Assembly: GCA_013289765.1 (NCBI GenBank)
Contig: JABCZI010000008.1
Location: 62,001 to 126,000 of the forward strand
Source of the DNA: Acidobacteriota bacterium
GTDB lineage: Bacteria > Acidobacteriota > Terriglobia > Terriglobales > Acidobacteriaceae
Direction of reading: 5' to 3'
Length of the DNA stretch: 64,000 nt
Under the pieces are notes generated by a model. The model saw only the letters and a list, made by a program, of their open reading frames with translations, was not told where the DNA came from and did not search any database. Position numbers and translations under genes: made by a program. This document shows, piece after piece, positions 1-64,000 of this stretch. Within the stretch, counting starts at the first letter, position 1. Each line of letters starts with the position of its first letter.

Positions 1-1249
1 CCACGGCGAATGCCAGTAGCGCGGTAGCCAACGACTCCACATGCCGATGGATGAATTTTCCACTGCGGTAGAGGAGAGTGGCTTTACGGGCTTCAATCGG
101 CATGCCCGAGAGGTGCCGCTCAATATCTTTCGCGAACGCATCTGCGGACGCATAGCGATGCTCCGGCCTCTTGCGAATTGCCTTCATCACTATGGTGTCA
201 AGATCGCCTCGCAGGCGACGCGGCAGTTCTTCTGGCCGAATCGCCCGCGCTTCGCCAATTAGCTGAGGGGTGATCGCGGTTCGCCTGCTGCCGTCATGAG
301 ACGCCCTTTCATCGATGCGGCTAACTGCCGCACTCGGCTTCTCCGGTTCCTTCTCGCAAACCGAGCGCTCGATTTCCAAGGGCGAATCGGACCGAACCCG
401 ATAGGGTCGATGACCGGTCAAGAGCTCGTAAAGCAAGACTCCGAGCGAATAAATATCCGTGGCATTTGTGATGGGTTCTCCACGCACCTGTTCGGGGCTG
501 GCGTATTCAGGCGTCATGGGCCGCCAATCGGTTCGGGTAAGCGGCGCGTCCGGGGACCATTGCGGGTTGAGCACTTTGGCGACACCAAAATCCAAGAGCC
601 GAGCCACGCCTTCTTTCGTGATCAGGATGTTGCCGGGCTTCAGATCACGATGGATGACGAGGGTTTCGTGGGCATACTGAACTGCGAGGCAGACGGTACG
701 GAACAACTGCAAACGTTCGGCGATGGACAATCTGTGAGTGTCGCAATATTCGTCGATACGAACACCCTCGACATAATCCATGATGAGATAAGGCAGGCCC
801 TCTTCGGTGCTCCCGCCGTCGAGGAGCCGTACGATGCTGGGGTGGTCGAGGGCTGCGAGAGCCTGACGTTCGTTGCGAAAACGCCGAAGGACTTCGTCCT
901 TGTTGATCCCCGGCATGAGCATTTTAATGGCTACTCGTTTCCGGTACTGGTCGTCGGCACGCTCGGCCAGATAGACGATCCCCATACCGCCATGACCGCA
1001 TTCGCGGATGATTCGGTACGCCCCGATTCGTCTTCCTGCCATCGCACGCGACTGAGTAAACAGATAAGCGGCGGGACAATCCTCAAGAAAAGTCGCGGCG
1101 CCATCGAAGCTCGAGAGTAGAGATTCTATTTCGGCGCGCAGAGCGTCGTCGCCGCCGCAGGCTTCGAGCAAGAAAACACTTCGCTCTTTCGGGTCACGCT
1201 CCAGGGCCAGCGTGAACAGTTCCTTAACCTGATCCCATTTTTCCGGCAT
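1..1249 (-). CDS. Serine/threonine protein kinase (5' part; runs off the window edge)
   Basis: This is the N-terminal 416 codons of a Hanks-type Ser/Thr kinase, translated by hand from the minus strand. Residues 1-70 form the helical module often seen before such kinases in Acidobacteria. The kinase domain follows, with the glycine loop GHGGMG (85-90), VAIK lysine K109, the HRD loop (200-202), DFG (220-222) and a TPEYASPEQ activation-segment end. The hydrophobic stretch at the cut end (ATALLAF) could begin a membrane segment, but the C-terminus is outside the window. The start ATG at 1249 lies 26 bp inside the end of the ECF sigma gene, so the two are translationally coupled. This points to a signalling pair; its stimulus is unknown. 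Family assignment is firm; full length and sensor domain are not visible. Confidence 0.93.
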   Translation of the reverse strand, partial: MPEKWDQVKELFTLALERDPKERSVFLLEACGGDDALRAEIESLLSSFDGAATFLEDCPAAYLFTQSRAMAGRRIGAYRIIRECGHGGMGIVYLAERADDQYRKRVAIKMLMPGINKDEVLRRFRNERQALAALDHPSIVRLLDGGSTEEGLPYLIMDYVEGVRIDEYCDTHRLSIAERLQLFRTVCLAVQYAHETLVIHRDLKPGNILITKEGVARLLDFGVAKVLNPQWSPDAPLTRTDWRPMTPEYASPEQVRGEPITNATDIYSLGVLLYELLTGHRPYRVRSDSPLEIERSVCEKEPEKPSAAVSRIDERASHDGSRRTAITPQLIGEARAIRPEELPRRLRGDLDTIVMKAIRKRPEHRYASADAFAKDIERHLSGMPIEARKATLLYRSGKFIHRHVESLATALLAFAV

Positions 1250-1814
1250 GCTTCGAGTCGCCCTCGCGTAGCTCTCGCGCGAGCCACGCCTTTGCCACGT
1301 TCCAGTTACGCTTCAGAGTCGTCCGGGAAACCCCAAGAACTCCGGCCGACTCCTCGATGCTTAGACCACCGAAAAAACGCAACTCCACAAGTTGGGCTTG
1401 CTGCGGATCGAATTCCGCCAGCCGGGTCAGAGCCTCATCCAAGGCAATGACGTCCGCCGCCTTCTCTTTGGAAACGCAGGCAGCTTCTTCCAGGAAAACT
1501 TTCTCGAAGCCTTTTCCTCGCTTCTTGGCGTCATGGCCACGGCTGTGGTCAACCAGGATACGCCGCATCAGTTGTGCCGCCACGCCCAGGAACTGCTCCC
1601 TGTTCTTCCAATGAACTTCTCTTTGGTCGGCCAGGCGAAGATAGGCCTCATGCACCAGGGCGGTTGTCTGCAAAGTGTGCTCCGGGCGCTCCCGCTGCAG
1701 GTAGCCGGACGCTAAACGCCGCAGTTCTGAGTAGAGCGAAACGACCAACTCGGCTAGTACCTTGTCATTGCCGAGTTCACCCAGGAGGGTCGCTATCTCG
1801 ATTGGCTCGTCCAT
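1224..1814 (-). CDS. ECF-type RNA polymerase sigma factor
   Basis: The 196-residue protein has the two-domain layout of ECF sigma factors. Region 2 contains LYSELRRLASGYL and TTALVHEAYLRL, and region 4 is a C-terminal helix-turn-helix (LSIEESAGVLGVSRTTLKRNW). It resembles the Sig-70 ECF subgroup common in Planctomycetes and Acidobacteria that is encoded beside Ser/Thr kinases rather than beside an anti-sigma factor. Its gene overlaps the downstream kinase by 26 bp, so the kinase is the likely control partner. Target promoters cannot be told from sequence. The divergently oriented secreted protein at 2200 is one possible target, which is inference only. Confidence 0.92.
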   Translation of the reverse strand: MDEPIEIATLLGELGNDKVLAELVVSLYSELRRLASGYLQRERPEHTLQTTALVHEAYLRLADQREVHWKNREQFLGVAAQLMRRILVDHSRGHDAKKRGKGFEKVFLEEAACVSKEKAADVIALDEALTRLAEFDPQQAQLVELRFFGGLSIEESAGVLGVSRTTLKRNWNVAKAWLARELREGDSKHAGKMGSG

Positions 1815-2199
1815 TAGGACCTCGAACGCGATGCCCGGAGCCGCGCGAACGGGAATGGATGCCGCACGCCGCGACGCTCGAACTTAGGAAATAGAAAAGA
1901 CGAGAACGGGGGAGGATCCGATTCGAGCTCGCGAAACGCAAAGAAATTCGCGATCTCTACGGCGCTGAAAGTATATACCCGGTTGAATTGCCAGGCCAAC
2001 GGAGTTTACGACTTTGTGCGTGAAACCCTTAAAAATTGGAACAAAACCGTCCTAGTTCACCCGTCCCATGCTGCCGCGCGAGTGGCTTGGAAAATAGTTT
2101 TGTCTGGCATGAGCCCTTTAGTCCTGTTTTTGCGCGTTATGAATGTAGAGGACTAGAAGAGGCTGCGAAGCTTAAGAAACTAACCTAACAGGAGGATTT
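1815..2199. other. Divergent intergenic region, sigma factor / secreted repeat protein
   Basis: These 385 bp separate the minus-strand ECF sigma gene from the plus-strand secreted repeat protein, so both promoters should lie here. The only clear signal is a strong Shine-Dalgarno AGGAGG at 2190-2195 serving the ATG at 2200. The short open frames in it have no recognisable content. Confidence 0.6.
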
Positions 2200-3315
2200 A
2201 TGGGTCGCATTAGCGTGTGGGTGGGTGTGATTTTGTTGGTTATCTGCGGTCTTGTTCCTGCTTCGGCTCAGCAACCGACAGAGCAGGTCAATGAGATCCG
2301 TTGTTCCGGTGGAGCAACGTGCAAGACAGGTTTCGTTCCAAAATTTGCTAGCAATGGTGGCAGCGCCACAGTAAACGACTCGATAATGGCTCAAGACACG
2401 GCCAGCGACATCAAAATTACCGGTACCGAGACCGTTACCGGACAGATCAACTCGGGCGGCAACATCAGCGCCACTGGCAGTATCAACGCCGGCGGCGGAC
2501 TCATCACCACCACGCTGAACGCCAGCGGTTCGGTTTCCGGGAATTCGGGCGATTTCCTTAACAACCTCACTGTCGGCGGCCAGGTTCTTGGGGGCAGCGG
2601 CCAATTCACCGGTAACCTCAATGCCGGTGGTACCGTTTCCGGGTTTACCGGCAGCTTCACTGGAAATATCACGGCCGCGGGCAACATCACCACCGGTGGC
2701 TTTGGTTCCTTTGGGAACATCTTCGGGTTGAACATCTCGGGTTTACAAGGAAGCTTCAACCCTGGCGGTGCTACGGCTCTCTTGTTGAGCAACAACTCCA
2801 GCTCCCAGACGATTAGCGTAACCAACGTTGCCACACCTTCCAACAGCAATTTCACGGAGGCACAATTCAACAACACACAAGTAACCTTCTTCACCGACAC
2901 ACTTGGCGACACGACGGCGATAGGAGTTAAACATGCCGCTGTCCCTATGCAGAACGGCCAGATGGTGGACGTTTCCTCTATGGAGTCACCAGAGGTGTGG
3001 TTCGAGGATTTCGGCTCGGGCCAGTTGACCGGTGGGGTTACCACTGTTTCCATCGATCCCTCGTTTAGCCAAATCGTGAATACGTTAAACGGATACCACG
3101 TATTCCTGACTCCAAGCGGCGACTGCAAAGGATTGTACGTAACCCAGAAGACTCCGGGCTCGTTCGAAGTGCGAGAACTGGGCGGCGGCCAGTCGTACGT
3201 GGAGTTTGACTATCGCATTGTAGTGCACCGCAAGGGGTATGAAACGACGCGCCTCCCGGTGGCCAAAATGCCGAAATTTGTTGCCCGAAACCGTCCTGTT
3301 CTATCTGGCAGGTAG
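2200..3315 (+). CDS. Secreted Gly/Asn/Thr-rich repeat protein, beta-helix or tail-fibre-like
   Basis: The protein has 371 residues. Residues 1-24 are a clear signal peptide (hydrophobic core VGVILLVICGLVPASA before Q). Residues ~65-185 consist of imperfect 12-16-residue repeats with the pattern (S/T)G-x-F-x-G-N-(I/L)-x-A-x-G-x-(I/V), such as SGQFTGNLNAGG and TGSFTGNITAAG. These are expected to stack as a right-handed beta-helix or a trimeric fibre. The C-terminal ~130 residues are non-repetitive and end with a basic tail. Strong AGGAGG supports the start. Acidobacteria often encode such exported proteins, sometimes annotated as tail-fibre-domain proteins, but I do not recognise a specific function. 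An extracellular structural or adhesive role is inference. Confidence 0.8.
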   Translation: MGRISVWVGVILLVICGLVPASAQQPTEQVNEIRCSGGATCKTGFVPKFASNGGSATVNDSIMAQDTASDIKITGTETVTGQINSGGNISATGSINAGGGLITTTLNASGSVSGNSGDFLNNLTVGGQVLGGSGQFTGNLNAGGTVSGFTGSFTGNITAAGNITTGGFGSFGNIFGLNISGLQGSFNPGGATALLLSNNSSSQTISVTNVATPSNSNFTEAQFNNTQVTFFTDTLGDTTAIGVKHAAVPMQNGQMVDVSSMESPEVWFEDFGSGQLTGGVTTVSIDPSFSQIVNTLNGYHVFLTPSGDCKGLYVTQKTPGSFEVRELGGGQSYVEFDYRIVVHRKGYETTRLPVAKMPKFVARNRPVLSGR

Positions 3316-3646
3316 CTACGGGTCGTCCATGCGTATCAGAAAGACCTCCGGCACGTACCGCTTACGCGGAGTGACTTCAGGCGTGCCAGAGGTGGAGAGA
3401 TTTCCGCCAACCAGTCCAAGTCGCGGGACAAGGCGCGGTCATCGAACTCGCTGTGGCCCGACGCGAGCCAAACAACGCGAGCCTAACAACTAGTGAGAGG
3501 TGTGACGGGATCGTGCCGGGACAAGTGCGGCTGACCGCACTTGCTCCGGCTTAACTAATCGGTTCTGCGCCATGTTTTTCGAGAACGTTCCAGCAAAGGA
3601 AAGCGCAACCCGGTAGGGACCCTTGTGCCCTTTGACAATCGCCGCT
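3316..3646. other. Intergenic region without a recognised gene
   Basis: A 331-bp stretch between the convergent ends of the secreted repeat protein and the small CxxC protein. Short open frames exist on both strands but have no recognisable domains and no good ribosome-binding site. I saw no convincing hairpin followed by a T-run. Confidence 0.5.
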
Positions 3647-3898
3647 TCATCTCGCTGGTGAGGGAAGATTGAAATCGGGTTTGGGCGGTGAGCAGACCGA
3701 ATCGAACCAACGGCTGACGTATACCTCGGCGTGAGCTTCACCGCAGAAGTGCCGGGCGGCAACTGCGTTCGCTGCCTCAGAATTCCAGCGATGAACCGTG
3801 AGCTGTGAGTCCCCACACTGGATGACGAACCAGTGGATGGGACGAGTGTCCACAATTCCGCAGACTTCACATCGGTATTCGCGCATCATTGTCATCAT
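3647..3898 (-). CDS. Small conserved-looking CxxC protein
   Basis: An 83-residue protein with an N-terminal CEVCG pair and a later HFCGEAH cysteine/histidine pair, suggesting a small zinc-binding fold. Aromatic-rich HWFVIQC and a compact soluble profile argue for a real gene rather than a shadow. A GGGGG ribosome-binding stretch lies about 7 nt before the ATG at 3898. I do not recognise a named family and give no function. A second frame over the same stretch (3490-3870) looks less protein-like. Confidence 0.6.
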   Translation of the reverse strand: MMTMMREYRCEVCGIVDTRPIHWFVIQCGDSQLTVHRWNSEAANAVAARHFCGEAHAEVYVSRWFDSVCSPPKPDFNLPSPAR

Positions 3899-3967
3899 TC
3901 ACTATCCCCCTGCCGCTTCGCAACAGTCCAAACACCCTGGACGACTCTTGGTTGTTGGACGACGATT

Positions 3968-5404
3968 TTACTGTTGCCAGCCTCCGCCCAGCGCTTTGTA
4001 GAGTTGGACGAGGCTTCGGTATTCGTCTCCCCGCGCCGCTGCAAGCGTAAGTTCTGCACCATAAAGTGAACGCTGACCGTCGAGTACTTCGAGGTATGTC
4101 GTGGTGCCGCCCTTGTAGCGAAGCGTCGAAATGCGGACGGTTTCCTGCAGATCGGCTACCGAATCCTGCTGGCGTGTCCGTACCTGATGAAGTTTCTCGT
4201 AACCGATGAGCGCGTCGGAAACATCCCCAAAAGCTTGCTGGATCGCTTGTCGGTATGCGATCAGAGTCTGCCGGTGTTCCGACTCAGCCAGATGCAAATT
4301 CCCCTTCAGTGCGCCTCCGGTAAAAATCGGCTGGCTCACCTGCGCGCCGTAAGACCAGGTGCCTAGCTGCGTCGTCATGAGGCTTGAGAAGGCTGAGCTT
4401 CGACCGAATGAACCGCCGGCTCCCCCGGTCAGAGAGATTTGCGGGAAGAACTGAGCCTTGGCGACTCCGATATCGGCATTCGCGGCGATCAAAATCTGTT
4501 CCGCCTCACGAATGTCGGGACGACGCTCGATGATCGAAGAGGGAAGACCAGCGGGAACTTCAGGTGGGAGTGTCTGCTCAACGAGCGGAATACCGCGCGA
4601 CACGTCTTGCGGATAATTGCCTAGCAGGATGCTGATGGCGTCTTCTTCCTGGGCAATTTGCCGCTCCAGGTCGGGAATCTGCGCGTTGGCGGTGTCGAGA
4701 ACCTGCTGAGCCTGGAGAACATCCAACTTCGTCGCGACGCCGTGATCAAGCCGCAGGTTAGTGAGTTTGACCGAATCGGTCTGCGTATTGACCGTCTCCC
4801 GTGTGATCTGGAGTTGCAGGTCAAGTTGCAGCAGCGTGAAGTAATCGCTCGCTACGTCACTGACGAGAGTGAGTACCACGACTTGACGCGCGTCTTCCGT
4901 GGCTAGGAGTTGGGCGCGGGCGGCTTCGTTGGCGCGGCGAAGTTTTCCGAAGAAATCGAGCTGGAAGGCCGCGTCGGCAGTGAGCGTCAGAAAGTTGTAT
5001 TTGGATTGAAAGGTATTTTCCTTGCCGCCGCTGAAATTGCCGTTACCCGAAACTTGCGGAAACAGGCTGGAGCGGGTTACCGCAACTTGCGCCCGCGCAG
5101 CGTTGATTCGTTCCGTGGCGATTTGCAAATCGTAGTTCTGTTTCAGCGCCGTGCGGATAAGTTCCTGCAGCTTCGGATCCTGAAACACCTGCCACCAGGG
5201 AAGATCGGCATACGAGGCCGTTTGCGTCTGAAGCTGAGGATTGTTCGCCAGATCACGATAAGAGGCCGGAGTCTGAACCGCAGGGCGATGATATTTGGGC
5301 CCAACCATGCAACCGACTAACATGGCGGATCCCACAATCACGATCAGCAATTTCCCGGCGTTCATTTTCTCGGCGTTCATAGCACTCGATTCCATTGAGG
5401 CCAT
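3968..5404 (-). CDS. RND efflux outer-membrane factor (NodT/OprM-type lipoprotein)
   Basis: A 478-residue TolC-superfamily channel that carries RND pump substrates across the outer membrane. The start at 5404 gives a short N-terminus leading into a lipoprotein signal with lipobox LVGC, followed by GPKYHRP, the usual first motif of NodT/OprM proteins. Two repeats of long amphipathic helices follow, with family motifs such as DLPWWQVFQDPKLQELI, a GLPSSIIERRPDIREAE segment mid-protein and a C-terminal GALKGNLHLAES region. The frame extends upstream to 5503, but that would overlap the pump gene by 73 bp; the 5404 start has a GAAGAGA site and begins 26 bp after the pump stop. It is the last gene of the operon. 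Confidence 0.95.
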   Translation of the reverse strand: MASMESSAMNAEKMNAGKLLIVIVGSAMLVGCMVGPKYHRPAVQTPASYRDLANNPQLQTQTASYADLPWWQVFQDPKLQELIRTALKQNYDLQIATERINAARAQVAVTRSSLFPQVSGNGNFSGGKENTFQSKYNFLTLTADAAFQLDFFGKLRRANEAARAQLLATEDARQVVVLTLVSDVASDYFTLLQLDLQLQITRETVNTQTDSVKLTNLRLDHGVATKLDVLQAQQVLDTANAQIPDLERQIAQEEDAISILLGNYPQDVSRGIPLVEQTLPPEVPAGLPSSIIERRPDIREAEQILIAANADIGVAKAQFFPQISLTGGAGGSFGRSSAFSSLMTTQLGTWSYGAQVSQPIFTGGALKGNLHLAESEHRQTLIAYRQAIQQAFGDVSDALIGYEKLHQVRTRQQDSVADLQETVRISTLRYKGGTTTYLEVLDGQRSLYGAELTLAAARGDEYRSLVQLYKALGGGWQQ

Positions 5405-5430
5405 ATTCTCTTCGCAACCCCGCGGCGGTC

Positions 5431-8400
5431 TCAGTCTCCTGGCGCAGGTGAGGGCGCAGCCGGCAACATTCCGGATGCGGATTCCCGTCCAGCGCCCGAC
5501 CATTTCTCAACCATATAAAAGATTCCGGGTATGAAGAAGATTCCAATCGCGCTGGCCGCAAGCATTCCGCCGATTACCGCCGTCCCCATAATCTGGCGGG
5601 CTACCGAACCAGCGCCGCTCGCCGTCCACAGTGGAACGCAGCCGAGGATAAACGCGAACGACGTCATCAGGATCGGGCGCAGCCGCAACCTCGCCCCTTC
5701 GAGCGACGCGTCCGCGAGCGGTTTTCCGTGTTCGTACTGATCCTTCGCGAACTCGACGATCAAGATCGCGTTCTTCGCCGCCAGACCAATCAGCATGATC
5801 AGGCCGATCTGCGAATAGACGTCGCTTTCGATCTGCACCAGGTAGGGCGGCAGAAAAACGCCGAGCAGAGTGCGCCGCAGCCACAGCACCGCAAAAGCTC
5901 CGAAGACCGCCACCGGCGTGCTGAGCAGGACGCTGAAGGGCAGCGACCAGCTTTCGTAAAGTGCCGCAAGAATCAGGAAGACGAACAACAGCGACAGGCC
6001 AAAGATCACCGCAGGTGGCACTCCCTGGCGCGCCTTCTGCTCCAGAAACGAGATCCCGGAGTAGTCGAATCCCATCTCTCGCGGCATGGTTTGTTTGAAA
6101 ACATCTTCGAGGGCGGCGCTGGCCTGGTCGGCGCTGAATCCCGGCGCAGCGCTGCCGTTGATTTGCGCGCAGCGATACTCGTCAAAGCGCATGGTGAATT
6201 CGGGGCCAAACTGCGATTTAACCGTCGTGAGCGTAGAGAGGGGAACGTTGGCGCCCTTGCTGTTGCGGACATAGAATCGCCCGACATTATCCGCGCTGGC
6301 ACGATCGTCGCTTTCGGCCTCGACGTAAACCTGCCACTGGCGGCCGAAGCGGTTGAAGTAGTTGATGAAATAGCCGCCCATGAAGGCCTGGATGGTGCGG
6401 TAGACATCGGTAAGATTGACGCCCTGCTTCAATACTTTGTCGCGATCCACGTCGACGAATTTCTGGGGAACGCTGGGCAGAAAAGTCGTGCTCAGGCTGG
6501 CGATCTCAGGTCGCTTTCGCGCTGCTTCAAGAAACGTGCTCACATTTTTCGCGAGAAACTGAATGCTGCCGCCCGAGCGGTCTTCGAGAATGAAAGTAAA
6601 TCCGCCGGCGGTGCCAACACCCGGAATCGCCGGCGGCGAAAAACTGAAAGCAATCCCTGCCGGCAATTTTGCGAGCTCCTGGTTCAGATGAGCCTTGATA
6701 GCTTGAAATTGCTCGGCTCTGGTTGTGCGTTCATCCCACGGCTTGAGAGTGACAACAAAAAAAGCGTTGTAACTGGTACGAACAAAACTGAGCAAGCTAA
6801 AGCCGATCACGCTGGTCGTATATTTCACACCCGGAGTGTTCGCCAGAATGTTTTCGATCTGTGTCGCGGCCTGAGATGTCCGCTCCAGCGAAGCGCTGTT
6901 AGGTAATTGCAGATTGATATAGGCGTAGCCTTGATCTTCATCGGGAAGAAAGCTCGACGGCACACGATTGGCAAAGAATCCAGCCGCGACGCAAAAGACT
7001 ATTAAAAGAACGACCACCACGAGGGTCTTCTTTAAGAGGACGCCGCTCCACCCGACATAGCCGTCGGTGGCTCGCTCAAAAAGACGGTTAAACCAATCGA
7101 AGAATCTCCGCAGCGGCCCGTGGCTTTCCTGGCGCGGGCGAAGCAGCAGAGCCGCCAGAGCAGGGCTAAGCGTGAGCGCGTTGAACGCCGAGAGAATGAC
7201 TGAAATCGCGATGGTGACTGCAAATTGCTGATACAGTCGGCCGGTGATTCCGGGAATGAAGGCGGTGGGCACGAATACGGCGGAGAGAACCAGCGCGATG
7301 CCCACAACCGGACCCGAGAGTTCCTCCATCGCTTTTAATGCCGCATCTTTCGGAGTCATACCCTCTTCGATATGGCGCTCCACACCTTCCACGACGACGA
7401 TTGCGTCATCGACCACCAGACCAATCGCGAGCACCAAACCAAAGAGAGAAAGTGTGTTAATGGAAAAACCAAACAGCGGGAAGAATATGAAAGTGCCTAC
7501 CAGGGAAACCGGTACGGCTAGCAGCGGAATCAACGTGGAGCGCCAGCCCTGAAGAAACAGAAAAACAACAATGATGACCAGAACCAGCGCGATCACAAGG
7601 GTCTCAACGATTTCCTTGATGCCCTGCGTTACAGAAAGCGTCGTGTCGAGAGAAACGGCGAAGTCCATGTCCTCGGGGAATCGCTCTTTCATTTGCGCCA
7701 TCAGCGTCTTGACTCCGGCCGCCGCGTCGACCGCGTTCGATCCGGGCAATTGATACGCGGCAACAATGGCGCCCGGCTTGCCGTTAAAGCGGCCCGAGAT
7801 ACTGTAGTCTTGCGCGCCAAGCTCCATTCGAGCGAGGTCGCGTACTCGAACAGTTGCGCCGTCGGGTGTTTCGCGGACAACTATGTTGCCGAATTCCTCT
7901 GGCGAAACCAGGCGCCCTTGCGAGAGAACAGTGTAGGTATATTCCTGACCTTTGGGAGCAGGTTCGCCTCCGGCCTTGCCGGCGGGATTCACGGTGTTTT
8001 GTGCCTGAATCGCGTTGACTATCTCCGGCACAGTAATACCGAGTTTTGAAAGCGTATCCGGCTTTACCCAGAGGCGCATTGCGTATTGGCCGGCGCCGAA
8101 TACCTGAACGTTGCCAATGCCGGGCGAGCGAAGAATCGGATCGACGATATTGATGTAAGCGTAGTTGGCGAGAAATTTGGCGTCATAAGTTCCGCGCGGA
8201 GAATAAAGAGCAACCCACATCAGCGGAGCGGTGACCGATTTTCGAACCGTGATGCCGTAATTGTTGACGTCCGCGGGAAGCTGGGAGGCAGCCTGTGTTT
8301 CTCGAGATTGCGTGAGAATGAAATCAGTATTCGGATCAGTCTTAACGTCAAAATCCACGATCAGGCTAGTGGTGTTGTTCCCTGTGGCGTTCAGCGAATA

Positions 8401-8634
8401 CATGTAATTCATGTTGTCCACCCCATTCATCTGCTGCTCGATGGGAGTGGCCACCGCTTGCTCAAGAGTCTCCGCGTCAGCCCCGACATAGGTGCCGATG
8501 ACTTGAATTTCAGGTGGAGTGATGTTGGGAAACTGTGCGACCGGCAAGCTCAGAACCGTGAGGGAACCAACCAACACCATGACGATGGAAATCACCATGG
8601 CAACAATGGGGCGGTTGATGAAGAATTTCGACAT
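5431..8634 (-). CDS. RND multidrug efflux permease, HAE1 family (AcrB/MexB-like)
   Basis: A full-length 1067-residue inner-membrane proton/drug antiporter. It starts with FFINRPIVAMVISIVM, the canonical HAE1 opening. It has two halves of six membrane helices with large periplasmic loops. The proton-relay aspartates are in GLVVDDAIVVVEGVER (TM4) and the matching lysine in GLAAKNAILIVEFAK (TM10). The middle gene of a three-gene operon, between the membrane-fusion gene (65 bp upstream) and the outer-membrane factor (26 bp downstream). Substrates cannot be predicted, and no TetR-type repressor gene is adjacent. Complete, with no frameshift seen. Confidence 0.97.
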   Translation of the reverse strand: MSKFFINRPIVAMVISIVMVLVGSLTVLSLPVAQFPNITPPEIQVIGTYVGADAETLEQAVATPIEQQMNGVDNMNYMYSLNATGNNTTSLIVDFDVKTDPNTDFILTQSRETQAASQLPADVNNYGITVRKSVTAPLMWVALYSPRGTYDAKFLANYAYINIVDPILRSPGIGNVQVFGAGQYAMRLWVKPDTLSKLGITVPEIVNAIQAQNTVNPAGKAGGEPAPKGQEYTYTVLSQGRLVSPEEFGNIVVRETPDGATVRVRDLARMELGAQDYSISGRFNGKPGAIVAAYQLPGSNAVDAAAGVKTLMAQMKERFPEDMDFAVSLDTTLSVTQGIKEIVETLVIALVLVIIVVFLFLQGWRSTLIPLLAVPVSLVGTFIFFPLFGFSINTLSLFGLVLAIGLVVDDAIVVVEGVERHIEEGMTPKDAALKAMEELSGPVVGIALVLSAVFVPTAFIPGITGRLYQQFAVTIAISVILSAFNALTLSPALAALLLRPRQESHGPLRRFFDWFNRLFERATDGYVGWSGVLLKKTLVVVVLLIVFCVAAGFFANRVPSSFLPDEDQGYAYINLQLPNSASLERTSQAATQIENILANTPGVKYTTSVIGFSLLSFVRTSYNAFFVVTLKPWDERTTRAEQFQAIKAHLNQELAKLPAGIAFSFSPPAIPGVGTAGGFTFILEDRSGGSIQFLAKNVSTFLEAARKRPEIASLSTTFLPSVPQKFVDVDRDKVLKQGVNLTDVYRTIQAFMGGYFINYFNRFGRQWQVYVEAESDDRASADNVGRFYVRNSKGANVPLSTLTTVKSQFGPEFTMRFDEYRCAQINGSAAPGFSADQASAALEDVFKQTMPREMGFDYSGISFLEQKARQGVPPAVIFGLSLLFVFLILAALYESWSLPFSVLLSTPVAVFGAFAVLWLRRTLLGVFLPPYLVQIESDVYSQIGLIMLIGLAAKNAILIVEFAKDQYEHGKPLADASLEGARLRLRPILMTSFAFILGCVPLWTASGAGSVARQIMGTAVIGGMLAASAIGIFFIPGIFYMVEKWSGAGRESASGMLPAAPSPAPGD

Positions 8635-8698
8635 CGATCTGTCCTATCGATTCATCGATCTTTGGCTCGTCGAGCCTTAAGTCATCGACCCTTACTCA

Positions 8699-9901
8699 TC
8701 AATTCTTGGCTTCTGCTAGGAAAGGCTTGGGATTCACGTGCACGCCGGTGCGCATTCTTTGAACCCCCTCCGCTACGACTCGATCGCCGGGATTCAGGCC
8801 GCTCGCGATGATCCATTGGTTACCGACCCGGTCGCCCACGGTAACAGTTCGAACGTTGACTTTGTTGTCGCCGTCTACGACCGCGACCTGATATCCGCCT
8901 TGCAGTTCCGACACCGCACGCTGCGGAACCAGCAGCGCCCCAGGTTGGGTTCGGATTACAGCGCGGACTTTGGCGTAACCGCCCGGTCTCAAAACACGGT
9001 TAGAATTCGGAAAAAGCCCCGCAATTCGAATTGCTCCGGTGCTCTCATCGACCTGGCGGTCGGCAAAATAAAACTTGCCTTGGTACGGATAGGTTGAGCC
9101 GTCCGCCAAGATCAGTTGCAGCCGCAGCTCCTTGTCGGCCTGCAAGCGGCTCTCCTCGGTCGGAAAACGTCTCCGCCATTCCAGGTACTGAGGCTCGCCG
9201 ACGGTGAAATAAACTTTGATGGGGTTCACAGTAGAAACGGATGTGACGATCCCGCTGCTGGGTGTCACCAGTGCGCCAACTTGCAGTTGGGCTTGGCCGG
9301 CAATGCCATCGATAGGCGCAATCAGGCGAGTAAAGTCGAGATTGATCTTCGCGGTTTCAACCGCTGCCTCATAAGTCTTGATCTGAGCTTTAGCGGTTTC
9401 AACGGTCGCAATGGCCGCGAGGTTGTTCTGCACCGAATTGTCCAGGTCCTGCTGGCTCGCGGCCTGTTGCTCCGCTAGTGGCGTGTAACGCTGGACGTCA
9501 AGTTCGGTCCGGCGCTGTACCGCCCGCGCGTTGGCGAGGGCTGCTTGAGCCTGAGCAAGCTGCCCCTGGGCCTGATCGAGCGCCGCCTGAAAAGGCCGCG
9601 GATCGATCTGGAATAGGAGTTGGCCCTGCTCAACATAGGCACCTTCTTGATAGCCTTGCTTCAGCAGGTAGCCAGTGACCTGCGCTCTCACGTCGGCGTT
9701 CACCAGTCCATCGAGCGTACCAATCCATTCCGCATATATCGGAACATCTTTCTTCTCGACTTGAACGACTTCGACATCGGGCTTGTTTGGCTGTGCTCCC
9801 AGAGCCTTCCTTGACGGACGCAACGCTGCAACTATCAGCGCGAGCACGATCAAGCCAAGCACTCCGCCGATCATCAGATAGCGTTTCTGGACCTTGCTCA
9901 T
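8699..9901 (-). CDS. RND efflux membrane-fusion (periplasmic adaptor) protein
   Basis: A 400-residue AcrA/MexA-type adaptor linking pump and outer-membrane channel. It has an N-terminal membrane anchor (YLMIGGVLGLIVLALIVAAL), then the first lipoyl half (ADVRAQVTGYLLKQGYQEGAYVEQGQLLFQID). An alpha-helical hairpin rich in Ala/Gln and the second lipoyl half (RLIAPIDGIAGQAQLQVGALV) follow, then the beta-barrel and membrane-proximal domains. The frame opens at 9943, but ATG 9901 has a GGGGGGA ribosome-binding site five bases away and gives the normal adaptor N-terminus. First gene of the operon; its promoter should lie in 9902-10222. No lipobox is seen, so it is probably anchored by the helix. Confidence 0.95.
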   Translation of the reverse strand: MSKVQKRYLMIGGVLGLIVLALIVAALRPSRKALGAQPNKPDVEVVQVEKKDVPIYAEWIGTLDGLVNADVRAQVTGYLLKQGYQEGAYVEQGQLLFQIDPRPFQAALDQAQGQLAQAQAALANARAVQRRTELDVQRYTPLAEQQAASQQDLDNSVQNNLAAIATVETAKAQIKTYEAAVETAKINLDFTRLIAPIDGIAGQAQLQVGALVTPSSGIVTSVSTVNPIKVYFTVGEPQYLEWRRRFPTEESRLQADKELRLQLILADGSTYPYQGKFYFADRQVDESTGAIRIAGLFPNSNRVLRPGGYAKVRAVIRTQPGALLVPQRAVSELQGGYQVAVVDGDNKVNVRTVTVGDRVGNQWIIASGLNPGDRVVAEGVQRMRTGVHVNPKPFLAEAKN

Positions 9902-10222
9902 GTTGTCCCCCCGCAATCGCTCGCGCCTGGGCGCGAACCGCATGTCCTGGATCTACAGTTCGAGGACACCCAAGACGGAACAGACCATTCGGTCGTCGAT
10001 TGCAAAAACAGCATGTGAGGCAACCGCTTTCGCAATCGATTAACGATATGGATGCGTTTTCACCCCAGAAGTCGTATTAAGTCTACAACGGTTTATCATT
10101 CCGGTTAACTTGACCTGCGGATTCGGAGTCAGTCTAGCAGTTTGTTTGCCCGAAAACCTTCTGCGCACGGGATTCTGAGCTGGATGACGAACTAAACGGA
10201 AGTTGACCGCCACGAGGATTTC
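9902..10222. other. Intergenic region upstream of the RND operon
   Basis: This 321-bp region must hold the RND operon promoter. The one structural signal is an 8-bp inverted repeat, TCGATTGC at 9996-10003 and GCAATCGA at 10032-10039, separated by 28 nt. That is compatible with a repressor site or a hairpin but not diagnostic. No gene is recognised. Confidence 0.4.
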
Positions 10223-11665
10223 TTAACGCTTTCCGGGCCCCAGCAGGGCACGGCCGGGAAATACATCGGGAACGATCTTGCCTTCATCGACGACAACGCT
10301 TCCTGCCACCAACAGGTAGTGCACTCCTACACTCGGCTCCATCGGTTTCTCGAATGTGGCGCGATCGCCGATGGTCGCAGCGTCGAACACAACAATGTCG
10401 GCGTCCGCGCCCTCCTGCAATCTACCTTTGTGCCGTGCCGCCGGCGTCGAGCGCTCAAGCATCTCCGCCGGCATGAGACTCATCTTTCGCAGCGCATCCA
10501 TCAGCGTAATTATGCCCTTTTCCCGTACGTATTGGGCCAGCACGCGCGAGTAGGTTCCGGCGTTGCGGGGATGGCCCTGGATGCCATCGCTGGCGATCAT
10601 CACCAATGGTTGAGGGATCACTTTATCCAGCACCTCCTGAGAATTGGAGAAGATCAGCACCGTTTGGGGAGCGCTTGAATTGTGGAGTTCGTCGAAGCTT
10701 TCCCGGGTGAGGTGCTTGCCCGTGTTAGGAAGAACGAGGTCGCCGTAGCTGATGCCTCCCTGCTTTTCCTGCCAGCCTGGGTTAAAAACCGCGGAGTTGA
10801 TAAAAGTCATCCCCGCGATATAAGGATAAGCTTCGGTTGTTACGTCGAGTCCGCGGGCGCGGGCTCCTTCGATCATAGAGAGGCACTCCGGCGCGTCGTG
10901 CAAACAAGAGCTATTGATGTGCACGATGTGCAGCGGAGCGCCTGTGATGGCGGACGCTGCGATAACTTCACTGACGGATTCGATGGAAGATCCGGGCTCG
11001 ACGTGGCCCGAACTGCGTACGTGGGTGTAAACCGGCACCTTCCGCTCGGCGGCCAGACGGAACATATCAATGACCTCCAGCCGGGTGGCTCCGGGCGTGT
11101 ACTGAATTCCCATGCCGAGCGCCAGTCCTCCCGCGTCAAGTTCCGAACGCAGGCGCTGTTCTATTCGCATGATTTGCTCGGTGGTCGCGGGTTGATCGGT
11201 CGCCTGGCCGTTCTTCGGCAAGATTTCTCCGGGCGGCAACGGCGACCCGAATACAAGAACTCGCGCCGCCACATGGCTGGCGGCGGTGCCATAGTGAATG
11301 AGTGAGCGCCCTTCTTTGGCTTTCAGGAACTGAGCAACATCGGGCGCGCCGATTTCCAGTTCGAGCGCCGTAGTTACTCCATCGAGCGCTTTCACGCGCT
11401 GGCTCTCCATATCCTGGCCGTGCTGGTGAAGGTCAATGAATCCGGGAGCGACCACCAGCCCGCCCGTATGGATGACACGGCGTCCGCTTAGCGCCTCGGA
11501 TGAGATGCGGACAATCTTGCCGTCGCGAATGCCAACGTTGCGCGCGGCATCCATGCCAGTCTCCGGATCGATGACGCGTCCGCCTTCGAGCACGAGATCG
11601 TACTGCTGTGCGAACACAATGTGGGTTGACAACACCAGAAAAAGCAAGAAAATCAGCTTGCGCAT
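10223..11665 (-). CDS. Secreted D-aminoacylase / N-acyl-D-amino-acid deacylase-like amidohydrolase
   Basis: A 480-residue metal-dependent amidohydrolase. The signal peptide is residues 1-19 (KLIFLLFLVLSTHIVFA before QQ). The beta-sandwich opening YDLVLEGGRVIDPETGMDAARNVGI is typical of the superfamily. Metal-site motifs are DLHQHGQD (HxH), a glutamate in LELEIG, HVRSSG, HIVHINSS and the late aspartate in MIASDGIQGHPRNAGTYSRVL; the last resembles D-aminoacylases and N-acyl-D-glutamate deacylases. It probably removes acyl groups from D-amino acids or cleaves a related amide outside the cytoplasm; the substrate is not predictable. The start at 11665 has GGAG six bases upstream and restores the signal peptide, while the frame continues to 11770 without one. 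Divergent from the multicopper oxidase. Confidence 0.85.
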   Translation of the reverse strand: MRKLIFLLFLVLSTHIVFAQQYDLVLEGGRVIDPETGMDAARNVGIRDGKIVRISSEALSGRRVIHTGGLVVAPGFIDLHQHGQDMESQRVKALDGVTTALELEIGAPDVAQFLKAKEGRSLIHYGTAASHVAARVLVFGSPLPPGEILPKNGQATDQPATTEQIMRIEQRLRSELDAGGLALGMGIQYTPGATRLEVIDMFRLAAERKVPVYTHVRSSGHVEPGSSIESVSEVIAASAITGAPLHIVHINSSCLHDAPECLSMIEGARARGLDVTTEAYPYIAGMTFINSAVFNPGWQEKQGGISYGDLVLPNTGKHLTRESFDELHNSSAPQTVLIFSNSQEVLDKVIPQPLVMIASDGIQGHPRNAGTYSRVLAQYVREKGIITLMDALRKMSLMPAEMLERSTPAARHKGRLQEGADADIVVFDAATIGDRATFEKPMEPSVGVHYLLVAGSVVVDEGKIVPDVFPGRALLGPGKR

Positions 11666-12090
11666 GGATGCTCCGTCTGACGGGACGATCATAGCAGGAG
11701 GAAATCCTTTGCAGCTTTGGTCTCCTTCGTCCGGAGTTGGACCGCTGAGTTGGCCAGACGCGGCATTCAAGCCAACGTGATCAGCCCTGGGCGGCGGAGA
11801 TGTCCATGATCCATGTCGGCTCTAAAGGATCTCCGGAGGGTACGAGCGAATACTTCCGGAAGATGATTCCGATGGGACGGCCGCTGATATTATTTGATTT
11901 CGTACAAGGCATTCTGCGGGGGCTTTTTTTCCGCTGCGCTTCTCTCGCGGTTTTCCCTATCGCCGACTATGACGATCGTTCCAATTACAGGGCACGGACT
12001 AATTTCAGTCTGTTCCATGCTGACGGCGGGAGTTGGTCTCTTGACGCGATGCTTGCTCGGCGCCGAAGTGGTGACTGACAGGGAGGCTTG
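11666..12090. other. Divergent intergenic region, amidohydrolase / multicopper oxidase
   Basis: A 425-bp stretch that should contain divergent promoters for the minus-strand amidohydrolase and the plus-strand oxidase. Several short frames cross it, but none has a domain or convincing initiation site. A GGGAGG site at 12081-12086 serves the oxidase start. Confidence 0.5.
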
Positions 12091-13602
12091 ATGAAGGAAG
12101 TGTTCGACTCCAGACGCAAATTTCTAAAAGCAGCGGGCCTGACGACCGGAGCCGTTTTGCTTTCGTCCGGCAACGTCGTTGCTGAATCCGGCGTATGGCC
12201 ACAGAGCAGCGAGTCACCGGCTGTATCCGAATCCAACTCTGCTGACTATACGCTGCACATCAAGACATCTCCTGTCGAGATCGCACCCAAGAAAATCATT
12301 TCAGCGACTACGTACAACGGGCAATTTCCGGGGCCACTGCTTCGCTTCAAGGAAGACCAGCAGGTCACAGTAGACGTGCTTAACGACACCGATGTACCGG
12401 AACAACTGCACTGGCACGGCCAGACGGTGCCGGTTGACGTGGATGGAGCCGCCGAAGAGGGAACACCATTTATTCCTGCACACGGAAAACGCAGGATCGT
12501 ATTCACTCCGCGACCCGCAGGATTTCGTTTCTATCACACGCACAATCGAGCTGGATCGAATCTTTATGCGGGACAATATGGCGGCGAGGTTGGTCCCGTG
12601 TATATCGAGCCAAAGCATGAGCCAGGCAATTATGACCGCGAGGTGTTTCTTGTGTTGAAAGAGTTCGAGCCAACTTTCAGCCGTGGGGGAGACATGGCCC
12701 AAGACTTCCTGCCGCCGACCATCGTTAAGGCGCTAGAAGAACAAGGCGAGTCGACCATGAAGGCTTCACTCGCCAAGGGCATGCCGCATGGATTCGAAGT
12801 CGGCTACGGTTCTTTTACGATCAATGGCCGGATGCTGCACCACGGGGAGCCCATCCGAGTGAAGCAGGGCGAACGAGTTTTGTTCCATGTGTTGAATGGA
12901 AGCGCGACCGAAATTCGTAGCATTGCCCTGCCGGGCCACTCCTTCCACGTTGTGGCGCTGGACGGAAATCCCGTACCCCACCCGGCAACAGTTCCCGTGC
13001 TCTGGATTGGTACTGCGGAGCGCATTTCTGCGATTGTGGAAATGAAACACCCTGGCGTCTGGATCATGGGTGACCTGGCAGATGACGATCGTCAGCACGG
13101 TATGGGAATCATCGTCGAATACGCGCGATTCAAGGGCAAGGGACAATGGAGTGCACCCCCGCCCCACCGTTGGAACTACGCGCTCTTCGCGAAGCCCGGC
13201 TCTATCGCCGTGCCTCCGGACGAAACCTTCGACATGATCTTTGTGAAGGACAATGCTGCAGAAGACGGCTTCAACCGATGGACGATTAATGGCGCGGCAT
13301 ATCCAATGAGCAATGAAATGGTTCCTGCCTCATTTCACTTGAAGGAGGGCAGGCGCTATCGCATCCACATGCGCAATGCCAGCGACGACATTCATCCCAT
13401 CCATCTTCACCGGCATAGCTTCGAACTCACCCGCTTGGCGGGCAAGGGCACGTCCGGAATCCTCAAGGATGTGGTCATGCTGGGTGGCTATCAGGAGGCC
13501 GAAATCGACTTCGTCGCCAACAATCCAGGACTGACCCTATTCCACTGCCACCAGCAACTGCACATGGATTTCGGATTCATGACCCTGTTTGACTATGTGT
13601 GA
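12091..13602 (+). CDS. Tat-exported multicopper oxidase
   Basis: A 503-residue three-domain multicopper oxidase. The N-terminus has a twin-arginine signal (SRRKFLKAAG then a hydrophobic AVLLSSG), implying export of the folded, copper-loaded enzyme. All four copper-binding motifs are readable: HWHG (107-110), YHTH (148-151), HPIHLHRHSFEL and the C-terminal HCHQQLHMDFGFM supplying the type-1 Cys-His site with methionine. It would couple one-electron oxidation of a phenol, metal ion or similar donor to reduction of oxygen to water; the natural donor is unknown. ATG 12091 follows GGGAGG by four bases; a TTG one codon earlier is possible. No copper chaperone or resistance genes are adjacent. Confidence 0.93.
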   Translation: MKEVFDSRRKFLKAAGLTTGAVLLSSGNVVAESGVWPQSSESPAVSESNSADYTLHIKTSPVEIAPKKIISATTYNGQFPGPLLRFKEDQQVTVDVLNDTDVPEQLHWHGQTVPVDVDGAAEEGTPFIPAHGKRRIVFTPRPAGFRFYHTHNRAGSNLYAGQYGGEVGPVYIEPKHEPGNYDREVFLVLKEFEPTFSRGGDMAQDFLPPTIVKALEEQGESTMKASLAKGMPHGFEVGYGSFTINGRMLHHGEPIRVKQGERVLFHVLNGSATEIRSIALPGHSFHVVALDGNPVPHPATVPVLWIGTAERISAIVEMKHPGVWIMGDLADDDRQHGMGIIVEYARFKGKGQWSAPPPHRWNYALFAKPGSIAVPPDETFDMIFVKDNAAEDGFNRWTINGAAYPMSNEMVPASFHLKEGRRYRIHMRNASDDIHPIHLHRHSFELTRLAGKGTSGILKDVVMLGGYQEAEIDFVANNPGLTLFHCHQQLHMDFGFMTLFDYV

Positions 13603-13842
13603 CGGGATTCGCGGACCTAGAATCGTCGTGCAGATTTTCGGAACCTCTCGTTTCACATGCAAAGAAGTGATCGAACCCATTCAAGTTTGCGATATTAAAC
13701 TCAGCGAGATGGATTTCCAAAGAGGGGCTAAGTGATTTTCTTAATAGGAGTTCCGCGGTCCAGGCTGATGGCTCCAGACCGTGCAGCGAATCGATTGCTT
13801 CGCGGAGTTCTTGTTTTTGAAGCAACGAGGAGGGAATTTCGA
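13603..13842. other. Spacer between the multicopper oxidase and the his regulatory region
   Basis: About 240 bp with no recognisable gene. A minus-strand open frame crosses this region and the his leader into hisI, but it has no domain and conflicts with the attenuator. GAGGAGGGAA at 13828-13837 looks like a strong Shine-Dalgarno, but it only precedes a TTG frame of eight sense codons. Confidence 0.4.
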
Positions 13843-13872
13843 TTGACGGAAAGATGCGGACCGTCCTAACAT
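13843..13872 (+). promoter_or_regulatory. Candidate his operon promoter
   Basis: TTGACG at 13843-13848 (5/6 match to the sigma-70 -35 box) is followed after 18 bp by TAACAT at 13867-13872 (4/6 match to -10). Transcription would start around 13879-13884, at or just before the leader-peptide ATG at 13883. No Shine-Dalgarno precedes that ATG, so a leaderless message is possible. Position relative to the attenuator supports it; strength is untested. Confidence 0.5.
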
Positions 13873-13882
13873 CGAATTGCTT

Positions 13883-13957
13883 ATGACTTCGTTGCACCAC
13901 CACCGTCACCATCATCACCATCATGCGATGAGCGTGTCGGCGGAGGACAACGGATAA
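13883..13957 (+). CDS. hisL: his operon leader peptide (nine histidine codons)
   Basis: A 24-codon open frame ending in TAA at 13955-13957. After M-T-S-L come three His, one Arg and six more His (codons 13895-13924), then A-M-S-V-S-A-E-D-N-G. Nine His in ten consecutive codons immediately before the histidine operon is diagnostic of a his attenuator leader: translation through the run senses charged tRNA-His. The last part of the frame (13933-13943) is also the 5' arm of the predicted antiterminator. There is no Shine-Dalgarno in front of ATG 13883; an in-frame TTG lies at 13877. The exact start is the uncertain point, not the identity. Confidence 0.93.
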   Translation: MTSLHHHRHHHHHHAMSVSAEDNG

Positions 13958-14019
13958 CCAGCTAAGAGCAATAATAGGAAATCCAAGCCCGCTGACGCGA
14001 ACCGCGCAGCGGGTTTTTT
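13933..14019 (+). promoter_or_regulatory. his attenuator: antiterminator/terminator switch
   Basis: Two mutually exclusive structures share 13988-13999. The antiterminator pairs CGTGTCGGCGG (13933-13943, inside the leader frame) with CCGCTGACGCG (13989-13999) in 11 continuous pairs including two G-U. The terminator pairs CCCGCTG (13988-13994) with CAGCGGG (14007-14013). A ribosome stalled on the His codons leaves 13933-13943 free, so the antiterminator forms and the operon is read. A ribosome reaching the stop codon at 13955 covers it, the terminator forms and transcription stops. Pairings are read directly; the mechanism is the established attenuation model. Confidence 0.88.
13988..14019 (+). 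terminator. Intrinsic terminator of the his attenuator
   Basis: The stem CCCGCTG/CAGCGGG continues through a one-base bulge (A13995) into CGCG/CGCG (13996-13999 with 14003-14006) around an AAC loop. That gives 11 pairs, nearly all G-C, followed at once by six T (14014-14019). This is a very strong rho-independent terminator lying 43 bp before hisI. Confidence 0.93.
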
Positions 14020-14062
14020 GTTTCTGCCGCGGTCGCATCAGGAATGGGTAAGAGAGGCTGCG

Positions 14063-14416
14063 ATGGAGATCGACTTCGACAAAATGCAAGGCTTGGCACC
14101 CGCGGTGATTCAGGATGCAGCTAGCGGGGAACTGCTGATGGTGGGCTTTATGAACCGCGAAGCACTGGATACGACTCTGCGAACCCGCTTCGTCACGTTC
14201 TACAGCCGCACGCGACAGACTCTTTGGACAAAAGGAGAAACCTCCGGCAATCGTCTGCAGGTGTTGGCGGCGTGGACGGATTGCGATCACGACACGGTGT
14301 TGCTGCGGGTTCGTGTTTTGGGCGCAGGTAAGGTTTGCCATACAGGATCGCGATCCTGCTTCACTCAGGAACTTGTTTTGGGGAACGCGCTGCTGGAAGA
14401 AGAGGCGCGGCGATGA
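14063..14416 (+). CDS. hisI: Phosphoribosyl-AMP cyclohydrolase
   Basis: A 117-residue enzyme that opens the purine ring of phosphoribosyl-AMP (third step of histidine synthesis). Motifs present: [20 protein letters not shown], the magnesium-binding DCDHD and the zinc cysteines in CHTGSRSCF. It ends right after the cyclohydrolase domain: there is no fused HisE pyrophosphatase domain, and no separate hisE lies in this operon. ATG 14063 has GAGAGG five bases upstream; the frame opens at 14018, inside the attenuator, which is not a plausible start. It overlaps hisG by 4 bp (ATGA). Confidence 0.95.
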
Positions 14417-15282
14417 AACTTCGATTGGGCATTCCCAAGGGGAGTCTGCAGGAAGCGACGCTTAGTTTGTTCACCCGCGCCGGACTGCGCGTGTACACCA
14501 GTGCGCGCTCTTATTTCGCCGCAACAGATGATCCGGAAATTGAATGTTTGCTGATTCGTGCACAGGAAATGGCGCGCTATGTTGAACACGGCGCGCTGGA
14601 TGCAGGCCTGACCGGTCTCGATTGGGTGCTCGAAAGCGGGCTCGAGGTCGTGAGCGTCGCCGACCTGATCTACGCGAAGCAGAGCATGGGAAAAGTGAAG
14701 TGGGTGTTGGCGGTGCCGGAGGATTCGAACTTTCAGAAACCTGAAGACCTTGCCGGCCGCATCGTGGCCACCGAGCTGGTAAGTTTCACGCGAAGTTACT
14801 TCGCCCGCCGGAATGTTCCGGTGAGAGTCGAGTTCTCTTGGGGCGCAACGGAAGTGAAGCCGCCGTTGCTGGCGGATGCGATTGTAGAAGTCACTGAGAC
14901 CGGAAGTTCGTTGCGAGCGAACCATCTAAAAATTATTGAGACGGTGCTGGAATCGAACACGCAACTGGTGGCGAACAAGACCGCGTGGGCCGATCCTGAC
15001 CGAAAACGCAAGATTGAAAATCTGGCCGTGATGCTGAGTGGAGCGATGGCGGCGCATGGCCGGGTCGGGTTGATGCTTAACGTGCGGAAACCGGATCTGG
15101 CGGCCGTTCTCGGCCTGCTCCCCGCGCTGAAGAATCCGACCGTTGCGCCGCTAGCCGATGGAGAGTGGGTCGCGGTCAACACGATCATCGAAGAGCAAAC
15201 CGCCTGGACGCTGATTCCGAAGCTCAAGCAAGCGAATGCGCAGGGGATCGTCGAGTATCCGCTGAACAAGGTGGTGATGTGA
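14413..15282 (+). CDS. hisG: ATP phosphoribosyltransferase, long form
   Basis: A 289-residue HisG catalysing the first, committed step (ATP + PRPP). It opens with [15 protein letters not shown]. It has the bilobal catalytic region with [14 protein letters not shown] and [12 protein letters not shown], the PRPP-binding loop. A C-terminal ~75-residue regulatory domain (from about [10 protein letters not shown] to the end) marks it as the hexameric, histidine-feedback-inhibited long form, so no HisZ partner is needed. ATG overlaps the hisI stop by 4 bp and its own stop overlaps the hisD start by 1 bp (TGATG). Confidence 0.96.
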
Positions 15283-16535
15283 TGCGCCTTCGAATTCTTG
15301 ACGGGTCGAAGAGGGACCGCTTCGTACGTGCGCTGGAGCAGCGTGGTTCGACTGACCTGACTCAAGTTGAGCCTGCGGTGCGGCGCATCGTGAACGATGT
15401 CCGGCGCAACGGCGATCGAGCTTTGCGCCGCTACGCGTCACGATGGGACGGATTGGGAAAGAGCGAACCTGTGCGCGTGTCCCAGGCCGAACTGCACGAG
15501 GCTTGGCAGAAAACCTCTCCGGAATTGCAGGAAGCGATCCAGCAGGCAGCAAGCAACATCCGACGCTACTGCGAATGGCAGAAACCGGAGGAGTGGCGGC
15601 GCGAAATTCACCCGGGAGTTTGCGTCGGCCAATTGGTGCGTCCGCTGGAATCGGTGGGCTGCTATGTGCCCGGTGGGCGGTATCCTTTGCCTTCGACGTT
15701 GCTGATGACGGTGATACCGGCACAGGTCGCGGGCGTGCCGCAGATTCGCGTAGCGTCGCCGCATCCGGCGCAGGCAACGTTGGCGGCAGCAGCGTTTCTT
15801 GGGGTGCGTGAAATCTATCGTGTGGGTGGCGCTCAGGCAATCGCGGCCCTAGCCTATGGCACCGAGAGCATCCCTCGCGTAAACAAGCTCGTCGGTCCCG
15901 GCAACCGGTACGTGACGGCAGCCAAGAAACTCGTGGCGTTCGATTGTGCTATCGAATTCCTGGCTGGTCCTACGGAAGCAGTATTCATCAGCGAGGAGGG
16001 CGATCCAGTTCTCATTGCGTGTGACTTGGTGGCGCAGGCGGAGCACGATACTGACGCGCTGTGCGTCTTGCTTACGAATTCGGGTGACTTGGCGGAGGCC
16101 GTGCAGACGGAAGTGCAGCGGCGCACCAAGACGAATCCAGTTGCCGCAGAATCGCTGGCCGGGCGTGGCGCCATTCTGTTGGTGAGTACGCTTGATGAGG
16201 CTGTCGAGATGGCGAACCGGATCGCGCCTGAGCATCTCACGCTGCCGGCCGCACTTGCACCAGCAGTTCAAAATGCGGGTTCGATTTTTCTGAACGAGTT
16301 CACGCCCCAATCTGCAGGGGACTACATCTCAGGCCCGAATCACGTTCTGCCAACCGGAGGGATGGCACTCGTGCGCGGCGGGCTGAGTGTTCTGGATTAT
16401 GTTCGCATAATTTCTTGCCAGGAAATTTCCCGCAAGGGCATTCGCGAGATTGCGCCACCCGGCATTGTGTTGGCCGAAGCCGAGGGTCTGCGCGGACACG
16501 CGGAATCGCTACGGGTGAGGTGCTCTCATGCTTGA
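15282..16535 (+). CDS. hisD: Histidinol dehydrogenase
   Basis: A 417-residue zinc- and NAD-dependent enzyme performing the last two oxidations, histidinol to histidine. Motifs: VPGGRYPLPSTLLM, VGGAQAIAALAYG, VDKLVGPGN-like NKLVGPGNRYVTAAK, zinc ligands in AQAEHDTDA and the late EFTPQSAGDYISGPNH segment with the catalytic/zinc residues. The start ATG shares a base with the hisG stop; the frame runs on upstream, but only inside hisG. It overlaps hisC by 8 bp. Nothing unusual. Confidence 0.97.
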   Translation: MRLRILDGSKRDRFVRALEQRGSTDLTQVEPAVRRIVNDVRRNGDRALRRYASRWDGLGKSEPVRVSQAELHEAWQKTSPELQEAIQQAASNIRRYCEWQKPEEWRREIHPGVCVGQLVRPLESVGCYVPGGRYPLPSTLLMTVIPAQVAGVPQIRVASPHPAQATLAAAAFLGVREIYRVGGAQAIAALAYGTESIPRVNKLVGPGNRYVTAAKKLVAFDCAIEFLAGPTEAVFISEEGDPVLIACDLVAQAEHDTDALCVLLTNSGDLAEAVQTEVQRRTKTNPVAAESLAGRGAILLVSTLDEAVEMANRIAPEHLTLPAALAPAVQNAGSIFLNEFTPQSAGDYISGPNHVLPTGGMALVRGGLSVLDYVRIISCQEISRKGIREIAPPGIVLAEAEGLRGHAESLRVRCSHA

Positions 16536-17619
16536 AGCGCGTGCCGCGGTAAAGAATTTGCATGCCTACCGGCCGCCGCTGGCCGGGCGTCAGGGACTGC
16601 GTCTTGATTTCAACGAGAGCACCGTTGGCTGCTCGCCACGGGTGCTGGAGAAGTTGCATTCTCTGGACGCCGAAACCTTGGCACGCTATCCCGAGCGTGA
16701 ACCGGTAGAGGGAGAAGTGGCTGATTTTCTGGGGCTCAATGCGGCGCAGGTTCTGTTGACGAACGGAGTGGACGAGGCGATCCATCTGCTTTGCTCGACT
16801 TATCTGGAGCCTGGAGACGAAGCCATCATCGTCGTGCCGACGTTTGCGATGTATGCAATCTTTGCCCAGGCGGAAGGCGCCCGCGTAATTCAGATTCTAT
16901 CCGGCGAGAATTTCGCGTTTCCATTGGAAGCCCTGCTGGCACAGATCAGCGCGCGGACTCGACTGATCGCGGTCGCGAATCCCAACAATCCAACCGGGGC
17001 GGCAGTGGCATGCAAGATTCTGCTTCAGGTCGCTCAGGTTGCGCCGCAAGCCGCCCTTCTGGTGGACGAAGCATATTTCGAATTTCACGGCGACACGTTC
17101 CTTAACTCCCGCGACCGGCCGGCGAATCTGTTCGTAGCCCGAACATTTTCCAAAGCCTATGGATTGGCCGGCCTTCGTATCGGCATTCTCGCCGGAGATT
17201 CAGGACAGATGGCGATGGTGCGCCGCGTCGCCTCGCCCTACAACGTGAATGCGGTCGCTCTGACGGTGTTGCCCGAGGCGCTCCGCGATCAGGAGTGCGT
17301 AAAAAACTATGTCGCCGAGGTGCAGCATGGCCGAGGACTATTGGAGCAGGAACTTCGAACCCTCGGTCTGCATTATTGGCCAAGCCGTGCCAATTTTGTG
17401 CTGGTGCGCATCGGTCCCGCTCATACGGAATTCGTTCAGGCATTGCGCGCCCGGGGCATATTGGTGCGCGACAGAAATTCCGATCCAGGATGCGAAGGTT
17501 GCGTGCGCTTGACCGTAGGATCGACCGAACACACGAGAATGCTGATCAGCACGCTGCGCGATGTGGTCGCGCACCTTAAAGACCGCCGCGAGAAAGAACG
17601 CCGCGAGGTACGGGTATGA
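16528..17619 (+). CDS. hisC: Histidinol-phosphate aminotransferase
   Basis: A 363-residue fold-type I PLP aminotransferase converting imidazole-acetol phosphate to histidinol phosphate with glutamate. It has LDFNEST near the N-terminus, NPNNPTG (151-157), LVDEAYFEF (178-186) and the PLP lysine K209 in [14 protein letters not shown]. Position between hisD and hisB, with overlaps on both sides (8 and 4 bp), makes the histidine role clear; broad-specificity aminotransferases would otherwise be hard to separate. Confidence 0.95.
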
Positions 17620-18203
17620 GGAGAGCGAAGCTTCATCGTGAGACCGCGGAAACGGAGATCCAGATTGCACTCACCATTGAAGGTCGTGGGAAATACGAAA
17701 TTTCCACGGGCATCCGTTTTCTCGACCACATGATGGAACTCTTTACTCGGCACGGCGGATTCGATCTGAAACTCACGGCGACAGGCGACCTGGACGTGGA
17801 CCAGCACCACACCGTGGAAGACGTTGGCATTGCTCTGGGCGAGGTCTTCGATCGCGCACTGGGCGATCGGCGCGGAATTCTGCGCGCCGGATATTTTGTT
17901 ATGCCTATGGATGAAACTCTCGGCCTCGCCGCCGTCGATTTCGGAGGACGCGCGGCCGCGGTGGTCGATACCAAAGTCCGTGCAGTGCGAGTGGGCGATC
18001 TGCAAGTGGAACTGGTGGCCGATTTCTTCGAAGGCTTTGCTCGGGGTGCGCGCGCCAATGTTCATGCGCGTGTCCTTTATGGACGCTCCACCCATCACAA
18101 GATCGAAGCGCTCTTCAAGGCTTTCGCGCGCGCCTTGCGCGTGGCGTGCTCGCGCGATCGGAGGCTGGGCCGCATGCTGCCGAGCACTAAGGGACTTTTA
18201 TGA
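17616..18203 (+). CDS. hisB: Imidazoleglycerol-phosphate dehydratase
   Basis: A 195-residue monofunctional dehydratase; the histidinol-phosphatase domain found in enteric HisB is absent. Manganese-binding repeats are visible as [27 protein letters not shown] and [13 protein letters not shown]. Expected to form 24-mers. ATG overlaps the hisC stop by 4 bp, and its stop overlaps the hisH start by 4 bp. No histidinol-phosphatase gene is recognised in the operon, so that activity must come from elsewhere in the genome. Confidence 0.96.
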
Positions 18204-18790
18204 TCGCTATCGTAGATTACGGAGCGGGCAATCTGAATTCCGTGAAGAAGGCGTTCGACTATCTGGGTGCCGAGGTTGTGCTGACGGACCAGCCTGAAAC
18301 TGTTGCTGCCGCGAGCAAGATCGTACTGCCCGGTGTGGGGCATTTTTCGTCGCTTCGAGCGCTGGAAGCTACAGGCTTGCGGAAGGCTTTGATACAAAAC
18401 GCTTCAGCCGGAAAACCGTTTCTCGGAATTTGCCTGGGCATGCAGTGGCTTTTTCAGGGAAGTGAAGAGTGCCGCGATGTTGCGGGAGCGGCACTGTTTC
18501 CCGGAAAGTGCCAGCAGTTTCCTTCGGACGTGAAGTCGCCGCACGTCGGTTGGAATTCTTTGACGGTTCAAAACCGTTCACGATTGTTTCGGGGCGTCGC
18601 ACAAGATTCGTTTGTGTACTACACGCATTCGTTTTATGCACCTGTCGTGACGGAGACCGCGGCGGCCAGCGAATACGGGCTTTGGTTCGCGGGCGCCGTT
18701 GAGCTGGGCAATATTTTTGGAGTGCAATTCCATCCTGAGAAATCAGGGGACGTAGGGCTCGCCATCCTGAAGAATTTCTGTGAGGTCTAA
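18200..18790 (+). CDS. hisH: Imidazole glycerol phosphate synthase, glutaminase subunit
   Basis: A 196-residue class I glutamine amidotransferase that delivers ammonia to HisF. The triad is visible: nucleophile C78 in GICLGMQ, with H178 and E180 in [10 protein letters not shown]. It opens with [12 protein letters not shown], typical of HisH. Overlaps hisB by 4 bp and ends directly before the hisF TTG start, which fits tight co-translation of the two subunits. Confidence 0.96.
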
Positions 18791-19552
18791 TTGTTGACCA
18801 AACGCATCATCGCCTGCCTCGACATGGATGGCGGCCGCGTTGTGAAGGGTGTCCGATTTAAGAATTTGCGCGACGCCGGTGATCCGGCGGAGTGTGCCAC
18901 AGCCCATGCTCGCAACGGCGCGGATGAAATCGTGCTGCTCGATATCACCGCGACCAGCGGAAACCGGCGAACGCTGCTGGACGCAGTCCGCGGCACGGCT
19001 CGCTCGCTGTTCGTTCCGTTTACTGTGGGGGGAGGAATTCGCCGGCTCGAAGACGCAGTGGCAGTCTTCGATGCGGGCGCTGACAAGATTGCGATTAACT
19101 CGGCCGCAGTGCGCGACCCCGCATTGATCGGCAAGATCGCAGGGCGGTTTGGTTCCCAGGCGGTTGTGGTGGCAATTGATGCAAGAAAAGTTGCGGGAGG
19201 TTTTGAAGTGTTCGTTGCCGGAGGACGCGAGCCCACCGGCCGCGACGCCATTCAATGGGCGCGGGAGGCGGCCGCTTGCGGAGCAGGTGAGATCCTGCTG
19301 ACATCGATGGACCGTGATGGAACGCAATCGGGTTTTGACTGCGGGCTCGTGCGCGCCGTGGCGGAATCGGTTTCGATTCCAGTCATTGCCTCAGGGGGGG
19401 CTGGATCAGCGCGCGATTTTATCGAAGTGTTTCGTGACGGACGCGCCGACGCTGCCCTGGCTGCGTCCATCTTTCATTTCGGCATTGAGAACATCGCGCA
19501 ATTGAAGCGTGAACTACATAACGCCAGTGTCCCGGTGAGGTGGCCGTGTTAA
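18791..19552 (+). CDS. hisF: Imidazole glycerol phosphate synthase, cyclase subunit
   Basis: A 253-residue (beta-alpha)8 barrel that uses HisH ammonia to form imidazole glycerol phosphate and AICAR. Catalytic aspartates are D11 in IACLDMDGG and the one in VVVAIDARK. Phosphate-binding turns are FTVGGGIR and IASGGAGSA. The likely start is TTG 18791, right after the hisH stop, with GAGG five bases upstream; no ATG fits. The C-terminus overlaps hisA by 7 bp. Confidence 0.95.
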
Positions 19553-20220
19553 TTCCGTCGATTGATCTTATGGGCGGCAAGATTGTGCAGTTGGTGCAAG
19601 GCGAGAAAAAAGCGTTGGAGTTCGACGACTTCGATTATTGGATCGCGCGATTCTCTAAGTATCCTCTGGTGCAGGTGATCGACCTCGACGCGGCTCGGGG
19701 TGTTGGAAATAACTGCGCGATTGTGGCTCAGATTGTCCGGCGGCTCCCATGCCAGGTCGGGGGAGGGATTCGCTCCGCCGAAACCGCGCAAAAGCTTTTA
19801 GACGCCGGAGCCCGCAGAGTCATTTTCGGTTCTGTGTTGTTGAAAGATGGCGAAATCGACACCGAGTATTCCGCAGCGCTGGCCACGTCACTGGGCAGTG
19901 CGCCGCTGGTATTTGCTCTCGACTCACGCGGCGGCCGGGTTGCGATTGATGGCTGGCGTAAAGGGACTGCCGTTACCGCGTTTGACATGATTCGCGCTCT
20001 GGAACCTTTCTGCGAAACTTTTCTCTACACCCACATCGACACGGAAGGATTGATGGGAGGAATTCCGATGGACGTGGTCAGTGAAATTCGCAAAGCCACT
20101 TCGCGGCGACTGGTAGTCGCCGGCGGCATAAAGACTCAGCAAGAGATCGATAGCCTCGACGGGTTGGGGATGGACGCCGTCGTCGGGATGGCTTTGTATT
20201 CAGGCCGGCTCTCAGCCTGA
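19546..20220 (+). CDS. hisA: ProFAR isomerase
   Basis: A 224-residue (beta-alpha)8 barrel performing the Amadori isomerisation that feeds HisF. Motifs: [15 protein letters not shown] with the first catalytic Asp, [17 protein letters not shown] and [10 protein letters not shown]. The GTG at 19546 is chosen because it gives the usual M-L-I-P start and has GAGG five bases upstream; GTG 19540 is an alternative adding two residues. It is slightly short for the family (about 240). Last gene of the operon; no strong terminator was seen after it. Confidence 0.94.
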
Positions 20221-20274
20221 GCTCAATCCATCACATCTACTCGATGGCGTCAGCAGAGTCCGATCACAGCCTAC

Positions 20275-21291
20275 TCAATCGCGTGTTTCGTAAACCCAAA
20301 GTTCCGCTCCCCGGTTGGAGCGACCAGGGACCGCGAGGTAAAGGCTGTTGTGCTTGCCCACTTGGCCGTAGTAAGCGCTGGTTCGCGCCCCAATCGCGGT
20401 TGGAATTTTGGCGATGCGTTCGTATCGATCAGGATCAATTTGCTGGTAAACAAAGATGAAGCCCTCGGCGCTGGGAACGTATATGCGCTTGCGTGTCGCA
20501 TCGTACGCCATGTCGTCCGAGTCGGCGGCGCCGGGCAGGCTGGCGATCACTTTACCGGTGTCTGTGTTCAACACCAATAACCGCGCAGGCTTGCGGGCCG
20601 CAACGAAAAGGCGATGGTGCTCTTCGTCAAGCGCCATGGGAAAGTTGGTCCCGGCTTCCTCCAGCTTCCATTTCTCGATGGCGTGAGTGTCGCGATTAAT
20701 GACGGCGACCTGGCTGACAGAGGCCAAGTTTACAAAAATTCTTGGCCCCTTTTCTTCCAGTTGAAACGACTCGGGATGCGCGCCGAGTTCGAAATCGCCG
20801 TCGATGCGCTTGTTTGTCGTTGCATCGAACACGCCGATCGCTCCATCTCCATAGGCAACATAAACGCGTTTCGTCCGCGGATCGTAGCGGAGTTGATCGG
20901 CATCATCCGGATACTTGACGGTGTCGATGAGCTTGTAGGTTTCGGAGTCGAAGATCTTGCACGATCCGTCGCCTTCGTTCGAGACAACGATTCGGTCTGA
21001 GTCCGGAAGATAAAGAGCCATCTGCGGCTTGGTGAGGCCTTCATGAATGCTGTGGACTCGCTTGCCGCGTTGACTCTCGATCACCTCGACGCTGTCGTTT
21101 CCGTAATTCGCCGCGAAAACTCTGCCGGTCTTATTGTCGACCGCCATGTGATCGAAGCGACCCTGCACGTCGGGGATCGGAATGATTCGGACCAAAACGA
21201 GAGGGGCGAACTCGTCGTTGGATGGGTTGTCCTGCGCCGCGATGCCGATGGTGGCAAATAACAAAATAAAAATGCTGCAAAGCCTTTTCAT
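20275..21291 (-). CDS. Secreted YncE-like beta-propeller protein
   Basis: A 338-residue exported protein with signal peptide 1-19 (LCSIFILLFATIGIAA before QD). Six to seven repeats of about 42 residues share the pattern GRVFAAN-x-D-x-V-x-V-I-x-(16)-G-L-x-x-P, for example TGRVFAANYGNDSVEVIE and TKRVYVAYGDGAIGVFD. This is the YVTN/YncE seven-bladed propeller family. Such proteins are usually periplasmic binding or scaffold proteins of unknown ligand. ATG 21291 follows GGAGG closely and restores the signal peptide. A paralogue is found at 58321 next to a TonB receptor; this copy has none and stands convergent to hisA. Confidence 0.85.
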   Translation of the reverse strand: MKRLCSIFILLFATIGIAAQDNPSNDEFAPLVLVRIIPIPDVQGRFDHMAVDNKTGRVFAANYGNDSVEVIESQRGKRVHSIHEGLTKPQMALYLPDSDRIVVSNEGDGSCKIFDSETYKLIDTVKYPDDADQLRYDPRTKRVYVAYGDGAIGVFDATTNKRIDGDFELGAHPESFQLEEKGPRIFVNLASVSQVAVINRDTHAIEKWKLEEAGTNFPMALDEEHHRLFVAARKPARLLVLNTDTGKVIASLPGAADSDDMAYDATRKRIYVPSAEGFIFVYQQIDPDRYERIAKIPTAIGARTSAYYGQVGKHNSLYLAVPGRSNRGAELWVYETRD

Positions 21292-21418
21292 ATTCCTCCA
21301 AGAGCTGAGTCCTTCTCGCCACCGTCGACCATAGACCATAAATCTGAAAATAGGCCTAAGAATTCTGGATAGTTTGCGCTAGCATGGCTTGCCTGCCGGT
21401 TCAATGAGGTAGGATCAA

Positions 21419-22462
21419 GTGAATCGACAAGAGGTTTCACTATCCATGGACAAAGTTACGCGTCTTCGCTGCCTTCAAGGTGTTGCACTGATCGTTCTGT
21501 TGCTTTCGATTCTTAACATGCAACCTGCCGCGGCTCAGGGGAACGCCGGGGCAGACGCCGCCAACCACGGTGCTCAGGTGCATACGCTGAAGGTAACTCT
21601 GCTTTCGACGATGTTGGTGGCGGATATGAAGGGTTTAGGAGAATGGGGGTTTTCGGCGCTCGTCGAAGCCGATGGCCGCCGCGTTCTGCTTGATACCGGA
21701 GCTCATCCCGACACCGTGCTGCAAAATGCACGCGACCTGAACGTTGATCTGTCCGGCGTTAAGGAAGTGATCCTTACGCACTATCACTGGGATCACGTCA
21801 GTGGGCTAATGAGCCTGCGCAAGGAGTTGATGAAAAAAGATCCGGCGGCTATGTCAGTGGTCCATGTGGCGCGCGGGATTTTTTACAGCCGTCCCGGGCA
21901 ACAGGGTGAAGCGAACACAATGATAGCAGTCAAGAAAGAGTACGAAGCGACCGGCGGAAAATTTATCGAACACGACGAGGCCTCGGAAATTTTTCCGGGG
22001 TGGTGGCTGACCGGACCAGTGCCCCGCAAATATCCGGAACACAACTGGAGCAGTACTGGAAAAGTACAAACTCCCGCAGGCTTGGTGGAAGATACAATCC
22101 CTGACGATCAATCACTGGTGCTGAACACACCGAAAGGGCTGGTAGTGATCACCGGCTGCGGACATGCTGGCATCATCAACATTCTCACGTTCAGCCGGGA
22201 GCAATTTCCAAACGAACCCGTCGAGGCGGTCATCGGCGGACTGCATCTTTTCCCGGCGACCGACGAACAGCTGAATTGGACGGCCGACAAGCTGAAAGAT
22301 TTCAAAGTGGCGAATCTGTTAGGCGCCCACTGTACCGGCATCGAGGCGGTGTATCGGATTCGGGAACGGCTCGGCCTGCCCCGGTCGTCCGCTGTGGTGG
22401 GCAGCGTGGGATCGAGCTTCGTTCTCGGCGAGGGCATCCATCCCGGTCAACTGGCCAAGTGA
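21419..22462 (+). CDS. Exported MBL-fold metallo-hydrolase
   Basis: A 347-residue metallo-beta-lactamase-fold protein. The zinc motif HYHWDH is at 121-126, followed by GCGHAGI and a GGLHLF / GAHCTG pair late in the chain. This layout matches the dihydropterin ribofuranosyl-aminobenzene phosphate synthase-like MBL subgroup, most bacterial members of which have unknown substrates. An N-terminal hydrophobic segment ending in AAAQ suggests secretion. Start choice: GTG 21419 has AGGA four bases upstream, while ATG 21446 also keeps the signal peptide but has a poorly spaced site. Stands alone, divergent from the propeller gene. Confidence 0.82.
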   Translation: MNRQEVSLSMDKVTRLRCLQGVALIVLLLSILNMQPAAAQGNAGADAANHGAQVHTLKVTLLSTMLVADMKGLGEWGFSALVEADGRRVLLDTGAHPDTVLQNARDLNVDLSGVKEVILTHYHWDHVSGLMSLRKELMKKDPAAMSVVHVARGIFYSRPGQQGEANTMIAVKKEYEATGGKFIEHDEASEIFPGWWLTGPVPRKYPEHNWSSTGKVQTPAGLVEDTIPDDQSLVLNTPKGLVVITGCGHAGIINILTFSREQFPNEPVEAVIGGLHLFPATDEQLNWTADKLKDFKVANLLGAHCTGIEAVYRIRERLGLPRSSAVVGSVGSSFVLGEGIHPGQLAK

Positions 22463-22496
22463 CATACGCTCTCGAGTTCGAACTTGTCGTTACTCG

Positions 22497-23255
22497 TCAG
22501 ACCGCGGCAAAGCCTCCATCGACCGACATGGCGGATCCCGTTACCCAGGACGACTCGTCGCTCGCCAAATAGACCGCCATACCGGCAATGTCCTCCGGCC
22601 GACCAACTCTGCCGATGGGATGAGCAGCGACTCTGTCCCGGCGAAATGCCTCGGCATCGGCTGCCTGGCCGATCAGACGTTCCGTCAGTTCGCTCTCAAC
22701 GAATGCCGGACAGATCGCGTTCACCCTGATTTTGTCATGCCCGTGGTCGACGGCCATGGCTTTGGTCAGCAGGATTACCGCGCCCTTCGAGGGCGAGTAG
22801 GCTGCGCGGTTGCGCGCGCTAACTAACCCGAGAACGGAAGCGATATTAATAATCGAACCGCCGCCGGCCTTCCTCATGTGCGGCAGCGCGGCACGCGATA
22901 GCAGCCAAAGCCCGCGAACGTTTACGTTGAAAGTTTCGTCCCACTGTTCTTCGGTGATCTGCTCCGAGGTTCCGACATGCAGAACTCCCGCATTATTCAG
23001 CAGGAAGTCGAGTCCGCCGAATCGCTTCACAGTCTCTTCCAGCAGTCGATTGATCTCGCTGGTTTTGGAAACGTCGGCCGCAATTGCAATCGCTGATTCG
23101 CCGATGTTGTGTGCAACTTCCTCAATACGATCCTTTCGCCTGCCAATCAGCGCGACTCGCGCCCCCTCTTTCGCCACTGCTATCGCGCATGCGCGCCCAA
23201 TACCGCTTCCCGCACCGGTGATGATCCCAACTTTGCCTTTCAGACGTTCGCTCAT
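22497..23255 (-). CDS. Short-chain dehydrogenase/reductase
   Basis: A 252-residue classical SDR. The NAD(P)-binding loop is TGAGSGIGRA, NNAG follows in the core, the catalytic serine is in IINIASVLG and YxxxK appears as YSPSK. The C-terminal GSAMSVDGGFA is also typical. An Arg-rich stretch after beta-2 (GRRKDR) favours NADP over NAD, which is inference. Substrate unknown; the closest named relatives of such proteins are oxoacyl-ACP reductase or glucose dehydrogenase types. ATG 23255 is preferred over TTG 23264. It is convergent with the MBL gene. Confidence 0.9.
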   Translation of the reverse strand: MSERLKGKVGIITGAGSGIGRACAIAVAKEGARVALIGRRKDRIEEVAHNIGESAIAIAADVSKTSEINRLLEETVKRFGGLDFLLNNAGVLHVGTSEQITEEQWDETFNVNVRGLWLLSRAALPHMRKAGGGSIINIASVLGLVSARNRAAYSPSKGAVILLTKAMAVDHGHDKIRVNAICPAFVESELTERLIGQAADAEAFRRDRVAAHPIGRVGRPEDIAGMAVYLASDESSWVTGSAMSVDGGFAAV

Positions 23256-23563
23256 AATATCCAATATAGCTGATGATCAAACTCAAACGCGTTACTGAAG
23301 CCGATCATAAAAAGAAATTAACCACCAAAGGCATGAAGGTACACAAAGGAAAACCCTGTAACAGAGGCCCTTCATGATAGTTCGTGCGCTTGGTAGTTCA
23401 TTCTGTTTTCTGCGTGTGCGCAAGCGAACCCACCGCCCACTCGCTTGCGATCATTGACACCGGTTGCAGCGATGCGGTAATTAACAGGATGCGTCCCTAC
23501 ATACACTTCGAGTGGAAATCCATCGCCAACCAAGACTTGAAATTCTAAGGACAATATATTTTG
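23256..23563. other. Divergent intergenic region, SDR / alpha-beta hydrolase
   Basis: About 308 bp separating two divergent genes, so both promoters should lie here. Apart from a purine-rich AAGGA before the hydrolase I saw no clear operator, hairpin or gene. Confidence 0.45.
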
Positions 23564-24760
23564 ATGAACACGAGAATGTCGCTCGCAATATTTGTTGCAC
23601 TGGTCGTTACTTGTGCGTCCAGCGGCTTCGCAGCGAACCCCAACGACGCCAAAGTATCGATTCCCCTGACCTCGGTGCCAACATTTTCCACGGAGAACAT
23701 CGGACGCCAGGGCCATTTTTACGTTGGGGGCAAATGGGTTGGCGAGTCCGGCAAAGAACACATGCGCGGCGCAATGTATGTCGAGGTGTGGGTGCCCAAA
23801 AAAATCCGGCATCCGTATCCCATCTTATTTCTCCAGGCAGGAGGCGGACAAAGTAGCATCGCGCTGCTGCAAACTCCAGACGGGCGGCCGGGCTGGGCCT
23901 ACGATTTTGTGAACCAGGGCTACACCATCTATATGATGGATTTCCCCGCTCGGGGCCGTGCCGCGTATGTTCCGGGCCTCGATGGCGAAATAAGCGGTCC
24001 TCGCACCGCCGAGCACATGGAAGAAGTTTGGACCGGCGGCCACCCGCCCACAAGCCCAGCGCGCGCTTGGCCGCAATCGAAAAAATATACTCAATGGCCA
24101 AGCGACGCGCCGAATAAAGGCCAAATCGGCGATCCGGTATTCGATTATTTTGCCAAGACCGAACTCGGATTTCCGACCGCCGATGATATGGAACCCCTGG
24201 CTGCCGACGACCTGATCCAACTCGTAGACTTGATCAACAAACCAGTCATCCTGTTCCTTCACTCGCGCTTGGCAACTTCGGGATGGCTGCTCGCGGATGC
24301 GCGGCCCAAACTCATCAAAGGCATCATTGCCGACGAACCCTGGGGACCGCCCATCGAGAACGCGGAACTCGACGCAAAAGGCCCGGGGCACATTTGGGGT
24401 CTCACCAATTTTCCCATGCAATACGATCCACCCATCAAGGCAGCTTCCGAACTGCAAACCATTCGCGAGGAAAAGGCCGATGCGCCCGACCTCATCCCTT
24501 GCTGGATTCAGAAGGAGCCCGCTCGCAAACTGATCAACCTCGAAGGCATCCCGATCCTCAATGTTTCCGGAGAGGCCAGCTATCACCGGCCGTACGCCCG
24601 CTGTGTCGCCAAGTGGCTTAACCAGGCAGGGGTGAAGACCGAATACGTCAACCTGGAAGATGTCGGTCTGACCGGCAACGGCCACCAGATGATGTCTGAA
24701 AAGAACAGTGCCGAAATTGCGAAATATTTCATGACCTGGCTCGACAAGAACGTCCATTGA
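23564..24760 (+). CDS. Secreted alpha/beta-hydrolase-fold protein with atypical nucleophile elbow
   Basis: A 398-residue protein with a signal peptide (SLAIFVALVVTCASSGFAA). Alpha/beta-hydrolase landmarks are LFLQAGGGQSS (oxyanion region), YTIYMMDFPARGRA and a late histidine in GNGHQMM. At the expected nucleophile elbow the sequence is LFLHSRLATSG, so serine 234 is followed by R-L instead of the usual G-x-S-x-G glycines. It may be an esterase with a divergent elbow or a non-canonical member of the family; the substrate is unknown. The start ATG 23564 lacks a well-spaced ribosome-binding site; ATG 23576 is possible. Related in fold, not closely, to the hydrolase at 38029. Confidence 0.75.
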   Translation: MNTRMSLAIFVALVVTCASSGFAANPNDAKVSIPLTSVPTFSTENIGRQGHFYVGGKWVGESGKEHMRGAMYVEVWVPKKIRHPYPILFLQAGGGQSSIALLQTPDGRPGWAYDFVNQGYTIYMMDFPARGRAAYVPGLDGEISGPRTAEHMEEVWTGGHPPTSPARAWPQSKKYTQWPSDAPNKGQIGDPVFDYFAKTELGFPTADDMEPLAADDLIQLVDLINKPVILFLHSRLATSGWLLADARPKLIKGIIADEPWGPPIENAELDAKGPGHIWGLTNFPMQYDPPIKAASELQTIREEKADAPDLIPCWIQKEPARKLINLEGIPILNVSGEASYHRPYARCVAKWLNQAGVKTEYVNLEDVGLTGNGHQMMSEKNSAEIAKYFMTWLDKNVH

Positions 24761-24882
24761 TTTTGGACCGCCGCCCTGAATGGCTCACTGGCCGTTCTTT
24801 TCATGCGGGTTTCATACTCGGTGTGATAGTTTCTCTTGTTCGTGGGTGCTGTTGACTTGGTGAGACCCCGGAGGAAAGAGCA

Positions 24883-25401
24883 ATGAAGGGTTTTCTGCTT
24901 GGTTTGATTGTCGGACTAGCAGCGGTTGCAATTGGTCTGTTTTCTTATTTCGCCATCGGCATGGCTCCGGTGGCTACTTCAGCAGCTCCCATGCCTCTCG
25001 AACGAACGTTAGCCAAGCTTGCGCTGCACGCCCGCATTGGCCGGGAAATGCCCAAGAACGCTCCCATCACTGCGAGTGAATCGAACTACTCAGCTGGCGC
25101 ACAGATCTATCGATCCAACTGTGCCGTCTGCCATGGCCTTCCTGGACAGCCTGAGACCAGCATTTCTAAGGGAATGTTTCCGGACGTTCCTCAATTGTTT
25201 CGGGGGCATGGCGTAACCGATGATCCTGCGGGCGAGACCTACTGGAAGGTAAGCAATGGCATCCGCCTTACCGGTATGCCTGGATTTAAGAACACCTTGT
25301 CGGAAACTGAACGGTGGCAAGTCAGCCTTTTGCTGGCTGATGCGGACAAACTGCCTCAGGCGCTGAAAAATAGTTTGGCAGCCCCCCTGCTCGTCCAGTA
25401 G
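24883..25401 (+). CDS. Membrane-anchored class I cytochrome c
   Basis: A 172-residue c-type cytochrome. An uncleaved or signal-like N-terminal helix (residues 3-30) is followed by one haem-binding CAVCH at 80-84. A probable axial methionine M132 lies in LTGMPGF. The Cys-x-x-Cys-His to Met spacing fits a single-haem class I protein facing the periplasm. It could pass electrons to a terminal oxidase or to an exported oxidoreductase; no partner gene adjoins it. GGAGGAAAG precedes the ATG. It converges on the winged-helix/TPR regulator. Confidence 0.92.
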   Translation: MKGFLLGLIVGLAAVAIGLFSYFAIGMAPVATSAAPMPLERTLAKLALHARIGREMPKNAPITASESNYSAGAQIYRSNCAVCHGLPGQPETSISKGMFPDVPQLFRGHGVTDDPAGETYWKVSNGIRLTGMPGFKNTLSETERWQVSLLLADADKLPQALKNSLAAPLLVQ

Positions 25402-25447
25402 CGGGCGCAGGATTCGTTCAGAAGACCGTCCGAGGATCAGAAGAGGA

Positions 25448-27397
25448 TCAGAAGTTGATGCGCCGGGCAAGCTGCTCAAATCGCGGATTGGAATGAAGTC
25501 CGCTGAGTTCCGGATCCAATTTCAAAAACGCTATCGAGGTGGATCGATCGTCAAAAGCTCTTTCGAGCCAGCCAATTGATCGGTCATTTTCGCCCAGTCC
25601 GGCGTAGACCAACGCGATCGCATAAGCGGGCACATATGTCTGTCCCAGTCGCCCTTCCAGATCCTGCAGCACCTTGTGAGCCTCAATCCCGTGCCCTGAA
25701 ACTGCGTAAGCATGCCCCAGCGAGCCTTTGTAGCACGCATCTCCTGGGGACAGGTTTACAGCTTGCTGCAATTCCGAGATCGCCAAGTCATACGATTTCT
25801 TTTGCTCGTATGCCCTTCCCAAACGGAAGTGCGTCCGCGGAAAGCTAGGGTCGATTTCGATTGCTTTCTTGAGAATCTCAATTGCCTGATCGCCTTTCCC
25901 CGCAAGAGAATAAGTCCATCCCGCATTGCTACCGATGATCAATGAAAGCGGATCGTCCTCCATGGCATGCTGCGCCTCTATACTCGCTTCCTGGAACCGG
26001 CCCATCGCTGCCAGGTTTTCGCCGTACCAGGAGTGTGCCAAAGCATAATTCGGATTTTCGGCAAGGGAGCGCTGGAATTCTTTTACCGCCTCGGCCGCGT
26101 TCCAGTCATAGTAAAAATAAATGAAACCCATGCTGGCGTGGGCTTCGGCAAGTCCATCATCCATTTCGAGGGCTCGCTTGGCAGCTTCTTTGGCGGCAGG
26201 GAAGGCCTCTTTCGGCGGCAGCATCGCGTAAAGACCGAGCGTGGCATAAGAATCGGCAATGCCTACATAGGCCTCAGCAAATGTTGGGTCAAGAGCAATC
26301 GCCTGGCGGAAATATTCCAGCCCCTTTATCATCCCCTTCTCGGTTCGCTTGTTCCAGAAATAACGGCCCTTAACGTAGGCTTCGTATGCGTCTGGCCTGG
26401 CAGTCGCTCGCTTGGTGAACCGGCGCGTCTCCTCGCCGGTGAGCTTTAATCGGATGGACTGTGCCACCCGTTCCGACAGTGAGTCCTCGAGGGCAAAGAT
26501 ATCCGTATATTCCTTTTCGAAGCTCTCGCCCCAAAGCTGCACGCCGTCGCGCACCCGGATGAGTTGTACTGTTAAACGAACTCGATCCGCCCCGCGCTGA
26601 ATGCGCCCATCAAGAACAGCGTCGACGCCCTGCTCCTGACCGGCCGCCTGAGGGCTGGTTTCTTTTTCCGCATACCTTTGGATGGAACTGGTTGGCCGAA
26701 CGATGATCTTGCCCGTATTTCCCAGCCGCGTGATCAACGCATCCGCCATCCCCAGTCCCAGGTATTCGTCGCCGCTTTTTGCACCCAGGGTTTGGAAGGG
26801 AAGAACGGCAAGCGAACGTATCGCCGCCTCGCCTTGAACCGGGTTGGCCGCGCTTCCACGGCGAACGGCCATCCGGATCAGAAGCAGGAACGCGCCCAAG
26901 GCCAGTCCGGCGCCCAGAATCTTCCATACTAAAGTCCGCCTGGGGACAATGGCGGAGACAATGCCGGACTTGAACACCGCCGCCGAGACCGGTTCCTGAC
27001 CTGCTACCTCTTTGCCTACTGTGCCAGACTCATAGGTCGGCACCATTGCGGCGGCAATTTCGGACTCGCCCACCCGCCTGACATCGGCGACAAACCGGTA
27101 GCCCCGTTTGGAAACCGTCTCGATGTACTTGTGCATCCCTCGGTCGTCGTTAAGAGCTTTCCTCAGCACCGAAACCGTGACCGAAAGATTACCCTCCTCG
27201 ACAAAAGAGTCCCGCCAGACCGCCTTCAGTAGTTCTTCTTTCTCAACGAGATGACCGCTTCGTTCCACCAGGACAACCAGTAGATCAAACGCCTTCGGAG
27301 GCATCGGGACTGGTTGGCCGTCGCAGAGCAGGAGACGCTCCGGGGGATCTAGCTGAAAAGGCCCGAACTCATACAAATGCTTGACGGAAGTTTCCAT
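25448..27397 (-). CDS. Winged-helix (ToxR/CadC-type) membrane regulator with TolB-like and TPR domains
   Basis: A 649-residue one-component regulator. Residues 8-105 are a winged-helix DNA-binding domain (FGPFQLDPPERLLLCDG, then KAFDLLVVLVE and RGYRFV at its end). Residues 157-178 form a single membrane helix. Residues ~190-335 resemble the FlgO/TolB-N-like domain (LAVLPFQTLG, LGLGMADALITRLGN, GVDAVLDGRIQ). The remaining ~300 residues are TPR repeats such as AIALDPTFAEAYVGIADSYATLG. This architecture is abundant in Acidobacteria; signal and targets are unknown. The divergent TonB receptor at 27839 starts 441 bp away and is a reasonable target, which is inference. Confidence 0.93.
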   Translation of the reverse strand: METSVKHLYEFGPFQLDPPERLLLCDGQPVPMPPKAFDLLVVLVERSGHLVEKEELLKAVWRDSFVEEGNLSVTVSVLRKALNDDRGMHKYIETVSKRGYRFVADVRRVGESEIAAAMVPTYESGTVGKEVAGQEPVSAAVFKSGIVSAIVPRRTLVWKILGAGLALGAFLLLIRMAVRRGSAANPVQGEAAIRSLAVLPFQTLGAKSGDEYLGLGMADALITRLGNTGKIIVRPTSSIQRYAEKETSPQAAGQEQGVDAVLDGRIQRGADRVRLTVQLIRVRDGVQLWGESFEKEYTDIFALEDSLSERVAQSIRLKLTGEETRRFTKRATARPDAYEAYVKGRYFWNKRTEKGMIKGLEYFRQAIALDPTFAEAYVGIADSYATLGLYAMLPPKEAFPAAKEAAKRALEMDDGLAEAHASMGFIYFYYDWNAAEAVKEFQRSLAENPNYALAHSWYGENLAAMGRFQEASIEAQHAMEDDPLSLIIGSNAGWTYSLAGKGDQAIEILKKAIEIDPSFPRTHFRLGRAYEQKKSYDLAISELQQAVNLSPGDACYKGSLGHAYAVSGHGIEAHKVLQDLEGRLGQTYVPAYAIALVYAGLGENDRSIGWLERAFDDRSTSIAFLKLDPELSGLHSNPRFEQLARRINF

Positions 27398-27838
27398 TGG
27401 CTATCGAATAAATAAATTCTTAAGATTTCCTTTGGCGATTCCACGAGACTTTTCAGAGCCCAGAACGCTAGGTTTGCTGCCGCAGTCCTGCGAAAAATTA
27501 AAAGTCCCCTTGGGGAAAGAATTATAGCGCAGTTGGGGATGAGACAGGATCTGCAGATCATACGACATTCCATATTTTTATACTCAAAGGATTCGGGGTT
27601 TCGAACAACGCGCGTTTGCTGCCGTTCCATATTGGGAGAAGGTGATCTCAGGATTTCCGCGAAGGCAAACTGGCGGAAACATCCGGTGAACTCCTTCCCA
27701 GCTGCCCGCGTGGGTACTAAATTGATTGCAGTGGCATAAGAGTCTCCGATACGCGAACCAAAGGTCTTATCCGGATATTCCGGCCATTTCATGAAGTGCG
27801 AGTTTCGCTGTGGAATCCGTAAAGGAAATCGAGGGGGA
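27398..27838. other. Divergent intergenic region, regulator / TonB receptor
   Basis: The 441-bp control region between the winged-helix regulator and the receptor. A short inverted repeat TCCCC-TT-GGGGA sits at 27505-27516. Reading frames in it lack protein-like content. GAGGGGGA at 27831-27838 is the ribosome-binding site of the receptor. Confidence 0.45.
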
Positions 27839-30800
27839 ATGATCGTACGCAATCGAAGTTGGGAAAATCCTGCCAGAACGCTGGTTGCATTCTTGGCGCC
27901 GATCCTTTTTATTGTACTGCTAACCCCGAGCGTCCACGCCCAAGTCTCCGGCGCCACGCTCAACGGCACTGTGACTGATTCCTCGGGCGCCGCCCTCGCC
28001 AATGTACAAGTCTCGATTAAAAACGAAGACACGGGCGAAGTCCGTACGGTCACGGTCGATTCGGCAGGATTTTATGCCGCGCCAAACCTCTTGCCGGGAA
28101 AGTATGACGTTTCCGCCGCGGCTGCGGGATTCTCGACCACGGTTCAGAACGGCATTACCTTAACCGTCGGTGCCCAGCAACTTCTCAATATCAAAATGCG
28201 GGTTGGCCAAGTCACTCAAACCGTCGAAGTGCAAGAACAAGCCCCGTCCGTCGATCTCGCTACCTCTACCATCGGCGGCGTTATCGGCCGAGAGGCTGTG
28301 GTGCAACTCCCCTTGAACGGCCGCGACTGGACCTCCCTCGCTACTCTCGAACCCGGAGTAGACTCCGTCGGTTCCATTCAGGCGAATACCGGCGGACCGG
28401 ACCGCGCGCGCCGTGGTTACGGAGTGCAGATGACGATCTCCGGTACGCGCCCGACGCAGAACAATTACCGCATCGACGGTATTAGCGTGAACGACTATAC
28501 CAATGGTGGTCCAGGCAGCGTCGAAGGCTCTACGCTTGGGGTCGACGCCGTTCAGGAATTTTCCGTCCTGACCAGCAACTATTCCGCGGAGTACGGGCGC
28601 ACCTCCGGAGGCGTCGTCAATGCCTTGACCAAATCAGGCACCAACGCTTTCCATGGCGACGTATATGAATTTCTGAGAAATAGCGCGCTCGACGCCAGAA
28701 ATTACTTCGATCCGTCGCAAATCCCAGCTTTCCGCCGCAATCAATTTGGAGCAGCCTTAGGCGGCCCGATCGTGAAGGACCGCACGTTTTTCTTCGTCGA
28801 TTACGAGGGGCTCCGTCAGAATCAAGGCATCACTTCCCAGGCAATTGTCCCTTCGGCCGCCGCGCGCCAGGGAATCCTGTGTTCGCTCTGTCCGACGCAG
28901 ACACAAGTGACTGGTGCGGCCAACCCCGATCCGGCCACTGGAATCGACAAGGCTGTCCTGCCCTACCTCGCCCTGTGGGGATTGCCCAATGCCGGCCTTA
29001 TCGGCAACGGAGATCAAGGCACGTACTCGTTTACTGCTCCGCATATCACCACGGAAAACTTTGGCACGGCCCGGCTGGACCACAAGTTTACCGACAAGGA
29101 CAGCATCTTCGGAAGCTACCAGTACGACTTTGCGACCGCGACCCAGCCTGACCCGGCGAACGACGTTCTGGTTGGCAACTCAACCGGCAGAGCCTATGTT
29201 GCCCTGGAAGAAACTCACATTTTCAGTTCGTCGGTAATCAATTCCGCCCGCTTCGGATTAAACCGGTCTCTTCATACTGCGCAAGGCATGAAGGCCATCA
29301 ATCCGCTCGCCGCAAATCTGAATCTGGGCGAGAGCCCGGGCGCTGACAATCCCCAGATCGATGTATCGGGCTTCGTATCGATTCAGCCGGGATTGAACCA
29401 GATCGAGCGCCTGGATTTCTACGAGAATTCCTACCAAGGGTACGACGACCTCTTCTGGACGCATGGAATTCACAGCTTGAAAATGGGCTTTGCTGTGGAA
29501 CGAGTACAGCTCAACGCGTTTGATCCCGCCCCCGCCGGCGAAATCGCCTTTGGCTCGCTGGCCGATTCAACGAGTAACGGGTTTTTTACGAACAACCCAA
29601 TCTTTCTCGCTGCTCCGCTGCCCAGTGCCCCATTCATTCATTTCAACTTCCGCTCAAGTATTTTCGGCGGTTATATTCAAGATGACGTCCGCTTGCGTCC
29701 AACTCTGACGTTGAATCTCGGAGTGCGCTATGAGATGTCAACGGTTCCCTCCGAAGCCCACGGTCACCTGTCGGCGCTGCACAGTCCCTTCGGCCAGACT
29801 TTTGCCGATACGATCGTCGGTAAGAGTGTATTTCAGAATCCGACGTATAGAAACTTCGAGCCTCGGATCGGCTTTGCGTGGGATCCCTTCCGCAATGGCA
29901 AAACGTCAGTCCGTGGCGGATTCGCTATGTTCGATGTTCTTCCCCTTCCCTACCTGCTGGGACAATTTGCCACCAATACGGCTCCCTTCACCGAGAACGG
30001 CACAATCACAAGTCTCGGGCAGGGGACCTTCCTTACCCCCGCGTTCGATGCACTGGCTGCCCAAGCCGCTAATAATCTTGGCCTGCGCATCCCCTATATT
30101 CAGCCCAATCCCAAACGCGATTACCTGATGCAATGGAACCTGAATATCCAGCACGAGTTGGCGTCAAATCTCACGGCAAGCGTGGCCTACGTGGGATCCC
30201 GCGGTGTGCACATGATATTCCGGGCTGACGATATCAATTCCACGCAGCCCCTCAACGGCTCGAATCCGCCTTATCTATGGCCAGTTCCGGGAACCGGTAC
30301 TGTGATTAGCCCCTCGATCGGTCGAATGGATACCTTGCAGTGGAACAACGATTCCTACTTCGACGGCCTGGAGGTGCAAATTGAAAAGAGAATGACCCAC
30401 GGCTTCCAGGTCCAGGGCAGCTATACCTGGAGCAGGGCAATCGACGGTGGCGACGGCTCCATCGCCAGCGACTCCTTCGTCAATTCAATTCCGGCACTCT
30501 TTTACTTTCTTCCCAAGTATCGTCGCGCCCCTGCCGACTTCAACATCACACACAATTTGACTATGAATTTTCTGTGGAGTGTCCCCACGTCCGGTTCCTT
30601 ACAAGGCCCTCTAGCGTGGGCGGCAAAGGGATGGCAGTTGGGTGGCATCATGCAGATAAAGACCGGAATTCCGTTCACTCCTCTGATTGGCGGAGATCCA
30701 CTTGGATTGGGTAGCTCGGCTCCGTTCGGCTATCCCGACCGTCTGACCGGATCCGGTTGTTCGGCTCCAGTCAATCCTCGCAATCCCAACGGCTACATCA

Positions 30801-31174
30801 AAGTAAATTGCTTCTCTCTGCCGGTCGCAACTCCGGCGATCGCGGCGAACTGTGCTCCGTTCTCAGGCGACGGCAATCCCATCCAGGGCACTTGCGCCAA
30901 TCTGCTCGGCAATAGTGGAAGAAACTCAGTGTATGGCCCCGGCCTGGTCGACTTCGACTTTTCCGTGGTCAAAGACACCAAGGTTTTTGAACGCCTGAAC
31001 GTGCAGTTCCGCGCCGAGATTTTTAACCTTTTCAATCGTGCGAACTTCAACCCCCCGCTGGCCAACAACACGATATTCGACCAGGGTGGAGTTCCGAACC
31101 CTGCTGCGGGCGTTCTTGATTCCACGTCAACCAGCAGCCGGGAAGTTCAGTTCGCCTTGAAGCTTATTTTCTAA
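27839..31174 (+). CDS. TonB-dependent receptor with carboxypeptidase-regulatory-like N-domain
   Basis: A 1111-residue outer-membrane receptor of the large acidobacterial Oar-like type. A signal peptide ends at HAQVSG. Residues ~36-120 form the carboxypeptidase-regulatory-like Ig domain (LNGTVTDSSGAALANVQV, LPGKYDVSA). The plug domain carries LPLNGRDWTSLATLEPGV and YRIDGISVND, and a long beta-barrel follows, ending in the C-terminal aromatic F. Such receptors import large or scarce nutrients using TonB energy; ligand unknown. The frame starts at 27791, but ATG 27839 is directly preceded by GAGGGGGA. It precedes the aldehyde dehydrogenase by 94 bp in the same direction, so its ligand may feed the catabolic block. 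Confidence 0.93.
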   Translation: MIVRNRSWENPARTLVAFLAPILFIVLLTPSVHAQVSGATLNGTVTDSSGAALANVQVSIKNEDTGEVRTVTVDSAGFYAAPNLLPGKYDVSAAAAGFSTTVQNGITLTVGAQQLLNIKMRVGQVTQTVEVQEQAPSVDLATSTIGGVIGREAVVQLPLNGRDWTSLATLEPGVDSVGSIQANTGGPDRARRGYGVQMTISGTRPTQNNYRIDGISVNDYTNGGPGSVEGSTLGVDAVQEFSVLTSNYSAEYGRTSGGVVNALTKSGTNAFHGDVYEFLRNSALDARNYFDPSQIPAFRRNQFGAALGGPIVKDRTFFFVDYEGLRQNQGITSQAIVPSAAARQGILCSLCPTQTQVTGAANPDPATGIDKAVLPYLALWGLPNAGLIGNGDQGTYSFTAPHITTENFGTARLDHKFTDKDSIFGSYQYDFATATQPDPANDVLVGNSTGRAYVALEETHIFSSSVINSARFGLNRSLHTAQGMKAINPLAANLNLGESPGADNPQIDVSGFVSIQPGLNQIERLDFYENSYQGYDDLFWTHGIHSLKMGFAVERVQLNAFDPAPAGEIAFGSLADSTSNGFFTNNPIFLAAPLPSAPFIHFNFRSSIFGGYIQDDVRLRPTLTLNLGVRYEMSTVPSEAHGHLSALHSPFGQTFADTIVGKSVFQNPTYRNFEPRIGFAWDPFRNGKTSVRGGFAMFDVLPLPYLLGQFATNTAPFTENGTITSLGQGTFLTPAFDALAAQAANNLGLRIPYIQPNPKRDYLMQWNLNIQHELASNLTASVAYVGSRGVHMIFRADDINSTQPLNGSNPPYLWPVPGTGTVISPSIGRMDTLQWNNDSYFDGLEVQIEKRMTHGFQVQGSYTWSRAIDGGDGSIASDSFVNSIPALFYFLPKYRRAPADFNITHNLTMNFLWSVPTSGSLQGPLAWAAKGWQLGGIMQIKTGIPFTPLIGGDPLGLGSSAPFGYPDRLTGSGCSAPVNPRNPNGYIKVNCFSLPVATPAIAANCAPFSGDGNPIQGTCANLLGNSGRNSVYGPGLVDFDFSVVKDTKVFERLNVQFRAEIFNLFNRANFNPPLANNTIFDQGGVPNPAAGVLDSTSTSSREVQFALKLIF

Positions 31175-31268
31175 CAGCGCAACCTCAGCGGGGGCACTCA
31201 CGCAAGCAGTCGCGCGATGTGTCTCCGCTTTAACGACCTAGAACCGTAATAATAATCAGGAGTTGGGA

Positions 31269-32762
31269 ATGTCGACAGTTGCGGGTGTGCATCCGATACC
31301 GTTCCTCATCGGAGGAGAATGGATTCAGGACAAGTCATCTTTTATAACGCATATCAATCCCGCGACCGGCGAGGTCAACTACGAGATTTGTGCCGGAACC
31401 GAAGCCCACATTGACTTAGCCGTGCGCACCGCTCACAAAGCTGCCAGCCAGCCCGCGTGGCGCAATATGCTGCCGCACAATCGGGCGCAAATCCTGAATA
31501 AAATTGCCGACCTGATGCTCGAGCGTTCCGACCTGCTCGCCCGCTGTCAGATGCTCGAGAACGGTAAAGTCTGGAAGGAATGCAAGAATCAAGTCATCAA
31601 CGGCGCCGCCACTTTCCGCTTCTGCGCTGCCGCGATCGAAACCCTCGGTTCTGAGATCACGCCTCCCCGCGGCAATTATCTGAGCATGACGGTTTACGAG
31701 CCCTGGGGCGTTGTCGCGGCGATCACTCCGTGGAACTCGCCCATCACTCTGACCTGTAACAAAATCGCAGCGGCATTAGCCGCGGGCAATGGCATTGTCC
31801 TCAAGCCCGCCTCGTTCACGCCAACCTCTGGCATCGAACTGGGACGGATTGCTTTGGACGCCGGTGTTCCCCCAGGTGTACTGAACGTTGTACCAGGGGC
31901 TGGAAGCAAGATCGGCGACGCGCTGGTCACCCACCCCCTGGTACGCATGGTCTCGTTTACTGGAGGCACCGAGGTCGGTCGAAGAATTTCAGAACTGTGC
32001 GGCAAGAAAATCATACCCGCTGTGCTGGAACTCGGTGGAAAGTCCCCCCACATCATTTTCGCGGATGCAAATCTTAAAGCAGCGGCGGATGCCGCGACCG
32101 TGGCCATTTTCGAAGGAACCGGTCAATCGTGCACCGCGGGATCGCGTCTCTTCGTGGAGCGCAAGGTCTACGACGAAATGATCGCCATGATCATCGAACG
32201 AGCCCGTGCCCTGCGCGTCGATCTGCCCGACGCCCCCGGTGCGCAGCTTGGACCCAGCGCCAGCTTCTCCCAACGAGAGTACATCGAGAAGATGGTCGAA
32301 GGCGCGCGTAAAGAAGGAGCTGAAATCCTGATCGGAGGCGCCCGCCCCACCGAGCGGCATCTGGCAAAAGGTGCATTCTATCTGCCAACCATTGTGGCCG
32401 GCATCACCAACAAATCTCCCATCGCTCAGCAGGAGATTTTCGGCCCTGTGCTTTGTGCCATGCCATTCGACAACGAGGACGATCTTATTCAACAGGCGAA
32501 TGACACCATGTTCGGTCTGGCCTCCGGCATCTGGACTGCGGATTACAAACGTGCCTGGCGCGTGGCCCGGGCCCTGGAAGCAGGCATGGTCTGGATCAAC
32601 ACTTATAAACAGTTCTCCACTGCAGCTCCGTTTGGCGGTTTCAAAGAGAGTGGACTCGGCCGCGAGAAGGGACTGCAGGGAATCAGAACCTATCAGCAGG
32701 TCAAGACGATGTTCTGGAGCATGTCCGACACCTTCGATGGCGGCTTCAGTATCGCGAAATAG
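31269..32762 (+). CDS. NAD(P)-dependent aldehyde dehydrogenase
   Basis: A 497-residue ALDH-superfamily enzyme oxidising an aldehyde to a carboxylic acid. General base E254 is in LELGGKSP and catalytic C288 in GTGQSCTAGSR. The cofactor region TPWNSP and the C-terminal FGGFKESGLGREKG are present. AGGAG lies six bases before ATG 31269. It is followed after 40 bp by a thiamine-diphosphate enzyme, which suggests that a 2-oxo acid is decarboxylated to an aldehyde and then oxidised here. The aldehyde itself cannot be named from sequence. Confidence 0.94.
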   Translation: MSTVAGVHPIPFLIGGEWIQDKSSFITHINPATGEVNYEICAGTEAHIDLAVRTAHKAASQPAWRNMLPHNRAQILNKIADLMLERSDLLARCQMLENGKVWKECKNQVINGAATFRFCAAAIETLGSEITPPRGNYLSMTVYEPWGVVAAITPWNSPITLTCNKIAAALAAGNGIVLKPASFTPTSGIELGRIALDAGVPPGVLNVVPGAGSKIGDALVTHPLVRMVSFTGGTEVGRRISELCGKKIIPAVLELGGKSPHIIFADANLKAAADAATVAIFEGTGQSCTAGSRLFVERKVYDEMIAMIIERARALRVDLPDAPGAQLGPSASFSQREYIEKMVEGARKEGAEILIGGARPTERHLAKGAFYLPTIVAGITNKSPIAQQEIFGPVLCAMPFDNEDDLIQQANDTMFGLASGIWTADYKRAWRVARALEAGMVWINTYKQFSTAAPFGGFKESGLGREKGLQGIRTYQQVKTMFWSMSDTFDGGFSIAK

Positions 32763-32802
32763 TTTTCAAGGAAATAAGCGAACTAATAGAAGAGGAATTT
32801 GT

Positions 32803-34617
32803 ATGCCGAAGAGCGAAGTACAATCCGCAGGCGTGAAGCAAGCCTCCAAGGGAGCCGCTTACATCGCGGACTTTCTTGTGCAACAGAAAGTCCCGTATCT
32901 GTTCGGAGTCTGCGGTCACGGCATTCTCGGATTGCTCGATGGATTATTCGACCGGCAGGAGGACATCAAGACCATTTCCGTGCACCACGAGGCGGTAGCC
33001 GGCTTCATGGCGGAGGCGTATTTTCGAATTACCCAAAAGCCAGTCGCCACCTATACCTCGTGCGGCCCCGGCTCGGCGAACCTTATCCTTGCCATCGCAG
33101 CCGCTTTCGCCGATTCCTCGGCGATGCTCAACATCACCGGCAACGTTCCCACCGGACAGTGGAACCGCGGGCCGTTTCAAGAGACCGGAAAATATTTCCA
33201 GGGAGATTTCGTCAACGTTCTCCGCCCCTACGTCAAGCGCAGCTTTCAACCAACCCGGGCTGACATGCTGCCACTCGCACTACGCCAGGCTTTCGCGTTG
33301 ATGACCAACGGCCGGCCGGGACCGGTGCATATTGATGTGCCCCTCAACGTATTTGTGGAGCCCGTCGAAGAGCATGTCTCGCAACCCGACAATCACTGGC
33401 CTCTTACGGAATGGTCGCGCCCCGCAGCCGATCCCGCATCGGTGGACGAAGCGATTCGTCTGCTGCACCGTGCCGCGCGTCCTGTAATCGTCGTCGGACA
33501 CGGAGTCGAGCTCAGCGGCGCCGAACCGGAACTACTCATGCTCGCCGAGAAGCTGCGCATTCCAGTTGCGACGACTCCATTTGGAAAAGGCGTCTTCGAT
33601 CCGCGCCACGCATTAAGCCTGGGACCAACCGGCCGCAACGGTTCCTACATGGCCAATGCAGCATGCCGCAACGCCGACGTGATCCTGGCTCTCGGTACGC
33701 GCTTCGATGATCGTGCGACCAGCGCATGGCTTCCCGGTTTCACCTATAACATCCCGCAGAGCAAACTGATTCACGTGGATATCGATCCCACCGAGATCGG
33801 CCGCAACTTCCGCCCCGAGATCGGGATTATCGCCGATGCAAAACTCTTCCTGCAGCAGCTTCTCGCTGCCCGCGGCGGCGACGCCGATAGCGGCCGCAGC
33901 GCCTGGCTCGAACGCATCGATGGATGGCGCAAGCGATGGGCAGCCGCTACCACCCCGCCTCGAACCTCCGACGCCGTTCCGATTCGTCCCGAGCGAGCCG
34001 TTGCCGAGTTGCGCAAGGCGGTCCCGGCCGATGGCATCGTCCTCGCCGATGTCGGCATTCATCACAACTGGCTCGTCGCCGAGTGGGAAGCCTGGAAGAC
34101 TCGTACCTTCCTTCAGACCTGGGGTTTTGCCTCCATGGGATTCGCCGTCGCTGGCGCTCTCGGCGCCAAACTCGCCGCACCCGATAAGCCGGTCGTCTCT
34201 CTCTGCGGAGACGGCGCTTTCATGATGAACGCCAGCGCCGTGCTCACCGCCGTTGAGTATGAGATTCCCGTCGTCTGGCTGGTTTGGAATAACTTCGGCT
34301 ATTGCGCTATTCGCGATCAACAGCGCGGCTACTTCGGCAGCGATCGCGAGATTGCGACCAGCTTTACTGACGTCAACGGAAAACTTTACTCCGCCGATTA
34401 CGCGATGATGGCCAGATCCATGGGTGCCGAAGGAGTAACCGTCGAGAAGCCCGCTGATCTCGGCCCGCAACTCGAAGCGGCCATTGCTTCCGGACGGCCC
34501 ACCGTTCTCGATGTTCGTATCGATCGCGAAATCCGCCCACTTGCAACCGGCAGTTGGGATCTTCCGCCGATCCCCCATCCCATGCCGAACTTTGGCTGGG
34601 GAGAAGACGAGGGATGA
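32803..34617 (+). CDS. Thiamine-diphosphate-dependent enzyme (acetolactate synthase-like)
   Basis: A 604-residue enzyme of the acetolactate synthase / decarboxylase superfamily. Glutamate E63 in HHEAVAGFMAEAY activates ThDP. The ThDP/Mg motif starts at LCGDGAFMMNAS and ends at VWNNFGY about 28 residues later. The middle domain contains RPVIVVGHGVELSG. It lacks a nearby small regulatory subunit and differs from IlvB in its N-terminus, so it is more likely a catabolic 2-oxo acid decarboxylase or carboligase. Its place between an aldehyde dehydrogenase and organic-anion transporters supports that reading. The ATG at 32803 follows AGAGGA. A longer frame upstream overlaps ALDH and is discarded. 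Confidence 0.9.
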   Translation: MPKSEVQSAGVKQASKGAAYIADFLVQQKVPYLFGVCGHGILGLLDGLFDRQEDIKTISVHHEAVAGFMAEAYFRITQKPVATYTSCGPGSANLILAIAAAFADSSAMLNITGNVPTGQWNRGPFQETGKYFQGDFVNVLRPYVKRSFQPTRADMLPLALRQAFALMTNGRPGPVHIDVPLNVFVEPVEEHVSQPDNHWPLTEWSRPAADPASVDEAIRLLHRAARPVIVVGHGVELSGAEPELLMLAEKLRIPVATTPFGKGVFDPRHALSLGPTGRNGSYMANAACRNADVILALGTRFDDRATSAWLPGFTYNIPQSKLIHVDIDPTEIGRNFRPEIGIIADAKLFLQQLLAARGGDADSGRSAWLERIDGWRKRWAAATTPPRTSDAVPIRPERAVAELRKAVPADGIVLADVGIHHNWLVAEWEAWKTRTFLQTWGFASMGFAVAGALGAKLAAPDKPVVSLCGDGAFMMNASAVLTAVEYEIPVVWLVWNNFGYCAIRDQQRGYFGSDREIATSFTDVNGKLYSADYAMMARSMGAEGVTVEKPADLGPQLEAAIASGRPTVLDVRIDREIRPLATGSWDLPPIPHPMPNFGWGEDEG

Positions 34618-34746
34618 GGGGAAACCGGCAATCGTCGGTTCATGGTCTCGCTCCTATTGTCCGGCATTCCCCTCTCAACCTCTCGCAAAGCGAGGCATGA
34701 GGAGCAGTCCGGAACTCGTCGAGAGCCTATGACAACAGGACCGATC

Positions 34747-36063
34747 ATGGACGTTGCAGCTTCGCCCGCGGACCAAGCCGCAATCGTCGAAGGCGGTTCC
34801 CTGTGGTCGGGGAAGCGCTTATTTATCGCCGCCCTGTTGTTTCTTAACCTCTTTATTAATTTCATGCACCGAATTAACTTATCGGTGGCCGCGCCCGCAA
34901 TCGCTCGCGATTTCAGGTGGGATGCAGGCAAGATGGGTCTGCTTTTTTCTTCCTATCAATGGACCTATTGCCTTTTTCTTTTGCTGTGGGGATGGCTCGC
35001 CGATCGAGCCAGCACTCGCATGGTGAACGGATTATCGGTCGCCATCTGGTCGGTGGCGGGAATGCTCACCGGCGTAGCCGCAACTTTCGGAAGCATGCTT
35101 GCGACGCGGTTGGCACTGGGCGCCGGCGAAGCGGCTTCCTTCCCGACTTCTGGAAAAGTTATCCGCCAGTGGTTTCCCGCGAAAGAACGCGGGCTTGCTA
35201 CCGCCATTTTCAATGCCGGAAGTTTCGCGGGCCCTGCATTCTCCGCGCCTCTCGTGGCATGGCTGCTGCTGAAAGAGGGATGGCGAGTCTCATTCATGAT
35301 CACCGGCTCTCTGGGATTTGTCTGGGTGATTTTGTGGTTGAAATTCTTTCGCCCTCCCTCCGACTGCTCCTGGCTGCCGGAGGAAGAACGAAAATACATT
35401 CTTGCTCAAACAGATTCCCGGGCAAAAGTTACGCCGCCTGAGGGCACCCTGCTTCGCCTCATGGGCCGCAGGACGATGTGGGGACTGTTCCTTACTCAGG
35501 GCTGCTGCGCCTACACCATGCTGCTGTTTCTTTTTTGGCTGCCTTCCTATCTCGTGCAATCGCGCCACATGTCTTTAGTGAAAGCCAGCTGGTTTACTTC
35601 CATTCCCTATGTCGTGGCAGTGATCTTGGGATTGCTAATCGGAAAACTCAGTGATGCCGTTCTCACCCGCGAATCCATCAGGCAAGGCAAGCGCCGCACG
35701 TTGCTGATTGTTTTCATCTTGTTGTCTTGCACGGTCCTATTGATCAACGTGGTGGCGAACGAATTACTCTTGCTACTGCTGATTTCAATCTCGCTGGCAT
35801 GCATCTCTAGCGCCCTCTCGTTGAACATTACCCTCACCAACGATTTGGTTTGGAACCCTGAAATGGTCGGCGTAGCGATGGGTTTCCTCATGCTGGGCGG
35901 AAACATCTTCGGATCTCTCGTGCCCATTGCAACGGGATACATCGTGAAATGGACCGGCTCTTTCGACCTTGCGTTTTATTTGGCGGGATTTTTGTTATTC
36001 GCCTCAGCCCTGATTTGTTTTACCATGACGCGCCAGCCGCTTAGCTTTGAAGAAAGCATATGA
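34747..36063 (+). CDS. MFS transporter, anion:cation symporter-like
   Basis: A 438-residue twelve-helix Major Facilitator. The N-terminal FLNLFINFMHRINLSVAAPAIA and the TM4 region GAGEAASFPTSGKVIRQWFPAKERG match the anion:cation symporter group (glucarate, hexuronate, tartrate and phthalate importers). The TM2-3 loop GWLADRASTRMVNG fits the MFS signature. The start is uncertain: ATG 34747 has AGGA six bases upstream, ATG 34729 is also possible. It ends overlapping the VOC protein by 4 bp (ATGA), so the two are coupled. It probably imports an organic anion used by the ALDH/ThDP pair. Confidence 0.9.
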   Translation: MDVAASPADQAAIVEGGSLWSGKRLFIAALLFLNLFINFMHRINLSVAAPAIARDFRWDAGKMGLLFSSYQWTYCLFLLLWGWLADRASTRMVNGLSVAIWSVAGMLTGVAATFGSMLATRLALGAGEAASFPTSGKVIRQWFPAKERGLATAIFNAGSFAGPAFSAPLVAWLLLKEGWRVSFMITGSLGFVWVILWLKFFRPPSDCSWLPEEERKYILAQTDSRAKVTPPEGTLLRLMGRRTMWGLFLTQGCCAYTMLLFLFWLPSYLVQSRHMSLVKASWFTSIPYVVAVILGLLIGKLSDAVLTRESIRQGKRRTLLIVFILLSCTVLLINVVANELLLLLLISISLACISSALSLNITLTNDLVWNPEMVGVAMGFLMLGGNIFGSLVPIATGYIVKWTGSFDLAFYLAGFLLFASALICFTMTRQPLSFEESI

Positions 36064-36575
36064 ACAATCGCCCTGAACAACCCTGGTCTCTAAAAATGGT
36101 CGCTCCTCTGGAGCCGGGCATCGTGTGCATTGATATCGACCGCATGCTCCAGTTTTATACAGAGGTTGTGGGACTCAAGTTTGCAACCGACGCGGAAGCG
36201 TCCCCGGAGATGAGCGCTGAGTTTGGAACTGGACCGCACGGCTTTAGGATCATTCGCCTGCAAACCCCGTACGGAGAAAGAATAAAGCTGATTCAACCCA
36301 AGCAAACTGTCCTCCAGCAGAATCCGGTCCCCGAATGGGTTTTTGAACGGCAGGGCATTACCTATATCACCTTTGTCATCGCTCAGGTCCAGGAAGTCGC
36401 GCTGCGGTTGAAAAAGTTTGGAGTCGAGGTGATGAGTAAAGATCCGGTCGAGATTCGCAAGGGCATCACCGCTATCTTTGCGAAAGATCCGGAAGGGAAC
36501 TTCCTGGAATTCGTCGAATATGCGGATCTCGCATCTTATCGCCCCGACCTTTTTAAATGGCGTCAATTTTTCTAG
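36060..36575 (+). CDS. VOC (glyoxalase/dioxygenase) family protein
   Basis: A 171-residue protein with two beta-alpha-beta-beta-beta units of the vicinal-oxygen-chelate fold (MLQFYTEVVGLKFATDAEA and ITYITFVIAQVQEVALRLKKFGVEV, ending with KDPEGNFLEFVEY). The final GNFLEFVE carries the usual C-terminal metal-ligand glutamate. Possible roles are glyoxalase, ring-cleavage or epimerase chemistry. Translational coupling to the MFS transporter suggests it acts on the imported compound. No closer assignment can be made. Confidence 0.82.
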   Translation: MNNRPEQPWSLKMVAPLEPGIVCIDIDRMLQFYTEVVGLKFATDAEASPEMSAEFGTGPHGFRIIRLQTPYGERIKLIQPKQTVLQQNPVPEWVFERQGITYITFVIAQVQEVALRLKKFGVEVMSKDPVEIRKGITAIFAKDPEGNFLEFVEYADLASYRPDLFKWRQFF

Positions 36576-36644
36576 GGCGGAACAAATTTACTTGGAATCC
36601 ACGCGCAAACCGGACCTTTTTGAGGGATCGCTTTACCACTGAAA

Positions 36645-37955
36645 ATGACCACTGAAAATTACACCGAACCATCTTCCGCCTCTCTTCCGCCGCCACCAAC
36701 CGACTCCAGAGGCAAGCCGTTTTATGCCAGCTTGTGGTTCCAGGTGCTGGTGGCCATGGTGCTGGCAGTAGCGTTCGGCCATTTCAGTCCGACTCGCGCA
36801 ATCGCCATGAAGCCTCTTGGGGACGCCTTCATCCGGCTGATCTCGATGGTGATCACGCTGGTTATTTTTTGCACCGTGGTTTCCGGCATTGCTGGCATGG
36901 AGGACATGCGCAAGGTTGGACGCGTCGGCGGCAAGGCGCTCTTGTATTTCGAAATTGTTTCCACGCTGGCGCTGGTGGTCGGGTTGGTGGTGGGAAATCT
37001 GGTTCAGACGGGCCGGGGCTTCAACGCCAATCCCGCCACTCTCGACGCACATGAAGTTTCCGCCTACGCCGGTCAGGCCAAGGCCCAAAGTCTCACCGAT
37101 TTCCTGATGCACATCATTCCCACCACTGTGGTGGATGCCTTCGCCAAAGGCGACATCCTCGAAGTTCTCTTCGTGGCTCTCCTGTTCGGGTTCGCGATGT
37201 CAGCCATGGGCCGGCGGTGCAAGCCGCTGTTGGATCTGATCGAGGCCTTGATGCAAGCCGTATTTCGAGTTGTGGGAATCGTGATGAAATTTGCTCCCAT
37301 CGGCGCCTTCGGGGCGATGGCTTTCACCGTGGGAAAATACGGCATCGCTTCGCTCGGTCCATTGGCCAAGCTGATTGGGACCTTTTATATAACCTGCATT
37401 CTTTTCGTTCTAATCGTGATGGGAGGAGTGGCCCGCGTTGCCGGATTCAACATCGTCAAATTGTTGGTCTATCTAAAAGAAGAAATCCTCGTAGTGCTGG
37501 CTACTAGTTCGTCGGAGACCGCGCTGCCCACCCTGATGGAAAAATTGGAAAGGCTGGGTTGCTCGAAATCGCTCGTCGGTCTTGTGGTGCCCACCGGATA
37601 CACTTTCAACACCGACGGCACCAGCATCTATATGACCCTGGCCGCACTCTTTGTTGCGCAAGCCACGAACATTCACTTGAGCCTGACCCAACAACTCACA
37701 ATTTTAGGTGTGGCAGTTCTTACCTCAAAGGGCGCGAGCGGCGTGCAGGGCGCGGCTTTTATCGCACTCGTGGGAACGCTTATGGTAATTCCGGGCATCC
37801 CGGTTGCCGGCATGGCTCTGATTCTTGGCATCGACCGTTTCATGAGTATGTTCCGCGCGTTGGTTAATATGATCGGCAACGGAGTTGCCACACTCGTCGT
37901 GGCTCGTTGGGAGCATGAACTTGACCGCGAGACATTGCAGCGAAACCTGGCATGA
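36645..37955 (+). CDS. dctA: Dicarboxylate/amino acid:cation symporter (DctA/GltP family)
   Basis: A 436-residue secondary transporter with eight membrane helices and two re-entrant hairpins. The serine-rich HP1 motif is [17 protein letters not shown], and the TM7 motif is [23 protein letters not shown], both hallmarks of DAACS proteins. The short form and the sequence around SSSETALP favour C4-dicarboxylate uptake (DctA) over glutamate. An N-terminal Pro-rich cytoplasmic tail (PPPPT) is unusual. Lies 69 bp after the VOC gene in the same direction, likely one operon. Confidence 0.87.
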
Positions 37956-38028
37956 TCCGGCCGCATCGCGCATAAACAAAGCGCGCATAAATAAACTGGC
38001 CGGCAGATCAATAAAGTGAGACCCACGT

Positions 38029-39084
38029 ATGAATTCGAAAAAGACAATTTCACGCCGCGCTCTTTTAACGCAAGCCGCCCCAGCGCTCGCCACTGGTCTT
38101 GCAGCGATCTCCTCCGCCCGTTTTGCGCTTGCGCAAGAGCACGCGCCGAACCCCGCAAATAACAGAACTAACGAAAAAATCTGGAGCGGCGAATACTGGG
38201 CCAAGAAAGGCGAGCTCTCCCTCTATATCTTTCGCAAGCGGCTGGGCGCGCCAAAATCCGGCGAGCCAGCAAAGCCCATTCTTTTTCTGGCGCACGGTTC
38301 GTCCGTCTCAGCCAGACCGACTTTCGATCTTACCGTCCCTGGCCATGACGATTACTCCGTCATGGATAAGTTCGCCGAGTACGGCTTCGATGTCTGGACC
38401 ATGGACTTCGAAGGCTACGGCAAATCTTCGATCGGCCCCGGCAATTCGGACATTGCCTCCGGAGTAGAAGATTTAAAACTAGCTTCCGAAGTGATCATGC
38501 GCGAGACGCGTCAGACCCGCTTTCATCTCTATGGAGAGTCGAGCGGTGCGCTGCGAGCCGGCGCCTTCGCCATGGCCGCGCCTGATCATGTCGACCGCCT
38601 GGCTCTCGGCTCATTCACATGGACGGGCCAAGGTTCATCCACGCTCGCAAAGCGTTCCGAGAATCTCGACTTCTATCGCACCCACAACCGCCGTCCGCGC
38701 AATCGAGACATGGTTCGCAGCATTTTCACTCGAGACAAGGCGGGAACTTCGGACCCCGCGGTTGCCGAAGCCATGGCCGATGCGGAATTAAAATTTGGCG
38801 ACTCCGTTCCCACCGGAACCTATCTGGACATGACCACGCGTCTTCCACTCGTCGATCCCTTGAAGGTTCTGTCGCCGGTGCTGATCGTGCGCGGAGAATA
38901 TGACGGCATCGCAACAGAAGAAGATCTACTCAACTTCTTCCGCAAGCTTCCCGTACAGGACCGCGAGTTCGTGATTCTGCCAGGCGCCTCCCACTCGATC
39001 GGCCTCGGCTTAAATCGCCAGCAATTCTGGCATGTCCTGCATTGCTTTCTAAACATGCCAAAACGCATGGATGTCCAAAAATAG
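38029..39084 (+). CDS. Tat-exported alpha/beta hydrolase
   Basis: A 351-residue secreted hydrolase. The N-terminus has a twin-arginine-like signal (ISRRALLTQAAPALATGLAA), cleaved near ALAQ. It has a canonical nucleophile elbow GESSG (S171 in FHLYGESSGALRAG), the oxyanion region LAHGSSVSARP, the acid in IVRGEYDGIA and the histidine in GASHSIGL. Probably an esterase or lipase-like enzyme; substrate not known. It ends the catabolic block and is convergent with the PfkB kinase, with only 45 bp between stop codons. Confidence 0.87.
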   Translation: MNSKKTISRRALLTQAAPALATGLAAISSARFALAQEHAPNPANNRTNEKIWSGEYWAKKGELSLYIFRKRLGAPKSGEPAKPILFLAHGSSVSARPTFDLTVPGHDDYSVMDKFAEYGFDVWTMDFEGYGKSSIGPGNSDIASGVEDLKLASEVIMRETRQTRFHLYGESSGALRAGAFAMAAPDHVDRLALGSFTWTGQGSSTLAKRSENLDFYRTHNRRPRNRDMVRSIFTRDKAGTSDPAVAEAMADAELKFGDSVPTGTYLDMTTRLPLVDPLKVLSPVLIVRGEYDGIATEEDLLNFFRKLPVQDREFVILPGASHSIGLGLNRQQFWHVLHCFLNMPKRMDVQK

Positions 39085-39129
39085 AATCAGTAGCTATTTT
39101 CAAAGTCGTATGAGCCTCGATGACCAGTC

Positions 39130-40092
39130 TCACAAGCCCCGGGCTGAACCCGCTGGCGTCACACTGTTATCCCGAAAAAATCGCTCCCGATGCTCCCGGT
39201 CTCGGAACGCCTCAGTCCCTCCTCGCCGGGTAGTCGATAATGCTCCCGCAAGATTTCCATAAGCCAGACAGCTTTCGACATCGGCGCCCTGAATGTATTG
39301 CGAAATGAATCCCGCATCAAAACTGTCTCCTGCTCCCACAGCGTCGATTGGGTTCACTCTCACCGGAGACGCCTCGAAGCGCTCGGTGCCTCTCCGCGCC
39401 ATCGCCCCGGATGCCCCTCTCTTAACCACCACCAGCGGAACGATCTCAGCCAGCAGCCTGGCAGCCTCTTCCAAATCTTCCGCTCCCGTGATTCGAGAGG
39501 CCTCTCTCTCATTCGGCAGGAATACATCCACGTATCGCAGAGCCTCCCGCAATCCACCCTGCCATCGATCTTCCGGATCGTCGTTGGTATCCATCGATAT
39601 CGTGAGCCCCGCCTCCTTCAATCTTCGCAAAACTTCCGGAACGCGCGCCTGTAGCGTGCTTTGCAGGTAAAACGACGACAAGTGAAAATGCCGCGATGAC
39701 GCCAGATAATCGAAATCCAGATCCTCAAAGCCCACCCTGGAAATTGTCCCCAGGTAAGTAACGATGTTCCGCCAGGTATCACGGCCCAAAATCACTGACA
39801 TCCCGGTCGCAGTTCCATCCGTCGATCGTTGCACGCGCGAGACATCTGCCCCCGATGCCGCCATTTGTTCCAGGGCAATCTGACCCATGGAATCATCCCC
39901 GACGCGCGAAATAAAACCTACCCGAGCGCCCAGCATTGCCAGGTTGTGCGCGACAATGGCGGAGGATCCGCCCAACGAAACCGTCATGTCGCTGGCCAGA
40001 AGTTCCCGCTCCGGCGGGAGTTCGGCTGGCAGCCCGTACAGAATCAAATCCAGATGCAACTCACCGGCGATCGTCACGTCGAATTGCGGCAT
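39130..40092 (-). CDS. PfkB-family carbohydrate kinase
   Basis: A 320-residue ribokinase-like kinase. The substrate motif GGSSAIVAHNLAMLGARVGFISRVGDD matches PfkB signature 1. The ATP-binding and catalytic-base motif DAVGAGDSFDAGF is signature 2, with its catalytic Asp. LFLPNEREASRITG-type VFLPNEREA is also present. It phosphorylates a sugar or nucleoside; candidates are ribose, fructose or deoxygluconate and cannot be separated by eye. A GAGGAG sequence lies 17 nt before the ATG, longer than ideal, so the start may be imprecise. Its promoter region has a palindrome and a tandem repeat. Confidence 0.9.
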   Translation of the reverse strand: MPQFDVTIAGELHLDLILYGLPAELPPERELLASDMTVSLGGSSAIVAHNLAMLGARVGFISRVGDDSMGQIALEQMAASGADVSRVQRSTDGTATGMSVILGRDTWRNIVTYLGTISRVGFEDLDFDYLASSRHFHLSSFYLQSTLQARVPEVLRRLKEAGLTISMDTNDDPEDRWQGGLREALRYVDVFLPNEREASRITGAEDLEEAARLLAEIVPLVVVKRGASGAMARRGTERFEASPVRVNPIDAVGAGDSFDAGFISQYIQGADVESCLAYGNLAGALSTTRRGGTEAFRDREHRERFFRDNSVTPAGSARGL

Positions 40093-40118
40093 GGTATGTA
40101 TTCGATTATCTCCTCTTC

Positions 40119-40158
40119 TTTTATAACGTTAGCACCAGTTTTATAACGTCAGCACCAG
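40119..40158. repeat. Two tandem 20-bp repeats in the PfkB promoter region
   Basis: Unit 1 spans 40119-40138 and unit 2 spans 40139-40158. They differ at one position (T40130 versus C40150). On the minus strand each copy contains GTTATAAAA, a -10-like element oriented towards the sugar kinase. This is either duplicated promoter DNA or a regulator-binding repeat. Confidence 0.85.
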
Positions 40159-40168
40159 ATAATGGACC

Positions 40169-40194
40169 ACAAGTGTCGAACTTTCGACACTTGT
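40169..40194. promoter_or_regulatory. Perfect palindrome, candidate operator
   Basis: The arms ACAAGTGTCGAA (40169-40180) and TTCGACACTTGT (40183-40194) are exact reverse complements around a 2-bp centre. Further TCGACA half-sites follow near 40207-40220. Placed between the divergent sugar kinase and radical SAM genes and next to a tandem repeat, it looks like a transcription-factor site. The cognate regulator is not in the window. Confidence 0.7.
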
Positions 40195-40395
40195 CAAAGA
40201 AACCTCTCGACACATTCGACAACTCCGTCCGTTAGCGCACACTTGCCTCCCTGCAATCTGCTTTTCCGTTCAACCACTTCGACCTCGGATTCCCGCGACA
40301 TCACTTTGGCACTTCTCATGCCTCTAGCTCCCACCAGATGAAAGCCTTGTGCGCCGGAAGCCCCCAGCCACGAGGGCGAATGAAAGGCGAGTGCG

Positions 40396-41778
40396 ATGGC
40401 AACAGCCGCCAAATTCCGCATCGACGTAGCAATCCACGACCTCTTAATGAATTCCAACCAGCGCCCTCCCGCGCCGGCGCAAGCCATGGGCCTCGAACTT
40501 CCGGTGCCGATTTTTCCGCAATTCCCGGAGCGCCTCAGCGATCCCGGCCCCGAGTCCCCCCCAGAGAAGCGAAAATGGGGCCCGAAAGATGTCTTCCGCT
40601 ATTCTCGCGGATGGCTCGGGCCCTACGTTCGCTCGCGAGTTCTTCCCGGAGAATTCCACCCCATTACTGCCTACCTTTTTGTCGAGTACAAATGCAATCT
40701 CGACTGCTGGTATTGTTGGTCCTATAACAATAAGGTCAAGGGCATGACCGAGGATGTGGCTCGCCGCTCCATTGACTGGCTCCACGACAACGGCTGCCGC
40801 GTGCTCGCGCTGATGGGTGGCGAGCCTCTCCTGCGCCCCGACTTCATTCACAAAGTGGTCTACTACGCCGCTAAGAAAGGCTTCTGGGTCTACATTGCCA
40901 CCAACGGACGTTTGCTGCGCCCCGATGTTGCCGACCGCCTGGGCGACGCCGGCGTAGCAGTATTCAACTTCGCTCTGGACTCTTGGGATCTCCAGCCCAG
41001 CCTGCCTAAAGCTCTGGTTCCCTCGCAAGAAAATCTGGAACACATTCTACGAAAGCAGTATGCGCATCGCTATCTCGTCTTCTTCAACATCAACATCTGC
41101 CGCAACAACCTTCAGGACGTTAGAAAGCTCACCGAATACGCCCACGACCATCGCATCGCCACCGACTATCACATCAATGAAACTCCGATGCTCGAGCAGG
41201 ACGACCACTTCAAACATCTGTACGACAACCCGACTTACATTCGCCCGGAGGATTGGCGCGAGATCGATTCTCTCGTCGATTGGCTGGTGGAGAAAAATAA
41301 GGCCGGCTATCAGATGGTGAACTCCGTGCAACGCCTGCGTGAGATAAAAGCTTTCATCCGCATGTCTTCGGGACTCGATCTCAGGGAGTATGGCTGGAAC
41401 GGCGACGGCACCAAGGGTAATGGGCACCAGGCAGAACTGCTCGCCTCCATGCCCGGCATTGTTCAGGAAGAAAATGGCGAGCTGCGTTTTGCCGCATGGA
41501 ATTGCCGCGCCGGCCAGAACAATGTGATCATCCGCACCGACGGCACCGTCGCTCCGTGCTTCCCCATGTATGGAGCGACCTTCGACTGGGGCAACATCGA
41601 CCAACCCAAATTCGATCAGGGTCAACTATCTGCCATGAAGTCAACCTGCCAGCAGCATTGTTTCTCAACTTTGAACCATAACTTGGCGTACTGCTACAAC
41701 GACGCCCGAGTGATCAAGTGGTTATGGGCCAATGCCAGGAACAAATTTCAGGGCGGAGTGCGCAGCTTCGAGGATTGA
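40396..41778 (+). CDS. Radical SAM protein with SPASM-like C-terminus
   Basis: A 460-residue radical SAM enzyme. The [4Fe-4S] motif is C100-x3-C104-x2-C107 (CNLDCWYC), with the SAM-binding GGEP (MGGEPLLRPD) about 35 residues later. The C-terminal region has several further cysteines (WNCRAG, APCFPMYG, CQQHC, AYCY), spaced like a SPASM/twitch auxiliary-cluster domain. The ~90-residue N-terminal extension is Pro-rich and unrecognised. It is the first gene of a three-gene co-directional set with two proteins related to ATP-driven 2-hydroxyacyl-CoA dehydratases. It may modify or mature that system or a peptide; the substrate is unknown. A long gap (464 bp) follows before the next gene. Confidence 0.88.
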   Translation: MATAAKFRIDVAIHDLLMNSNQRPPAPAQAMGLELPVPIFPQFPERLSDPGPESPPEKRKWGPKDVFRYSRGWLGPYVRSRVLPGEFHPITAYLFVEYKCNLDCWYCWSYNNKVKGMTEDVARRSIDWLHDNGCRVLALMGGEPLLRPDFIHKVVYYAAKKGFWVYIATNGRLLRPDVADRLGDAGVAVFNFALDSWDLQPSLPKALVPSQENLEHILRKQYAHRYLVFFNINICRNNLQDVRKLTEYAHDHRIATDYHINETPMLEQDDHFKHLYDNPTYIRPEDWREIDSLVDWLVEKNKAGYQMVNSVQRLREIKAFIRMSSGLDLREYGWNGDGTKGNGHQAELLASMPGIVQEENGELRFAAWNCRAGQNNVIIRTDGTVAPCFPMYGATFDWGNIDQPKFDQGQLSAMKSTCQQHCFSTLNHNLAYCYNDARVIKWLWANARNKFQGGVRSFED

Positions 41779-42242
41779 ACAGGGCAAAGAAAAGGAAAAG
41801 GGAAAGCGAAACGAAGGAAAATCCAATATGGAGTACAGAAAATATGTTCGCTCGGGCTTGTGCCGTAAAAGAATTTCTGATAAAAAAGCCGCAAGATCAG
41901 CCTCGCTTCGTCAGCGGAGGGGAATTTATAAATCCGCAGACAACTGCTTCTTGAGTTGTCTGCATCCCAACGCGATCATTTTGCTTAGTCCGGCGCCCAC
42001 GGGACTTCTTCGATGTAGTTCCGCCGGTGTAATCCTTCGAACCTCCTAGCCCGATTTTGGAGTTCGGATGAAGTTCGCTAGAAAATCTGTAGTAACGCGG
42101 ATGTCTTCACATCCCGCTCTCCGCTGCGCTGTGCCTTCTGTGAGCATCGCTCGCCGGCTGCCAAACCGGCGACTTCTTCACGTTCTCGCTCCCGTGTTTG
42201 GAGCCACCACTCTCAACATTCAACCCACTGCCGGAGGATCTT
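41779..42242. other. Spacer between radical SAM and dehydratase-like genes
   Basis: A 464-bp region containing a stem-loop (41936-41963, separate entry) and a weakly supported 73-codon frame (41828-42049, basic N-terminus, several Cys, no domain). The stretch just after the radical SAM stop is purine-rich. The strong GGAGG before 42243 belongs to the next gene. Confidence 0.4.
41936..41963. repeat. 10-bp inverted repeat (stem-loop)
   Basis: GCAGACAACT (41936-41945) and AGTTGTCTGC (41954-41963) are exact reverse complements around an 8-nt loop. No T-run follows on either strand, so it is not a typical terminator. It may be an RNA processing or regulatory hairpin between the radical SAM gene and the dehydratase-like gene. 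Confidence 0.6.
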
Positions 42243-44033
42243 ATGGCGACGAATTTCGTACAGATTGAAAATGATTCGGAAATCAAGCAGCGCCTCGAAG
42301 CAGAGCGCATGCGTCTTCGTAAAATCGCCGGCCTTGATCAGCCCGCGCACTTTCATCGTCCGATCGAGCGAGCCTTCACCGCGGAAGAGCGCAGCCGCGT
42401 CACGATACTTTTCGGCGGCTTCACCTGGAAGCACGAGGATCTGATTCGCGCCGTATTCCAAGGCTGCGGATATCGCTGCGAAAAGCTGCCCGTGCCCGAT
42501 GTGCCCGCGTTCCAGAAGGGCAAGGAATACGGCAACAATGGCCAGTGCAATCCCACATATTTCACCGTGGGGAATCTGGTGCAGTATCTGCAGTTCCTCG
42601 AGAAGGAAGGCATTCCCCGCAAGGACATTCTCGACAACTATGTTTTCTTCACCGCTGGCTCCTGCGGTCCCTGCCGCTTCGGCATGTATGAGGCTGAGTA
42701 TCGCTTCGCCCTGAAGAACGCCGGCTTCGACGGCTTCCGTGTCCTGCTGTTCAAAGACAGTGACGGAATCAAGGCCGCTTCGGGCGAGCCGGGATTGAAG
42801 TTCACCGTCGACTTCGGATTCGGCATGCTCAACGCCATGCACCTGGGCGATGTCTTCAATGACATGATCTATCAAATTCGTCCTTTCGAAAAGAAAAAGG
42901 GCGAGACGGATCGCGTCTTTCGTGAAACGGTGGATGGGCTCTGCGAAGATCTCAGGAATCGGGATTCGTTCGAAATCGAAGAACTGGCTCCAAACTGGGC
43001 CAAGCCAAAGTTCAAGAGCAACAAAATTCTACGAAACACTTTCAATGTCTTTGGCAAGATGAACGAGCATCTGCGTGGAAAAGATTATCTGTCCGCTCTG
43101 GCCGCCGCCCGAGAAAAGATGGACGCCATTGAAGTGGACCGCACGAAGGTGAAGCCGGTAGTCAAGATCACAGGCGAATTCTGGGCGCAGATCACCGAGG
43201 GCGACGGTAACTTCCATATGTTCGACTTTCTTGAGCGCGAAGGCGCACAGGTTCTGGTCGAGCCCATTGCTACCTGGGTCGCGTACCTGATGTATCAGGC
43301 AAAGGCGCATGCCAAAGCCAAGTGGCCCGCCAATCGTCCGCACCGAAATCCGGAATGGTGGGAATTAAAAAAGCATTTGGCCAATGACATGGGACTACGC
43401 AAGAAGTTGATCGGTCTGAGCATCGGCGAATGGATGTGGAACGGCCTGTATCACCGCACCATCAAAAACCTTGGCGGGATTACTCATCACCTCGTGCCGC
43501 AAACTGAGCTGGCTGAGATGGCTCATCCCTTCTACAACCAGTTTGCGCGTGGCGGAGAAGGGCATCTTGAAGTCGGAAAAAATGTCTACTACACCGTTCA
43601 CCGTCTATGCCACATGGTCTTGGCGCTGAAGCCGTTTGGCTGCATGCCTTCGTCGCAGTCCGATGGAGTTCAATCGGCTGTCATCAACAAATTCAAAGAC
43701 ATGATCTTCCTTCCCGTCGAAACCTCGGGCGAGGGCGAGGTCAACGCGCACAGCCGCGTGCAAATGGCTTTAGGCGAGGCCAAGGTAAAAGCCAAGACAG
43801 AGTTCGAACAATGCCTGAAGTCTACCGGCAAGAGTCTTGACGAAATTCGCGAGTATATCTTCGACCATCCCGAATTGAAGCGGCCGTTCTATCACGTGCC
43901 CCATCGCGACGGGATTGCGGGTACGGCCGCGCAGTTCATCCTGCATGTAAATGATCGCATGAACAAAGACAAAAGCGGCCGGCCCTGGCGCCGTGCACGC
44001 GTGCGGGGGATTGCGCTTCCCAACGCTGCTTAA
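42243..44033 (+). CDS. COG3581-like protein, 2-hydroxyacyl-CoA dehydratase/activase-associated
   Basis: A 596-residue protein resembling the component usually encoded beside large BadF/HgdC-type activases (COG3581 with COG3580). Conserved cysteine contexts include GNNGQCNPTYFTVGNL, FTAGSCGPCRFGMYEAEYR and RLCHMVLALKPFGCMPSSQSDG, which are candidate iron-sulfur ligands. The FLEREGAQVLVEPIATWV segment and the dehydratase-like fold support relation to 2-hydroxyglutaryl-CoA dehydratase subunits. No proven function is known to me for this subfamily. The start ATG 42243 follows GGAGG; the frame opens earlier (42198) without a site. It lies 74 bp before the fused activase and probably forms a complex with it. 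Confidence 0.83.
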   Translation: MATNFVQIENDSEIKQRLEAERMRLRKIAGLDQPAHFHRPIERAFTAEERSRVTILFGGFTWKHEDLIRAVFQGCGYRCEKLPVPDVPAFQKGKEYGNNGQCNPTYFTVGNLVQYLQFLEKEGIPRKDILDNYVFFTAGSCGPCRFGMYEAEYRFALKNAGFDGFRVLLFKDSDGIKAASGEPGLKFTVDFGFGMLNAMHLGDVFNDMIYQIRPFEKKKGETDRVFRETVDGLCEDLRNRDSFEIEELAPNWAKPKFKSNKILRNTFNVFGKMNEHLRGKDYLSALAAAREKMDAIEVDRTKVKPVVKITGEFWAQITEGDGNFHMFDFLEREGAQVLVEPIATWVAYLMYQAKAHAKAKWPANRPHRNPEWWELKKHLANDMGLRKKLIGLSIGEWMWNGLYHRTIKNLGGITHHLVPQTELAEMAHPFYNQFARGGEGHLEVGKNVYYTVHRLCHMVLALKPFGCMPSSQSDGVQSAVINKFKDMIFLPVETSGEGEVNAHSRVQMALGEAKVKAKTEFEQCLKSTGKSLDEIREYIFDHPELKRPFYHVPHRDGIAGTAAQFILHVNDRMNKDKSGRPWRRARVRGIALPNAA

Positions 44034-44107
44034 CCTATCCGGCCGGTAGCGCAACATGTGGCGATGCCGGACGCTTATTTCTCGCAGGAACCTGATCGGA
44101 GAATTCA

Positions 44108-47100
44108 ATGCACGACCATCTTGCACAAGATCCTAAGCCGCCTCAGCTGGTGAACATCGCCGCGGCGCCGTATCAAAAACCCCACGATCATCATACGAAA
44201 TTCCTCGTGGGCCTCGACGTCGGTTCCACCACCGTAAAGGCCACCGTGGTTGACGCGGCGACGGACCAGATCCTCTGGCAGGACTATCAACGGCACGAGA
44301 CGAAGCAACCGGAGAAGACTCTTGAATTTCTGCGCCGCATGGACGCCGAAGTCGGAATCAACCGGCACAACACGCGCATGTTCATGACCGGATCCGGCGG
44401 CGGCGGGATTGCCGAGCAGATTGGCGCAAAGTTTGTGCAGGAAGTTACGGCCGTGTCATTGGCGGTCGAGAAGCTCCATCCCGAAGTGTATTCGGTGATT
44501 GAGTTGGGCGGACAGGACGCAAAGATCATCGTCTTCAAAGATGATGACGATACGGGACGCAAGAAAAAGATTCCTTCGATGAACGATAAGTGCGCGGGAG
44601 GCACTGGCGCGGTCATCGACAAAATCAACGCCAAGCTGAAGATTCCGGTAGCCGAGCTTGCTGTGCAGGGCTACCGCGGAATCAAGCTGCATAAAGTCGC
44701 CGGCAAGTGCGGCGTCTTCGCCGAGACCGATATCAACAGCCTGCAGAAAGTCGGCACGCCTCCGGATGAATTGATGGCTTCGCTTTTCGAAGCGATCGTG
44801 CTCCAAAATCTAAGTGTGCTGACTCGCGGCCATACGCTGCGTCCTCATGTTTTATTGCTGGGCGGCCCTAACAGCTTTATCAAGGGCATGCGCGAAGCGT
44901 GGCAGGCCAACATTCCCCGCATGTGGCAGGAGCGCAAAGTCGCTGTCCCGGACGGCGCTAAGCCCGAAGATCTAATCAAAGTTCCGAACAACGCGCAGTA
45001 CTTCGCGGCGCTAGGCGCGATCGAGTTCGGCAAGAGCGAAGACGATTGCGTCGGATGCTATCAGGGTTACGAAAAGCTGGTGTATTACATCGAGTTCGGC
45101 CGACAGGAAGAGAAAGCGAAATCCGGTGCCAAAGGTTTAGTTTCGAAAGATGGAGAGCTCGACGGTTTTAAGGAAGCATATCGCCGAAAGAAATTTATCC
45201 CGGCGACATTCCAGAAAGGCCAGACCGTTGGCGGTTTTATCGGCATCGACGGCGGATCGACTTCCACCAAGGCAGTTCTCCTGGATGATCGTGGAGACAT
45301 CCTCTGCAAAGCGTACCAACTCTCCAACGGCAACCCAATCCAGGACACGATTGAGATGTTCGAAAACCTGCGCGGACAAGTCGAGGCGCAGAATGCCAAG
45401 CTCGAAGTGCTGGGAGTAGCCACCACCGGCTACGCCAAAGATATTTTGAAGGACGTCCTGCACGCGGACGTGGCACTGGTGGAAACCGTGGCTCACACTG
45501 AGTCCGCGCTAAAGTTCTATGAAGATCCGCACGTCATCGTCGACGTGGGCGGGCAGGATATCAAAATCATCATCCTGCACAATGGCCGCGTGAAAGATTT
45601 CAAACTGAACACGCAGTGCTCAGCGGGCAATGGCTACTTTCTGCAATCGACCGCGGAAGGCTTTGGCTTGGGCGTGGAACAATATGCCGATCTGGCTTTC
45701 TCAGCGCAATCGATGCCAGTCTTCGGTTACGGCTGCGCCGTGTTCATGCAATCGGACATCGTCAACTTCCAGCGTCAAGGCTGGCGCGCAGAGGAAATCC
45801 TTGCGGGCCTCGCCGCCGTTCTGCCCAAGAATGTATTCCTCTATGTCGCCAGCATTCCCAACCTCGCCGCCTTAGGCACACGCTTTGTGCTGCAGGGCGG
45901 CACGCAGAACAATATGGCCGTGGTGAAAGCCGAAGTGGATTTCATCCACAACAGCTTCCGCGCCGCTGGCAGGAAACCAGAGATCATCGTGCACGAATTC
46001 TGCGGTGAGTCCGGCGCGATCGGCGCCGCGGCGGAATCTCTGCGCCTGTGGCGCAATGGCCTGCAAACTACCTTTGTCGGATTGGATGCCGTTCGAAAAA
46101 TCCAGTACCGCACTACGCGCAACGAAAGTACGCGTTGCAATTTCTGCAAGAACAACTGCCTGCGCACCTTCATCGATATCAGAACTGCTCCGAAAGATGA
46201 GATGAGCATTATTCCCGTTGAGAAAGTCACCAAGGTTCCCTTGATGCATGGCGAACAACGGCTGATCATCGCAACCTGCGAGAAAGGCCTGGTCGAAGAC
46301 GTCAACGACATGAAGGACATCAAGGCTGGCATCGACGAGATCAAAGACAAGTATCCTAACTTCGTCGACTTTGCTGCCCATGAGGTCTTTCGTCCAATCA
46401 ATGCGAAGAGCGTCGCCGACCCCATTCCAGCCGCAACATTCTGGAACAAGTCCGCCAAGAACAAAGAACGCATTGCGCTAATGGAGAGCCGGAAGAAACT
46501 TCGCGTCGGTATTCCCCGCGTGCTCAACATCTACACCTACGCACCCCTCTTCAACGGATATCTCGAAAGCCTGGGCGTGCAGCCGGAGAACATTATTTAT
46601 TCCGACTACACCAGTTCCGATCTTTATCGCGCCGGCGCCAGTCGTGGCGCTATCGACCCCTGCTTCCCCGCGAAAATTGGGATTTCGCACGTCTACAACC
46701 TCATTCAAGAGAAGCATCGCAAGAAGCCGCTGAACGTAATTTTCTTTCCCATGTATGACGTGCTCACTTCACCTCTCGTGAAGATCGTAGGAGCGAACGC
46801 CTGCCCGACCGTGACCGCAACGCCGGAAACCGTGAAGGCCGCATTCACCAAAGAGAACGATGTCTTCGCCGAGCACAACGTGAAGTACCTTGATCCCGTT
46901 CTAAACTTTGCCGATCGCAAGCTCTTCGCTCACCAAATGTTGCAAGCGTGGCAGCCACTTCTCGGCCTCTCGCAGGAAGAGAACGACCGCGCGATCGAAG
47001 TCGGCTACAAAGCGCTCGAAAATTACGAAAGCAGCATCCGCGGCCGCGCCCGCGAGGTTCTCGACCAACTTGAACGCGAGGACCGCATCGGCATCGTCAT

Positions 47101-47677
47101 GCTGGGCCGGCCCTACCATCACGATCCCGGCTTGAATCACGAGATCATGGAAGAGTTTCAGAAACTCGGGTATCCCATCTTCTCGCAGAACACGCTGCCC
47201 TTGGACGAAGACATGCTTGAGCGGCTCTTCGGCGACGAGGTCCGCGCCGGCGTGATCACTCATCCGCTCGACATCACCGATGCCTGGAAAAATTCCTACT
47301 CGTGCAGCACGAATCACAAAGTGTGGGCTGCAAAATTCACCGCGCGACATCCGAACCTGGTGGCGCTTGAGATTTCCAGCTTCAAGTGCGGCCACGATGC
47401 GCCCATCTATGGCGTGATCGAAGGAATCATCGAGCAGTCGGGCACGCCCTACTTCTGCTTCAAGGATCTCGACGAGAACAAGCCCTCGGGCTCGATCAAA
47501 ATTCGCGTTGAGACCATCGACTACTTCCTGCGGCGCTATCGCGAAGAAGTGATCCGCAAACGTAAAGCAGCCGACAACATCGAAACGCAACTCGCGGCTA
47601 TGGAAGCGGAGCTCCGGGGATCGACAGCCTCGCAACTTTCAATCGAGCCGCAGGTGCAGGAGATGGCCGCGGACTGA
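44108..47677 (+). CDS. Double-activase / dehydratase-like fusion (BadF-HgdC-type plus COG3580-like region)
   Basis: A 1189-residue protein. The first ASKHA activase domain (about 33-310) has the phosphate motif GLDVGSTTVKA, GGQDAKI, and cysteines C162 (NDKCAGGTG) and C201 (AGKCGVFAE), which in HgdC bind the bridging [4Fe-4S] cluster. The second domain (about 376-650) repeats the pattern with GIDGGSTSTKA, C504 (NTQCSAGNG) and C543 (GYGCAVFMQ). A CNFCKNNC motif (677-684) leads into a C-terminal dehydratase-like part with DPCFPAKI and SSFKCGHDAP. Family knowledge: such activases spend ATP to send one low-potential electron to a partner cluster. The presumed partner is the upstream protein; the acceptor substrate is unknown. 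Confidence 0.9.
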   Translation: MHDHLAQDPKPPQLVNIAAAPYQKPHDHHTKFLVGLDVGSTTVKATVVDAATDQILWQDYQRHETKQPEKTLEFLRRMDAEVGINRHNTRMFMTGSGGGGIAEQIGAKFVQEVTAVSLAVEKLHPEVYSVIELGGQDAKIIVFKDDDDTGRKKKIPSMNDKCAGGTGAVIDKINAKLKIPVAELAVQGYRGIKLHKVAGKCGVFAETDINSLQKVGTPPDELMASLFEAIVLQNLSVLTRGHTLRPHVLLLGGPNSFIKGMREAWQANIPRMWQERKVAVPDGAKPEDLIKVPNNAQYFAALGAIEFGKSEDDCVGCYQGYEKLVYYIEFGRQEEKAKSGAKGLVSKDGELDGFKEAYRRKKFIPATFQKGQTVGGFIGIDGGSTSTKAVLLDDRGDILCKAYQLSNGNPIQDTIEMFENLRGQVEAQNAKLEVLGVATTGYAKDILKDVLHADVALVETVAHTESALKFYEDPHVIVDVGGQDIKIIILHNGRVKDFKLNTQCSAGNGYFLQSTAEGFGLGVEQYADLAFSAQSMPVFGYGCAVFMQSDIVNFQRQGWRAEEILAGLAAVLPKNVFLYVASIPNLAALGTRFVLQGGTQNNMAVVKAEVDFIHNSFRAAGRKPEIIVHEFCGESGAIGAAAESLRLWRNGLQTTFVGLDAVRKIQYRTTRNESTRCNFCKNNCLRTFIDIRTAPKDEMSIIPVEKVTKVPLMHGEQRLIIATCEKGLVEDVNDMKDIKAGIDEIKDKYPNFVDFAAHEVFRPINAKSVADPIPAATFWNKSAKNKERIALMESRKKLRVGIPRVLNIYTYAPLFNGYLESLGVQPENIIYSDYTSSDLYRAGASRGAIDPCFPAKIGISHVYNLIQEKHRKKPLNVIFFPMYDVLTSPLVKIVGANACPTVTATPETVKAAFTKENDVFAEHNVKYLDPVLNFADRKLFAHQMLQAWQPLLGLSQEENDRAIEVGYKALENYESSIRGRAREVLDQLEREDRIGIVMLGRPYHHDPGLNHEIMEEFQKLGYPIFSQNTLPLDEDMLERLFGDEVRAGVITHPLDITDAWKNSYSCSTNHKVWAAKFTARHPNLVALEISSFKCGHDAPIYGVIEGIIEQSGTPYFCFKDLDENKPSGSIKIRVETIDYFLRRYREEVIRKRKAADNIETQLAAMEAELRGSTASQLSIEPQVQEMAAD

Positions 47678-47982
47678 GTGTGACTTGAATGATGTGGAGC
47701 GCGCGCCCTCGCCTGCTTTTTTTCCGAAGAGAGGCGCTCGCAGATCCGTCGAAGTGTTCCGGCGGGAACATTTTAAAATCACAAAAAATTCTGGCGTAAG
47801 TTGTTGAATCGGCGTGTGCGCCTTAAGGCGCCTCAATGGATACAACAGGTTACGGCGATGAAAAACGTCTACTTTCGAGGACGTTGGCATACCTACGAAA
47901 GTAGACTTGACACGATTGCGACGAGCTTTTTTGCGGACGCAAAACAAGCGGTCCAAAACAAGCGTTGGACTTTAGCACGCTG
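47678..47982. other. Intergenic region rich in inverted repeats
   Basis: About 305 bp holding a 14-bp perfect palindrome GCGCCTTAAGGCGC (47818-47831), an 11-bp inverted repeat (47867-47877 with 47896-47906) and a smaller GTCCAA/TTGGAC pair further on. A plus-strand frame (47801-48025) crosses them and is not convincing. Possible roles are structured RNA or a remnant mobile repeat. Confidence 0.5.
47867..47906. repeat. 11-bp perfect inverted repeat
   Basis: GTCTACTTTCG (47867-47877) and CGAAAGTAGAC (47896-47906) are exact reverse complements around an 18-nt spacer. It could form a stable hairpin in RNA of either strand or be a protein-binding site. No poly-T follows. Confidence 0.75.
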
Positions 47983-48345
47983 CTATTTGAGCTTGACTAA
48001 CACCGCGACATCAGACTCCGAATAATACTTCTTCACATCTGCTCCTCCGTACTTCTCGCGGAATTTATCGACCACAGACTTCACCGCCTTCGGGCCCGTT
48101 ATCGGCACGGCTTGAAATTCCGCATTCACTCCTCGCGCATCAATGCCAATCGCAGGATTTACGACGAGATTCTTGTACCACTGCGTCTTCGACCCCGCTA
48201 CCGGGAGTAGATAAAGCGTCTCGCCCTCCAGCACAAACCACACCGGCATCGAGATCTTCCGCTTCGACTTTCTCCCAACCACGCTGATCTTGATCTGCCG
48301 GTAGCGCTCCAGTCGTTCTTTAAGCCCATCCTTTGCTCTCGCCAT
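47983..48345 (-). CDS. Nitroreductase/deazaflavin-dependent oxidoreductase-like protein
   Basis: A 120-residue split-barrel protein. The motifs GRKSKRKISMPVWFVLEGETLYLL and GSKTQWYKNLVVNP resemble the family of F420/FMN-binding nitroreductase-like proteins, where the W-Y-x-N-L segment follows the cofactor strand. It probably binds a flavin or deazaflavin and reduces a small substrate, which is family inference. GGAGGAG lies seven bases before ATG 48345. It stands alone on the minus strand. Confidence 0.78.
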   Translation of the reverse strand: MARAKDGLKERLERYRQIKISVVGRKSKRKISMPVWFVLEGETLYLLPVAGSKTQWYKNLVVNPAIGIDARGVNAEFQAVPITGPKAVKSVVDKFREKYGGADVKKYYSESDVAVLVKLK

Positions 48346-48535
48346 GGCAAGCTCCTCCTCGCTCTATGGAAACGCGCCACTGCTTTCTACTTTATGAGAA
48401 CACATCTTCTTGAGTATCGGGGCGCCGCGCGTATTAACGTGCCAATTTAGCCCCTAAGACCTGCACCGTATCTGTCCGATTGGTTATAGCACCGAAGACT
48501 CTTGCTCTTAGCGGTTAATGGAGTATCCTTTCAAC

Positions 48536-48679
48536 ATGGCTGGAAAGTGGCTGGAGATCGCGCAGAAAATGGCCCGGGATGCCCGTGCTGGCCTGGCGAT
48601 TGAAAAAAAGCGTTTGAACGAAATTCTTGCCGAGCGGCAACGAAAGCAGATTCCATCGTCAAGCCAGTCGTCTCGTTGA
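48536..48679 (+). CDS. Small protein, candidate antitoxin of the zeta-like kinase
   Basis: A 47-codon gene that is easily missed. The predicted protein is helical and highly charged (WLEIAQKMARDARAGL, then EKKRLNEILAERQRKQ) with an SSS-rich tail. Its TGA stop overlaps the TTG start of the downstream zeta-like kinase (TTGA, 48676-48679), the tight coupling expected of a toxin-antitoxin pair with the antitoxin first. It has no similarity that I recognise to classical epsilon antitoxin, which is longer. No strong Shine-Dalgarno was seen. Confidence 0.6.
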   Translation: MAGKWLEIAQKMARDARAGLAIEKKRLNEILAERQRKQIPSSSQSSR

Positions 48680-49245
48680 AGCGTCCCACGCTTACATTCG
48701 TTGCTGGAGCCAACGGCTCCGGCAAGACCACCCTGACCCGCTGGAACTCAGGGCCGTTCCGAGAGATTCCGGTCCTCGATCCCGACACAATTGGAAACAC
48801 GCTCCAGTCAAGCTCAACGTCAGCATTTCCCGTTGCTGGCGCGCGACAAGTTCTGAAGTCTGCGAACGAAAATCTAAGAAAAGCCAAAAGCTTCGCCATT
48901 GAAACCACTCTGGCTGGGAAGAATTACTTGCGGATGATGCTCGAAGCTCGAACTCGCGGCTTCGAGATCGTGTTGGTTTACATCGGGACCGAGAACGTCG
49001 AGATCAATCTGGCACGAATCAGAAATCGGGTCCTGGCGGGCGGTCACGATGTCCCGGAAGATGACGTCCGTCGGCGCTACGTAAGGAGTTTCAAGAACCT
49101 GCCAATCGCAATAAAACGCGCAGACCACACCATCTTGTTCGATAACTCCACCGAAGAAGGATATCGCCTGATTGGGATTCTCAGCGCCGCCGAAAATCAG
49201 TGGTTGAACGCGCCGCCAGGCTGGGCCGCCAACCTAAACCTCTAG
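48676..49245 (+). CDS. Zeta-toxin-like P-loop kinase
   Basis: A 189-residue P-loop ATPase/kinase. Walker A is GANGSGKTT (11-19), with the zeta-type aspartate region VLDPDTIGN (33-41), an IETTLAG core strand and a late RADHTILFDNS. Zeta toxins phosphorylate UDP-N-acetylglucosamine or related nucleotide sugars; other family members are harmless kinases, so toxicity is not proven. The start is TTG 48676, since no other start fits and it overlaps the preceding small gene by 4 bp. Complete relative to small chromosomal family members. Confidence 0.8.
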   Translation: MKRPTLTFVAGANGSGKTTLTRWNSGPFREIPVLDPDTIGNTLQSSSTSAFPVAGARQVLKSANENLRKAKSFAIETTLAGKNYLRMMLEARTRGFEIVLVYIGTENVEINLARIRNRVLAGGHDVPEDDVRRRYVRSFKNLPIAIKRADHTILFDNSTEEGYRLIGILSAAENQWLNAPPGWAANLNL

Positions 49246-49248
49246 ATC

Positions 49249-51399
49249 CTAAGGCCTCACCCCCAACTGCCAAAACAAAAACGCATACACGTCGGTAAAT
49301 TCCTCAATCTGCTTCGTCACCGGTTTCCCCGCGCCGTGCCCCGCCTTCGATTCAATCCTCAGCAAGATCGGACGCTCTTTACTCTTGCCATTCGCAGCCG
49401 AACTCTGCATCAAGGCGGCCATCTTTTTTGCGTGCATGGGATCGACCCGCGTATCAAAATCCCCCGTTGTAAATAGCACCGCCGGATATTCCGTTCCCGC
49501 CTTCACGTGGTGATACGGAGAATATGCATAGAGCCATTTGAATTGCTCGGGATTGTCGGCGCTGCCATACTCCGGAATCCACAGCTTGGCAATCTGGAAA
49601 TTCTGATAGCGCAGCATATCGAGCAGTGGCACCTGACACACCACGGCGCGAAACAGATCGGGACGCTGCGTAATCATCGCGCCCATCAGCAGCCCGCCAT
49701 TCGATCCGCCCTGAATGGCCAGATGATTCTTGTCCGTATATTTTTCGGCGATCAAGTGTTCGGCTGCGGCGATCATGTCGTCAAAGACGTTCTGTTTTTT
49801 GTCGAGCATGCCGGCCCGGTGCCAGTCCTCGCCAAACTCGGCGCCGCCGCGCAGGTTGGCCACGGCATAAATTCCGCCATGCTCCATCCACAAATAAGCC
49901 GTGCGGCTGAACGCCGGCGTCACGCTGACGTTGAATCCGCCATAGGCCGTGAGCAGCGTAGGATTTTGCCCGTCATTCTTCAATCCTTTCTTATGCACCA
50001 CGAACATGGGGACGCGCGTGCCATCTTTTGAGTGATACCACTCCTGTTTAACTTCATACGCGGAGGAATCGATGGAAGGCGCATCGACCTTGGCCCAAAG
50101 CGCCGCCGCCGCGCCGCGTTCCAGGTCGTAACGGTAAATTGTGGGAGCGAAGGTAAAAGACTGGAAGCCGTAAAACACTTCGTCATGATTCCACTTGCCT
50201 GAAGATGCAAACACCGTTCCGATGGCGGGCAGGGGGAGATCCTTAAGTTTTGTTCCTGCGATGTCAAAAACCGTAAGTTGCGAGCTGGCATTCTGCTCGT
50301 ACTGCGCAAAGATCTTTCCGCCCCACACCCCCGCGCCCTGCAATACCGAGCCCGTCTGCGGGATGATTTCCTTCCAATCGTCGCGCTCGTAATTCCCGGC
50401 TTCGGTTACGAACATACGGTAGCGCGGAGCATCTTCATTGGTGACGATGTAAAGCCTTCCGTTGTAGACGGAGCCGCTATATAGAAAATTCTTGCCGGTG
50501 GTGATGCGGGTGGGCGGCGTGCCCTTCTTCAAATCCATCAGGAACAGTTCGGACTTGATCCAGCCTTGCGACACCGTGATCAGCAGCAGTTGGCCATCGT
50601 TGTCGAGGCTCACGCTCGGCCAGTCTTCTGGATCGCGCCCCTCACCAAAAACGAGTTGATCCTTCTCCGGATCGTCTCCCAGTTCGTGAAAGAACACGTG
50701 GCGGTTGTACATTTCCTGTCCCGGTTGCACGTCGCCGGGCTTGGGATATCGGGTGTAATAAAATCCGGAGTTGTCGGGCAACCAGGCAATGCTGGCAGCG
50801 CGCGTGCGCTCAATCGTGTCGGGCAGGGGATTGCCGGTTTTGGTTTCGATGATGTGCAGCGTGCTCATCTCGGAACCGCTTGGCGAAGTTCCGTACGCAA
50901 GATATTTTCCGTGCTCGGAAGGCTCGAACCAATCGAGAGCGATCGTGCCATCGGCCGCGAGTTGATTCGCGTCCACCAGCACACGGTCTTTTCCGTCCAC
51001 GCCTTCGCGGACATAGAGCACCGGCTGATTCTGCATCCCTTCGCGCCGCGTATAGAAATAATATTTTCCGGCAATGTGCGGCACGCCAATGCTGCCGATG
51101 CTTAATAGCTCGGTAAGCCGCTTATGGATCGCATCACGCCCCGGCAAGGGATCGAGCAGCGCCCGCGTATAGGACATTTCGTCGGCAACCCACTTCTGCG
51201 TGTCGGGACTGTTCCCATCCTCCAGCCAGCGATAGGAATCAACGATCTTCGTCCCGTGAAAATCTTCCTTCAGCGGTCGCGGCTCCGCCCGAGGCGGCCC
51301 GGAAGGCGGAGCAGGCTTGGCATCATCCACTGCGAATGTCGCGGCCACCATCAGAAACAGGAATGCAAAAATCCAAATCAAACGCCCACCTCCACCCAT
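49249..51399 (-). CDS. Secreted prolyl oligopeptidase (S9A family)
   Basis: A 716-residue serine peptidase cleaving after proline in short peptides. A signal peptide (LIWIFAFLFLMVAATFA) predicts export. The N-terminal HGTKIVDSYRWLED opening and seven-bladed propeller are followed by the catalytic domain. The nucleophile is in IQGGSNGGLLMGA, the aspartate in GDFDTRVDPMHAKK and the histidine in SKAGHGAGKP. ATG 51399 follows GAGG; a TTG at 51411 would add four residues. Ends four bases after the zeta-like gene on the other strand, so the two are convergent. Confidence 0.95.
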   Translation of the reverse strand: MGGGGRLIWIFAFLFLMVAATFAVDDAKPAPPSGPPRAEPRPLKEDFHGTKIVDSYRWLEDGNSPDTQKWVADEMSYTRALLDPLPGRDAIHKRLTELLSIGSIGVPHIAGKYYFYTRREGMQNQPVLYVREGVDGKDRVLVDANQLAADGTIALDWFEPSEHGKYLAYGTSPSGSEMSTLHIIETKTGNPLPDTIERTRAASIAWLPDNSGFYYTRYPKPGDVQPGQEMYNRHVFFHELGDDPEKDQLVFGEGRDPEDWPSVSLDNDGQLLLITVSQGWIKSELFLMDLKKGTPPTRITTGKNFLYSGSVYNGRLYIVTNEDAPRYRMFVTEAGNYERDDWKEIIPQTGSVLQGAGVWGGKIFAQYEQNASSQLTVFDIAGTKLKDLPLPAIGTVFASSGKWNHDEVFYGFQSFTFAPTIYRYDLERGAAAALWAKVDAPSIDSSAYEVKQEWYHSKDGTRVPMFVVHKKGLKNDGQNPTLLTAYGGFNVSVTPAFSRTAYLWMEHGGIYAVANLRGGAEFGEDWHRAGMLDKKQNVFDDMIAAAEHLIAEKYTDKNHLAIQGGSNGGLLMGAMITQRPDLFRAVVCQVPLLDMLRYQNFQIAKLWIPEYGSADNPEQFKWLYAYSPYHHVKAGTEYPAVLFTTGDFDTRVDPMHAKKMAALMQSSAANGKSKERPILLRIESKAGHGAGKPVTKQIEEFTDVYAFLFWQLGVRP

Positions 51400-51498
51400 C
51401 CCCCACCTCAAAAATTAATCACTAGCCAGACTACCAAACCCGCCGCCGTAGCTTTTAAATAGCCAAGCACACCATTTTCACACCTTGCGGCGGGATGT

Positions 51499-51504
51499 TA
51501 TGAT
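51499..51504 (+). promoter_or_regulatory. Candidate extended -10 promoter of tRNA-Asn
   Basis: TATGAT with an upstream TG one base away (TG-T-TATGAT) lies 38 bp before the tRNA 5' end. No convincing -35 box is seen at the right spacing, which is tolerated by extended -10 promoters. Prediction only. Confidence 0.4.
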
Positions 51505-51540
51505 AGCTGCGTGAGCCGCAGTCAAGCGCGCTCCACCACA

Positions 51541-51616
<76 letters not shown>

Positions 51617-51698
51617 TTCCTTTCACCGGCTTCCGCAGCTGTGCAATCACTTTTGCCATCAGTTAAACCGGTCGGTTGAGTGGTTGCCTTTGATATGG

Positions 51699-54476
51699 TC
51701 ACTGCGCATCAATCAGGTTTGCGATGGCGCGTTGCAAGCGAGCTTGGTGCGCCTTGGTCCGATCAGCATCTGCTGTAACCGTGGAAGCGGAAGCAGAAGC
51801 AGAAGGGTTGGATGCCGGCCCCTTAATTTCACCTTGCGGAGCTTTCGTGGCGGCGAGCGCCGCCGCGCATCGACCGGCGAGGGCCTCGATCTCGACGCGG
51901 GCGGTTTCCGGGTGATATCCAATACGGTCGCCCGTCTGCATCGCCATCGTGACATCGTCCGGAACTGCCTTGGTCGTGGGATAGTCTGCCGAGAGCGTGT
52001 CGTAGGCTTCGCGGAGACGCCGCATGCGTCCGGCGAAACCGTCCAGCAGGTTGCGGGAAGCGAGCGAGCCCGGCGCACGTCGCACCACGATCGTGGTCGA
52101 CTGGTGCACGTCGGCAGGTGCGACGGGCACAATAGTGGTCAGGGTGTTGCCCTCAAGGCGCCAGCCGGGTTGCTTTGTATCTAAAGTGAACTGCAGCGAT
52201 ACTCCATTGGCCGTGACGGAGACGGGTGGCCAGTCCGCTGGAAGGCGCACTTCGTATCCGCGCATCGGTTGCATCCCCGGATATCCGCCGCGAACCGGGG
52301 CGACGGTGACGGTGAGTTCGTCGCCGGATTGTGTGGCGCTAACGTCAGTCCACGCGGTGCCAACATTTCGCTGATAGTCCTCAGCGTGCCCGGAATCCTC
52401 ATAGACCGTATAGTGCGAGGTTTGGCCGTCCGCCAGGGGAGCGATTGAGAGAATCAGGGGATCGACTGCGCGCTCGCCGGTGTAGAGCATAGGTGGCTGC
52501 ATGGGTAGGATCGAGCCGACCTTAAGGAACACAGGCAGCTGGTCGATGGCGTAACTTCGATCAAGGTCGAGCGGGCCATGGAAGTGCTTGCCGCTTGACC
52601 ACTCGATCCAATCGCCTGCGGGCAGCCAAAGGCGTTCGGTTGCAAGGCCGGTCGCTGCATCGACGGGATGGACGACGGGTGCGACGAGTAAGTTATCGCC
52701 GAACATGTATTCGTTCTTCGCGGCGTAGGCTTCGGAAGCCTCAGGGAAATCGTAGTACAGAGGACGCAAGAAGGCGACTCCGGTGTCGAAGGTGCGCCGG
52801 GCCTCCGTATATAGGTACGGCTGCATCGCATAGCGAAGCTGGAAGCTGGCGCGCATGATGTCGCTATAAGGTTCGGGATAGGCCCAGATGCGACGTTCGC
52901 TATTAGCGTTCTTGGTAGTGTGCGTGCGCAGAATTGGGCTGAAGGTGCCGAACTGGATCCAGCGCGCATAGAGCTCTGGCTCGATGACGCCGGGCATGTG
53001 ACCGCCGATATCGTGCGACCAATAAGCGTAGCCGACGTTGGCAGCGGTTGCGGTGAACCACGGTTGGAAGGCCAGGGAATCCCAAGTGGAGATCGTGTCT
53101 CCGGAAAAACCAATCTGGTAACGGTGATTACCGAGGCCACCCCAGCGATGAAAGAGGAGCGGGCGTTTGCCCTCGTGCTCCTGGTCGGTGAAGTGGATGT
53201 AATTGAGCCACCAGGTAGGATTGACTCCGGCAGCCTTGGTATTGTTTTCCTGCTGCCAGTCAAGCCACCAGAAGTCGACGCCTTGTGCTTCCAGTGGATG
53301 ATGCAGCAGATCCAGATAGTTCTTCGCAAACTTGCGGTCGGTCAGGTCAAAGGGGACATACTTCTGGGTCGCCGGATCGATTCCCATGTTGCGCGCGAAC
53401 TGCGGGTAAGCGTCTTCCCAGGGCTGCACGCCGCTCGCGGGATGGAGATTGAGAGTCACCTTCAGACCTTCGTCGTGCAACTCGGTCAAGAAGTCCTTGG
53501 GATCGGGGAAGAGCGCGGGGTCCCATGAATAGCCGCTCCAGCCTTTGCGATGGCCGGAGGCATCGTCGATCTCGAAGTGCCGTCCAAAAGTCTTGTGCCA
53601 GTCCATATCGATCACGAAGACATCGAACGGAACACTGTTCTGATGAAAGCCGGTGACGAGGTCGTGCAGCTCCTGATCACTGTAGGCCCAGTAGCGTGAC
53701 CACCAGGCTCCGAATGCATAGCGCGGCGGCAGCGGGATGCGGCCGGCAACGCGTACGTAGTCGCCGAGAGCGCGTTTGTAGTCGTGACCGTAGCCGAAGA
53801 AGTAGAGATCCTGTCGCGTGCCCGAAGGGCGGGGCAACACCCACGGCTGAGTAGTTGCATCGCCATGGCTGAAGTTGAAATCAGAAGAATCAAAAAGCGG
53901 AGCGGTGTCATTCACCAAAACCCATCCGTCCCGTGAAATCAGTCCCTCTCCGATGGGCTCTTTAAGGTGCTCGGAGCCCAGCGCCCCATCCAAGGTACGC
54001 GTCGTTCCCTGAAGATTGCCGGACGACGGCATTCCGGGGCACCAGATCACGGCCTTGCCGTCCAGTTGGAGCGTGATTGCCAGATTGGCGGCCGTGAAGC
54101 CGGCGTCCTTAGCGCTGGGCTTGTAAACCAGTTTCAGCTTGCCGGTATCGATAGTGACCGTCTTACCGGACAGTTTTTTCGTAAACTGCGGCACAGGCAA
54201 CCTGCGATCCAGAAAAATAAACGAGGGGTGATCCTCGAACGTGTCATCCGCAGCCCACTCCATACGGATGAGCTCCGGCGTGAGCACGGTGAACCGGGCA
54301 TGACCGGCCTTCACTACCGCAGCCGGATCGGCAACGGGTTCGGTTGTCCTGGCGGGACCCGCGTCGGCAACGCCCTCCGCGGGAGGCTGCGCACATACCG
54401 GCGCACATAGAGGAAAGACAGCGGACAGGGTCAACACTGCAAGTAACCCACACACCCGACTGGACACTACCTTCAT
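51699..54476 (-). CDS. Secreted glycoside hydrolase family 31 (alpha-glucosidase/xylosidase type)
   Basis: A 925-residue retaining alpha-glycosidase. Signal peptide 1-30 (VCGLLAVLTLSAVFPLCAPVCA before Q). The GH31 (beta/alpha)8 barrel carries RYAFGAWWSRYWAYSD and VFVIDMDWHKTFG. The nucleophile D406 is in DFWWLDWQQE, and the proposed acid/base D460 is in GFSGDTISTWDS. A C-terminal beta-domain follows, then an extra ~130-residue helical tail ending in an ASASAS linker and a basic helix, longer than usual for the family. ATG 54476 has AGGAG about eight bases upstream. It is divergent from a TonB receptor, so it probably trims an oligosaccharide for import. Confidence 0.93.
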   Translation of the reverse strand: MKVVSSRVCGLLAVLTLSAVFPLCAPVCAQPPAEGVADAGPARTTEPVADPAAVVKAGHARFTVLTPELIRMEWAADDTFEDHPSFIFLDRRLPVPQFTKKLSGKTVTIDTGKLKLVYKPSAKDAGFTAANLAITLQLDGKAVIWCPGMPSSGNLQGTTRTLDGALGSEHLKEPIGEGLISRDGWVLVNDTAPLFDSSDFNFSHGDATTQPWVLPRPSGTRQDLYFFGYGHDYKRALGDYVRVAGRIPLPPRYAFGAWWSRYWAYSDQELHDLVTGFHQNSVPFDVFVIDMDWHKTFGRHFEIDDASGHRKGWSGYSWDPALFPDPKDFLTELHDEGLKVTLNLHPASGVQPWEDAYPQFARNMGIDPATQKYVPFDLTDRKFAKNYLDLLHHPLEAQGVDFWWLDWQQENNTKAAGVNPTWWLNYIHFTDQEHEGKRPLLFHRWGGLGNHRYQIGFSGDTISTWDSLAFQPWFTATAANVGYAYWSHDIGGHMPGVIEPELYARWIQFGTFSPILRTHTTKNANSERRIWAYPEPYSDIMRASFQLRYAMQPYLYTEARRTFDTGVAFLRPLYYDFPEASEAYAAKNEYMFGDNLLVAPVVHPVDAATGLATERLWLPAGDWIEWSSGKHFHGPLDLDRSYAIDQLPVFLKVGSILPMQPPMLYTGERAVDPLILSIAPLADGQTSHYTVYEDSGHAEDYQRNVGTAWTDVSATQSGDELTVTVAPVRGGYPGMQPMRGYEVRLPADWPPVSVTANGVSLQFTLDTKQPGWRLEGNTLTTIVPVAPADVHQSTTIVVRRAPGSLASRNLLDGFAGRMRRLREAYDTLSADYPTTKAVPDDVTMAMQTGDRIGYHPETARVEIEALAGRCAAALAATKAPQGEIKGPASNPSASASASTVTADADRTKAHQARLQRAIANLIDAQ

Positions 54477-54822
54477 CGCAAAAGTCTCCTTGTGGCTGAC
54501 TGCGTTTTGAACCAACAAGCATCGGCGCGGATTGCTGTCCTTTTCGATATTGATGGCATTCTGCCTTGTACTGTTGGCTCCGCTCACGGCCTAACGTCAG
54601 GACAGCGGAGCGAGACTGCCGCACGCGTCGCTGTAAAACAACGTTCATATGATTTTAACCCTGCAGTAACCGTGTTTTTGTATAAGGGCCAATCAGTTCA
54701 TTTTCTGTCCGAAGGATTGGTTTGCTCCCCCGCATTCTTGCCCTACCGCATTCTTGTCTTGCGCCGGAGCCAGTGCCACATCCGACGATCCCACGCACAC
54801 TGCAAGGTAAGGAGCTAACGTC
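54477..54822. other. Divergent control region, GH31 / TonB receptor
   Basis: A 346-bp region shared by the divergent glycosidase and receptor. An 8-bp inverted repeat GCTCCGCT (54577-54584) / AGCGGAGC (54604-54611), spaced by 19 nt, could be a regulator site controlling both. GTAAGGAGCTAACGTC supplies the ribosome-binding site of the receptor. No gene is recognised. Confidence 0.45.
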
Positions 54823-57800
54823 ATGAAGCCAAAGCGTTTTCCCTTTAGTCCAAATTTCTTTGCTGTCATTACCTTTATTTTTAGCGTTAGCGTTTTGCTG
54901 GTCGCGTTTGGAACGCAGCCCCTGTTTGCGCAAATCGATCGCGCCGTGCTCGAAGGCACCGTAACCGATCCCTCAGGCAGAACGATCGCTGGAGCTGCAG
55001 TAAAAGTTCTGGCTGTGGACACCGGACTCAGTCAGGACCAGCCAACCAATGTCAACGGTTACTACCGTTTCCCTGGTCTGGCGGTCGGCCGTTATAAAGT
55101 GACCGTGAGCGAAACGGGTTTCAAGACTAAGACCATCGCCGACGTCATCGTACAAGTCGGCCAAACACGCACATTGGACATCGGGCTGGTCGTTGGCGCA
55201 ATCACTGAAACGGTTGAGGTTAAGGCAACCGCCGCGCCTTCGGACCGGAGTTCCGCCGAGGCGTCCACGGTGATCACTACCAACCAGATCGAGAATCTTC
55301 CCAACAACGGCCGCGACTGGGCGAGCTTTACGCTGCTCGCCCCGTTTGCGCAGGATGACGGCGGCGGCGATCAGCGCACGATTCGCTTCGCCGGCCGCGC
55401 CCGGGACGACAACAACTTTCAGATTGATGGCGTCGATGCCGGCGGTATCCAGGAGCAAGCTCAAAAATCACAAACGCGCCTCCAGATTTCGCAAGACGCA
55501 GTCGAAGAATATCGGGTTAACAGCGCCTTGTATGACGCGGAATACGGCACCCAATCGGGCGGCCAGATCGATGTGGTCACCAAGTCCGGCACCAACGAGT
55601 GGCACGGCTCCGCCTTCGGCTACCTGAGGAATTCAGTATTCGATGCGCGGAACTTCAATGACTTCAATGTTCTCGGCCTTCCCGCTATCCCTCCCTTCCG
55701 CTTCGGACAATACGGAATGTCACTCGGTGGTCCGGTCAAGAAGGACAAGCTATTCTTTTTTATAAACTACGAAGGCCTTCGCCAATACGGAGCGACGACG
55801 AATCAGCTCTTGGTGCCTACTGCTGCGATCGCACAAGCAACTCTGCTTGGAGGAGACGTGAACCGAAATCCAGGTGGATCACCGCAGATGTGCTCCATCC
55901 TCCAGGCCTTCCCCTGGCGAGCATCCACGGGATCGATCGGAAACTGCAACCCTCTGCATGTCTATCCCGACAGCGCTTTTGCCGGGCCTGCCGTCAGCAA
56001 TTTGCCTGACGCTGATTTGTTCACGACCCCTGCTCCAACCACCGTTCACGAAGACACTTGGCTCATCCGAATGGACTACAAGATCAATGAAAGGACACTG
56101 TTATATGGCAGCGCGCGCCGAGATATCAGCTTGGTAAGCGGCACCAACGGCAGCGGCTCTCTTCCGTACGATCTCACTCAGACGATCAATCATCCCGGCG
56201 GTTATTATGTTGCTCTTCAAAACACTTTTTCGCCTCAGGTCGTGAATGAAGTCAAGATTTTCGTAAACCGCGCACCATTCATCAATCCACAGGTGCCTCC
56301 GTTGCCCTATTCCGTCCAGACTAACGATTGGGTCTCGATCAACAACAACCAGGCGGATCACGAAGTAGGCACTACTTACGGCATCGTCGATAACTTAACC
56401 TTTGTGCATGGTCGCAATACCTTCAAGACGGGAATGGAGATTCGGCGGGTTCGATTGAATCAGGGTTTGACCGCGGGCAACACTCTCTCGTTCCAAGACG
56501 GCGCCAGCCCGCAGAATCCAGGATTCGAGAGCGCCGATCTTTACGGAATTTCCTACACGTCGACCTGGTGCTGTCACAAGTTGCGACGCACCTTCTACAT
56601 GCCGTACTTCCAGGACGAATGGAAGGTCACTCCTACTCTGACTCTGAACCTCGGATTGCGCTGGGAGTATTACGGCGTAGCGCACGAAGCGGACAATCGG
56701 ACGACTGTCTTTGACCTCAATCAATTCCACGGAGTCTGCCTCGGATCGGGCTCCACGAATGGGCCGTTTCCGACTCCGATCAACACGCCTCCATGCCCGA
56801 AGAATCCCGCGCTGTATAACGCGAACTACAGGAACTTCGACCCTCGCGTCAGTTTTGCCTGGGCGCCGGGCATGTTTCATGGCAAGACTGTAATTCGGTC
56901 GGGCTTCGGAATTTATCACGGCGCGGCCCAGAACGATGACTTGAACGCGGGGCTCGAGAGCGACAGAGAAACGGCGTTCGTTCATCTTGATCCGACTGGA
57001 TCAGGCACGCCGCTGCTGCCCGTCTATCAGCAGACGAATCCGGACCTGAGTGGTTTGCGGAACAATCCTCTCGTTCCTTTTTCGGTTCTCCAGCAGCCTC
57101 GTGCCTTACAGCGCCAGGGGCGTCGCGACCTGTATGTCGAGACCTGGGGCTTGACGGTCGATCATGAGTTGCCGTCCAACTTTCTTGCTTCGGCGCAGTA
57201 TCTTGGTTCGCGCGGCGTGCGTTTATTCTCGCGCGGAGGAGTCAACTTCTGCATCACCAAACCGGATGCCAACGGGAATTGCACCCGCGCCCTGGATCAG
57301 TATTATCCCGGCGGCGACCCTTACGGTTCGATTGACTACAAATCCGACATTGGCTCCAGTACCTATAACGCTCTCATGCTTAGCCTGGAGCGTCGTTTTT
57401 CAAAGGGACTGTTGTTTCAAAGCCGTTACACCTGGGCGCACTCCATCAATGATGGCTCGGTGGGTGGCGGCGAATCGAACGGCCCGGAAAATGTGAACTG
57501 CCTACCCTGCGACAAAGGCCCCAGCATTTTCGATGTGCGCCACAACGTAACGGTAGATACCGTTTACGAACTGCCGTTTGGTCCGGGAAAGCCCTATCTA
57601 AGTGGCGGCGGGCTGCTCGGTTGGATCATCGGCGGTTGGCAATTGAGCGGCATCGGTATTTGGCATACCGGTCATCCCCTCACGATCACCATGAATATTT
57701 CTCCAACCCAGTTGCCGGACGGGAATGATCAAACTACACAGAGGCCCGACCTTGTTCCCGGAGTTCCATTGTTTCTGCCTGGAGGCGTGCAGGGCCACAC

Positions 57801-58266
57801 GCTTCCCATCAATCCCGCAGCTTTCGCCCCGCCCCCGCTCGATCCCACCGGCGTCGCCGACGCCAGCGGGAATTGCATCAATTCCTGCGGCCTTGTCAGC
57901 CGATTTGGAAGCGCACCGAACGGGCTAATCCGCGCGCTCAACGTTTGGCAGATCGACCTGGCACTTGCCAAGGAAACCAAGATCACAGAGCGCGTATCCA
58001 TGAAATTCGGAGTGCAGGTATTCAATATTTTCAATCACGTTCAGTTCGGCGATCCAAATCCCAACAACTTGGCTTTCAACTACGTCCAGGCAACGAATAG
58101 TCAGGGAAACCCGATACCCAATGACTGGATACTTCAACCAGCTGGCAGCCTTGGCCTGATCGATACCACTAACAATTTCAACAACAATAACGACAACGCC
58201 GCTTCTCCAAACACGGGTACTGGTTTGCCAAGACAGATCCAGTTCATGCTTCGCTTCGAGTTCTAA
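54823..58266 (+). CDS. TonB-dependent receptor with carboxypeptidase-regulatory-like N-domain
   Basis: A 1147-residue outer-membrane receptor of the same large class as the one at 27839. The signal peptide ends at LFAQIDR. The regulatory-like Ig domain (VLEGTVTDPSGRTIAGAAV, VGRYKVTVSETGF) is followed by the plug (LPNNGRDWASFTLLAP, FQIDGVDAGG) and a barrel finishing in IQFMLRFEF, the aromatic C-terminal signature of outer-membrane proteins. Near the end there is an Asn-rich stretch (NNFNNNNDN). The divergent GH31 gene suggests an oligosaccharide ligand; no SusD-like protein is encoded, as is usual for Acidobacteria. AGGAG lies eight bases before the start. Confidence 0.93.
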   Translation: MKPKRFPFSPNFFAVITFIFSVSVLLVAFGTQPLFAQIDRAVLEGTVTDPSGRTIAGAAVKVLAVDTGLSQDQPTNVNGYYRFPGLAVGRYKVTVSETGFKTKTIADVIVQVGQTRTLDIGLVVGAITETVEVKATAAPSDRSSAEASTVITTNQIENLPNNGRDWASFTLLAPFAQDDGGGDQRTIRFAGRARDDNNFQIDGVDAGGIQEQAQKSQTRLQISQDAVEEYRVNSALYDAEYGTQSGGQIDVVTKSGTNEWHGSAFGYLRNSVFDARNFNDFNVLGLPAIPPFRFGQYGMSLGGPVKKDKLFFFINYEGLRQYGATTNQLLVPTAAIAQATLLGGDVNRNPGGSPQMCSILQAFPWRASTGSIGNCNPLHVYPDSAFAGPAVSNLPDADLFTTPAPTTVHEDTWLIRMDYKINERTLLYGSARRDISLVSGTNGSGSLPYDLTQTINHPGGYYVALQNTFSPQVVNEVKIFVNRAPFINPQVPPLPYSVQTNDWVSINNNQADHEVGTTYGIVDNLTFVHGRNTFKTGMEIRRVRLNQGLTAGNTLSFQDGASPQNPGFESADLYGISYTSTWCCHKLRRTFYMPYFQDEWKVTPTLTLNLGLRWEYYGVAHEADNRTTVFDLNQFHGVCLGSGSTNGPFPTPINTPPCPKNPALYNANYRNFDPRVSFAWAPGMFHGKTVIRSGFGIYHGAAQNDDLNAGLESDRETAFVHLDPTGSGTPLLPVYQQTNPDLSGLRNNPLVPFSVLQQPRALQRQGRRDLYVETWGLTVDHELPSNFLASAQYLGSRGVRLFSRGGVNFCITKPDANGNCTRALDQYYPGGDPYGSIDYKSDIGSSTYNALMLSLERRFSKGLLFQSRYTWAHSINDGSVGGGESNGPENVNCLPCDKGPSIFDVRHNVTVDTVYELPFGPGKPYLSGGGLLGWIIGGWQLSGIGIWHTGHPLTITMNISPTQLPDGNDQTTQRPDLVPGVPLFLPGGVQGHTLPINPAAFAPPPLDPTGVADASGNCINSCGLVSRFGSAPNGLIRALNVWQIDLALAKETKITERVSMKFGVQVFNIFNHVQFGDPNPNNLAFNYVQATNSQGNPIPNDWILQPAGSLGLIDTTNNFNNNNDNAASPNTGTGLPRQIQFMLRFEF

Positions 58267-58320
58267 CTTGTGGCGCACGGAGGCATTTCGGATGCGTGTT
58301 AAAAGATCCAGGAGGTTACC

Positions 58321-59274
58321 TTGAGAAAAGTAGCAGCTGTTTCTCTGTTCGCATTTCTTGTGACATCGGCCCTGGCCGCAAACTATCAGATCACAAAGAA
58401 GATCCCGATTCCCGGCCAGGGGAGTTGGGACTACCTCAGCGTGGATGTCGAGGCCCGCCGTCTGTATGTTTCCCACAGCACTCAGGTGGAAGTGCTCGAC
58501 CTCGATTCGGGCGCCATCGTCGGCAGCATTCCGAAAACGCCGGGCGTGCATGGAATCGCCATCGCCCCCGAACTTGGGCGCGGATTTGTGAGCAACGGCC
58601 AGGCTTCGACGGTCACGATCTTCGACCTCAAGACGTTGAAGCCCATCGCCGATGTGCCCACCGGTCAGAAGCCGGATGCCATCATCTACGATCCCGACAG
58701 TTCCCGCGTTTTCGCTTTCAATGGAGGCAGCAACAGCGCAACCGCAATCGACGCCGCTACGGGAAAAGTTGCAGGCACGATCGATTTGGGCGGCGGTCCC
58801 GAGTTCGCCGCGGCTGACGGTAGAGGCTTCGTCTTCGACAATCTGGAAGATGAAGGCCTGGTCGTCAAGATTAACTCTCGCGATCTCAAGGTGGAACAGC
58901 GGTGGCCGACCGCTCCCTGCAAAGCGCCCTCGAGCATGGCCATCGACCGCACCAACCGCCGTCTATTCCTCGGTTGCCGCAGCAAAGTGATGGCTGTCAT
59001 GAACGCTGACACCGGTCAGGTGATCACTACGGTGCCAATCGGGGATCACGTCGACGCTTCCGCCTACGACGAAGAAACCAAGCTGATCTTCAACTCCAAC
59101 GGCGAAGGCACCGTGACGGTCATCCGCCAGGACAGTCCCGACACCTACTCCGTGGTCGAAACGGTCAAGACTCTGCCGAAAGCCAAGACTATGGCGCTGG
59201 ACCCCAAAACGCATCAACTGTTCCTGTCTGCGGCGGAAAACGGGCAGTTTGAAGTGTTAGTCTTGGGAAAATAG
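58321..59274 (+). CDS. Secreted YncE-like beta-propeller protein
   Basis: A 317-residue exported protein with a short signal peptide (AAVSLFAFLVTSALAA before NYQ). About seven 40-residue repeats share the YncE pattern (RRLYVSHSTQVEVLDLDSG, RGFVSNGQASTVTIFD, SRVFAFNGGSNSATAIDAATG). It starts with TTG 58321, supported by AGGAGG five bases upstream. The gene lies 54 bp after the TonB receptor in the same direction and is probably cotranscribed, so it may be a periplasmic or surface partner of the receptor. Function of the family remains open. A terminator hairpin follows at 59363. Confidence 0.87.
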   Translation: MRKVAAVSLFAFLVTSALAANYQITKKIPIPGQGSWDYLSVDVEARRLYVSHSTQVEVLDLDSGAIVGSIPKTPGVHGIAIAPELGRGFVSNGQASTVTIFDLKTLKPIADVPTGQKPDAIIYDPDSSRVFAFNGGSNSATAIDAATGKVAGTIDLGGGPEFAAADGRGFVFDNLEDEGLVVKINSRDLKVEQRWPTAPCKAPSSMAIDRTNRRLFLGCRSKVMAVMNADTGQVITTVPIGDHVDASAYDEETKLIFNSNGEGTVTVIRQDSPDTYSVVETVKTLPKAKTMALDPKTHQLFLSAAENGQFEVLVLGK

Positions 59275-59362
59275 CGTAGTCGCAGTTTGATTACACGCGA
59301 ACCGGATTGCTTGAAGAAGCGCTTAACCGGGAAGCCCATTGTGCAGTACGGGAGAAAATTAA

Positions 59363-59396
59363 AAGCCCGGCCTGATCGGGGCCGGGCTTGCTTTTT
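59363..59396. terminator. Bidirectional intrinsic terminator
   Basis: AAGCCCGGCC (59363-59372) pairs with GGCCGGGCTT (59380-59389) around a 7-nt loop. GCTTTTT (59390-59396) follows on the plus strand, and A-rich sequence (T-rich on the minus strand) precedes it. It lies between convergent genes, the YncE protein and the small minus-strand protein, and can end transcription from both. Confidence 0.9.
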
Positions 59397-59412
59397 GGGC
59401 TGTCAACAAATC

Positions 59413-59652
59413 CTAGGCAGCCGCGGATCTTTTGGAACGACCCTCCGTGGCAATCGGTTGAGCTACTTTGCGCACGAGGAAGGGTTGCAGGTTCGGCTCA
59501 GATCCGGCCCACTCCAAACTGATGATCGAGTGTCCGGGCTGGGTCGTAACGAAATAGCGTTCTCCGTTGGGGCTGGTTACTTCAAATTTGCCGGTCTCGC
59601 CCTGTAGAGCTTCGGCAACGTCATAAGTTGAAATGCTGTCATTCAATTTCAT
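59413..59652 (-). CDS. Small conserved-looking hypothetical protein
   Basis: A 79-residue soluble protein. The middle has alternating beta-like stretches (GKFEVTSPNGERYFVTT, HSIISLEWAGSEP) and the tail is basic (GRSKRSAAA). Good codon structure, and GGAGG eight bases before ATG 59652 supports a real gene. I do not recognise a domain. It is convergent with the YncE gene and shares its terminator. Confidence 0.65.
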   Translation of the reverse strand: MKLNDSISTYDVAEALQGETGKFEVTSPNGERYFVTTQPGHSIISLEWAGSEPNLQPFLVRKVAQPIATEGRSKRSAAA

Positions 59653-59829
59653 GGGGACTTCCTCCATTTCAGTTACAGATTATTGGTTGGATTGTCCCCT
59701 GCCCTAGGGAGGAGCGTTACTTCGATGATAGTACGCTAGCGGACAGAGTCAAGGCCGCACGTCGATTTTTCTCATCGAAATTCATACTAGGGCTTTTACC
59801 CGAGGTTACTCCCACATCTGTGCTGCGTC

Positions 59830-61806
59830 CTATACTTCCTCGCTCTCCTTCAATCTTGCGATCACGCCAAAATCTTCCAGCGTGGTCGTGTCGCCCTTCA
59901 CATCACCGCTGCTGGCGAGTTCCCGAAGCAGCCGCCGCATAATTTTCCCGCTGCGGGTTTTAGGAAGAGTGTCGGTAAAACGGATGTCGTCAGGCTTCGC
60001 AAGTGCTCCAATTTCTTTCGCAACCCATTTCCGCAATTCTTCTTTCAACTCGTTGGTCGGCTTCCGTCCGTGCTCGAGCGTGACGAAAGCAGAAATTGCC
60101 TGTCCCTTCAATTCGTCCGGACGTCCCACTACCGCCGCTTCCGCCACCGCCTCATGCGCCACCAGCGCCGACTCAACTTCCATCGTGCTCAGCCGGTGTC
60201 CGCTCACGTTCAGCACGTCGTCGACGCGCCCCATGATCCAGAAATATCCATCCTTATCTCTGCGCGCTCCGTCGCCGGTGAAATACATTCCCGGAATCTG
60301 CGACCAGTAATTCTTCACATAGCGATCTGGATCGCCATATACCGTCCGCAGCATTCCTGGCCAGGGACGCTTGATCACCAGAAATCCTCCCGAACCCAGC
60401 GGCACCGGCTGCCCATCCATGGTCACGATATCCGCCACGACTCCCGGAAACGGTCGCGTCGCCGACCCCGGCTTAGTCGCAATCGCCCCGGGAATCGGCG
60501 CGATCATAATGTGCCCTGTCTCCGTCTGCCACCATGTATCGGTGATTGGACAGCGATTTCCGCCAATCACTTCGCGATACCACATCCATGCTTCCGGATT
60601 AATCGGCTCACCCACCGTGCCCAGCAATCGCAAGCTGCTCATGTCGTGCTTCTTCGGCCACTCGCTGCCCCACTTCACGAAAGTCCGAATCGCCGTCGGC
60701 GCCGTATAGAAAATATTTACTTTGTGCCGCTCAATGATCGACCAAAACCGGTCCGGCTCGGGATGATTCGGTGCTCCCTCATACATCAGGCTCGTAGCGC
60801 CATTCTGCAGCGGACCATAAACAATGTAGCTGTGCCCCGTGACCCATCCAATGTCGGCCGTACACCAATACGTATCTTCTTCTTTCAGGTCAAAGATCCA
60901 GTTCGTTGTCAGATAAGTCCCAACCGAATACCCGCCAGTCGTGTGCACCACGCCCTTCGGTTTTCCCGTAGTCCCCGAGGTATAAAGAATGTAGAGCGGA
61001 TGCTCCGCATCCAGCGGCTCTGCCGGACAAACGTCCGAAGCCTTCGCCATCAACTCATGCCACCAGTGATCCCGCCCCGCCTGCATGTTGATCTGGGTCC
61101 CAGTCCGCTTGTATACGATGACGCTCTTCACGCTCGGACACGACTTCAACGCCTCCTCGACAGCAGGGAAGAGCTTCACCTCAGCCCCGCGCCGGTAACT
61201 TCCATCCTGCGTGATGACAGCAGCGGCCTGCGAATCGTGAATGCGGTCGATCAACGCGTTCGAAGAAAATCCTCCGAAGATCACCGTGTGCGGAGCGCCA
61301 ATGCGCGCACACGCCAGCATGGCGATCGGCAACTCCGGCGTCATGCCCATGTAAATCGCGACGCGATCGTCCTTCTTCACTCCCAGCGATTTCAAAACAT
61401 TGGAAAATTTCTGCACCTCGCGATGCAGTTGCTGATAAGTCAGCGTGCGGACTTCCCCCGGCTCGCTCTCCCAAATAATGGCGGCTTTATTTTTGCGCGC
61501 CGTCTGCACATGTCGGTCCAGGCAGTTATACGAAAGGTTGATCTGCCCGCCCACAAACCACTTCGCCCACGGACAATTCCACTCCAGCACCTTGTCCCAC
61601 TTTTTAAACCAGTGCAGCTCGCTCGCAATTCCGCCCCAGAACTTATCCGGATCATCAATCGATTCCTTATATATCCGCTCGTACTCCGCGAGGCTCTTGA
61701 TGTGCGCCTGCTTGCTAAACTCCGCCGGAGGCTCAAAGCTCCGCTGCTCCTGCAAAATCGAATCAATGCTGCTCGCCTGCAAATCGTCTAACGCTTTTGT
61801 GGACAT
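59830..61806 (-). CDS. acs: Acetyl-CoA synthetase (AMP-forming)
   Basis: A 658-residue adenylate-forming enzyme that activates acetate to acetyl-CoA. The P-loop is [19 protein letters not shown], the A5/A8 regions include [11 protein letters not shown] and [30 protein letters not shown]. The acetylatable lysine lies in [14 protein letters not shown]. Length and N-terminal [21 protein letters not shown] match canonical Acs. GAGG lies nine bases before ATG 61806. No linked acetate transporter or sigma-54-type regulator is seen. Confidence 0.96.
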
Positions 61807-61888
61807 AAGAAAAAGCCTCGTTTAGAAGAATGATAGCGATGATCGCGTGGCCGCACCTTGACCGTAACTTTAATCGGCGCTCATGAAG

Positions 61889-61910
61889 GGACGGACGCAT
61901 TCGTCCGTCC
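61889..61910. repeat. 9-bp perfect inverted repeat
   Basis: GGACGGACG (61889-61897) and CGTCCGTCC (61902-61910) flank a CATT loop, in the 182-bp gap between acs and the DCC-family gene. It may be a hairpin or part of a dispersed repeat. No T-run makes it a weak terminator candidate. Confidence 0.6.
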
Positions 61911-61988
61911 GCCGAGCGCAGTTCGGTGGTTTTAATTCCGTGGGAACCAAACACCAGCCCTCGCTACCGCGACATTTTACTACTACTC

Positions 61989-62405
61989 CTATTCGATAAA
62001 CCGCTCGCGCTCCAACTCATCAGGAACCCTGCACACTTCCGACCGGCCAAACACCCGATACCGATTTCGCGCCACGGCATCATAGCCCGCATCGCGCAAA
62101 AACCGCGGTACCATCCGCAGCACAACCCCAATCGCCCGCCACGCCCAACTAAATTGCCCGAACACAAACCCCACCGCGTCCGACCGCGCCAGCAAGCGCT
62201 CCTCCGTACTCTCAAAATTCACCACCACATAAAGCGTATCCAACTGACTCGAGCTCACCCCATGCCGTTCCAAAATGCGTCGCGCCATCTCCCCCTGCAA
62301 CCACGCAAACCGAAATACTCCTTCTCGATCGCGCCGCAAAACAAACTGGACAAAGTAATTGCAAAGTCCGCAAACTCCGTCATACAGCAAGATGGGATGG
62401 CCCAT
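61989..62405 (-). CDS. DCC-family (DUF393) thiol-disulfide oxidoreductase-like protein
   Basis: A 138-residue protein opening with HPILLYDGVCGLCN, the DxxCxxC motif defining the DCC family, which resembles a thioredoxin-like active site. An amphipathic FAWLQGEMARRIL and C-terminal YRVFGR (as in members with the Y-R-x-F-G signature) support the assignment. The redox partner is not known. ATG 62405 is preferred; the frame opens at 62432 without a good site. Confidence 0.85.
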   Translation of the reverse strand: MGHPILLYDGVCGLCNYFVQFVLRRDREGVFRFAWLQGEMARRILERHGVSSSQLDTLYVVVNFESTEERLLARSDAVGFVFGQFSWAWRAIGVVLRMVPRFLRDAGYDAVARNRYRVFGRSEVCRVPDELERERFIE

Positions 62406-62556
62406 GGAAGCGAACCCTCGCCCCCCCAGCATACATAGCTTTTTGCTCTGTCATCCTGAGCGGTCGAAGGACCCCGCCCCGAGTTCCTCGCTAACTCGTG
62501 AAGGAATTCGCACGATGCCCAATCATCGCAACGGCGGGTGGCCCACATCTGGGTGC

Positions 62557-62587
62557 CCCATTTCTCGCGTCCTTTGCGAGAAGTGGG
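62557..62587. repeat. Near-perfect 12-bp inverted repeat
   Basis: CCCATTTCTCGC (62557-62568) pairs with GCGAGAAGTGGG (62576-62587) with one G-T wobble around a 7-nt loop. Part of a 177-bp spacer that also has GTCATCCTGAGCGGTCGAAGG near 62450, a sequence type often repeated in acidobacterial genomes. Probably a dispersed palindromic repeat. Confidence 0.55.
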
Positions 62588-62609
62588 CGAGCCACGATGG
62601 CCGTTCGCG

Positions 62610-62825
62610 TCACAAATCTTCCACCCTTAACCCTGTATGCTTCGCGATCCGCGCCAGCATCTTCGGACCGATCTCCACTCGATCATGAAATGCCCACACA
62701 AAATCCGCGTATCCCGCTCTCTGTATTGTGATGTGGGAAGAACCTTTGTGCGCCTTAGGAGACCAGCCGATGCGCAACAAAGCTCGATACACCCGGCTAG
62801 CTTTCGAACTCGGCCACTTACTCAC
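62610..62825 (-). CDS. hicA: HicA-like mRNA interferase toxin
   Basis: A 71-residue small basic protein of the HicA double-stranded-RNA-binding fold. It has SKASRVYRALLRIGW at the N-terminus, the catalytic histidine in HKGSSHITIQ and a C-terminal IGPKMLARIAKHTGL. It starts with GTG 62825, overlapping the antitoxin stop by 4 bp (GTGA). HicA toxins cleave mRNA when the antitoxin is degraded. Toxicity here is untested. Confidence 0.85.
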   Translation of the reverse strand: MSKWPSSKASRVYRALLRIGWSPKAHKGSSHITIQRAGYADFVWAFHDRVEIGPKMLARIAKHTGLRVEDL

Positions 62826-63022
62826 GCCGTAGCGAAACTGATTGTCTTCTGTCCGATCTTCTCGGCTTCAATGCGATCCGCAATCACGCGCAGAGCGAGC
62901 GCCTCGACGGCCGCCTCCGCCTCGCCTTGGGTTGCGCCATAGGCCATGACTCCCGGAAGCTCGGAAATCTCGGCAATCCAGCGCCCATCTTCTTCTTGTT
63001 CAAACTCAATCTTAAAGTTCAC
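62822..63022 (-). CDS. hicB: HicB-like antitoxin, short form
   Basis: A 66-residue protein with the HicB RNase-H-like core (FKIEFEQEEDGRWIAEISELPGVMAYG, EAEAAVEAL). GTG 63022 is favoured by GGAGG just upstream; GTG 63058 would add 12 unlikely residues. It stops after the core helix, so the C-terminal ribbon-helix-helix or HTH DNA-binding domain common in HicB is missing. It should neutralise HicA but may not autoregulate. First gene of the hicBA pair. Confidence 0.82.
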   Translation of the reverse strand: MNFKIEFEQEEDGRWIAEISELPGVMAYGATQGEAEAAVEALALRVIADRIEAEKIGQKTISFATA

Positions 63023-63431
63023 TCCGCCTCCGCGTGTGCTCGACTCCGCCACCTGCACCGATTCTAGTCCCCCATCCTATCTCCTAACCAAGTAAAAAGT
63101 GGCGTCCTCTCCATAATGGGGACCCATCCCCCTTTTCCTTTCAACAACTTACCTCCACCCAATCCCGCAATCAACCGATAAACCCCGTTTTTCACCCGTT
63201 CGTTGCGTTAATGATGCGCATCTCCTTCCCCTCCAATAACATCACTACAGACCATCACCCAGGGAAACGTGTACGAACTAGGTTCAATTCCAAGGGAGAA
63301 CCAGAAGTTGTTGGGTTTTGTGGGCTAAAATCTCAGGCAAGCCACGGCAAATTCAGCCGGAGTTTCCTGAGATCAGGTCTTAATACCCAACACAAAGAGC
63401 TAGAAGCCAGCAGCTAGGAGCCTCTTAAGAC
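63023..63431. other. Divergent intergenic region, hicBA / radical SAM
   Basis: A 409-bp gap. AGGAG at 63416-63420 lies eleven bases before the downstream ATG. No hairpin-T-run or gene is evident. The C/T-rich stretch from 63060 to 63200 differs from surrounding DNA in base skew. Confidence 0.45.

Positions 63432-64000
<569 letters not shown>

Follow-up and report, generated by a model that had tools for sequence, protein, structure and literature searches.

The his operon in the window, by which we mean the whole 64,000-nucleotide stretch of DNA that was analysed, is in all probability preceded by a ribosome-mediated transcription attenuator whose leader peptide would be translated from a leaderless mRNA. 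Ribosome-mediated transcription attenuation is a textbook mechanism, and its sequence features were found here: a short, His-rich open reading frame, an intrinsic terminator before hisI and an antiterminator that excludes it. The His codons, their place relative to the antiterminator 5' arm, the alternative stems and the operon that follows are jointly explained by transcription attenuation. An earlier, sequence-only reading of this DNA had proposed a His attenuator; the sequence-based refutation checks that we ran lend the proposal support, as none of them spoke against it. To that reading our analysis adds a promoter with a predicted leaderless start, a third (1:2) hairpin and a distribution over much of the phylum. 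The features, all on the + strand, are as follows.

13843 to 13872, +: sigma-70-type promoter, TTGACG-N18-TAACAT (consensus match, spacing conserved in relatives)
13883 to 13957, +: leader peptide MTSLHHHRHHHHHHAMSVSAEDNG, predicted leaderless (24 codons plus TAA)
13888 to 13954, +: 1:2 hairpin of the His-codon region and the antiterminator 5' arm (-27.3 kcal/mol, z -3.2)
13895 to 13924, +: control codons, nine His among codons 5 to 14, segment 1 (sequence, genome pattern search)
13933 to 13943, +: segment 2, the antiterminator 5' arm, lying in leader codons 17 to 21 (pairing tests)
13958 to 13984, +: linker of 27 nt from the leader stop to the terminator, which is also the antiterminator loop (genus-conserved words AGCACT/TAGGAA)
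13985 to 14019, +: intrinsic terminator, segments 3:4, with a T6 tract at 14014 to 14019 (folding, stem covariation)
13989 to 13999, +: segment 3, serving both as antiterminator 3' arm and as terminator 5' arm (folding, duplex)
14063 to 14416, +: hisI (phosphoribosyl-AMP cyclohydrolase), the first structural gene (NF000768, 135 bits, cut-off 126)
14413 to 20220, +: hisG, hisD, hisC, hisB, hisH, hisF and hisA, the downstream operon (NCBIfam)

Leader frame, promoter and predicted start

The 24-codon frame with nine His in ten codons that had been described earlier was borne out by direct reading of 13883 to 13957, where His occupies codons 5 to 7 and 9 to 14 of MTSLHHHRHHHHHHAMSVSAEDNG. From base composition, the chance expectation for at least nine His per ten codons is about 5e-8 per 64-kb window. 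A pattern search of the 4.8-Mb genome found runs of five His codons at two sites only, one of them the his leader. Downstream, the assignment of hisA is to its best NCBIfam family, with a match below the curated cut-off. The gene directly upstream of the his leader (12088 to 13602) encodes a multicopper-oxidase-like protein with a Tat signal.

Ten nucleotides separate the end of the promoter in the window, TTGACG-18-TAACAT, from the leader ATG; transcription is predicted to start at about 13879 to 13880, 3 to 4 nt 5' of that ATG. The promoter matches 9 of 12 consensus positions; chance would give 0.4 sites of this quality in the region. We evaluated promoter placement in 85 leaders by locating the best-scoring promoter in the 100 nt that precede the leader ATG; to avoid circularity, the leader start was set, with promoters ignored, at the first in-frame ATG met on going upstream from the His block. 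The best promoter ended 6 to 12 nt before the ATG in 78 of the 85 (mode 9), as against 9% in shuffled sequence, and a promoter score of at least 12 was reached in 79% of leaders compared with 2% of shuffled sequence. No Shine-Dalgarno sequence above shuffle level was found before the leader start (-1.25 kcal/mol; shuffled -1.56), in contrast to hisI, which has a strong one (-6.5 kcal/mol). Given a near-consensus promoter so close to the leader ATG and the lack of a Shine-Dalgarno sequence, translation of a leaderless mRNA is very probable, and within the attenuation reading we hold with high confidence that the leader peptide would be made in this way. A study of 953 bacterial genomes recognised leaderless genes by a -10-like element some 12 bp upstream of the start codon; all three Acidobacteria that it covered had such genes, on average 13.3% (PMC3160421).

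The same attenuator could instead carry an ordinary 5' UTR, with the true promoter further upstream and the near promoter minor or false. The start sites are predictions, and a 9/12 match with 0.4 chance sites expected would be compatible with this alternative. The placement of the best promoter in 78/85 relatives argues against it, as does the strong Shine-Dalgarno sequence of hisI beside a leader signal no better than that of shuffled sequence, and we consider it unlikely.

Alternative stems and proposed mechanism

The competing G-C terminator with six T, noted before at 43 bp upstream of hisI, was recovered: the G+C-rich hairpin at 13985 to 14016 has a free energy of -22.6 kcal/mol (z -4.9), a stability that all 200 shuffles failed to reach, TTTTTT stands at 14014 to 14019, and hisI starts at 14063. 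A simple terminator scanner did not include the his-leader terminator in its list, probably because of a bulge in the hairpin. Also present is the 11-bp pairing of 13933 to 13943 with 13989 to 13999, an antiterminator duplex of -22.2 kcal/mol that is mutually exclusive with the terminator. The His codons in turn pair with the antiterminator 5' arm, which completes the classical set of 1:2, 2:3 and 3:4 hairpins. The entire leader region is more stably folded than its shuffles (z -4.6).

Covariation, to which the sequence-only reading had looked for confirmation of both stems, was found for the terminator, and the antiterminator pairing is kept across families as the sequence changes. In a family alignment of 27 sequences the terminator stem scored 0.110 against 0.069 shuffled, and 0/500 shuffles scored as high. 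The antiterminator shows standard pairs in 92.3% of the cells of this alignment, a value matched by 2 of 500 shuffles and falling to 23-52% once the arms are slid. Its changes within the family are mostly one-sided (for example G-C to G-U), and here covariation is weak, with both sides changed at only 2 pairs and 115/500 shuffles as high. Among 30 distant representatives, the leaders' own 2:3 arms pair at -22.7 kcal/mol, as against -19.0 kcal/mol (sd 0.5) for permuted arms, with 0/20000 permutations as low; the own arms of the distant leaders L094, L135, L143 and L177 pair no better than others' arms. Own 1:2 pairing likewise surpasses permuted pairing (-22.7 vs -19.3), with 0/20000 permutations as good in 25 representatives.

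The median start of segment 2 in the 90 leaders is leader nucleotide 50, right behind the His block. A ribosome usually covers about 13 nt beyond its A site; assuming this value, 6 of 7 His codons leave segment 2 free in most leaders, and 84 of 90 leaders have at least 3 such codons. This agrees with the earlier suggestion that, with the antiterminator 5' arm inside the leader frame (codons 17 to 21 in the window), the position of the ribosome would be decisive.

These data lead us to propose a mechanism in which the point of initiation, the translation of a leaderless message, the stalling of the ribosome and the response to histidine are inferred computationally from the DNA. RNA polymerase would start 0 to 4 nt upstream of the leader's ATG, with a ribosome then beginning at the 5' end of the nascent RNA. 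When charged tRNA-His is scarce, the ribosome would stall in the His block with segment 2 uncovered. Since in most leaders a ribosome at 6 of 7 His codons would not reach segment 2, a stall would permit 2:3 pairing; no terminator would then form and the his genes would be transcribed. With plentiful histidine the ribosome would reach the stop codon and cover segment 2, so that segments 3 and 4 pair and transcription would stop at the T tract. If the leader were not translated at all, the His-codon segment would pair with segment 2 in the 1:2 hairpin and the terminator would again form.

Leader translation might alternatively act on translation of hisI, by altering access to its ribosome-binding site, and hisI does have its own Shine-Dalgarno sequence downstream of the terminator. 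In nearly every relative, however, the antiterminator arm has a T-tract terminator hairpin as its other pairing, not that Shine-Dalgarno sequence, and the spacing from terminator to hisI varies; translational control therefore appears very improbable beside transcription attenuation.

Leaders among the Acidobacteriota

The search for hisI covered 61 related genomes, a set of about 300 from across the phylum and named genome contigs, and the DNA upstream was then read; most of the relatives compared are metagenome-assembled genomes (MAGs). A His-rich leader with a terminator precedes hisI at 102 loci, 90 of them distinct. Leaders are 19-33 codons long, mostly 19-28, except for a longer one from a MAG whose sequence has undetermined bases. 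The own genus and family carry them, as do order- and class-level relatives, the phylum-level families f23, f32, f41, f51, f53, f65, f69 and f81 and one f36 genome, where the f-numbers are computed kinship labels. The conservation of His codons expected among relatives holds for all 90 distinct leaders, though the search itself selected for a dense His block and would have missed leaders of other design. Each leader has a median of 7 His, and the 90 together contain 306 CAC and 342 CAT, a mixture which indicates conservation as His rather than as a fixed RNA sequence. Outside the His block little of the peptide is conserved between families. A T-tract terminator hairpin is present in nearly every relative, at a variable distance to hisI. 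In the linker, the word AGCACT occurs in 21 and TAGGAA in 17 of the 31 own-genus leaders, and AGGATT occurs in 11 of the 59 others; shuffled sequence gave no more than 7.

The leader is present at 40 of the 67 loci of the phylum sample. At 26 of the 27 leader-free loci hisI is preceded by another long frame or by HisF/HisA-like motifs, indicating that hisI is not the operon head there. The regions upstream of hisG in 20 genomes lacking a hisI leader held no leader except one weak candidate (L272, genome G095), LKASLHIHLCHHHVHTIRRVG, which lies about 155 to 89 bases before hisG and has a poor promoter; in the family of L272 hisI is not the operon head. For trpE, ilvB and leuA, a scan for a promoter plus a short open reading frame in 67 upstream regions from 25 related genomes gave a handful of matches, and none of the short frames in those 67 regions was rich in the expected amino acid. 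No His leader was seen at the few loci checked among Bacteroidota and Desulfobacterota relatives of hisI.

Poly-His peptides bind metals and the upstream gene is multicopper-oxidase-like, but we give almost no credence to a free-standing metal-binding peptide with its own terminator beside a his operon transcribed from another promoter, given the tight linkage of the frame to operon-head hisI in many families, its absence where hisI is not the head, an antiterminator pairing that families retain at a constant position after the His block, and the scant conservation of the peptide outside that block.

Among named records, the nearest hisI loci belong to Acidobacteria gp1/Terriglobia MAGs, which supports the acidobacterial origin proposed earlier. 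The record DYJN01000006.1 (L074), titled Arcobacter sp., has a His leader and hisI that resemble those of the acidobacterial groundwater MAG L081, and is probably misnamed. One locus, L045 (QIAN01000162.1, region 765 to 1500), was a candidate for a close relative without leader; we rejected it, as the leader is present and displaced from hisI by a group II intron (RF02001, 76 bits). This intron is about 500 nt long, starts with GTGTG, leaves no room for a maturase gene and follows immediately on the T tract of the attenuator's terminator (TTTTTGTT / TCTGTCGCGGG). Bacterial class C introns are known to have targets of this sort. The contig of L002/L048 ends in a sequence like the intron end of L045, 70 nt before hisI.

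Relation to known attenuators

One of the closest counterparts is the enteric his attenuator (hisL, RF00514), which shares the peptide with a run of His, the alternative hairpins, the intrinsic terminator and the his operon downstream. Enteric his attenuators follow a six-segment A-F scheme. The acidobacterial leader differs in having three alternative helices (1:2, 2:3 and 3:4, as in trp) instead of these six segments, in lacking a start led by a Shine-Dalgarno sequence, and in standing before an operon in which hisI, not hisG, comes first. The RF00514 His_leader covariance model scored 24.4 bits on the leader (E 0.06; gathering score 49), and the genome as a whole contained no match to this family. 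The acidobacterial leader would work like the enteric His_leader, though with half of the gathering score it is not a member of the family as modelled. No T-box was found with the Rfam model, either at gathering score in the window or among weak matches in 13700 to 14100.

It may be, although we would stop short of calling it probable, that these leaders form a phylum-level, separately evolved class of his attenuator with leaderless initiation built into the design, confined to hisI-headed operons and without counterparts for trp, ilv or leu. If so, a ribosome that loads on the first RNA bases could sense charged tRNA-His almost at once, with a leader of mostly 19-28 codons. The 90 conserved leaders are a ready family for an RNA model and offer a way into the gene regulation of a little-studied phylum that is abundant in soil. 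They also provide a test of whether ribosome-mediated attenuation can operate with leaderless initiation as the rule.

In the literature, which we covered incompletely, no his attenuator was found reported for Acidobacteriota, nor a leaderless one anywhere. A 2010 screen had almost no predicted acidobacterial attenuators with an assigned function (PMC2965389), and a 2022 paper places his attenuators in Proteobacteria (PMC9413887). Outside Proteobacteria, leaders with His codons have been predicted in bacilli before hisZ and a hisS paralogue (PMC2965389), which are other genes in another phylum, while hisD of C. glutamicum has no His leader frame (PMC3896937).

For the predicted leaderless start there are two parallels. 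The ilvBNC operon of C. glutamicum has a leaderless ilvL, whose start codon lies one nucleotide from +1, and combines a terminator, an antiterminator and an anti-antiterminator, as does the acidobacterial leader (PMC11857589); it differs in responding to branched-chain amino acids and in belonging to Actinobacteria, and a sequence relation is not expected. In S. meliloti the trpL transcript starts at the leader ATG and is likewise leaderless (PMC7298713), but that leader serves tryptophan in an alphaproteobacterium, and its released RNA and peptide act in trans.
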